From positions 1 to 29,838 of the IMG/VR virus record IMGVR_UViG_3300028925_007938: a stretch of 29,838 nucleotides of DNA; one strand, written 5' to 3'. Origin of the DNA: a virus. Each line of letters opens with the position of its first letter. Position 1 is the first letter of the stretch. The position numbers and the translations under genes were made by a program. Below are positions 1 through 29,838 of the stretch, one piece after another. The notes under the pieces were generated by a model. The model was given only the letters and a program-made list of their open reading frames with translations, had not been told where the DNA came from and ran no database searches.

Positions 1-1
1 C

Positions 2-535
2 TACGAAAGTAATAGTACTACAAATTTTCAATCAGGGTCTAGCTCTAACACCACATCAACAAGTAACAACAGTAGCAATATTAAGTCTGCTCCTCCTACT
101 GCTTCTGCTCCACCATTAACTAATGGCATTGATACCTGTGCATTTAGTTTAACAGGAGGAGTGCAATCATTTGGTTTTGGTATAAGTGCAGGCAAGACAT
201 ACGTTGAAGAGAACTGCCAGAGAATTAAAAACGCTAGAGAATTAAACACACTAGGCATGAAAGTAAGTGCAGTTGCTTTGCTATGCCAAGATGCTTCTGT
301 CTTTACTAGTATGATGAGTGCTGGAACTCCATGCCCTTTTGATGGTAAGATTGGCAGTGAAGCTAAAATACTTTGGGAGCAGTACCCAGAGTTAAGACCA
401 GATTATATTGCTTTTCAAGAGAGAGAGAAGGCAATCGAACTGAACAATGCTAAAGCTAAAGAAGCAATAGAGATAGCAAAAGCTGAAGCTAAACAAAAGA
501 TATACGACAGGTACATTGAAGAAGCTAAGAAATGA
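2..535 (+). CDS. Hypothetical protein, 5' end outside the window
   Basis: The reading frame is open from base 2 with no stop before 535, so the gene begins upstream of the window. A GTG at 161 is an internal codon rather than a convincing start. The visible part has three sections: a low-complexity Ser/Asn/Thr linker, then a Pro/Ala stretch (about residues 1-45); a compact domain with four cysteines and the motif GTPCPFDGKIG; and a charged Ala/Glu/Lys-rich C-terminal helix (about the last 45 residues) likely to form a coiled coil. I recall similar cysteine-containing domains from marine phage genomes but know no function. The stop overlaps the next start (ATGA at 532-535), so the two genes are translationally coupled. 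The cysteines and secreted neighbour suggest an envelope or virion-surface role, which is inference. Confidence 0.8.
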   Translation, partial: YESNSTTNFQSGSSSNTTSTSNNSSNIKSAPPTASAPPLTNGIDTCAFSLTGGVQSFGFGISAGKTYVEENCQRIKNARELNTLGMKVSAVALLCQDASVFTSMMSAGTPCPFDGKIGSEAKILWEQYPELRPDYIAFQEREKAIELNNAKAKEAIEIAKAEAKQKIYDRYIEEAKK

Positions 536-1791
536 GAACTCTGTTAATAGTAATGTTGTTTATGTCAATAGCACAAGCCGAAACAATAACAACACCTAAC
601 TTGTTAAGCAATAATTTCTTAGATGGCTCTTGGTCTGGGCATACGTCAGGTAATCATGGGTCAAACATTATAGCTGGCAAACACAATAAACCTGTGTCTA
701 GTACTGTTAGTGTTATAGATGATGCAGAACTTTATCAGTTTGAAATGAATCAAGGGTTTACATCTACACAACAAGCAGAGGTTTGGTTCTGGAATAATGC
801 AGAGCAGTCAATGACTATGAGCCAAACAATCGTTGGAGACAGTGGCAGTACTATAACTCAATCATTAGAAATTCCTGGTTCATGTACAAATTACAATGGC
901 TGTGGTTATAAAGACACCGGCACTAACACTATTGTAATTGGTAGTAACAATGAAACCGACTACGATATTGCATCAACATTTAATTTTTCTGTACCAGCAT
1001 CTCCTAATACTCACATGGGAGCTGACCTAAAGAACCCATCGCTTACGCTATCTTTTACACTACCAGATTTTGTAGAGAATTTTGAAGCAGTAAATGAATG
1101 GGAAGAGATTGAGTTTAAAGAAGAAGAGATATGGGCGGAAGAACTATTCCAACAGTTCTACATGGAGGAGGAAGAATTTTTTTTTACATCACCATCTATG
1201 AGTTTTGATACCTTTGAACCACCTGAAGAATATATAATGGAGTATGAAGATGAAGCTGTTGAAGAAATGGATATGGAATTTGAGTATGAAATATTCAATT
1301 ATGAAAGCGAACAACCTCCTGAAGAAACACCGATGATGTATGAAGAAGTGTTTACAGAAGAAATGTTTGAAGACACACCGCCACCAGAAGATATGAAAGA
1401 AGAAGAAGAAAAAGAATTTGAACTAGAAAATTTTTCATCGGAAGAGGCCCCAGAAAAATTGGAACCCGTTACAAATTCTCTTGATATAAAAAATAAAATT
1501 ACAATAGACCACGTTGTTGTTAAGACTAAGATAGATATGTTAAAGTTTGAAGACGCTTTAAAAGTTAGCCTTATCTTAAAAGCTCAACCTATTCTAGTTG
1601 ATATATTGTTCTACCCTTCTATTGACTTATACCCAAATCAGTTGTCCATCTCAGACAATCGTGCTATATATAAAAACGTACAGTTTATTGCTAACGATCC
1701 TTTACTCATATATGAAACTAAACTTAGGGACAATAGGCATGGGCAGTATATAAAAATAAAAGAGTTGGAAGGTATGACATGGATAAATTAA
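532..1791 (+). CDS. Secreted protein with a glutamate-rich middle region
   Basis: This 419-residue protein begins with a textbook signal peptide: MR, a hydrophobic core (LLIVMLFMSI), then AQA before ET, so cleavage after residue 17 is likely. Residues about 18-170 are Ser/Thr/Asn/Gly-rich and look like a beta-rich extracellular domain. It includes a CTNYNGCGY segment with two cysteines. Residues about 178-310 are extremely acidic: roughly one residue in three is Glu, mixed with Phe, Met, Tyr and Pro and almost no basic residues. The C-terminal 100 residues return to ordinary composition, with predicted beta strands. The start overlaps the upstream stop and the end overlaps the next gene by 13 bases. 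Export by the host Sec system is well supported. A role in lysis, cation binding or superinfection exclusion is only a guess. Confidence 0.85.
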   Translation: MRTLLIVMLFMSIAQAETITTPNLLSNNFLDGSWSGHTSGNHGSNIIAGKHNKPVSSTVSVIDDAELYQFEMNQGFTSTQQAEVWFWNNAEQSMTMSQTIVGDSGSTITQSLEIPGSCTNYNGCGYKDTGTNTIVIGSNNETDYDIASTFNFSVPASPNTHMGADLKNPSLTLSFTLPDFVENFEAVNEWEEIEFKEEEIWAEELFQQFYMEEEEFFFTSPSMSFDTFEPPEEYIMEYEDEAVEEMDMEFEYEIFNYESEQPPEETPMMYEEVFTEEMFEDTPPPEDMKEEEEKEFELENFSSEEAPEKLEPVTNSLDIKNKITIDHVVVKTKIDMLKFEDALKVSLILKAQPILVDILFYPSIDLYPNQLSISDNRAIYKNVQFIANDPLLIYETKLRDNRHGQYIKIKELEGMTWIN

Positions 1792-2129
1792 AACAAAATT
1801 TAGGAAGCATTGTAACTCTTATTGCAATGGTTGGCGCTATTGGTGGAGGTTTTGTAAAATATGGTGAGATTGTAACCAAGCTAGAAGTTTTAGAAAAAAA
1901 AGAGTACAGCTTTGAAACTGTAAACTTAACTCCACTAGAAGAAAGATACAATGCACTCGTTGATAAAATTAATGATAACCATGGTACTCTTATAGAAAAA
2001 ATTAACATCAATAAAAATGATGTGCTAACTAATAAATCAAATCAACTTATCTTAAAAGCAGAGAACGAGTTGTTCTCAAGCAGACTTGATGAGATGTATC
2101 TTAAAAACTCTAACCCATTATTACAGTGA
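1779..2129 (+). CDS. Membrane-anchored coiled-coil protein
   Basis: This 116-residue protein has one N-terminal membrane segment (about residues 8-28, GSIVTLIAMVGAIGGGFVKY). A long charged heptad-like region of about 80 residues follows, ending in a short Asn/Pro-containing tail. The single membrane pass plus coiled coil resembles inner-membrane spanin subunits and some holin-like accessory proteins. It has no lipobox and no second transmembrane segment, so neither call is secure. The start lies inside the end of the secreted-protein gene (13-base overlap), a coupling that suggests the products are made together. Given the secreted neighbour, membrane-periplasm bridging during lysis is the most economical inference. 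Confidence 0.75.
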   Translation: MDKLKQNLGSIVTLIAMVGAIGGGFVKYGEIVTKLEVLEKKEYSFETVNLTPLEERYNALVDKINDNHGTLIEKININKNDVLTNKSNQLILKAENELFSSRLDEMYLKNSNPLLQ

Positions 2130-2142
2130 AGGAAAACAAAAC

Positions 2143-2298
2143 ATGATGCAATTACTTAGTAACCTAGAAAAAAAAGCTCAACGTTTAGTCAACAGTGCCT
2201 TTGTAAACTGTTCATGTAACAAAGGCCCTAAAAGATTAAAGACTTCTGTATGGCTCTCTATACTCGTTACAGTGATGGTTCTTGTTTTGGTTCTATAA
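2143..2298 (+). CDS. Small tail-anchored membrane peptide
   Basis: I start this 51-residue peptide at the ATG at 2143, preceded by GAAGGAAAAC. The frame is open further up, but earlier starts lie inside the preceding gene without a better ribosome site. It has an amphipathic charged N-terminal half, a CNCSCNKGPKR-like cysteine/basic hinge near the middle, and a hydrophobic C-terminal end (VWLSILVTVMVLVLVL) that would insert as a tail anchor. The order of positive hinge then hydrophobic tail predicts the N-terminus in the cytoplasm. Its size and place at the end of the envelope cluster fit a holin or antiholin-like factor, but no family was recognised. The last 32 bases overlap the convergent minus-strand resolvase gene. 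Confidence 0.6.
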   Translation: MMQLLSNLEKKAQRLVNSAFVNCSCNKGPKRLKTSVWLSILVTVMVLVLVL

Positions 2299-2623
2299 TT
2301 GGTGGCTTATAATCTTTATGGCTTAACAAAAGCTGTATGAAGTAGTCTATCTTTACAGCAACCAAGCAATCCTCTCTATCTTCTTTGAGTATCAGTGCGT
2401 CTGCTCTGCCTATCCATTTGTGTAAAGTTTTAAATCCTGAACCAGTCTTCCTTGCTTTGACTTCAAGTATGCAGTTAGGATTAACAACGGCTATATCGTG
2501 TGGAAAATCTTTTAATGCTCCCGACAAGGGCTGTCGTTTTGCCGACAACCCTTTGTCATTTAGATAATGAACTAAATTATTTTCAGTTCTATATCCTTTT
2601 TGCTTGCTTGCTCTCCCTCCCAT
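2267..2623 (-). CDS. Hjc-like Holliday junction resolvase (PD-(D/E)XK nuclease)
   Basis: This 118-residue protein has the archaeal-Hjc/VRR-like layout: KGYRTENNLVHYL with Glu14, then a PHDIAV strand with Asp43, then the ILEVKAR strand with Glu54 and Lys56. This reproduces the E...D...ExK metal-binding set. It is followed by a helix (TLHKWIGRADALIL) typical of these nucleases. Enzymes of this fold cut four-way DNA junctions; in a phage they debranch recombination and replication intermediates before packaging. It is the last gene of the minus-strand early operon, joined to the LexA-like gene by a TAATG overlap. The operon also holds an exonuclease and SSB, consistent with a recombination module. 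The fold assignment is fairly secure. Substrate could also be other branched or damaged DNA. Confidence 0.8.
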   Translation of the reverse strand: MGGRASKQKGYRTENNLVHYLNDKGLSAKRQPLSGALKDFPHDIAVVNPNCILEVKARKTGSGFKTLHKWIGRADALILKEDREDCLVAVKIDYFIQLLLSHKDYKPPIIEPKQEPSL

Positions 2624-2850
2624 TAATCAACCCATCTTTTATCTATAACAGGACGCAACTGTCTGCTGTCTTGTGGTCGCCCTGTCTTTTCCATTAAACC
2701 TTTTCTGATCAGTTCTTTGACAACAACGTATGTGCCAGATACGGAACTAATATTACATTCTTTTCTTATCTCGTCATACGTTGGGCTTAGTCTTTCTTTC
2801 CTTACATACTCTACTATGTATTGATAGACTTTAAGCTGTTGCTTTGTCAT
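2623..2850 (-). CDS. LexA-type winged-helix DNA-binding protein
   Basis: This 75-residue protein starts MTKQQLKVYQYIVEYV and continues ERLSPTYDEIRKECNISSVSGTYVVVKELIRKGLMEK. That is the order of the LexA N-terminal winged helix: helix 1, the SPTYDEI turn, the recognition helix with S-x-S-G, then the wing start. An ATG at 2874 would add eight residues directly after the SSB stop. I prefer 2850 because AAAGG lies six bases before it and the residues then align with LexA's N-terminus. No Ser-Lys protease domain follows, so it cannot self-cleave like LexA. It probably regulates phage genes by occupying an operator, or competes for host SOS operators. Both roles are inference from the domain. Confidence 0.75.
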   Translation of the reverse strand: MTKQQLKVYQYIVEYVRKERLSPTYDEIRKECNISSVSGTYVVVKELIRKGLMEKTGRPQDSRQLRPVIDKRWVD

Positions 2851-2874
2851 GTTGAACCTTTCATCTGCTCTCAT

Positions 2875-3273
2875 TTAAAATGGTATTCCTTCAAAGTCGG
2901 AAGAAACTCCTTCTACTTTATTTGCTGGCTGTTCGAAGGTAGCACTGTCTCCTCGGCTATCTAGTAGCTCTATCTTACTATCGAATCTATCAAGATGAAC
3001 CTCTGCTTGCTTAACATTAACGCCATCTTTTTCCCAGTTTTTGTAAGTCAACCTTCCTTGCAGTAAAACTTTGCTACCTTTTTTCGTGTAAGATTCTAAT
3101 ACTTCTGCAAGCTTCTCGTCCCACACTACAACCTTGTGCCACTCCGTTATCTTTTCGCCTTTCATTTTCTTATGAGTAGCTATAGATAACAATGCATACT
3201 TACCACCTTTGACTGTTTCTTTTATGTCTGGGTCTGCTCCAAGATTTCCTATTAAAGTTATTTGATTATACAT
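2875..3273 (-). CDS. ssb: Single-stranded DNA-binding protein
   Basis: This 132-residue protein has the bacterial SSB OB-fold signature: MYNQITLIGNLGADPDI, then LSIATH, EWHKVVVWDEKLAEVL and KGSKVLLQGRLTY. It ends in DFEGIPF, the acidic tip that recruits SSB partners. It would coat single strands during replication and exonuclease-driven recombination. GAGGAAG stands just before the start. The gene is shorter than cellular SSBs (about 160-180 residues) because the Gly/Gln-rich linker is nearly absent. The LexA-like gene follows immediately. Identity is secure. Confidence 0.95.
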   Translation of the reverse strand: MYNQITLIGNLGADPDIKETVKGGKYALLSIATHKKMKGEKITEWHKVVVWDEKLAEVLESYTKKGSKVLLQGRLTYKNWEKDGVNVKQAEVHLDRFDSKIELLDSRGDSATFEQPANKVEGVSSDFEGIPF

Positions 3274-3318
3274 ATTTTCTTCCTCATTTGTTATTGTTGT
3301 TGTATTATGATTTAAATT

Positions 3319-3717
3319 TTATTTGTTGTCTACTTTATTCATATCTTTACACAACCTTTCTAACCAACTTCTGTGATGGTTAGCTTGGTTATCCATTCGA
3401 TCAACGAACTCTATAGGCAACGGCAGTCTAGGATATCTAAACTCCCTTATCAACTTGTCCGTACATTCTTCTAAGAAGACTAACGGATAAGTTTCTAAGA
3501 TTTTAAAGTACTGCACTAATCCTAATTCATTAGGAGCTTGTGTGCCAAAGGTACTTGCTATTGTTTCTATTGCAATAGCAACATCTTTACTTGTTGCTAA
3601 TTTTAATTTTGATTTTAGCTTTGGTATTATCTCTTTGATTTGATTGTCAATCTCATTTGTGTTTGAGTAGTTTGGTAGGTAAGACTGAAACCTTATCTCG
3701 TATACTCGCAACATCAT
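3319..3717 (-). CDS. Lambda-P-like helicase-loader candidate
   Basis: The C-terminal two thirds carry a pattern found in many phage replication-accessory proteins: a run such as AIETIASTFG, then LVQYFKILETYPLVFLEEC, then KLIREFRYPRLPLPIEFVDRM. There a helical bundle presents basic and proline residues before a short helix. Such proteins usually accompany an O/DnaT-type initiator and deliver the host replicative helicase. I place the start at the paired ATG codons at 3717/3714, overlapping the upstream gene by about 65 bases. The frame is open further, to an ATG at 3891, which would overlap the neighbour by 239 bases and give a 190-residue protein. Neither start has a strong ribosome site. The family call is by pattern and position only; an unrelated replication protein is possible. 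Confidence 0.6.
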   Translation of the reverse strand: MMLRVYEIRFQSYLPNYSNTNEIDNQIKEIIPKLKSKLKLATSKDVAIAIETIASTFGTQAPNELGLVQYFKILETYPLVFLEECTDKLIREFRYPRLPLPIEFVDRMDNQANHHRSWLERLCKDMNKVDNK

Positions 3718-4168
3718 AGATTCTGTTACGTCTTGCTTGAACAACTTCGGGATCAGTCTGATTACTTTTTCTTTGTAGTCTTGACTGCTTGAAACTGACT
3801 GCGTTTCTAAGCCATTTCCTAAAGAGTGCGTCCCAATCTGCTGAGAGTTTAGCCTCGCTAATGTAGTAGTCTTTGAATTGTTTGTGTTCATCGTTTATAT
3901 TTACCTCATTGAATAATATTATTAACTCTTCTAAAACATTTTCATCTGGATAGTACTGGTGTACTGTAGTCTTATCCTCTGATAAAATTATTTTTACGGC
4001 AAGGGCCTCACACCAATTAACAAAGTTTAATGCGTTTGGTGTACACTCTTCTCTCTCCCATTTGCCCACGTTCTTTTCGTTGACACCTATAAGAGTAGAC
4101 GTTTCTTCCGCTGATATCCTAAGATACTGCCGTCTCTTTTTTAGTCTAGCAATGATATCGCTATACAT
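3653..4168 (-). CDS. Replication initiator-like protein: XRE helix-turn-helix plus DnaT-like C-terminal motif
   Basis: Residues 4-58 form a Cro/CI-type helix-turn-helix (IIARLKKRRQYLRISAEETS, then TLIGVNEKNVGKWEREE). After a linker, residues 99-123 read FKDYYISEAKLSADWDALFR, then KWLRNA. This matches the F..YY....WDA.WR.W.RNA motif at the end of phage replication proteins and DnaT-like primosome proteins, which contacts the helicase machinery. The combination suggests a protein that binds an origin or operator and recruits replication factors. The start at 4168 overlaps the upstream gene by eight bases, with AAGGAC in front. Codons about 68-76 contain one copy of a 25-base repeat also found at 7212-7236, a possible origin-linked site. 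A pure repressor is less likely given the C-terminal motif. Confidence 0.7.
   Translation of the reverse strand: MYSDIIARLKKRRQYLRISAEETSTLIGVNEKNVGKWEREECTPNALNFVNWCEALAVKIILSEDKTTVHQYYPDENVLEELIILFNEVNINDEHKQFKDYYISEAKLSADWDALFRKWLRNAVSFKQSRLQRKSNQTDPEVVQARRNRIYDVASIRDKVSVLPTKLLKHK
3942..3966. repeat. 25-base exact repeat, copy inside the replication gene
   Basis: This segment is identical over 25 bases and in the same orientation to 7212-7236. It contains the small dyad AGTAC-TGGT-GTACT. It lies in the coding sequence of the HTH/DnaT-like gene. Confidence 0.9.
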
Positions 4169-4400
4169 TTTTTGCTTGTCCTTTCTCTAGCATTTTGATT
4201 CCGTTTAAGATATCAGAAGATACAGTTTGTAAATGGTTGTATAATATAGGTTCTTTGTATTTTATTAACTTTACATCTATCCGATGCAGTGACCAAATCT
4301 CAAGAACTTCTTCTTCAGTCACTGCATTTAAAAGATTAGTTTTAATTTCTTCATATCTTTTTTCATGCAATTCATCAAATGATTTTATATCATAGTCCAT
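4161..4400 (-). CDS. Hypothetical protein in the replication operon
   Basis: This 79-residue, mostly helical protein was not recognised. The sequence MDYDIKSFDELHEKRYEEIK is followed by a charged stretch with a TEEEVLEIWSLHR segment and a helical C-terminus (SSDILNGIKMLEKG). It has no cysteines, membrane segment or metal motif. The start follows the upstream stop in a TAATG overlap at 4400, and the end overlaps the replication-initiator gene by eight bases. It is therefore translated as part of the same tightly packed early message. A small accessory or regulatory factor is the only inference available. Confidence 0.75.
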   Translation of the reverse strand: MDYDIKSFDELHEKRYEEIKTNLLNAVTEEEVLEIWSLHRIDVKLIKYKEPILYNHLQTVSSDILNGIKMLEKGQAKNV

Positions 4401-4855
4401 TATTTTACCTCTGGTGCTGATTTAATTAATTCACTTACTTCTACTTTAGCTTCATTTTTTTTATGGTCTTCTTTAAATTCATCTGCTTCTACGTCACTGT
4501 AAATGTACGCATGAGCATCTAGTATTTTTAGAATACATCTGTCGACTGCTCTCTTTTCTGCCATAGCATAAGGAAACTTATTGCTAGAATTACTTGTGCT
4601 AGCTTCTCCGAAAGATTCTATATGTCTATCGTTTTTGTAGGCATGACATTTTATTAGGACATCAGGTGCAAAAGATAAGCAATCTAAGTTCCAAGTAATA
4701 TTTTCTTGCATGGCTACTCTTTCTAAAGCGTTATGTTTTATAATCCATAATTGTTTCTTGCCAACTTTTAGTTGCCAGAAATCTTCTGCTGTTAATTTAT
4801 AATTTTCTTTAAATTTTTTCACTAGTTCTTCTGAGTATGGTGTTGTGTTAGTCAT
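4400..4855 (-). CDS. Probable recombination protein, Rad52-like annealing candidate
   Basis: I use the ATG at 4855, which has AAGGAG in front and forms a TAATG overlap with the exonuclease stop; a longer frame reaches 4912 inside the exonuclease gene. The 151-residue product has a beta-rich centre and the segment GEASTSNSS-NKFPYAMAEKRAVDRCILKIL. This is an 'A-E-K-R-A-x-D-R' helix after a Gly-rich turn, as seen in Rad52/ERF-like phage annealing proteins. An acidic tail follows (SDVEADEFKEDHKK). Phage annealing proteins typically sit beside their 5'-3' exonuclease partner, as here. Together they would resect and anneal DNA ends. The pairing supports the call; the sequence evidence alone is moderate. 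Confidence 0.55.
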   Translation of the reverse strand: MTNTTPYSEELVKKFKENYKLTAEDFWQLKVGKKQLWIIKHNALERVAMQENITWNLDCLSFAPDVLIKCHAYKNDRHIESFGEASTSNSSNKFPYAMAEKRAVDRCILKILDAHAYIYSDVEADEFKEDHKKNEAKVEVSELIKSAPEVK

Positions 4856-5436
4856 TAGTTTTTCTCCTTGTTTATTATTGCTGGTTGTGTGTCTGTTATA
4901 ACGTAAGCCCAAAAAGCTTTCTCGTATTCTAACAGACGATTGGTAAACTCTTCGTCTTTATAAATTAATTTGAACTCATGCCTGTCGTTTCCAAAGATAA
5001 CTGATAAGAATATTGAATCTACATTTGCCACATACATATAGTGTTGCATTTGTGCCATGTAAGTTTCTATAACTTGGGGCATTTTTTTCCAAGACGCTGT
5101 GTGTTTGTACTCTACTAAACAATCTAATCCTGGTATGTACCCATCATAGTGTGCGTAACAAATTCCACCTTTAGGTGTAAGTTGCACCGGGTGTTCCTCT
5201 CTTAACTGCCCCTCACTATATGGTTCCCAAGCACCTACATTTAATTTTGTTTGTAAAAATTTTTCATTGACAGACTCTGTTGCTATTCCGACTTGAACGT
5301 TTACTTTACTGCTAAAGTCATATGGTTCTTGTCGTTTAGTTTTTAACAACCATAAGTTATACCAATCTCTTTTCATTAAGGCATAGGTATCACTGCCACC
5401 TATACCTCTCTCTCTATTTATAGTTACGTCAATCAT
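4855..5436 (-). CDS. YqaJ-family recombination exonuclease
   Basis: The 193-residue protein begins at ATG 5436; a TTG six bases upstream gives two extra residues but sits closer to the GGGAAG ribosome site than is usual. It carries the lambda-exonuclease/YqaJ fold markers in order: RERGIGGSD near the N-terminus, a VGIATE segment with Glu54, YAHYDGYI with Asp98, and CLVEYKHT with Glu109 and Lys111. A helix with Q-x-QHYM completes the active site. These residues bind the metal and cut DNA strands 5' to 3'. The product would supply 3' overhangs for the adjacent annealing candidate and SSB. The length is near the lower end for the family. Identity is well supported. Confidence 0.88.
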   Translation of the reverse strand: MIDVTINRERGIGGSDTYALMKRDWYNLWLLKTKRQEPYDFSSKVNVQVGIATESVNEKFLQTKLNVGAWEPYSEGQLREEHPVQLTPKGGICYAHYDGYIPGLDCLVEYKHTASWKKMPQVIETYMAQMQHYMYVANVDSIFLSVIFGNDRHEFKLIYKDEEFTNRLLEYEKAFWAYVITDTQPAIINKEKN

Positions 5437-5438
5437 AA

Positions 5439-5840
5439 TCAATCTTCCCTTTCTTTAACTATATGTTTTAAAACATTTACAAAGCCACAGTATTCTTCTT
5501 CAAGGTTTTCGTTATAACACAGATGCCAGGCGGATTTTATTAGCTTGATTGAAAACATAATTTGCCCTTCTTCTATGTAATCTTTGTCTTCAATTTCTCT
5601 GTATGTATTGTATTGCCCAGATTTTAACTCGTTGGCTATGTCTGCAATCTTGGCAAAAGTATCACCAATTTCTGCAGCTAAACCTTCCCATTCTTGGAAT
5701 TCCAAAGAAGGACTTTTAAGTAACACTTCACACTCTACTGCGGAAGTTTCAATATCAGTTAGCTTTTCCATTAGATAACCTTTGTGTTTATTTGTATCTG
5801 GGTGTATTGCTTGACTCTTAAAGCTTATATTTTTTTCCAT
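5439..5840 (-). CDS. Hypothetical early protein, helical
   Basis: This 133-residue acidic protein was not recognised. It reads as mostly alpha-helical: KLTDIETSAVECEVLLKS, then an FQEWEGLAAEIGDTFAKIAD helix, a YNTYREIEDKDYIEEGQ loop, and a C-terminal helix with Cys-Gly and KHIVKERED. No catalytic motif stands out. The start is joined to the upstream stop by a TAATG overlap at 5840, and it ends three bases before the exonuclease start. The tight spacing places it in the recombination operon. A partner or modulator of the exonuclease is conceivable but unsupported. Confidence 0.7.
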   Translation of the reverse strand: MEKNISFKSQAIHPDTNKHKGYLMEKLTDIETSAVECEVLLKSPSLEFQEWEGLAAEIGDTFAKIADIANELKSGQYNTYREIEDKDYIEEGQIMFSIKLIKSAWHLCYNENLEEEYCGFVNVLKHIVKERED

Positions 5841-6136
5841 TATTTTATCTCCATATTTTCATACATTAATTTTTGAGTTTTTATTCCTATATCTTTATGG
5901 CTATAAAGTCCCCACATATAGTGATACATTTCAGTCATGCTTAAGCCACCATAAATTTCTTTGTAAGCTTGTAAATCTTCAGGTATTCTTATATGCAAAT
6001 GCCCTTCCTGGTCATACCATCTTAAAAGATATGGTCTTATTAAATCATTTTCTTTATACACTATCCAATATCCATAGTGAGTGCGACGATTTAAACTGTG
6101 TAATAAACGTTTTATTTTTCCTGATATTTTACTCAT
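5840..6136 (-). CDS. Hypothetical early protein
   Basis: I start this at ATG 6136 because AAAAGGAG lies about seven bases before it and the ATGA overlap with the upstream stop is typical of this operon; an open extension reaches 6193. The 98-residue product is basic at its N-terminus (SKISGKIKRLLHSLNRR) and rich in Tyr, Trp and His through the middle (HYGYWIVYKENDLIRPYLLR, then WYDQEGHLHIR). The pattern suggests a small beta-rich fold followed by helices. No family was recognised and no catalytic set was seen. It could be a small DNA- or protein-binding factor. Confidence 0.7.
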   Translation of the reverse strand: MSKISGKIKRLLHSLNRRTHYGYWIVYKENDLIRPYLLRWYDQEGHLHIRIPEDLQAYKEIYGGLSMTEMYHYMWGLYSHKDIGIKTQKLMYENMEIK

Positions 6137-6318
6137 AGTATTCTCCTTTTCTCTTCTATTAATCTTAAGATTGCTTGGCCACATTCGTACCAACCATGCG
6201 ACGCATCGTCTGCTTTTCTTTGACCCGTTTCAAAATCTGAAAAACGTGTCTCTTCATAGTCTTCGATAACTTGATTACAAAATATTTCTACTTGTAATAA
6301 TATTTTTGGTGCTATCAT
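6133..6318 (-). CDS. Small hypothetical protein, downstream paralog of a tandem pair
   Basis: This 61-residue protein is related to the product of the gene just upstream. Both share V/I-EIFC, a following I-x-DYE, then G-F/W-YEC and a C-terminal IL-x-LI-E-x-R-x-x-L. The similarity extends to the DNA, for example ACAAAATATTTCTA in both. The start overlaps the upstream stop and the end overlaps the next start (ATGA at 6133-6136). It has two conserved cysteines spaced about 30 residues apart, no membrane segment and a helical character. No family was recognised. The pair is a tandem duplication that has diverged, mainly in the loop between DYE and YEC, which is six residues longer here. Confidence 0.7.
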   Translation of the reverse strand: MIAPKILLQVEIFCNQVIEDYEETRFSDFETGQRKADDASHGWYECGQAILRLIEEKRRIL

Positions 6319-6518
6319 AGTACACTCCTATTCTCTTTTATTAATTCTAAAATTGTTTTGCTACATTCGTAGAAACCATCTATGTATTCATCAATGTCAT
6401 CGATGTCTAATGCTTCATAGTCTGCGATAGCTTTACTACAAAATATTTCTATTTGATTTGTTTTATCTTTCTTGATTAGTGCTACTAATAATGCTCTATT
6501 GTTATAAGTATAAGCCAT
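6315..6518 (-). CDS. Small hypothetical protein, upstream paralog of a tandem pair
   Basis: This 67-residue product is the partner of the neighbouring 61-residue protein. Conserved elements are IEIFCSKAIADYE near the middle, GFYECSKTILELIKEN near the end, and the same cysteine pair. Its N-terminal 20 residues (MAYTYNNRALLVALIKKDKT) are unrelated to the paralog and may be a separate short strand and helix. AAGGGA precedes the start. The stop overlaps the start of the paralog by four bases, so the two are probably made in similar amounts and could form a heterodimer. Function is unknown. Confidence 0.7.
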   Translation of the reverse strand: MAYTYNNRALLVALIKKDKTNQIEIFCSKAIADYEALDIDDIDEYIDGFYECSKTILELIKENRSVL

Positions 6519-6519
6519 T

Positions 6520-6774
6520 TTAATTTTCCCTTTTGTTTCGTTCCTCGTGATAAATGTAATAACTTTCTTTTAATAACTCTTGGTAAATAGTAAAGCTTGA
6601 CCCCCAAGTAATATCTTCTGTTTCATATAATGCTCCAGACTTTTCACACAGATAGTATAACTCTTGCGCCGACTCTAAGAAATCTTCAAGGCTATCAGAG
6701 TTTTTAATTTTTCTGTGCAAGTCTATCCAAAATAGATCACGCTCCATCATCATTTGATTTTTAACCGATCCCAT
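6520..6774 (-). CDS. Hypothetical early protein
   Basis: This 84-residue acidic and aromatic-rich protein was not recognised. It contains ERDLFWIDLHRKIKNSDSLE and LESAQELYYLCEKSGALYET, followed by ITWGSSFTIYQELLKESYYI and a charged tail. It is likely all-helical. GGGAG lies upstream of the start, and the start overlaps the preceding gene by 14 bases. Further Met codons at residues 8-10 are alternative starts. It belongs to the cluster of small proteins first expressed from the early operon. In many phages such genes encode host-takeover factors, though nothing here shows a target. Confidence 0.65.
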   Translation of the reverse strand: MGSVKNQMMMERDLFWIDLHRKIKNSDSLEDFLESAQELYYLCEKSGALYETEDITWGSSFTIYQELLKESYYIYHEERNKREN

Positions 6775-6946
6775 TGAAACTACTCCCTTCTATACTTTTA
6801 AATTCTTCTGCAATTATTTCTTTAGTTTTGTAACCTCCAAGTTTTTGATATAACATTCTTATATTGTAAGTTAAATCATAGCTTATTATATCTACTTCTA
6901 CTTGCTCGCGGTTCGTAAATCTGTAGTTAAATTCTGCTTCAGTCAT
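6761..6946 (-). CDS. Hypothetical protein, first gene of the early operon
   Basis: This 61-residue protein was not recognised. It begins MTEAEFNYRFTNREQVEVDI, has a short helical centre (DLTYNIRMLYQKLGGYKTKE) and ends in EFKSIEGSSFNGIG. GAGGGA stands eight bases before the ATG. It is the first open frame after a long structured leader, so any regulation in that leader acts directly on it. It overlaps the next gene by 14 bases. No motif gives a function. Confidence 0.65.
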   Translation of the reverse strand: MTEAEFNYRFTNREQVEVDIISYDLTYNIRMLYQKLGGYKTKEIIAEEFKSIEGSSFNGIG

Positions 6947-6966
6947 AATATTAATCCCTCAATTAA

Positions 6967-7029
6967 TTATATTCCTTTTGTTTTTTTACAGACACGAAGC
7001 CAAAGGAAATATAAAAGACTTCGTGTCTG
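6967..7029 (-). ncRNA. Hairpin with possible pseudoknot in the operon leader
   Basis: An 11-base perfect inverted repeat (6989-6999 with 7019-7029, CAGACACGAAG) encloses a 19-base loop. Part of that loop (7001-7014) is complementary at 12 of 14 positions to 6967-6980, just outside the stem. The two pairings interleave, as in an H-type pseudoknot, and the distal partner lies about 20 bases before the first gene's ATG at 6946. No U tract follows on the minus strand, so it is not an intrinsic terminator. Confidence 0.5.
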
Positions 7030-7176
7030 CTAGTTAAGCACCGAATGTGGAGGCCCATCAGTAAGTTACTCTAACTATTGTATGTGCAATAATTACCAGC
7101 AACCATAGACTTTAAAGTCATACGTTCTTGCTACGTATGATATCTATTAGAAGACACGTTTACTTAATTAATCTCA
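7030..7176 (-). repeat. Structured leader element, downstream copy
   Basis: Read on the minus strand, this begins GATTAATTAAGTA and ends ATTCGGTGCTTAACTAG, closely matching the ends of the element at 7324-7409. The interior contains the perfect stem CATACGT/ACGTATG and the palindrome GACTTTAAAGTC. The interior differs in length and sequence from the other copy, while the ends are conserved. Confidence 0.45.
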
Positions 7177-7211
7177 TAAAATTGGTTGTAATATGATAAG
7201 TGTCCAGCTGA

Positions 7212-7236
7212 TCATCTGGATAGTACTGGTGTACTG
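7212..7236. repeat. 25-base exact repeat, intergenic copy
   Basis: This is identical to 3942-3966 and in the same orientation. It lies between the two structured elements of the early leader. The dyad AGTAC-TGGT-GTACT suggests a protein-binding site. Confidence 0.9.
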
Positions 7237-7323
7237 ATTAACTTTTCTTCTTTAAATCCTTCTTCTAGCTTGCCGCTTTAAAGTGTTTTAGAATTCGCCT
7301 TTGTCCACCTCACTGCTTAACAA

Positions 7324-7409
7324 CTAATTAAGCATCGAATCCTATTGACTACTCAAACAGACCTTAGGTCTTTATGGTTCACAATAGTATGACTACTTAA
7401 TTAATCTCT
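7324..7409 (-). repeat. Structured leader element, upstream copy
   Basis: On the minus strand the ends TAATTAAG and CTTAATTA pair over eight bases. Inside, CTATTG pairs with CAATAG, and AGACC-TAA-GGTCT closes the tip. Internal loops on the two sides are of similar length (8/9 and 10/11), giving one long interrupted hairpin. It is not a tRNA: no T-arm or anticodon arm of the right geometry is present. Confidence 0.45.
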
Positions 7410-7422
7410 ACATTACTTATAC

Positions 7423-7454
7423 ATTATATTATACTAACTTATATATTAGTACAA
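7423..7454 (-). promoter_or_regulatory. Candidate early promoter
   Basis: On the minus strand, TTGTAC (7454-7449) is followed after 15 bases by TATAAT (7433-7428), overlapping a second TATAAT (7428-7423). The -10 matches are perfect but the spacing is short (15) or long (20). This would give a leader of about 470 bases for the early operon. Confidence 0.35.
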
Positions 7455-7463
7455 GTAATTTTG

Positions 7464-7550
7464 TTACGTTGATAAATATAATAATAGCACTGCCATTAGC
7501 CATGCTGATATTAGTGTGTAAGCTACAAGCTTGCATATAAATACACGCAT
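7464..7550 (-). CDS. 28-residue membrane peptide
   Basis: A short frame starts at ATG 7550, three bases after the stop of the DUF2958-like gene, and encodes MRVFICKLVAYTLISAWLMA followed by VLLLYLST. Nearly the whole peptide is one hydrophobic helix with two N-terminal basic residues, so it should insert with its N-terminus in the cytoplasm. GGAG lies about nine bases before the start, within the end of the previous gene, suggesting coupled translation. Single-helix phage peptides of this size often act as holin-like, toxin or membrane-protein-modulating factors, but nothing here picks one. It could be a chance frame. Confidence 0.45.
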   Translation of the reverse strand: MRVFICKLVAYTLISAWLMAVLLLYLST

Positions 7551-7553
7551 TAC

Positions 7554-7838
7554 CTAATACTCCATATCATTTATATTACATGGTTCGAAATACATATCTC
7601 TTTCTATTTGTGGTACGCCAAACATTTTCAATTCCCTTATTTGTTTAAGAGGAATTGTTCCGTATTCAGGTGTATCACAATTAATCATAGCCCAGCCCCA
7701 TACGATTTCTTCTTCTTCATCGCAATAGTTATGTAGCCACCATGTACCAGCACCATAAGGATTGAAAAGTTTAACTATAGCTTTGTCACTTTTATTTTTC
7801 CTTAAATTTTCTATGTCTGTTTCTCTTAGTAGTTCCAT
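7554..7838 (-). CDS. DUF2958-like protein
   Basis: The 94-residue product matches the DUF2958 pattern I know from phages and mobile elements. It has an N-terminal helix (ELLRETDIENLRKN), then KAIVKLFNPYGAGTWWLHNY, an acidic turn (DEEEEIVWGWAM), a TPEYGTIPLKQIRELKM segment, and a final IERDMYFEP. The KLFNP...TWW, PE.G..PL and ERD.YF blocks are the family's conserved positions. Family function is unknown; members often lie with DNA-metabolism genes in conjugative elements and phages. AAGGAG lies just before the start. The gene is separate from the main early operon and lies upstream of it on the same strand. Confidence 0.75.
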   Translation of the reverse strand: MELLRETDIENLRKNKSDKAIVKLFNPYGAGTWWLHNYCDEEEEIVWGWAMINCDTPEYGTIPLKQIRELKMFGVPQIERDMYFEPCNINDMEY

Positions 7839-8018
7839 TTGATTCTCCTTAGTTATATATTTAGATTAAATAAATTTTCATTGCAGTATTAAAGCTAAAA
7901 TTTAGAGTTCGATTTGAAGGAATTGCAACCCCCCCTCTACTTCAAGCGGTGTTGCACTTGCAACACACATCAAAGCTTCTCACCGCAGGTGAGTAAGTTA
8001 ATCTAATCCTCAGCCTAG
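7839..8018. other. Intergenic stretch with two short perfect hairpins
   Basis: No gene was seen. Two hairpins occur: TGTTGC-ACTT-GCAACA (7950-7965) and CTCACC-GCA-GGTGAG (7979-7993), plus a run of seven cytosines near 7930. The first shares its GC-ACTT-GC tip with a hairpin at 8752-8765. The region is likely the leader of the DUF2958-like gene. Confidence 0.5.
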
Positions 8019-8065
8019 AAAAAAATTTAAATTAGGCACCTCTCTTGTTAGGAGAGATACCTAAT
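8019..8065 (-). terminator. Rho-independent terminator of the 199-residue gene
   Basis: On the minus strand a hairpin with outer stem ATTAGG/CCTAAT and inner stem CTCTC/GAGAG (8031-8065) is followed by TTAAATTTTTTTC. This lies 15 bases past the stop of the gene at 8080. It has the strongest terminator layout in the window. Confidence 0.85.
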
Positions 8066-8079
8066 CTAGGTATAAGTTA

Positions 8080-8679
8080 TTATTTAGTTAACTTATATGC
8101 TTCCTTTCTAGCTTTCTGCTCTTCTTGTTTAGCATTATACCTTGCCATAGTATCGGTTTGTTGTTGCATCTTAACAACGTTACCTGTTGCAGGGTAAGGT
8201 ACATACATTTTCTTAGCTTTATTTAAGTAAGATATTTCAGCAACTATTTGCATCTCTTTGTATATAACAACTTGAGCTTCTAACTTATCTTGGTAATCTA
8301 AAGCGTTACTTAATTGCACATCAAGTTTAATGTTGCTTGGATCAATTACAAGTTCTTCATGCCAAGCCTTAGCTTCACCTCCTTTATCTGCTATACTTTT
8401 ATGTGCACTTTGAGTCATTCTAGATATAGCACTAATTAAATTTCCAGTCATTCTAACATCTAGAAAGTAGCTTCTGCTTTCAACTATACCTTCAAATGCT
8501 TCTTGCAATAAAGGTAGTACAGATTCTAATCTCTGAGCGTTGCTACCTTTGTAGTTTTCGTTCTTAATTAAATCTTTGTAACTATCTTCAAGCTTGCTTA
8601 TCGCCGATTGATCCTTGCTTTCTTCCACTTCACTGCTTTCACTCATAAAATCAGAAGTTTTCTTATTTAAATTTGTCAT
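8080..8679 (-). CDS. Hypothetical protein with its own leader and terminator
   Basis: This 199-residue protein has three parts: a Ser/Glu/Asp-rich disordered N-terminus (about residues 8-30), a helical core (ISKLEDSYKDLIKNENYKGS through LISAISRMTQSAHKSIAD), and a C-terminal charged helix rich in Gln, Lys and Glu. No family or active site was recognised. It stands alone on the minus strand between a structured non-coding region and a strong terminator, so it is regulated as a single-gene unit. That fits an abundant DNA-associated or regulatory protein; this is inference. AAAGGAA precedes the start by about ten bases. Its first nine codons plus about 70 bases of leader are duplicated in inverted orientation at 8938-9042. 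Confidence 0.8.
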   Translation of the reverse strand: MTNLNKKTSDFMSESSEVEESKDQSAISKLEDSYKDLIKNENYKGSNAQRLESVLPLLQEAFEGIVESRSYFLDVRMTGNLISAISRMTQSAHKSIADKGGEAKAWHEELVIDPSNIKLDVQLSNALDYQDKLEAQVVIYKEMQIVAEISYLNKAKKMYVPYPATGNVVKMQQQTDTMARYNAKQEEQKARKEAYKLTK

Positions 8680-8750
8680 TTTTTCGTTTCCTTTAGTTTG
8701 GTTGAAGTTTTAAATTAACACCCACCGAGCATATCCAAACAAGTATGTCA
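8654..8750 (-). repeat. Left arm of an inverted duplication (gene leader and first codons)
   Basis: Three blocks are identical to the right arm when reverse-complemented: 8728-8750 (23 bases), 8688-8712 (25 bases) and 8654-8685 (32 bases). They cover the leader, ribosome site and first nine codons of the 199-residue gene. Confidence 0.95.
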
Positions 8751-8751
8751 T

Positions 8752-8902
8752 CTCGCACTTGCGAGGCTTGAATATTTATTTGAAGATAATTTGTGTAGGC
8801 AACACGCCATCTGTCAAGGGTGAAGCGAATAGCTTCATAGCACATGCCCTTGACAGATTACTTGGGCCCTAACAGCAAATGCTTTGCTGTTAACTTACCA
8901 AG
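8752..8902. other. Cluster of perfect hairpins between the inverted arms
   Basis: Three hairpins occupy the spacer of the inverted duplication. One is CTCGC-ACTT-GCGAG at 8752-8765. A second has a 12-base stem at 8809-8820/8847-8858 (ATCTGTCAAGGG) enclosing TGAAGC-GAATA-GCTTCA. The third has a 10-base stem TAACAGCAAA-TGC-TTTGCTGTTA at 8870-8892, extended by CTTGG/CCAAG at 8861-8902. No coding frame of note was seen. Confidence 0.8.
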
Positions 8903-8937
8903 GGTAATAGCTGTACTAGGCACAACAAAAAAATATT

Positions 8938-9042
8938 TGACATACTTGTTTGGATATGCTGTGGACTTGGTTAATTATAAAACTTCAACCAAACTAAAGG
9001 AAGCACCTTAGAAAAAATGACAAATTTAAATAAGAAAACTTC
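8938..9042 (+). repeat. Right arm of the inverted duplication
   Basis: Blocks 8938-8960, 8978-9002 and 9011-9042 repeat the leader and first nine codons of the 199-residue gene, now facing right. Between blocks, six extra bases lie before the last block, so the ribosome site is further from the ATG than in the original. Confidence 0.95.
8955..8978 (+). promoter_or_regulatory. Repeated motif, copy 1 (candidate regulatory site)
   Basis: TATGCTGTGGACTTGG is followed by TTAATTAT. The same motif with one extra G occurs at 9346-9370, and a degenerate version (TATGCTCGGTGGGTG then TTAATT) faces left in the other arm of the inverted duplication. No clean sigma-70 hexamers fit. A site for a phage or host regulator is the likeliest reading. 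Confidence 0.45.
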
Positions 9043-9085
9043 CCTCCCATCGAGTCCTATAATCATAGGAGTCAGTGGGTTTTAA
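9017..9085 (+). pseudogene. 22-codon frame: duplicated start of the 199-residue gene
   Basis: The ATG and first nine codons (MTNLNKKTS) are those of the minus-strand gene starting at 8679, duplicated in inverted orientation. The frame then runs into unrelated sequence (LPSSPIIIGVSGF) and stops. The ribosome site AAAGGAA is about 16 bases from the ATG, compared with about ten in the original, so translation should be weak. It reads as a by-product of the duplication, though a leader peptide cannot be excluded. Confidence 0.6.
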
Positions 9086-9345
9086 AATGACCACTTCACT
9101 TGTCATTTTAAAACTATTCTAGAGCGTTAAGCGACCTCTATTATCATGAGCTTTAGCGAACTGATGATACTTGTCAATGCAAGTGTTTACCATATTCTTT
9201 GACCCGTGTCAAAGAAGAGCACACCTTTTTTTCGAATAACGCTGAGAAAAAAAGCCAATCAGTAACATATCTATGATATGGCTTATTGGCTGTGTTATGG
9301 TATATCAGATGCCATGGGTAGAACCATGGTGAATGATAAACCATA
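9055..9345 (+). ncRNA. Candidate large structured RNA: consecutive hairpins upstream of terS
   Basis: Nearly every base lies in a hairpin. In order these are TCCTAT/ATAGGA (9055-9070); a 13-base perfect stem GTTTTAAAATGAC (9079-9091/9102-9114); TAGAG/CTCTA (9120-9140); TATCAT/ATGATA (9142-9169); ACTTG/CAAGT (9169-9184); TTCTTTGAC/GTCAAAGAA (9195-9216); CTTTTTTTC/GAAAAAAAG (9225-9254); AGCCAAT/ATTGGCT enclosing CATATC/GATATG (9253-9291); and a nested hairpin at 9296-9345. No frame longer than about 20 codons is present. It could act as RNA, or as DNA structure at an origin or packaging site. Confidence 0.5.
9296..9345. other. Symmetric nested hairpin with twin CCATGG
   Basis: Outer stem TATGGT/ACCATA, a one-base by one-base loop, TATCA/TGATA, a four-by-four internal loop, then CCATGG-GTAGAA-CCATGG. 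All internal loops are symmetric. A similar CCATGG pair recurs at 9830-9846 on the other side of terS. Confidence 0.6.
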
Positions 9346-9370
9346 TATGCTGTGGACTTGGGTTAATTAT
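9346..9370 (+). promoter_or_regulatory. Repeated motif, copy 2 (candidate regulatory site)
   Basis: TATGCTGTGGACTTGGG is followed by TTAATTAT, matching 8955-8978 with one inserted G. It lies immediately after the nested hairpin and about 80 bases before terS, so it may control late transcription. Confidence 0.45.
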
Positions 9371-9401
9371 TGCTATCTTGCAGAATAACCATTATGTTGG
9401 C

Positions 9402-9430
9402 TTGACATGTTAAAGCTTAGGTGCGATAAC
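9402..9430 (+). promoter_or_regulatory. Candidate promoter of the late operon
   Basis: A perfect TTGACA (9402-9407) is followed after 17 bases by GATAAC (9425-9430). Transcription would begin near 9437, leaving a very short leader whose first bases are the AAGGGG ribosome site of terS. The short leader lowers confidence. Confidence 0.45.
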
Positions 9431-9447
9431 TATCCAAGGGGAATGAT

Positions 9448-9828
9448 ATGAAATTAGCAAAGACAATGAATATACAGATAAGTAGTAAAGCTAAGTTATT
9501 AGTTGATACTCTCGTATCTACTGGTTGTACTATTACAAAAGCATCTAAGCTAGCAGGATATAAAGGAAATAGTTCTAGAGTATCTGCTTCTCGTATGTTA
9601 CGTAAACCAGAAGTACAAGAGTACATGGCTCAAGAAGTCCGTAGGTCTTTCGGTTTACTCTCGGCTAAAGCTATATCTAAGATTAGTCAGTTAAGTTCTG
9701 GTGCTAAGAGTGAGTATGTTGCACTAGAAGCTAGCAAAGATATACTAGATAGGGCTGGGTTCAAAGCACCTGACCAGCACCAGCATTTGCTGGGCGGTAA
9801 TTTGTCTGTGAATATTGATTTGGGCTAG
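9448..9828 (+). CDS. Terminase small subunit
   Basis: The 126-residue product has an N-terminal helix-turn-helix (residues about 12-55, with GCTITKASKLAGYKG and the RVSASRMLRKPEVQEYM helix). A helical middle (LLSAKAISKISQLSSGAKSE) follows, then the typical end EASKDILDRAGFKAP. Small subunits recognise the phage DNA at the packaging start site and stimulate the large subunit. The helix-turn-helix, the 'LxxPEVxxYM' helix and the 'AxxxILDRAG' segment are hallmarks of this family. AAGGGG precedes the ATG. The large subunit lies 2.2 kb downstream, separated by six small genes. Twin CCATGG motifs flank the gene and could be its binding sites. Confidence 0.85.
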   Translation: MKLAKTMNIQISSKAKLLVDTLVSTGCTITKASKLAGYKGNSSRVSASRMLRKPEVQEYMAQEVRRSFGLLSAKAISKISQLSSGAKSEYVALEASKDILDRAGFKAPDQHQHLLGGNLSVNIDLG

Positions 9829-9829
9829 G

Positions 9830-9846
9830 CCATGGTATATCCATGG
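9830..9846. repeat. Twin CCATGG motif after terS
   Basis: CCATGG-TATAT-CCATGG, two bases past the terS stop, resembles the CCATGG-GTAGAA-CCATGG pair at 9312-9329 upstream of the gene. ATGGTATATC is also shared between the two sites. Confidence 0.6.
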
Positions 9847-9849
9847 TCA

Positions 9850-9882
9850 TTCGCCCCCATCTTTCGATGAGGGGGGGGCGAA
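9850..9882. other. GC-rich hairpin after terS
   Basis: TTCGCCCCC (9850-9858) pairs with GGGGGCGAA (9874-9882), with ATC-TTTC-GAT inside and five unpaired purines on one side. No U tract follows on either strand, so it is not a standard terminator. It may be an RNA-processing or stability element between terS and the next genes. Confidence 0.6.
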
Positions 9883-9931
9883 AAATTGAATCTTGACATC
9901 TAGTAATGGTGTTGCTCACAGAATTTTTTCC

Positions 9932-9960
9932 TTCAAGGTTCGTTCAACATATGATATAAG
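9932..9960 (+). promoter_or_regulatory. Weak candidate promoter
   Basis: TTCAAG (9932-9937), 17 bases, then TATAAG (9955-9960), 34 bases before the start of the 45-residue gene. The -35 is poor, so this is tentative. Confidence 0.3.
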
Positions 9961-9993
9961 TTATTGGTGAACACAATTACAAAGGAGAATGAC

Positions 9994-10131
9994 ATGGCAA
10001 AAGGCAAACCGCACTACCTTCCAAATGGTAAAACATATACTGGTTCTACTCATAAAACGAATGGTAAACTAATGAGTGGTGTAAAACATACAACGACAAG
10101 TAAACTTTTAAGCCACACTAAAAAGAAATAA
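9994..10131 (+). CDS. 45-residue basic protein of the KGKPHYL type
   Basis: A short frame begins at ATG 9994 behind AAGGAG and encodes MAKGKPHYLPNGKTYTGSTH followed by KTNGKLMSGVKHTTTSKLLS and a Lys-rich end. The repeated pattern 'G-K-x-Y/M-x-G-x-x-H-K' suggests a small two-strand unit used twice. I know similar peptides from marine phage genomes, usually beside a DUF6321 protein, as here. The strong positive charge fits binding to DNA or to an acidic virion surface, but function is not established. The next gene follows after five bases. Confidence 0.75.
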   Translation: MAKGKPHYLPNGKTYTGSTHKTNGKLMSGVKHTTTSKLLSHTKKK

Positions 10132-10136
10132 GTATT

Positions 10137-10433
10137 ATGAAAACTCCAGCTTGGACAAGAAAAGAAGGCAAGAATCCTAAAGGTGGACTCAACGCTAAAG
10201 GTCGTGCTTCATACAAAGGTGGTACATTAAAAGCTCCTGTTAAGTCTGGAGACAATCCCAGGCGATCATCTTTCCTAGCGAGAATGGGCAATATGAAAGG
10301 CCCTGAAAAAAAAGATGGTAAACCTACAAGACTTCTGTTATCGTTGCAAGCATGGGGAGCATCAAGTAAAGCTGACGCTAGACAAAAAGCAAAGAGAATG
10401 TCTGTCAGGTTAAAGAATAAAAAGGATAAATAG
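10137..10433 (+). CDS. DUF6321-like basic protein
   Basis: The 98-residue product reads TPAWTRKEGKNPKGGLNAKG, then RASYKGGTLKAPVKSGDNPR, RSSFLARMGNMKGPEKKDGK and PTRLLLSLQAWGASSKADAR. I recognise this as the DUF6321 pattern seen in marine phages and some bacteria. It is rich in Lys, Arg and Gly, with few acidic residues and no transmembrane segment. The conserved FLARM and LxAWGASSKADAR blocks are intact, so the gene is likely functional. The family has no known activity; nucleic-acid binding or a packaged virion role is inferred from charge and position. It ends directly before the next start. Confidence 0.75.
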   Translation: MKTPAWTRKEGKNPKGGLNAKGRASYKGGTLKAPVKSGDNPRRSSFLARMGNMKGPEKKDGKPTRLLLSLQAWGASSKADARQKAKRMSVRLKNKKDK

Positions 10434-11381
10434 ATGGCATACAAAGTCGGTGACAACAAGAACCTAGGCAAGAAGAGAACTAAATGGGAGGAACGAAAAG
10501 CTAATAATAGAACATATACTGGTACTTTAAAACTAGGACAACAACCAAGAGGAAACGATGGGGGGCTTGTATTTAAAAACGCAAGAGGTGGTTGGCAAGA
10601 AAAAAGTAATATTAAGCTTCCTTTAAGAAAACCAGGAAGTGACATTAAGCTTCCTTTAGGTCGTACTGTTCCGTTATCTCAATCAGCACCCAAAGCCGTT
10701 AAACATACAAATACAGCAAACACAGACTTTGATAAGCGTTTTAATTCAATCGCAGGAAATGACAGACTAGATAGGAAGAGAGCTCTTATGAGTTCAAAGG
10801 CATATAAAACTAAATACAACAAAAGCGTGAACCATCTAAATAATAAAGATTATAAGCCACCAGTTATTAACAAACTTTTACCATTATCAAATATTAATTC
10901 AAACTTTAAACTGCTTAATAAAGCTAGTTCTGCTGTGTCTGATTATGTAGTTAAACAAGCAGAGAGATATGTACATAATGTACAAGGAAATAAAGGAAAC
11001 GAAATTTTAGGTGTCCCATTGGAAACTTTAATAACAGCAGGAAAAAAAATTGCTACAAGTTCTAAGAACACTATAAAAGGTGGAAGAAATTTATACAAAG
11101 CAATTACTGAGGCAAGCAATGTAAAAAGAATGAAGGCTGATGTAAATAAAGCGACAACTAAAGGAGTATCATTGTTGAATCTTATCGCTGGTAAAGCTGA
11201 TGCTGTAATAAATAAACCAAAAAATAGATTCGAGGAAAGAAAAAACAGACCTGTTCTGAGTTTAGCGGAATATCAGAAACAATACGAAAAAGGCATAGAC
11301 CCCTCATTTGTTGGAAAGATGCGTAGAAGAGCAGCTTTAAGAAATCCTAGTAAGTACAAAAGTCTGTTTTTTACTGATTAA
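10434..11381 (+). CDS. Hypothetical basic protein
   Basis: This 315-residue protein is strongly basic and Asn-rich, with no recognised family. The first 110 residues look disordered and contain an in-frame repeat: the DNA segment ATTAAGCTTCCTTTA occurs at 10611 and 10644 and encodes IKLPL twice, 11 codons apart. Residues about 150-260 have helical character with many Lys and Ala. The C-terminus (RFEERKNRPVLSLAEYQKQY) is again basic. It starts the base after the DUF6321-like stop, with no separate ribosome site visible beyond AAGGATAAATAG. It fits the cluster of small basic proteins between terS and terL; a packaged DNA-binding protein is possible. Confidence 0.75.
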   Translation: MAYKVGDNKNLGKKRTKWEERKANNRTYTGTLKLGQQPRGNDGGLVFKNARGGWQEKSNIKLPLRKPGSDIKLPLGRTVPLSQSAPKAVKHTNTANTDFDKRFNSIAGNDRLDRKRALMSSKAYKTKYNKSVNHLNNKDYKPPVINKLLPLSNINSNFKLLNKASSAVSDYVVKQAERYVHNVQGNKGNEILGVPLETLITAGKKIATSSKNTIKGGRNLYKAITEASNVKRMKADVNKATTKGVSLLNLIAGKADAVINKPKNRFEERKNRPVLSLAEYQKQYEKGIDPSFVGKMRRRAALRNPSKYKSLFFTD

Positions 11382-11401
11382 AAGGAATTAATCTATTACT
11401 A

Positions 11402-11557
11402 ATGAGAACAAAAGCTGACATTGAACGAGAGCTTGCAATTCTTTTGAAAACATATAAAATATTATGTGATACGATTCAAGAGAAAGAAGAAATTATTTTG
11501 GCGTATCAAGATTTATTGCACGATGAACATAGAAGAAGAGAGGTTTCCTTCCATTGA
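11402..11557 (+). CDS. 51-residue coiled-coil protein
   Basis: A short frame fills the gap after the 315-residue protein. It encodes MRTKADIERELAILLKTYKI, then LCDTIQEKEEIILAYQDLLH and DEHRRREVSFH. Hydrophobic residues recur every three to four positions, so a single amphipathic helix or coiled coil is expected. An AAAAGGA lies about 14 bases upstream of the ATG, which is far; translation may be coupled to the preceding gene. The lack of another frame here and the heptad-like pattern support reality. Function is unknown. Confidence 0.55.
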   Translation: MRTKADIERELAILLKTYKILCDTIQEKEEIILAYQDLLHDEHRRREVSFH

Positions 11558-11611
11558 AAGTAGTCCCAGTAACAACAAACCCTAATGGAAGAAACGACAC
11601 TAGGAGGAATT

Positions 11612-11857
11612 ATGAAGAAGCGAGAGCCGTTAGAGGTAAAGCATAGTTTTAAACAGAAGCGAACTCCACGAAAGTTAATGTCTAAGTTAGAGAAGATGGA
11701 GAAACGTGCTGAGAATATGATGCTTAACGAGAAGAAACATAAAGACGCAGAAGTCAGTAGAAGAATTTTCCAATACATTGAGCTTAAAATGATTAAAGGT
11801 CATTCAAAAGAAGAGGCAACTCGTATGGCTGAACAACTTATAATGAACCAAGCTTAA
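11612..11857 (+). CDS. Small basic hypothetical protein
   Basis: I choose ATG 11612 because TAGGAGGAA lies at an ideal distance; an in-frame ATG at 11585 lacks such a site. The 81-residue product begins MKKREPLEVKHSFKQKRTPR and has a long basic helix (SKLEKMEKRAENMMLNEKKH) followed by an IFQYIELKMIKGHSKEEATR helix. No family was recognised. The Lys/Arg-rich N-terminus and long helix resemble small packaging or scaffold accessory factors, but that is inference. It joins the next gene by a TAATG overlap. Confidence 0.7.
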   Translation: MKKREPLEVKHSFKQKRTPRKLMSKLEKMEKRAENMMLNEKKHKDAEVSRRIFQYIELKMIKGHSKEEATRMAEQLIMNQA

Positions 11858-12054
11858 TGTCTAGTATATTTAAGAAGGTTATGATTAAGGATTTAGGTGC
11901 ATTGCGTACTGTTGTAAGGACACAACACATGAAACACTACCCAGAATCACATATTAATGACTATGAAGCAGACCGCATTATAGAATCTTTATCCGAAAAC
12001 GCAAAAGAAAAACTAATTAAGTTAGCTGTAGACTATGGGATCACTGAATTATAA
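11857..12054 (+). CDS. Small hypothetical protein before terL
   Basis: This 65-residue protein contains MSSIFKKVMIKDLGALRTVV, a basic-aromatic centre (QHMKHYPESHINDYEADRII) and a helical end (SLSENAKEKLIKLAVDYGIT). No family was recognised. The TAATG overlap upstream and the 20-base overlap with terL downstream show tight coupling, so it is likely made with the terminase. The D-Y-E-A-D-R-I-I helix and the short length suggest a helper of packaging rather than an enzyme. Confidence 0.7.
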   Translation: MSSIFKKVMIKDLGALRTVVRTQHMKHYPESHINDYEADRIIESLSENAKEKLIKLAVDYGITEL

Positions 12055-13540
12055 ACCCGATGGGGAAACACTAAAGCTTTTTCTAAAGGACGAAAGTTTC
12101 TTCAGAGGATTAAGAGGCCCTGTCGGTAGCGGTAAGTCTGTTGCTTGTTGCATTGAGGTACTAAGGCGTGCCTTGTTGCAGAAAGTAGGAGAAGACGGCA
12201 AAAGAAAATCAAGGTGGGCTGTTATTCGTAACACAAATCCACAACTGAAAACAACAACAATCAAAACATGGCTGGACTGGTTCCCTGAAGAAGAATGGGG
12301 AAACTTTCATTGGAGTGTACCATTTACACACCACATAAAGAAAGGGGATTTAGACCTTGAAGTTATCTTTTTAGCCCTTGACAGACCTGAAGATGTAAAG
12401 AAATTGCTATCATTAGAGTTAACAGGTGTGTGGATTAACGAAGCAAGAGAGATTCCGAAGTCTATTGTTGACGCTTGCTCGATGCGTGTTGGTCGTTATC
12501 CTTCTATGAGAGATGGTGGCCCTAGTTGGTATGGTGTAATTTGCGATACTAACCCTCCAGACACAGATCATTGGTGGGCAATCATGGCAGGAGAGAGTGT
12601 ATTGCCTGATTATATTTCTAAACAAGAAGCTAAAATGCTAGTAAGACCAGATAACTGGACGTTTTATAACCAAGCTGCTGCGATGTTAGAGGTAAGAGAC
12701 ACAACAAAACAGATAACAGGGTACGAACAAAACCCTTTAATAGAGAATCAAAAGAACTTAACGAAAGATTACTACAAGAATATCATTAGAGGTAAGACAA
12801 AATCTTGGATAGACGTATATGTATGCAACAAACTAGGACAAGTAAGCGATGACAAACCTGTCTATGAAGCGTTTAGGCAAGATGTACACGTTGCTAAAGG
12901 TGACCTTGCTATCGCAGATGGTGTTCCAGTATTTATGGGAATTGATTTTGGCTTAACTCCTGCTTGTGTATTTGCACAAAGACTAAGAGGAAGGTGGATT
13001 GTATTTGATGAATTGGTGGCAGAAGATATGGGTATCGTTAGGTTCTCTGAGTTAATGAAAAGCTATATGGCACAGTGGTTGCCAAGAGAATTTATTATAT
13101 TTGGTGACCCTGCTGGAGACCAGAGAGTACAAACAGATGAAGCAACTCCTTTCCAGATACTAAGAGGGCGTGGATTACACGCAAGACCAGCACCATCTAA
13201 TGATGTTGCACTAAGATTAGAATCAGTGACTGCTGTATTAAGTCGTTTGACAGATGGAGAAAGCGGAATGATTATAGACCCGAAGTGTAAAAACTTAATC
13301 AGAGGGTTTATGGGTGGATATCACTATAGACGTATGCAAGTTTCAGGAGAAAGATACGATGAAAGACCTAATAAGAATAGGTTTTCTCATGTTCACGATG
13401 CGTTCCAGTACTTATTATTAGGAGCAGGTGAAGGAAGAGCATTGACTATAGGACAAAAACAAAGTAAACCTGTAGTAGCAAAAAGAAGTTTTAATGTATT
13501 TACTGTAAAACCACACTCAGTTTACGAAAGGCGAAGATAA
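12035..13540 (+). CDS. Terminase large subunit
   Basis: This 501-residue packaging motor has the expected domains. The ATPase carries the P-loop GPVGSGKS at residues 28-35, Walker B-like VWINEARE at 132-139 and the coupling motif DTNPP at 171-175. The RNase H-like nuclease carries MGIDFG at 301-306 (metal ligand Asp304), FGDPAGDQ at 356-363 and HVHDAFQYL near 452-460. It drives DNA through the portal and cuts concatemers. Length fits family members of 470-590 residues. The start overlaps the preceding gene by 20 bases. Identity is secure. Confidence 0.95.
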   Translation: MGSLNYKPDGETLKLFLKDESFFRGLRGPVGSGKSVACCIEVLRRALLQKVGEDGKRKSRWAVIRNTNPQLKTTTIKTWLDWFPEEEWGNFHWSVPFTHHIKKGDLDLEVIFLALDRPEDVKKLLSLELTGVWINEAREIPKSIVDACSMRVGRYPSMRDGGPSWYGVICDTNPPDTDHWWAIMAGESVLPDYISKQEAKMLVRPDNWTFYNQAAAMLEVRDTTKQITGYEQNPLIENQKNLTKDYYKNIIRGKTKSWIDVYVCNKLGQVSDDKPVYEAFRQDVHVAKGDLAIADGVPVFMGIDFGLTPACVFAQRLRGRWIVFDELVAEDMGIVRFSELMKSYMAQWLPREFIIFGDPAGDQRVQTDEATPFQILRGRGLHARPAPSNDVALRLESVTAVLSRLTDGESGMIIDPKCKNLIRGFMGGYHYRRMQVSGERYDERPNKNRFSHVHDAFQYLLLGAGEGRALTIGQKQSKPVVAKRSFNVFTVKPHSVYERRR

Positions 13541-13794
13541 TGTGTATAGGAATGGGCAAAGCTCCCTCACCTCCCCCACCTTTAGAAGAAGATGCTAGCG
13601 TTCTTGAGCAAAGAAAGAGAATGAGAGACGATCAGAATAGACAAATGACAGAAGACAAGGAAGACCAATTCGAACAAAGAGTCGCTGCATACTCAGGTAA
13701 GCAGGGTCGAAGGTCTTTATTAACAGGAAGAAAAGGTGGAACAGGTTACGGCATGAATAGTAATCTTCAATCTGGTAAAACTTTAGGTATCTAA
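13540..13794 (+). CDS. Small virion protein candidate (gp7.3-like position)
   Basis: The 84-residue product starts MCIGMGKAPSPPPPLEEDAS, continues with a charged helix (VLEQRKRMRDDQNRQMTEDK) and ends in RRSLLTGRKGGTGYGMNSNL. The Pro-rich N-terminus and Gly/Arg 'SLLTG-x-x-G-x-G' end are typical of the small protein encoded next to the portal in T7-like marine phages. It may correspond to T7 gp7.3, a tail-assembly component, by position and by its basic, Gly-rich C-terminus. The similarity is too weak to be sure. TAATG-type overlaps join it on both sides. Confidence 0.65.
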   Translation: MCIGMGKAPSPPPPLEEDASVLEQRKRMRDDQNRQMTEDKEDQFEQRVAAYSGKQGRRSLLTGRKGGTGYGMNSNLQSGKTLGI

Positions 13795-15377
13795 TGGTTA
13801 TAGACGTAAGACCTGTAGCAACAGAAAATTATGGTGACGATGATATTAAGAGATTGATGTCTCGCTACAAGAAAGCCCAAGCTATTAAAGACTTGTGGCT
13901 ACCTGTGTTCGAAGAGTGTTACGAGTTTTCCTTACCGCAAAGAGAAAGTTTTTATAGCGAGACTATAGGCAGAAGAAGAAGTGATCGTATCTTTGACGAG
14001 ACTGCTGTAGTTGGTGTGCAAGAATTTGCAAGTAGATTGCAAGCTGGTATAGTTCCTAACTATGCTAGATGGGCTGACCTTGTAGCAGGCTCAGAAATTC
14101 CAAAAGATGACCAAAAAGAAGTAAACCTTATGTTAGATGACGTAACGGAATACGTCTTCGAAGTATTGCAGAACTCTAACTTTGCACAAGAAGTGCATGA
14201 GACGTTTCTAGATGTTGCAGTTGGTACAGGTGTTCTACTTATTGAAGAAGGAGATGCTGTACAACCGATAAGATTCAAAGCGATACCCTTACCTCAGATA
14301 GTATTGGACTCAGGACATGACGATAAAATAGACCATGTCTTCCGTAAAAGAAAAATTAGAATGAAAGACCTCCCTTATGCTTATCCTAATGGCACTATGT
14401 CAGAGAAAATGGCTATGGAAATGGAAAAGAATGGGGATATGGAGTGCGAAGTTTTAGAAGTTGTCTATAGATTATACGAAAATACTAAGGAAGAAGAGCA
14501 TAGATACTGCGTTATTGCTACTAATTACGAACATAAGATAGTAGAAACAGCCTTCAAAGGACTAGGTTCTAACCCTTATGTAGTATATAGATGGTCAAAA
14601 GTAGCAGGAGAAGTGTATGGTAGAGGCCCTTTACAGTTAGCATTGCCAGCAATTAAGACTTCTAACCTTGTTATTGAGTTAATATTAGAGAATGCACAGA
14701 TGGCTATCTCTGGTATGTATCAAGTAGAAGACGATGGAGTTATAAATGTAGATAACATTGCTCTTATACCTGGCACTATAATTCCTAAAGCCGCAGGTTC
14801 TAGTGGGCTACAGCCTATAGCTCCTGCTGGTAACTTTAATGTTTCCGATTTAGTATTAAGAGATATGAGAACTAACATTAAGAAAGCTTTGTATAATGAT
14901 ATGCTAGGCACTGCTAATGAGAAGACTCCTATGACAGCAACAGAAGTCGCAGAAAGAATGGCTGACTTGTCAAGAACTATAGGAGCAGCGTTTGGTAGAT
15001 TGCAAGCAGAGTTAGTTAACCCTGTTCTTCAAAGAGTTATTTATATTCTAAAGAAACAAGGAAGAATACAAGTTCCGGTTGTTAATGGTAGAGAAGTAAA
15101 GATACGCTCCTCTTCGCCACTAGCACAAGCACAGCAACAACAAGATGTTGCAACGATTGACAGATTCTTGGGTATGATTCAGACTAGAGTAGGCCCTGAA
15201 CTTACCAATATTTTAGTGAAGCAAGACGAGGTGGCAAAGTATGTTGCTAAGAAGCTTGGTGTTCCTGAAGAGCTAATACGTTCTGAAGAAGAAATGCAAC
15301 AAGCGGCACAACAAATGCAACAGATGATGGCACAACAACAACAGCAACAGCAGGGGCCGCCAGTTGAGGAAGCCTAA
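13794..15377 (+). CDS. Portal (head-to-tail connector) protein
   Basis: The 527-residue protein shows the T7-like head-tail connector family features: LMSRYKKAQAIKDLWLPVFE and FSLPQRESFY near the N-terminus, VGVQEFASRLQAGIVPNYAR, the VYGRGPLQLALPAIKTSNLV helix around residues 275-300, and EKTPMTATEVAERMADLSRT near residues 375-400. Twelve copies would form the channel through which DNA passes and onto which the tail assembles. The end is low complexity: runs of Gln and Met (MQQMMAQQQQQQQ). Length equals T7 gp8 (about 536). It overlaps the preceding gene by one base. Confidence 0.92.
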   Translation: MVIDVRPVATENYGDDDIKRLMSRYKKAQAIKDLWLPVFEECYEFSLPQRESFYSETIGRRRSDRIFDETAVVGVQEFASRLQAGIVPNYARWADLVAGSEIPKDDQKEVNLMLDDVTEYVFEVLQNSNFAQEVHETFLDVAVGTGVLLIEEGDAVQPIRFKAIPLPQIVLDSGHDDKIDHVFRKRKIRMKDLPYAYPNGTMSEKMAMEMEKNGDMECEVLEVVYRLYENTKEEEHRYCVIATNYEHKIVETAFKGLGSNPYVVYRWSKVAGEVYGRGPLQLALPAIKTSNLVIELILENAQMAISGMYQVEDDGVINVDNIALIPGTIIPKAAGSSGLQPIAPAGNFNVSDLVLRDMRTNIKKALYNDMLGTANEKTPMTATEVAERMADLSRTIGAAFGRLQAELVNPVLQRVIYILKKQGRIQVPVVNGREVKIRSSSPLAQAQQQQDVATIDRFLGMIQTRVGPELTNILVKQDEVAKYVAKKLGVPEELIRSEEEMQQAAQQMQQMMAQQQQQQQGPPVEEA

Positions 15378-15410
15378 GAATTACAGCAGTAATTATTAGG
15401 AGGTAATAAT

Positions 15411-16109
15411 ATGCATAAATCAGTACTGGTTATCAGTGACTTACACATTCCCTATCATCATAAAGATTCCTTTGAATTTCTAAAAGCAGTAAAGAAAAAA
15501 TTTAAACCTGACACTGTGGTCAACATAGGAGACTTACTTGACTTCCACGCAATCTCAATGCACGAACATAACCCAGACCTACCTAGTGCTGGAGACGAAT
15601 TAAATCTAGCAAAGTCTTATGTTAGAGAATTAGAACAAATCTTCCCAGACGTAACAGAAGTTCATTCCAATCATAGTTCATTAGTATATAGGCGTGCAAT
15701 TAAGTATGGTATGTCCTCTCAATTCCTAAGACCTTACGGAGATTTCTTGGGTACAAAGAATTGGAAATGGGTTGACGATTTGACACTTGAGATGAGCAAT
15801 GGTAAAAGAGTACACTTCACACATGGCAAGAGTGCAGATGTATTAAAGGTTTCACAGGCTATGGGAATGTCGGCAGTGCAAGGACATTATCATACAAAAC
15901 TATCTATATCTTACTGGGCTAATCCTGATAATATTTATTGGGGTATGCAGGTGGGGTGTTTAATAAACCAAAAATCTTTAGCTTTTAGTTACGCTAAAAA
16001 CTTTAGTACAAGGTTTATGTTAGGGTGTGGCATCATTATAGACGGAATACCTAGATTGTTGCCAATGGTTTTAAACAATGACGGAGATTGGATTAAGGAG
16101 GTTGTATGA
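15411..16109 (+). CDS. Calcineurin-like metallophosphoesterase
   Basis: The 232-residue protein carries the two-metal phosphoesterase set: Asp10 and His12 (ISDLHIPY), Asp41 (NIGDLLDFH), Asn87-His88 (SNHSS), His138 (FTHGK) and His159/His161 (QGHYHTK). It would hydrolyse phosphodiesters or phosphomonoesters; the natural substrate in phages is unknown. The third motif reads NHS where most members have GNHD or GNHE, which may alter specificity. An excellent AGGAGG precedes the ATG, so it can be translated on its own within the virion module. It may be an auxiliary gene rather than a structural one. Confidence 0.85.
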   Translation: MHKSVLVISDLHIPYHHKDSFEFLKAVKKKFKPDTVVNIGDLLDFHAISMHEHNPDLPSAGDELNLAKSYVRELEQIFPDVTEVHSNHSSLVYRRAIKYGMSSQFLRPYGDFLGTKNWKWVDDLTLEMSNGKRVHFTHGKSADVLKVSQAMGMSAVQGHYHTKLSISYWANPDNIYWGMQVGCLINQKSLAFSYAKNFSTRFMLGCGIIIDGIPRLLPMVLNNDGDWIKEVV

Positions 16110-16330
16110 CGGACGAGACGAACCCAGTTTATTATCAAGCAGGAAAGTGTGCTTGTGGTAAATCTTTACAGACCTATGATTATGTAAGACATTTACCATA
16201 TCCTGAAGCTAGTGCAATTAAATATATCACTAGGCACAGACAAAAAGGAAAAGCATTAGATATAAAAAAATCTATATGGTTTTTAAAATCAATATTAAAA
16301 GAAGAGTATGGAGAAGAATATGCCGAATAA
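16106..16330 (+). CDS. DUF3310-like protein
   Basis: The 74-residue product matches DUF3310: NPVYYQ at the start, a LQTYDYVRHLPYPEASAIKY block, then ITRHRQKGKALDIKKSIWFL and KSIL. The conserved core 'A-I-K-Y-I-x-R-x-x-K-G-x-x-x-D-x-K-K-x-x-W-F-L' is complete. Phage members are sometimes called nucleotide-kinase-like, but activity is not established. An N-terminal CxCG pair (KCACGKS) is an unusual addition that could bind a metal. It overlaps the phosphoesterase stop (ATGA), so the two may act in one nucleotide-related step. Confidence 0.8.
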   Translation: MTDETNPVYYQAGKCACGKSLQTYDYVRHLPYPEASAIKYITRHRQKGKALDIKKSIWFLKSILKEEYGEEYAE

Positions 16331-16613
16331 AAAAGAACAAACTTTAATTGGACTTGATAATTATAAAAGAAATCCAAATGACGAACAAAATTTAAATAGT
16401 ATATTTGCTGTTTCTTTTACAACACCAGTAGGAGCAGAAATACTTTCGTATTTAAAAAGTATAACAACTGAATCTGTTGCTGGTCCTGAAATATCAAACG
16501 AACATCTAAGACATTTAGAAGGGCAGAGATATATAGTAGGGCTTATTCAAAGAAGAGTAAACAAAGGCAGAAGTCAAAATATTGTAAAGGATAAACAAGA
16601 TGCAAGAAAATGA
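16320..16613 (+). CDS. Bbp19-like small protein
   Basis: I start this at ATG 16320 with GGAG just before it; an earlier in-frame ATG at 16308 is inside the DUF3310 gene. The 97-residue product contains the pattern 'F-x-x-x-F-x-T-x-x-G-x-x-I-L-x-x-L' (IFAVSFTTPVGAEILSYLKS) and later HLRHLEGQRYIVGLIQRRVN. This layout, a Phe/Gly segment then a 'EGxRxxVxxI' helix, is that of Bbp19-type phage proteins, found near portal and scaffold genes. Its function is unknown; a head-assembly accessory role follows from position. It overlaps both neighbours. Confidence 0.65.
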   Translation: MPNKKEQTLIGLDNYKRNPNDEQNLNSIFAVSFTTPVGAEILSYLKSITTESVAGPEISNEHLRHLEGQRYIVGLIQRRVNKGRSQNIVKDKQDARK

Positions 16614-17355
16614 AGTAATGGAAAACCAAGAAGAAGCAAGCTTAGAAGGAGAGGCAACAACAACTGAACCTTCTCCAAGACCTGACTTTATACCAGAAAA
16701 GTTTTGGGACATAGACACCGGCAATATAAATCTAGAAGAGTTTGGTAAGTCTTATTCTAATCTAGAAAAATATGTAGGTGGGAAAAAAGACGAGCTTAGG
16801 CAAGTTGTTATAGACGAGTTAAATTCTGAAGCAGAAGCGTCTGCCCCTGAAGCTTATGAGCTTCCTCCTTTGCCTGAAAATATTACGGAAGAAATGATAG
16901 AAGCAAACCCTATGACAGATTGGTGGGGCAACTTTTGTAAAGAAAATGCTTACCCTCAAGAAATATTTGAAGAAGGTATTAATAAATATATAGACAGTTT
17001 TGTTGATGCTTCCCCTAACTTAGAACTTGAAATTAAAAATCTTGGAGAAAATGCAAACGCAAGATTAGATGCTGTTAACAGTTGGGCTTCTTCTTTTTTC
17101 TCTCCAGAAGAGTATGAAGTTGTAGCTACTTCATTAGGTTCTTCTGCACAAGGAGTAGAGGCTTTAGAACGAATCATTGAATCTCAACGTGAAGGTATCT
17201 CTAGGTCGGGCAATGTTGCTCAACCAGAAAGAGCTTTAACTTTAGATGACGTAAGGTCTATGATGAAAGATAAGAGATACTTTGACTCAAGGGAACGTGA
17301 CCCATCTTTTGTTAGAAAAGTAGACGAAGCTTTCTCAAGACTTTATCGTGAATAA
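16600..17355 (+). CDS. Capsid scaffolding protein
   Basis: The 251-residue acidic protein begins with a Glu/Thr/Pro-rich disordered region, then PDFIPEKFWDIDTGNINLEE and FGKSYSNLEKYVGGKKDELR. This motif is characteristic of T7-like capsid assembly (gp9-type) scaffolds. A helical middle and a C-terminal basic helix (RYFDSRERDPSFVRKVDEAF) follow; the C-terminal helix usually contacts the coat protein. Scaffolds drive procapsid assembly and then leave. Position two genes before the capsid gene agrees. An alternative start at 16618 is possible. Confidence 0.85.
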   Translation: MQENEVMENQEEASLEGEATTTEPSPRPDFIPEKFWDIDTGNINLEEFGKSYSNLEKYVGGKKDELRQVVIDELNSEAEASAPEAYELPPLPENITEEMIEANPMTDWWGNFCKENAYPQEIFEEGINKYIDSFVDASPNLELEIKNLGENANARLDAVNSWASSFFSPEEYEVVATSLGSSAQGVEALERIIESQREGISRSGNVAQPERALTLDDVRSMMKDKRYFDSRERDPSFVRKVDEAFSRLYRE

Positions 17356-17888
17356 TGTTATATGTAGAAAAAACTACACCAGAAGACTGCTTTAGACTTG
17401 CACCAAATCTAAAGCAGTTGGATAAATTTGAAGTTGCTTTATGGGGATTTGATCCATTGCAAGCTTTGCTTTTACCTTTTAGGTACAAGACTCTTAGTAA
17501 ACATACTTACACTGTCTTTGATAAGAGTGACAATATAGTCGCTATATTCGGTGTTACTCCTGTTACTAACAAACCAACATCAGGAAGAATATGGTTACTC
17601 TCATCTGATTTGTTAGAAAAAAATTTCTTTTATTTTCTTAAAGTTAATAAAAAATGGCTTCGTTACCTAGAAGAAGACTATAATCATCTTTCAAATTATA
17701 TTACAGAAGAACACGAAACCTCAATCAAATGGTTAAAGTGGCAAGGTTTTAGCTTTGCTGAAAAACCAATGCTTGTCAAAAATGTAAAAGTGTTGTATTT
17801 CTATAAGAGATTACACAATGTAATCAAATATGGTACACAGCCCATATTAGAAGAGATTGGCCCTAAATGGACAACCCATTTAATCTAA
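17355..17888 (+). CDS. GNAT-like internal virion protein (gp13-type)
   Basis: The 177-residue product resembles the acetyltransferase-like proteins annotated as T7 gp13-type internal virion proteins. MLYVEKTTPEDCFRLAPNLK is followed by YTVFDKSDNIVAIFGVTP and a GRIWLLSSDLL strand. A helical stretch (NFFYFLKVNKKWLRYLEEDY) then precedes a TSIKWLKWQGFSF segment, the usual end of the GNAT fold. The glycine-rich acetyl-CoA loop is poorly preserved, so catalysis is doubtful. In T7 this gene follows the tail-tube genes, whereas here it sits between scaffold and capsid. A TAATG overlap joins it to the scaffold gene. Confidence 0.7.
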   Translation: MLYVEKTTPEDCFRLAPNLKQLDKFEVALWGFDPLQALLLPFRYKTLSKHTYTVFDKSDNIVAIFGVTPVTNKPTSGRIWLLSSDLLEKNFFYFLKVNKKWLRYLEEDYNHLSNYITEEHETSIKWLKWQGFSFAEKPMLVKNVKVLYFYKRLHNVIKYGTQPILEEIGPKWTTHLI

Positions 17889-17889
17889 G

Positions 17890-17918
17890 TTGGAGAACTG
17901 TTTAATTTTTAATATTAA
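17890..17918 (+). promoter_or_regulatory. Weak candidate promoter before the capsid gene
   Basis: TTGGAG (17890-17895), 17 bases, then TATTAA (17913-17918), 22 bases before the capsid ATG and upstream of AAGGAGAG. Extra capsid transcription would make sense, but the hexamers are only partial matches. Confidence 0.3.
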
Positions 17919-17939
17919 CTTTTATAAAGGAGAGACATT

Positions 17940-18764
17940 ATGTCTACATCTATAAGTACTGCCTTTATTAAACAGTTCGAAGCCGAAGTCCACATGGCAT
18001 ACCAACGTATGGGTTCTAAGCTTAAAGATACTGTTAGGCAGATTAATAACGTAACTGGTAGCCAAGCACGTTTCCAAAAAGTCGGAACTGGTTCTGCTGT
18101 GTCTAAATCAAGACACGCAATGATTCCAACTATGGAAGTTGCTCACACTACTGTGGACGTAACACTAGCTGATTTCTACGCAGCAGATTATGTAGATTCA
18201 CTAGACGAATTGAAGACAAACATTGACGAACGTCAAGTTCTAGCTCAATCAGCTTCTGCTGCTTTGGGTAGAAAAACCGACCAACTTATCATTGATGTTT
18301 TAAATGCAGGTTCAAATTCAAACAATATTACTCATGGTTCAGCCGCACTTACTTTGGCTAAAGCTTTAACAGTATATGAAGAATTTGGAGCGGCTGACAT
18401 TCCTGATGACGGACAGAGATTCTTTATAGTATCTCCTGCGGCTTGGGCTGACCTATTACAAATAGACCAGTTCTCTCGTGCAGAATATGTCGGTGAAGCT
18501 GACCTACCATTTGCAGGTGGTTTAACAGCTAAAAGATGGCTCGGCTTTATGTTCTTTACTCACTCTGGTTTAACTCTTACGAGTTCATCTAGAGACTGTC
18601 ATGCTTACCATAAATCTGCGGTTGGTCTTGCAACTGGAGCTGATATCAGGACTGAGATTAATTACATTCCTGAAAAAGTAAGTAATTTAATAACATCATA
18701 TATGTCAATGGCAGCAGTCATGATTGACAATCTTGGTGCTATTGAAGTTCAAGTAACAGAATAA
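17940..18764 (+). CDS. Major capsid protein
   Basis: The 274-residue product has the HK97-type coat pattern used by many podoviruses. An N-terminal helical arm (AFIKQFEAEVHMAYQRMGSK) is followed by a VGTGSAVSKSRHAMIP segment. Then come the VDVTLADFYAADYVDSLDEL spine helix, a FFIVSPAAWADLL strand-helix pair, and a C-terminal SMAAVMIDNLGAIEVQV. It follows the scaffold and is preceded by a strong AAGGAG site, as expected for the most abundant virion protein. Length is shorter than T7 gp10A (345) but usual for this group. Position and pattern make the call firm. Confidence 0.9.
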   Translation: MSTSISTAFIKQFEAEVHMAYQRMGSKLKDTVRQINNVTGSQARFQKVGTGSAVSKSRHAMIPTMEVAHTTVDVTLADFYAADYVDSLDELKTNIDERQVLAQSASAALGRKTDQLIIDVLNAGSNSNNITHGSAALTLAKALTVYEEFGAADIPDDGQRFFIVSPAAWADLLQIDQFSRAEYVGEADLPFAGGLTAKRWLGFMFFTHSGLTLTSSSRDCHAYHKSAVGLATGADIRTEINYIPEKVSNLITSYMSMAAVMIDNLGAIEVQVTE

Positions 18765-18777
18765 AGGAGAATAAAAC

Positions 18778-19029
18778 ATGGCTTATGCAGCAGCAAACCC
18801 TATTGCGAAAGTTGCTCAGATGGGTGCAAACTCATTGTGGTACTATTCTGACGGAGACGCTACTTCCGTTATAGTAGGCTCAGGTTACTTTAACTCTACC
18901 ACTGCTGAATTAAAACAATTTGACATGATTCTTACTGTCGGCACTAATGCTGGCACAGCAGAATCAGACTTGTTAATTGTTAGTTCAGCAACAGGTGCAG
19001 CTACAGTTACTACAACTAAATTGGGTTAA
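18778..19029 (+). CDS. Small capsid-associated protein
   Basis: This 83-residue Ala/Thr/Ser-rich product appears to be all beta (NSLWYYSDGDATSVIVGSGY, then KQFDMILTVGTNAGTAESDL). It sits 13 bases after the capsid gene, with AAGGAGA before its start. Small beta-rich proteins in this position are often head decoration or stabilisation proteins. I recognise no family signature. A hairpin directly follows the stop, so capsid and this gene may share a message end. Confidence 0.65.
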   Translation: MAYAAANPIAKVAQMGANSLWYYSDGDATSVIVGSGYFNSTTAELKQFDMILTVGTNAGTAESDLLIVSSATGAATVTTTKLG

Positions 19030-19036
19030 CACAATT

Positions 19037-19064
19037 ATATGGGGGGACTCACGTCCCCTCATAT
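19037..19064 (+). terminator. Strong hairpin after the capsid genes, possible partial terminator
   Basis: ATATGGGGGGAC pairs with GTCCCCTCATAT (one G-T pair) around a four-base loop. Only TTT partly follows, so termination would be incomplete. It may instead stabilise or process the capsid message. Confidence 0.5.
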
Positions 19065-19079
19065 TTAAGGTATTAAAAA

Positions 19080-19688
19080 ATGGCAGATAGTAAATTTGAT
19101 ATATGTAATAAAGCTTTAGTGTTGGTAGGAGCTAATATAATTTCTAGCTTTACACAAAACAGCACAGAATCAATAGTAGCAAATCAATTATACGAGTCAA
19201 CATTAGAAGACTTACTGACACGTTGCAGGTGGAGATTTGCCACAAAGCAAGTTCAGTTAAGCCAGAACACAGACAATCCAGACGCAAGATACGAATCTTC
19301 ATACGCATTGCCAAGCGATGCTTTTATGATACACACTGTTACAGTTGCAGATAATGTAATTATTTATGACAGATATGGACAAAATATATTTACAAATACA
19401 TCATCGTCTGATACTGTAATTGCAGATTATACTTTTCAACCCTCAGAAAGTATTTTCCCTCCCTACTTCAAGCAGACGTTAGTTTTCGAACTAGCGTCTT
19501 TGTTTGCAGGTTCCATCGCAAGAAACGATCAGTTGAGTGTAATGTACGAAGCGAGAGCTTCTAGGCAATTATCTGTTGCAAAATCAATAGATGCTCAAGC
19601 ACAGACTACTAAAAGAGTTGATGTTAATAGATTTAGGAATGTAAGAAATAGAACTTCATCAAATAACATCACAGCTAATAGTCCATAG
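19080..19688 (+). CDS. Tail tubular protein A (gp11-like)
   Basis: The 202-residue product matches the T7 gp11 family. FDICNKALVLVGANIISSF is followed by ESTLEDLLTRCRWRFATKQV, then YESSYALPSDAFMIHTV, IADYTFQ and PPYFKQTLVFELASLFAGSI. The 'C-x-x-A-L-x-x-x-G-A-x-x-I' opening and the 'L-P-x-D' motif are the family's clearest marks. Rings of this protein connect the portal to the nozzle. Length equals T7 gp11 (196). Its position directly before the gp12-like gene confirms the call. Confidence 0.92.
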   Translation: MADSKFDICNKALVLVGANIISSFTQNSTESIVANQLYESTLEDLLTRCRWRFATKQVQLSQNTDNPDARYESSYALPSDAFMIHTVTVADNVIIYDRYGQNIFTNTSSSDTVIADYTFQPSESIFPPYFKQTLVFELASLFAGSIARNDQLSVMYEARASRQLSVAKSIDAQAQTTKRVDVNRFRNVRNRTSSNNITANSP

Positions 19689-19701
19689 TAAGGGGCAATA
19701 A

Positions 19702-22158
19702 ATGGCTAGAGCTAGAATACACCAAGGCAATTTTCTAAGAGGAGAATTGTCTCCTAATATATTATCTCGTATAGACCTTGAGGCCTATAGAGGTGGCTTA
19801 AAAAAAGCACGCAACGTAATTCCAATAAACCAGGGGGGAGTAGAACGTAGAAGTGGTACAGCTTTTCGTGCAAACTTAGGTGCAGCTTCAAGATTAGAAC
19901 CTTTTATATTCAACTTAGGTCAAGAGTATATATTTGCATTTCAAAATACTGCCCTTAAAATTTACTCTACAAATGGTACATTGCTACAAACAATAACTAG
20001 TTGTGTTTGGGAAACTGCTGATTTGTTTGAAATGGATATAGCTCAAACAGGAGACACAATGATTATTGTGCATGAAAACTTTACTCCGCAAGTTATAACA
20101 AGAACAGGAGCTACTTCGTTTGTTAAGAGTGCTTTTGGTTTTGACGAAAGTATAAATGGAGAAAAAGTTTATCAACCTTATTTTAAGTTTGCAGAGAACA
20201 CAGTTACCTTAGACATTAACCAAACAGCCAAAGGTAACACTAGCGTAACTTGCGTAACTTCAGCAAATTATTTTACAAATGCTTATGTTGGTATGAGACT
20301 TAGGTATCATGGAGTAGAGTTATTAATTACAGCATACACTAACGCTACAACTGTAACGGCAACATTAAAAGGCGAAGTTTTAATTGAATTAGATGATGAC
20401 CCTTTTAAAACAACTCAAGGCTCAGGGGTAGTGGAAGTTACCATGGTCGCACATGGTTTTTCTACTGGAGCAAGCGTTGTATTATCAGGAGCAGAAGATA
20501 TTAATAATTCTTCTGGAGCTGGTATAGCAGTTGCTAATCTTAATGGTACACATACTATTACTGTAACAGACGATAATCACTTTACATTTGTAGCGGGAAG
20601 TTCTGACACAGCTACGGAATCTTTAGACGGAGGTGGAGTGAATGTTAAACTTTCAGGACACCCACCTACACATAACTGGGACGAACAAGTTATTTCTTCT
20701 GTAAACGGATTCCCTCAAACAGTAACTTTCCATGAACAAAGGTTATACTTTGGTGGAGTTACAGCTTTGCCAGATGGAATACAAGGAAGTAAGATAGGTT
20801 TCTTTAATAACTTTGATGTTGGAGAAGGAGCAGACGATGATTCTATACAAATACAAATTGGCTCAGATCAGATTAATGAGATAAGGCATTTGATATCAGG
20901 TAAGAATATACAGATATTAACAAGTACTGGAGAGTTCTATTTAAAACCACCTGTCTCTCAACCTGTTACTCCTACTGATATTAGAATTATACAGCAGTCT
21001 ACTTTTGGTACTCAGTTAAAATGTAAGCCAAGGCAGTTTGATGGTGCTACTATTTTTATACAAAATAACGGCAAGACTGTTAGAGAATATTTGTATTCAG
21101 AATCTGCTGAAGAATATAGTTCGCACAGTATTTCTCTTTTATCTAGTCATTTAATTGATACACCAGTAGACTCAGCGTTGCTAACATCTATGAACAACAG
21201 AACCGAACAGTTTTATTTTTTAGTAAATGCAGACGGAACTATGGCAGTATTCCTTTCCCAAAGAGTAGAAAAAATAGCAGGCTGGTTACAATGGAATACA
21301 GATGGATTGTACGAATCTGTTGCGTGTACAACAACAGGAATATACGCAGCAGTTAATAGAACAATTAATGGTAGCACTGTTTATGCCCTGGAACAATTTG
21401 CTGACAATGCTTTTGACTTACCTACAGACTACACAGAAACAAAAACATTATCAGGTTCTTACCAACCACATGGAGCTCCTGCTGTTAAGACAACATTTTC
21501 TTCTACTACAACATTCATTGGAGATGGATTTACTAACGCTCCTAGTGTTGGGGAAACATTCCAATTTGCAGGAAGTGGAACAGTGTATACTATTAACTCT
21601 GTTAATGCTACAGGTGGCTCAGGAGAATATACTATTGTTCTTAATGTTGTTGCCTCGCAATCGGCAAACGCTACTATGGTTTTCTTAACAAGCAAAGTAT
21701 TTACAGGGCTAACAAATCATGCAACTAAAGTTGTTCATGCAACTTCAGGAAGTGAAGAAGGTAGCCCTGTTTATTATTATGGTAGTGGAACAGTTAACGC
21801 TAGTGGCGTTTTACTTTTACCAACAGCTACTGCTGGAGCAGATTTTGGTTTAGATTTTACTTTAGAGATGACAACACTTCCAATAGATGCAACTTTAGAA
21901 AACAATCAATTAGCTGGATTGCCTAGAAAGATTGGCAAAAGTATAGTAGAATTATCTGAAACTTATAATATGCAAGTTAATTCAAATGATGTTATATTCG
22001 CTGAAACAACTTTAAATACTTCTAATGGATTGACAAGCTTTACAGGAAGAAAAGAAGTTTATATTCTAGGTTATAGTTTAGAGCCTATTGTAACTATAAC
22101 ACAAACAACCCCATTACCTATGAGAGTACTGGGAATAACTACGGAGATTTTTTACTAA
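19702..22158 (+). CDS. Tail tubular protein B (gp12-like nozzle)
   Basis: The 818-residue product starts with the gp12 hallmark: a GNFLRGELSPNILSRIDLEA segment, then YRGGLKKARNVIPINQGGVE and RRSGTAF. The body is beta-rich, with the RLYFGG and QILTSTGEFYL propeller strands typical of the nozzle. Two Gly/Thr-rich inserts (about residues 240-315 and 590-670) resemble the FCCH-like beta domains often inserted in marine gp12 proteins; the first has GFSTGASVVLSGAEDINNSS. Six copies would form the tail tip that opens on host contact. It is close to T7 gp12 (794) in length. Confidence 0.92.
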   Translation: MARARIHQGNFLRGELSPNILSRIDLEAYRGGLKKARNVIPINQGGVERRSGTAFRANLGAASRLEPFIFNLGQEYIFAFQNTALKIYSTNGTLLQTITSCVWETADLFEMDIAQTGDTMIIVHENFTPQVITRTGATSFVKSAFGFDESINGEKVYQPYFKFAENTVTLDINQTAKGNTSVTCVTSANYFTNAYVGMRLRYHGVELLITAYTNATTVTATLKGEVLIELDDDPFKTTQGSGVVEVTMVAHGFSTGASVVLSGAEDINNSSGAGIAVANLNGTHTITVTDDNHFTFVAGSSDTATESLDGGGVNVKLSGHPPTHNWDEQVISSVNGFPQTVTFHEQRLYFGGVTALPDGIQGSKIGFFNNFDVGEGADDDSIQIQIGSDQINEIRHLISGKNIQILTSTGEFYLKPPVSQPVTPTDIRIIQQSTFGTQLKCKPRQFDGATIFIQNNGKTVREYLYSESAEEYSSHSISLLSSHLIDTPVDSALLTSMNNRTEQFYFLVNADGTMAVFLSQRVEKIAGWLQWNTDGLYESVACTTTGIYAAVNRTINGSTVYALEQFADNAFDLPTDYTETKTLSGSYQPHGAPAVKTTFSSTTTFIGDGFTNAPSVGETFQFAGSGTVYTINSVNATGGSGEYTIVLNVVASQSANATMVFLTSKVFTGLTNHATKVVHATSGSEEGSPVYYYGSGTVNASGVLLLPTATAGADFGLDFTLEMTTLPIDATLENNQLAGLPRKIGKSIVELSETYNMQVNSNDVIFAETTLNTSNGLTSFTGRKEVYILGYSLEPIVTITQTTPLPMRVLGITTEIFY

Positions 22159-22685
22159 TGTGTCCAGCAACAATCACAGCAATATCAGGTGCAGCAAGTG
22201 CTTCTTCTGGTATGCAAATTTTAGGGGCAGTAAGCATGCTTGGGCAAGGTATATCAACAATGGCCTCTGTTAATGCACAAAAACAATCTATGCAATATCA
22301 ACAGATGCAAGCAAGAATGGAAGAACGCCAGTACAAATCTCAAGCTGAGGCAGAAACATTGCAAGCAAGACAACAACAGCTTGATAGAAAAAAATCTTAT
22401 TTAAGCCAGCTTTCAACTAACAGGGCTTTAATGTCAAGTTCTGGTATTGAAATGGATTCCTCAAGCTATAGAGCATTTTTAAAAGCTAATGAAAAGACAG
22501 CTAAAAAAGATATTAATGCTATAGGTTTAATGGGTGCAGAAGCTAGGTTAAGTAAATTAAGAGATGCACAGCAATCTGCTATGACTGGTAGAGCTGCAAA
22601 AGCTAATTACCAATCAGGTGTAGCGACTACTGTAGGCAGGTCTTTGTTGAGTGGTGCTAGTATATACAATGAATTTAAAAGTTGA
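22158..22685 (+). CDS. Internal virion protein B (gp14-like)
   Basis: The 175-residue product has a hydrophobic Gly/Ala/Ser-rich N-terminus (TAISGAASASSGMQILGAVS), then a long Gln/Glu/Arg-rich helix and a motif NRALMSSSGIEMDSSSYRAF. This is the order in T7 gp14-type proteins, which form the outer-membrane pore during DNA ejection. Length is close to T7 gp14 (196). It overlaps the nozzle gene by one base (TAATG) and precedes the gp15-like gene, the standard order. Confidence 0.88.
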   Translation: MCPATITAISGAASASSGMQILGAVSMLGQGISTMASVNAQKQSMQYQQMQARMEERQYKSQAEAETLQARQQQLDRKKSYLSQLSTNRALMSSSGIEMDSSSYRAFLKANEKTAKKDINAIGLMGAEARLSKLRDAQQSAMTGRAAKANYQSGVATTVGRSLLSGASIYNEFKS

Positions 22686-22698
22686 ATAGGAATAAAAG

Positions 22699-24996
22699 AT
22701 GGCTCTAAAACCAGAAAAAAAACAAATTAACTATCAATCGCAAATTGGTGTAACTCGTGCTAGAGGTTTTGAATCTATGGCAAATGCTAGCCAAAGGTCA
22801 GCAAATGTTTTAGATGGTCTTACTGAAGCTTATTCAGCAAGAGCTTTAAAACATATTCAAGACACAGGCAAAAAAATAGGAGAAGAAGCTGGTGAAAACG
22901 CACAGTTCATAGATAGTTCTGTTTCTTATCTTAACGATGATGGAGAAAGCCAAACTATTGAAAGAAGAGTTCCTTTAGAAAAAATAGACACAAATCTTGT
23001 TAGTGTGCAGGAAGCTTATGACGATGTAATAGCAAAGCGATATGTTAATGAAAACATCAACGTAATTAATGGTTTTTTAATTGAAGAAAGAATTAACGCT
23101 GTAATGAGCAACTCTTCTGCAAAAGATTATATGGTTATAGCTGATGATAAATTAAACGCAATATTAGATTCTGGATTACCTCCTTCTGTAAGGTCATTGT
23201 TAGAAACTAAAGCCCGAAGCACAATACAAGAACATGGCTATGTTGTAGAAATGAATTACCAAAAACACGTTGAGTCGGTAGTAAATAATGCAGATAGTGT
23301 TGTTATTGAGAAATTATTTTTAAGTGCTTTAAACGGAGAGCCAGTTGATTTAACTGAAGTAGACGATCTTAAAGGCAGTGACGTCCGAGCAACAACTGTA
23401 AAAGTAATTAAAAGTAAAATAAACTCAGCAAAATGGGTAGGAGAATTAATAAGTAATTCTTCTATTAAAGATTTAAGCAAAGCATCTCTTGCTGATGTTC
23501 AAGGTTCTATAAAAGATTTAACTGCTATGGGGCTTTTACTTAACTTACAAACTAAAAAAATAACTTTAAACAATGGAACGATTGTAACAAGTGAAGATGT
23601 AATGAGTAACGTTTTAAGTAATGATTATAGAAATGAAATAATAACACAAATAAATAAAACAAGAGAATCTATGAATCAATACTCCTTACAGCTTCAAAAA
23701 AAAACAGTAAGCAATAATATATTGGGTGCAGCTATTGCTGGAGGGCCAAATGCACTTTTGTCTTTAGATAATAGTACAATAGAAAAATCCTACTTAATTT
23801 TAAAAGATAGTGCAGATTTTATAAAATACGTAAATGATACGTTACCAAAAGAAAGTCGACCAGTTGATGGGAAATTATCTGATACGCAAAAACAAGTTGC
23901 TTTCTATACGTTAACAGGAAAAGTTTCCGAAGGAACATCTAATACGCTTAACAATTTAGTAAGCAATCGCGATTACGAAAGTCTTCTTAAAAACTATTCT
24001 CGTTGGCCTTCTGTTTTAACAAAACCATTATTTGATAATAGAACTGGTGAGTATAAAGAAATGTTGTCTGGTTTAAACGTAGACAAAAGAACAAAAGAAG
24101 TTTTACAAACTATACGAAGAAGAAATTCAGTAGGACGTAGCATTGAAAGCACTGTAAATTTTTTAAAAATGCAAGACAATCATCGTAATGATTCCGCAGT
24201 AAGGTCGTTTGGAGACATTATAGCAGAACAAAAGAATACTGATATTAACACTATAACAAAAGTAAATAGTTTAGTGCTAGACAGAATTTATAAAGAAATA
24301 GGCGTAGCAGGAGATATTAACTATGACTTTGTTACAGTTATTATGAATGATTTTAAACAAAGAATAAGGCAAGAAGGTTTTCAAGAGGCCCCAAATAAAG
24401 GATACATTGATGACATTGCTAAAGATGTCATTGAATTAAGTTACAACAGTAAAGATAACGACAGACTAATGTACGGAAAATCTATTATTGGTGTAAACAC
24501 TATGGCTGGGTTTAGCAATATGAAAAAAAAAGATAAAGGCGAAAGTTTTGTTTTATATCCTGTTGAAGGTTTGTATAGAGTGCCTGGTGATAAAAAAGCA
24601 CAATGGACTCACCCTTTAATTTTAGATGCTGCAAAACAATCTTCCTTAGCTGATGCACTCAGAGCTGAGAATCAAAACGTTAATAAATTATTTACATTAG
24701 GAGAAGAAGGCACTATTAGTATATCTCCTATCAAAGGAATTTACCCTCCTCTTTATCATATGTTTTATGAAGATGAAATTAATGGCAAGCAATATTTAGA
24801 AGACGATAACAAAAGAATTTTAGCAATTAGTTTTGAAGCTCCATTTCTAGAAAAAATGAAAGAGGCAATAGGAAAAGAAAAACAAAAAGAACACGATAAT
24901 TTAATTAAGGCAAAAAAACGCTTTGGGGATAAAGACGCAAGAAAAGCTGGGAAAGATTTGGTTAACAGTCTTTACCACAGAGGAAACCTAATGTAA
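22699..24996 (+). CDS. Internal virion protein C (gp15-like)
   Basis: The 765-residue mostly helical protein begins INYQSQIGVTRARGFESMAN, with the R-x-F/S-E-S-M-A motif common to gp15-type ejection proteins. It continues with long charged helices and no catalytic motifs. The T7 equivalent (747 residues) forms the periplasmic tube with gp16. Length and placement between gp14-like and gp16-like genes support the call more strongly than sequence, which is fast-evolving in this family. It joins the next gene by a TAATG overlap. Confidence 0.85.
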   Translation: MALKPEKKQINYQSQIGVTRARGFESMANASQRSANVLDGLTEAYSARALKHIQDTGKKIGEEAGENAQFIDSSVSYLNDDGESQTIERRVPLEKIDTNLVSVQEAYDDVIAKRYVNENINVINGFLIEERINAVMSNSSAKDYMVIADDKLNAILDSGLPPSVRSLLETKARSTIQEHGYVVEMNYQKHVESVVNNADSVVIEKLFLSALNGEPVDLTEVDDLKGSDVRATTVKVIKSKINSAKWVGELISNSSIKDLSKASLADVQGSIKDLTAMGLLLNLQTKKITLNNGTIVTSEDVMSNVLSNDYRNEIITQINKTRESMNQYSLQLQKKTVSNNILGAAIAGGPNALLSLDNSTIEKSYLILKDSADFIKYVNDTLPKESRPVDGKLSDTQKQVAFYTLTGKVSEGTSNTLNNLVSNRDYESLLKNYSRWPSVLTKPLFDNRTGEYKEMLSGLNVDKRTKEVLQTIRRRNSVGRSIESTVNFLKMQDNHRNDSAVRSFGDIIAEQKNTDINTITKVNSLVLDRIYKEIGVAGDINYDFVTVIMNDFKQRIRQEGFQEAPNKGYIDDIAKDVIELSYNSKDNDRLMYGKSIIGVNTMAGFSNMKKKDKGESFVLYPVEGLYRVPGDKKAQWTHPLILDAAKQSSLADALRAENQNVNKLFTLGEEGTISISPIKGIYPPLYHMFYEDEINGKQYLEDDNKRILAISFEAPFLEKMKEAIGKEKQKEHDNLIKAKKRFGDKDARKAGKDLVNSLYHRGNLM

Positions 24997-27900
24997 TGGC
25001 TATTAAAAAAGAAGACTCTATAATACAAAACATTGGGTTTAACGAAGCTAATCAAATTAATCTTTCTGATGGAAACTTTAATCAATTACAAGAGTCTTTA
25101 AGTCTTTTGCAAAACCATGACTTTGGCTGGAAAAGTGATTTTAAAGACGAAATTGGTTTAAATGTAGGAGGTTTGGTTTATAACATTCTTAGAGACAATC
25201 CCCAATACGAAGACCCTGATTCAAGTTACGACCCTTTTTCTGAAGAAAACAGAGAAGGCTTTGAAGCTTATGATTTAGAAATGATTGACGTTCAAAATGA
25301 ATTGCAACATGAGGCAGTAAAACATAGAATTAGAGAGCTAGAGAGATCAAGAACTAGGCTTGGAAATAGTGCAAGACATTGGACTCCTATGCTAGCTTCT
25401 TTGATGACTGACCCTATTAGTTATTCACCAGTTCCTTTTGCTAAAGGACTTACTATTGGAGGTAGACTACTTAGAGGAGCTTTAATAGGAGGCGGTGTAG
25501 TTGCTACCACAGAACCTTTGCGTTTAAGTTTAGACCCAACAGGTACTAAAGCAGAATCTGTTATGATTATATCTTCAGCGGCTTTGATAGGAGGCCTTTT
25601 AAGCGGTGGGTTTGGTGCAAGAGTGTCAACAAAAATGTTTGGAAAAACTTCTCCTACAACAGGGAAAGCTTATGAGTTTGTAAAAGATAGCAAAAACGCA
25701 GCAAAACAAGCAAAGAAAGACTTAGGAGAAAAATATTTTCAAGCATGGGAATACTATGAAGGAAAAGGTAAAGATTTTTCAGACATTTTTGAAAAAAAAG
25801 GGATACCTTATGATGGCAAAAGAATATCTTATACTAAAGACGGAACAACAGTTTATAAAAGTGTTGGCAATAACGCTAAAGGAGAGGTTAAATATGGCAA
25901 TAAAATAATTTACAATGTAAATAACGATCTTTTGTATGAAATAGTGCTAATAGACAAACCTGGTGGAATTGTAATAAACAAAAATAAAACAAACGAACTA
26001 ACTCGTCTTTATTATAGGGATACAGAGGTTGACGGAACTTTTATATCTTTCGAAAAATTTGAAAAAGACTTTAAAATAGCATCTAAGAGCAATAAAACTA
26101 TAACAAAAAAAAAGTTGCAATCTACTTACAATGAACTTTACCCAAAAGGAAAATCTCCAACAACAAAAATAGAATACAATAGTCGTGCAATACAAGAACT
26201 ATATGATAGTGGAGATTATTTAAAATCCCCTGTAAAAGGTGCAGACGATTTGCCTGGATTTATAATGCAAGACTACCCAAGTAATGTTAGTCAACCTATA
26301 TTTAACAGCTCTGATGATTTAACTTCTTTCCTTATTAAAAAACAGTTGTTAAAAGAAGTTTACTACCCTAGAAACGCAACTAAAGCAAATGCTTTCCAAG
26401 TAGATGATTTAAAAAAATTAAACGACATTGAGTACGAAAATAAAATTAATAAACTTGCTATCGAACAGTTGTTGGTAGAGTCTACAGTTAACAGAGAAGT
26501 TGATGGAGCGGCTCTTTTAACTTGGTTTAAGAAATCAACAACTCAAGAAGGATTTGCTGTTCACGCATTTAAAGATAATATAAAAGGTGCAATGGATTAC
26601 GAAAGATTTTTCGGAAATGCTAGTACAGGAGTAATAGCTAATCATAGTGGTGTGGCAACACAACAATCTGCTGTCCAAAATTATATGATAAATTATGCCG
26701 CTAAAACAAAAAAGCTACAAAAAGAATTAAATGCAGACTATAACATCTATATAGGAGGAGTTAGTAACGCAAAAGAAAAAGGCTTATTGGGAGCAGATGT
26801 ACAAACTTACTTAACAGATGTTAAAAACTTTGGAAGTCGACTTCCAAATAAAATAATGAAGAAACAAAACGAAACAACAAGAGATGAGTTTCATGAAATG
26901 GTAGGTAAATATATTATAGACCCAGAATCTATGCCAGACGTTCACCCAAGTATAGCTCAAGCATCTATTAGAGCAAGAAAACATTTCGGAGATATGCACA
27001 GAGAATCTGAAAAACTTGGTATGTACCAAAGCCAAGATACTATAAAACAAAAACTTGTTAAATCTCTTGAAATACAAGAACAAGCGTTCGATGCTATAAG
27101 TTTGTTAGAAAAAGAAACTGTTAAAAACGGCAAGCTTACAAAAAAAAATAAACTTAAAATGGAATTAATACAAGATGTATTGTTTACAGAAATGCAGTTG
27201 TATGGAGACATTGAAAACATAGGATTGTTATTAGCAAAAGAAAAAAACACAGAAGTTGCAGCTTATGTTCGTGACCCTAATTTTTTTCCTAGAAACTATG
27301 ATTTAAAAAAAATTGATGCAGACGAACCTAGGTTAAGAAAAATATTAACCGATCACTTCTATGCAGAAAAAATAAAATCTGAAGCTAATCAATTTAATTA
27401 TATAAATCAAAAGTCTGGAGATTCATTAGACCCATTAGACATAGAAATTAACATACAAGGAAAGAAAATAAAAAGAGCTGATAAAAAAGCTGCACGAGGT
27501 TTGGATATAAAAGATATAGAAGCACGAGTTGAAGATTCTTTGAACAACATTAGATATGGTCAAATTGGTTTTCTTGATGGGGAAGATGTTTTAGGATTAG
27601 GTCGCAGGTTAAAAGAAGGAGACCCCCTTGCTAAGAGTAAAAAATATTTTTATACCAGCAAACAATTAAGACAAGCTTTTAAAGTAGAAAAAGAAAACAG
27701 AGCAAGCCTTATAGACAATGGTATGATACAGGCTACTGAGTCAGACATTAGCCCAGGAATGAGTTTAACAAGTGGGGCAAGGTCTTTGATAAGAAGAAAA
27801 GTTGATATACCCAACGTATTAATTCAAGATTTTTTGGAATTAAACGTTTTAAAAGGAGTATTAAATTACACGCACAATTTGGGAAAACAAATTGAATTGA

Positions 27901-29516
27901 ATAAAGTTTTTGGTGATAATAATATGCACAGTTGGGTACAAAAAGAAAAAATAAGAATGGTTTTAGAATATGTAAACAACGAAAAAGATGCAATTAAATT
28001 ACAAAAATATATAGGTGCATTTGTTAATACAAAAGACAGCTTTCTTGGAGTTATGAATACAACCGACCCTTTTAGTTTATCAAGAAAAGTTACAAGTGTT
28101 GGTTTAAATTGGGCTAGTTTGGCGTACATGGGTAGCGTTGTTTTTAACGCTGCAACAGAATTTGGCAGACCTATGATGGTTCATGGTATAAGAAAAGTTT
28201 TTGGACAAGGGCTTTACAACATGGTAGCAAATCGCCAAACGCTTTGGCGTGAAGCACAGGCACAAGCACCTTGGGTATTTCAAGCTATAGACACAGTAAC
28301 TGAAAATTACAAAGGAAGGTATATGGAGAGTTTGCAAGCTGCTCCCGGCAACTCTAAAACTATTGGTGGGAAAGCTATAGATTCCGTTGCTAGAGCTTTT
28401 CAATGGGCCCAGAAACCTTTCTATAATTTAAACCTTCTTACGCCAATAACACAAATATTAAAAGACTTTACTACAGTTTTAAGTATTCATAGATTTATTG
28501 AGGACTCTTTAATTATAACTAGAGGAGTAGGACAACCTCACCCAACTAAAGCAAGAATGATTAAAAAAAAAGAATTTGTTAAAGCTGAATATATTTTAAA
28601 TACTTACGGCATAAATGCAAATAAAGCTAGGTTAATAAGTAGTATGCCTTTTACATTAGGTACAAAAGATAACCCTGGAGGAAATTTAATATTATCTAAC
28701 ATGCAAGATTGGCAATATGTTAAGAACGGAAATGTAGCAATCCAATCATTTAAAGCCGCAGTAGAGTCTGATGTTAACAGAACGATTGTTACTGCTGATG
28801 TTACTGATAAGCCTACTATGATGAGTGGAGTAATGGAATTTTCAAACCCAGCTATAAAAAAATTCTTATTAAATAATCGAGTTGCAAAATTAGCTTTAAA
28901 CGTAAATGAAACAACTACAGGAGTAAGAGTAACTAATAATTTTGCAATGTTAGCATATTCTTTTTTAACTTGGCCTTTGGCTGCTAACAATAAACTTCTT
29001 ATTTCTGCTGTACAAGGAAGAGATACAAACCCTATATTGGGAGCTACTGCTATTTTAGCTATGGCTTATGCTGCTGGCTACGCAAGAAATCCTTATGGTT
29101 GGGACTCTATGGATTTTGATGAAAAAATTTACGAAACAGTTGTAAGGTCAGGTATCACAGGTCTTTATGGAGATTTTGACAGAACCTTAGATGTAACAAC
29201 AAGAACTTTATTTGGCGATGATTCGGGAATAAGTATAAGGTCAGCCTTTGACATGGACCCAAGTTTTGGTGAAGAAGTAGAAGGGGGCGTTGTTGGTGCT
29301 TATAACTTAGGTAGAGGTATTGCTGGCCCTGCTGTGGATATGGTAGCAACATTAGCAGACATTTTCTTATTTGATAGCTTAACAGATGAAAACGCAAAAA
29401 AATCTGTTAGACGTCTTATACCTTTATCTAATCTTTGGGCTTTTAAATTAGGGGCCTTTCATTACGTTGACGAAGCTTACGATTGGACGGCAGAAAAATT
29501 AGTAGAAGGATTTTAA
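24996..29516 (+). CDS. Internal virion protein D (gp16-like)
   Basis: This is the largest gene in the window (1506 residues, close to T7 gp16 at 1318). Early on it contains a hydrophobic Gly/Ala-rich stretch (residues about 145-210, GGRLLRGALIGGGVVATTEP, then IISSAALIGGLLSGGF) that could cross the inner membrane. A second helical region near residues 1020-1060 reads RKVTSVGLNWASLAYMGSVV. T7 gp16 begins with a lytic transglycosylase domain; I see no such domain or its Glu-Ser-Gly motif here. The protein would be ejected into the host and pull DNA in. The C-terminus (MAYAAGYARNPYGWDSMDFD) is the best-conserved part of the family. Confidence 0.85.
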   Translation: MAIKKEDSIIQNIGFNEANQINLSDGNFNQLQESLSLLQNHDFGWKSDFKDEIGLNVGGLVYNILRDNPQYEDPDSSYDPFSEENREGFEAYDLEMIDVQNELQHEAVKHRIRELERSRTRLGNSARHWTPMLASLMTDPISYSPVPFAKGLTIGGRLLRGALIGGGVVATTEPLRLSLDPTGTKAESVMIISSAALIGGLLSGGFGARVSTKMFGKTSPTTGKAYEFVKDSKNAAKQAKKDLGEKYFQAWEYYEGKGKDFSDIFEKKGIPYDGKRISYTKDGTTVYKSVGNNAKGEVKYGNKIIYNVNNDLLYEIVLIDKPGGIVINKNKTNELTRLYYRDTEVDGTFISFEKFEKDFKIASKSNKTITKKKLQSTYNELYPKGKSPTTKIEYNSRAIQELYDSGDYLKSPVKGADDLPGFIMQDYPSNVSQPIFNSSDDLTSFLIKKQLLKEVYYPRNATKANAFQVDDLKKLNDIEYENKINKLAIEQLLVESTVNREVDGAALLTWFKKSTTQEGFAVHAFKDNIKGAMDYERFFGNASTGVIANHSGVATQQSAVQNYMINYAAKTKKLQKELNADYNIYIGGVSNAKEKGLLGADVQTYLTDVKNFGSRLPNKIMKKQNETTRDEFHEMVGKYIIDPESMPDVHPSIAQASIRARKHFGDMHRESEKLGMYQSQDTIKQKLVKSLEIQEQAFDAISLLEKETVKNGKLTKKNKLKMELIQDVLFTEMQLYGDIENIGLLLAKEKNTEVAAYVRDPNFFPRNYDLKKIDADEPRLRKILTDHFYAEKIKSEANQFNYINQKSGDSLDPLDIEINIQGKKIKRADKKAARGLDIKDIEARVEDSLNNIRYGQIGFLDGEDVLGLGRRLKEGDPLAKSKKYFYTSKQLRQAFKVEKENRASLIDNGMIQATESDISPGMSLTSGARSLIRRKVDIPNVLIQDFLELNVLKGVLNYTHNLGKQIELNKVFGDNNMHSWVQKEKIRMVLEYVNNEKDAIKLQKYIGAFVNTKDSFLGVMNTTDPFSLSRKVTSVGLNWASLAYMGSVVFNAATEFGRPMMVHGIRKVFGQGLYNMVANRQTLWREAQAQAPWVFQAIDTVTENYKGRYMESLQAAPGNSKTIGGKAIDSVARAFQWAQKPFYNLNLLTPITQILKDFTTVLSIHRFIEDSLIITRGVGQPHPTKARMIKKKEFVKAEYILNTYGINANKARLISSMPFTLGTKDNPGGNLILSNMQDWQYVKNGNVAIQSFKAAVESDVNRTIVTADVTDKPTMMSGVMEFSNPAIKKFLLNNRVAKLALNVNETTTGVRVTNNFAMLAYSFLTWPLAANNKLLISAVQGRDTNPILGATAILAMAYAAGYARNPYGWDSMDFDEKIYETVVRSGITGLYGDFDRTLDVTTRTLFGDDSGISIRSAFDMDPSFGEEVEGGVVGAYNLGRGIAGPAVDMVATLADIFLFDSLTDENAKKSVRRLIPLSNLWAFKLGAFHYVDEAYDWTAEKLVEGF

Positions 29517-29529
29517 ATATTTTTGAATG

Positions 29530-29558
29530 TTGTCAACAAAACAAATTAAGAGTATATA
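29530..29558 (+). promoter_or_regulatory. Candidate promoter of the tail-fibre gene
   Basis: TTGTCA (29530-29535), exactly 17 bases, then TATATA (29553-29558). It lies in the only gap between the gp16-like and tail-fibre genes, upstream of AAAGGAATA and the ATG at 29581. Confidence 0.55.
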
Positions 29559-29580
29559 TAGTTAAACAAAGGAATAGAAT

Positions 29581-29838
29581 ATGGCTATAACAAATGCGTT
29601 AAATTTACCAAGAAATTCTTATACTGCTACTGGTAGTCAAACTGCTTTTGCTGTAGGTTTTGAATTTTACCAGGTATCTGACATAAAAGTTTATAAAAAC
29701 GGAAGCTTGATGACGTACAATGCGTCTCCATCTACTAACGCAACCTATAGCATTACTGGTACAGCAAGTTCTTCTGATAGTGCTTATGAATTTGGTGGCG
29801 GAGGAACTGTTACTTTTGGTTCAGGTTTAGTTCTTAAT
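29581..29838 (+). CDS. Tail fibre protein, N-terminal part
   Basis: The frame starts at ATG 29581 behind AAAGGA and runs off the window after 86 codons. It begins AITNALNLPRNSYTATGSQT, then AFAVGFEFYQVSDIKVYKNG, followed by a Ser/Thr/Gly-rich stretch ending GGGGTVTFGSGLVLN. The 'Y-T-A-T-G-x-Q-T-x-F-x-V-x-F-x-Y' pattern is the T7 gp17 N-terminal domain that binds the tail nozzle. The missing C-terminus would carry the host-receptor region. Placement after the gp16-like gene is standard. Confidence 0.88.
   Translation, partial: MAITNALNLPRNSYTATGSQTAFAVGFEFYQVSDIKVYKNGSLMTYNASPSTNATYSITGTASSSDSAYEFGGGGTVTFGSGLVLN

Follow-up and report, generated by a model that had tools for sequence, protein, structure and literature searches.

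One of the closest described systems is the phi29 packaging RNA, an element of about 174 nt that lies near packaging genes. The ornate phage RNAs GOLLD and ROOL are large, highly structured non-coding stretches in phage genomes (PMC12286853). At the DNA level, a hairpin was reported during end formation in the podovirus T7 (PMC4281155); this fold-back is proposed at the concatemer junction, beside packaging functions, and its role is linked to terminal repeats and to ends that have been mapped. Template switching is a known process that homogenises the arms of inverted repeats (PMC8604942). One arm rewrites the other, yielding paired multi-base changes, and this was described for short scattered repeats (PMC8604942, PMC7202029). 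Last, Zhao et al. (2007) reported actively maintained inverted repeats in Caenorhabditis, in which structure is far more conserved than sequence; these repeats accompany gene pairs in divergent or convergent orientation, the two neighbours being paralogues, and have nearly perfect arms (PMC1803023).

No known element explains the mirror-like stretch of several hundred bases that we found beside the packaging gene terS in a marine phage. The DNA analysed, hereafter the window, is viral record IMGVR_UViG_3300028925_007938, a linear contig of 29,838 nucleotides. Like the Caenorhabditis repeats, the phage element keeps its structure far better than its sequence, but it is flanked by genes for unrelated proteins and its arms are imperfect and bulged. 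It recalls T7 as a possible DNA fold-back beside packaging functions, but the palindromes kept by these phages are far larger. In contrast to the repeats described for template switching, it occupies one locus, spans hundreds of bp and is retained across a phage group. Unlike GOLLD and ROOL, the element has no Rfam match in the window and no sequence motif conserved between phages, and the missing Rfam match also sets it apart from the phi29 RNA.

In the window, leftward and rightward gene sets diverge at region 8680-9447, which is the gap between a leftward 199-aa gene (8679 to 8080) and terS; the cumulative G-C skew of the window reaches its minimum at 9271. The packaging gene that the earlier note had placed beside this locus is indeed terS (Table 1). 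Among annotated phages, Pelagibacter phage EXVC031P Hodr is the nearest relative, with a TerL 81% identical to that of the window; the Hodr group carries TTGACA-N17-TATACT upstream of terS. The leftward 199-aa protein gave no PHROG match and no significant Pfam match, and its gene, used as a probe among viral sequences, retrieved no relatives; the window's own arms and hairpins are thus without alignable counterparts. Similarly, the intergenic sequence of the window had no similarity to that of the relatives' loci tested. The window also encodes the recombination proteins SSB, a RecE-like exonuclease and a RusA-like resolvase.

Table 1. Features of the divergent junction in the window (positions in the window; strand given where assigned).
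Feature	Position	Strand	Remarks
First leftward gene, 199 aa, function unassigned	8080..8679	-	No PHROG match, no significant Pfam match
Left arm	8654..8750		Start of the 199-aa leftward gene: ribosome site, ATG (8679-8677), first eight codons
Palindrome loop with nested hairpins 8752-8765, 8811-8857, 8870-8892	8751..8937		Folding z -6.0
Right arm	8938..9042		Mirror copy of the start of the leftward gene (leader, ribosome site, ATG, 8 codons), read directly from the sequence
Repeat copy 1, ATATGCTGTGGACTTGG (17 nt) then TTAATTAT	8954..8978	+	Within right arm
About nine consecutive short hairpins	9055..9345		z -7.3 (+), -6.0 (-) over 9050-9349
Repeat copy 2, ATATGCTGTGGACTTGG then TTAATTAT, one extra G	9345..9370	+	Right end of hairpin array
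Candidate terS promoter, TTGACA-N17-GATAAC	9402..9430	+	Inferred from sequence; compare Hodr group
terS, terminase small subunit	9448..9828	+	PF03592 7e-07, PHROG 2538; late rightward genes downstream

Bases 8654-9042 form a single imperfect palindrome of 389 bases (a quasi-palindrome), in which the arm blocks 8654-8685/9011-9042, 8688-8712/8978-9002 and 8728-8750/8938-8960 are each 100% complementary (32, 25 and 23 nt, respectively). Folding of the whole palindrome gave a z of -21, and its self-complement score was 232, whereas none of 138 control windows from this contig exceeded 47. Palindromes were scored by Smith-Waterman, which replaced an erratic blast-based scan (it had missed locus L024). 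Read rightward, the right arm holds a 22-codon frame only. ATATGCTGTGGACTTGG is an exact 17-nt direct repeat (8954-8970 and 9345-9361) and a possible operator; a degenerate mirrored form of it was seen in the left arm.

The hairpin array separates the palindrome from the candidate terS promoter. Bases 9050-9349 fold at -98.3 kcal/mol, lower than any of 200 shuffles on either strand (z in Table 1), and a 300-nt sliding fold scan of the whole window placed its two strongest + strand regions at 8701 and 9051. The earlier note had described a hairpin-dense, gene-poor stretch upstream of terS, and this stretch is real, with folding beyond shuffles on both strands; the perfect hairpins at 9079-9114 (13 bp), 9195-9216 (9 bp) and 9225-9254 (9 bp) were found again. 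Those reported within 8752-8902 exist as well, but they are not separate: they make up the loop of the larger 8654-9042 palindrome, which had been missed. A large structured RNA or DNA element was the right kind of proposal, whereas the core of the locus is one giant quasi-palindrome overlapping coding sequence and not a run of hairpins. The statement that no frame exceeds about 22 codons did not hold, as frames of 55 aa (8844-9011, +), 56 aa (9174-9344, -) and 50 aa (8693-8845, -) exist; they overlap structured sequence and we take them as probably due to chance. No specific match to GOLLD, ROOL or the phage packaging RNA had been seen, and an Rfam search of the window agreed, with 0 matches at the gathering threshold and chance-level matches only with lax settings over 8300-9900, so that none of these families is supported. 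A tRNA search found nothing.

Relatives were collected with the terS protein (80 viral loci per scan), and those with enough upstream DNA made 82 non-redundant loci. Upstream of terS, the palindrome score was at least 60 in 52 of the 82 loci and at least 95 in 39, the maximum in 633 control windows being 58; 75 loci beat their own controls. The left arm held the start codon of the leftward gene in most of these 39 strong loci. The feature was consistent across the Hodr-like group. HTVC010P scored 126 across its divergent junction. A pelagiphage-wide feature was nevertheless rejected, since only 12 of 27 HTVC010P relatives beat their controls and distant TerL relatives mostly lack the palindrome. 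An assembly artefact was also rejected because the element is present in an isolate (Hodr) and in many independent contigs, and its arms differ internally. Incidentally, across the record start of HTVC010P (L091/L092), an unannotated 92-aa rightward frame (MIKTLQQLKEVN...) begins in the right arm of the palindrome, and its ATG mirrors that of gp64. We also noticed shorter palindromes upstream of the terminase genes in two distant relatives, BcepC6B (L089, 1-98, score 96) and Vibrio phage VA-RY-3 (L086, 3995-4121, score 84).

In Hodr itself, the palindrome covers 808 bp (record 11889-12696) with a score of 390-400, the next best place genome-wide reaching 53. It is unique in the genome and sits at the junction where transcription directions diverge. 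In the Hodr group, it reaches as far as roughly codon 50 of terS and, on the other side, some 100 codons into the leftward gene, and the outer arm match was significant against shuffles in most of the group. Paralogy of the flanking genes was rejected, as the Hodr leftward protein and TerS share no similarity; neither do the terS and leftward-gene frames match across the mirror. That the symmetry runs into both genes despite unrelated proteins and differing frames points to self-complementarity, and not to any motif. As a separate observation, Hodr-group loci have a conserved leftward near-consensus promoter, TTGACA-N17-TAATAAT (internal TAGAACAAAC), at about -830 to -910 from terS, downstream of the first leftward gene.

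Both the scores at the 82 loci and a comparison of arms showed that the inverted-repeat structure is conserved more than the sequence. In 32 of 36 loci, the best match of an arm was its own partner, and about ten divergent loci, as well as the window, had arms that matched each other and were unrelated to the arms of any other phage. Inner segments were swapped wholesale for unrelated, again palindromic sequence (L016 versus L018; L084 versus L008). Among closer relatives, pair-preserving changes on both sides exceeded independence in many pairs. An alignment of eight Hodr-group phages contained 155 pairs, 30 of them with double pair-preserving changes; shuffling gave 10.3 ± 2.3 such pairs, and sliding the partners gave 4-13. 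The earlier note had named stems not preserved by paired changes in related phages as a refutation, and in these relatives the comparison at the same locus did not refute the proposal. Since relatives have different letters at the same place, it is the mirror form and not the sequence that is kept. Collectively, these data show that, at the divergent junction upstream of terS, the group keeps a quasi-palindrome of ~150-850 bp whose arms change together while the letters drift freely, and that this co-changing palindrome extends in places over both flanking coding regions.

Some of the pairs with double changes in the Hodr-group alignment belong to a side hairpin that is confined to the right arm; its loop CUCCUUGCC is conserved and four of its pairs covary. 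Mirror-copying alone would not explain this, and the hairpin suggests that structure is under selection.

In 16 of 20 independent palindromes, the folding advantage of the + strand (terS sense) over the - strand was larger than composition predicts (Wilcoxon p 0.003). It exceeded the shuffle prediction by 6.0 kcal/mol, and control stretches downstream of the terS start showed no strand bias in folding. This modest bias suggests that the + strand folds while single-stranded, as RNA or as DNA.

We tentatively lean, with less than even confidence, towards a strand-specific fold-back whose arms would rewrite each other, possibly through self-primed DNA synthesis at a terminase-side end as in T7. 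The + strand would become single-stranded, most likely as a 3' tail, once a cut on the terS side has made an end for the RecE-like phage exonuclease to resect; alternatively, it might be exposed as the lagging-strand template beside an origin. It would then snap back, one arm priming or templating synthesis of the other, and the phage would gain a DNA intermediate with a hairpin end or a fold-back, which would work much like the hairpin at the T7 concatemer junction. Copying arm from arm would rewrite one arm, keeping the mirror without keeping the letters. This would explain that self-complementarity persists in the absence of sequence conservation and ignores gene boundaries. T7 end formation is a mechanistic parallel to this reading, template switching a mutational one and the nematode inverted repeats an evolutionary one. 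Several points speak against it. Identical runs were clumped in the arms of the window (p<0.0005) and not in those of relatives, so that tract clumping as a proof of gene conversion was not upheld beyond the window. The arms of most relatives carry many small indels, which homogenisation should erase. The side hairpin suggests selection on structure, the + strand bias fits RNA equally well, and part of the G.T excess among mismatches reflects composition, the window itself having 1 G.T versus 5 A.C. Moreover, a gap of 300-400 bp separates the palindrome from terS both in the window and in some relatives.

The main rival of the DNA fold-back, a serious one though somewhat improbable in our view, is a large structured RNA read in the same direction as terS, comprising a rod-like stem (390-850 nt) and, in the window, the hairpin run. 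It might serve as a regulatory leader, as an antisense to the start of the leftward gene or as a particle RNA. The excess of covariation over both shuffled and slid controls, the + strand folding bias, the covarying side hairpin with its conserved CUCCUUGCC loop and the strong folding of the window array on the + strand would all fit such an RNA. However, besides the lack of an Rfam match, no sigma70-like promoter was consistently found on the + strand to the left of the palindrome, the terS promoter being located inside or after the right arm, and no sequence motif was common to different phage groups. Mismatches were also nearly strand-symmetric (purine-purine 391, pyrimidine-pyrimidine 361). 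G.T outnumbered A.C mismatches 175:63, but this excess is largely explained by G-rich mismatches, and pairwise single changes showed no G.T preference, those to G.T and to A.C being about equal. Hence, the G.T to A.C ratio was dropped as a proof of RNA; a modest signal persisted in the composition-controlled folding comparison alone.

It is unlikely that the junction is a functionless mutational hot spot, where template switching or fold-back would repeatedly make and homogenise inverted duplications. The spread of the mirror into two unrelated coding regions and the clumped identical tracts of the window would agree with this idea, as would the reported homogenisation of arms by template switching (PMC8604942). 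Yet the palindrome occurs at one place per phage, the same place group-wide, it is replaced wholesale by other palindromes, and the side hairpin, which is not part of the mirror, covaries too; moreover, instability is the norm for long palindromes (a point discussed in PMC1803023). Quite unlikely, too, is a symmetric divergent control region. In that case, promoter, leader and start region (operators or antiterminator sites) would be alike in both arms, so that the early-left and late-right units share one regulator, and the arms would co-vary because one factor must read both. It would account for the leftward start inside the left arm of most strong loci and for the third copy of the 17-nt repeat that the window has ahead of terS. 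However, short shared sites would suffice for it, whereas the match runs to hundreds of bases and takes in coding sequence; the frames of the right arm are short and lack conservation, and no conserved promoter is mirrored in both arms.

The locus is a clear phage case of form conserved without sequence: the palindrome reaches ~850 bp, keeps to a single position, spreads into the coding sequence of two unrelated genes and is invisible to sequence-based annotation and to Rfam. We regard it as possible but doubtful that it represents a new class of viral genome element, a giant fold-back over two genes that is defined purely by self-complementarity and can change its letters freely because its arms are mutually rewritten, and that would serve phages in DNA end formation or replication, or else as a rod-like RNA. 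If functional, it would be a cis-acting device for replication, packaging or RNA in an ocean phage group; if not, a locus-specific mutational process would be reshaping proteins from the reverse complement of their neighbour.

Other repeats were noticed in the window. The hairpin sequence TTCTTTGACCCGTGTCAAA (9195-9213) recurs with 95% identity at 6216-6234, in a leftward gene 3 kb away. TCATCTGGATAGTACTGGTGTACTG is an exact 25-nt direct repeat (3942-3966 and 7212-7236), the second copy of which lies within 6947-7553, a stretch without any frame of at least 50 aa. Finally, two adjacent leftward genes of 61 and 67 aa at 6133-6518 resemble a tandem duplication (43-nt repeat, 88%).
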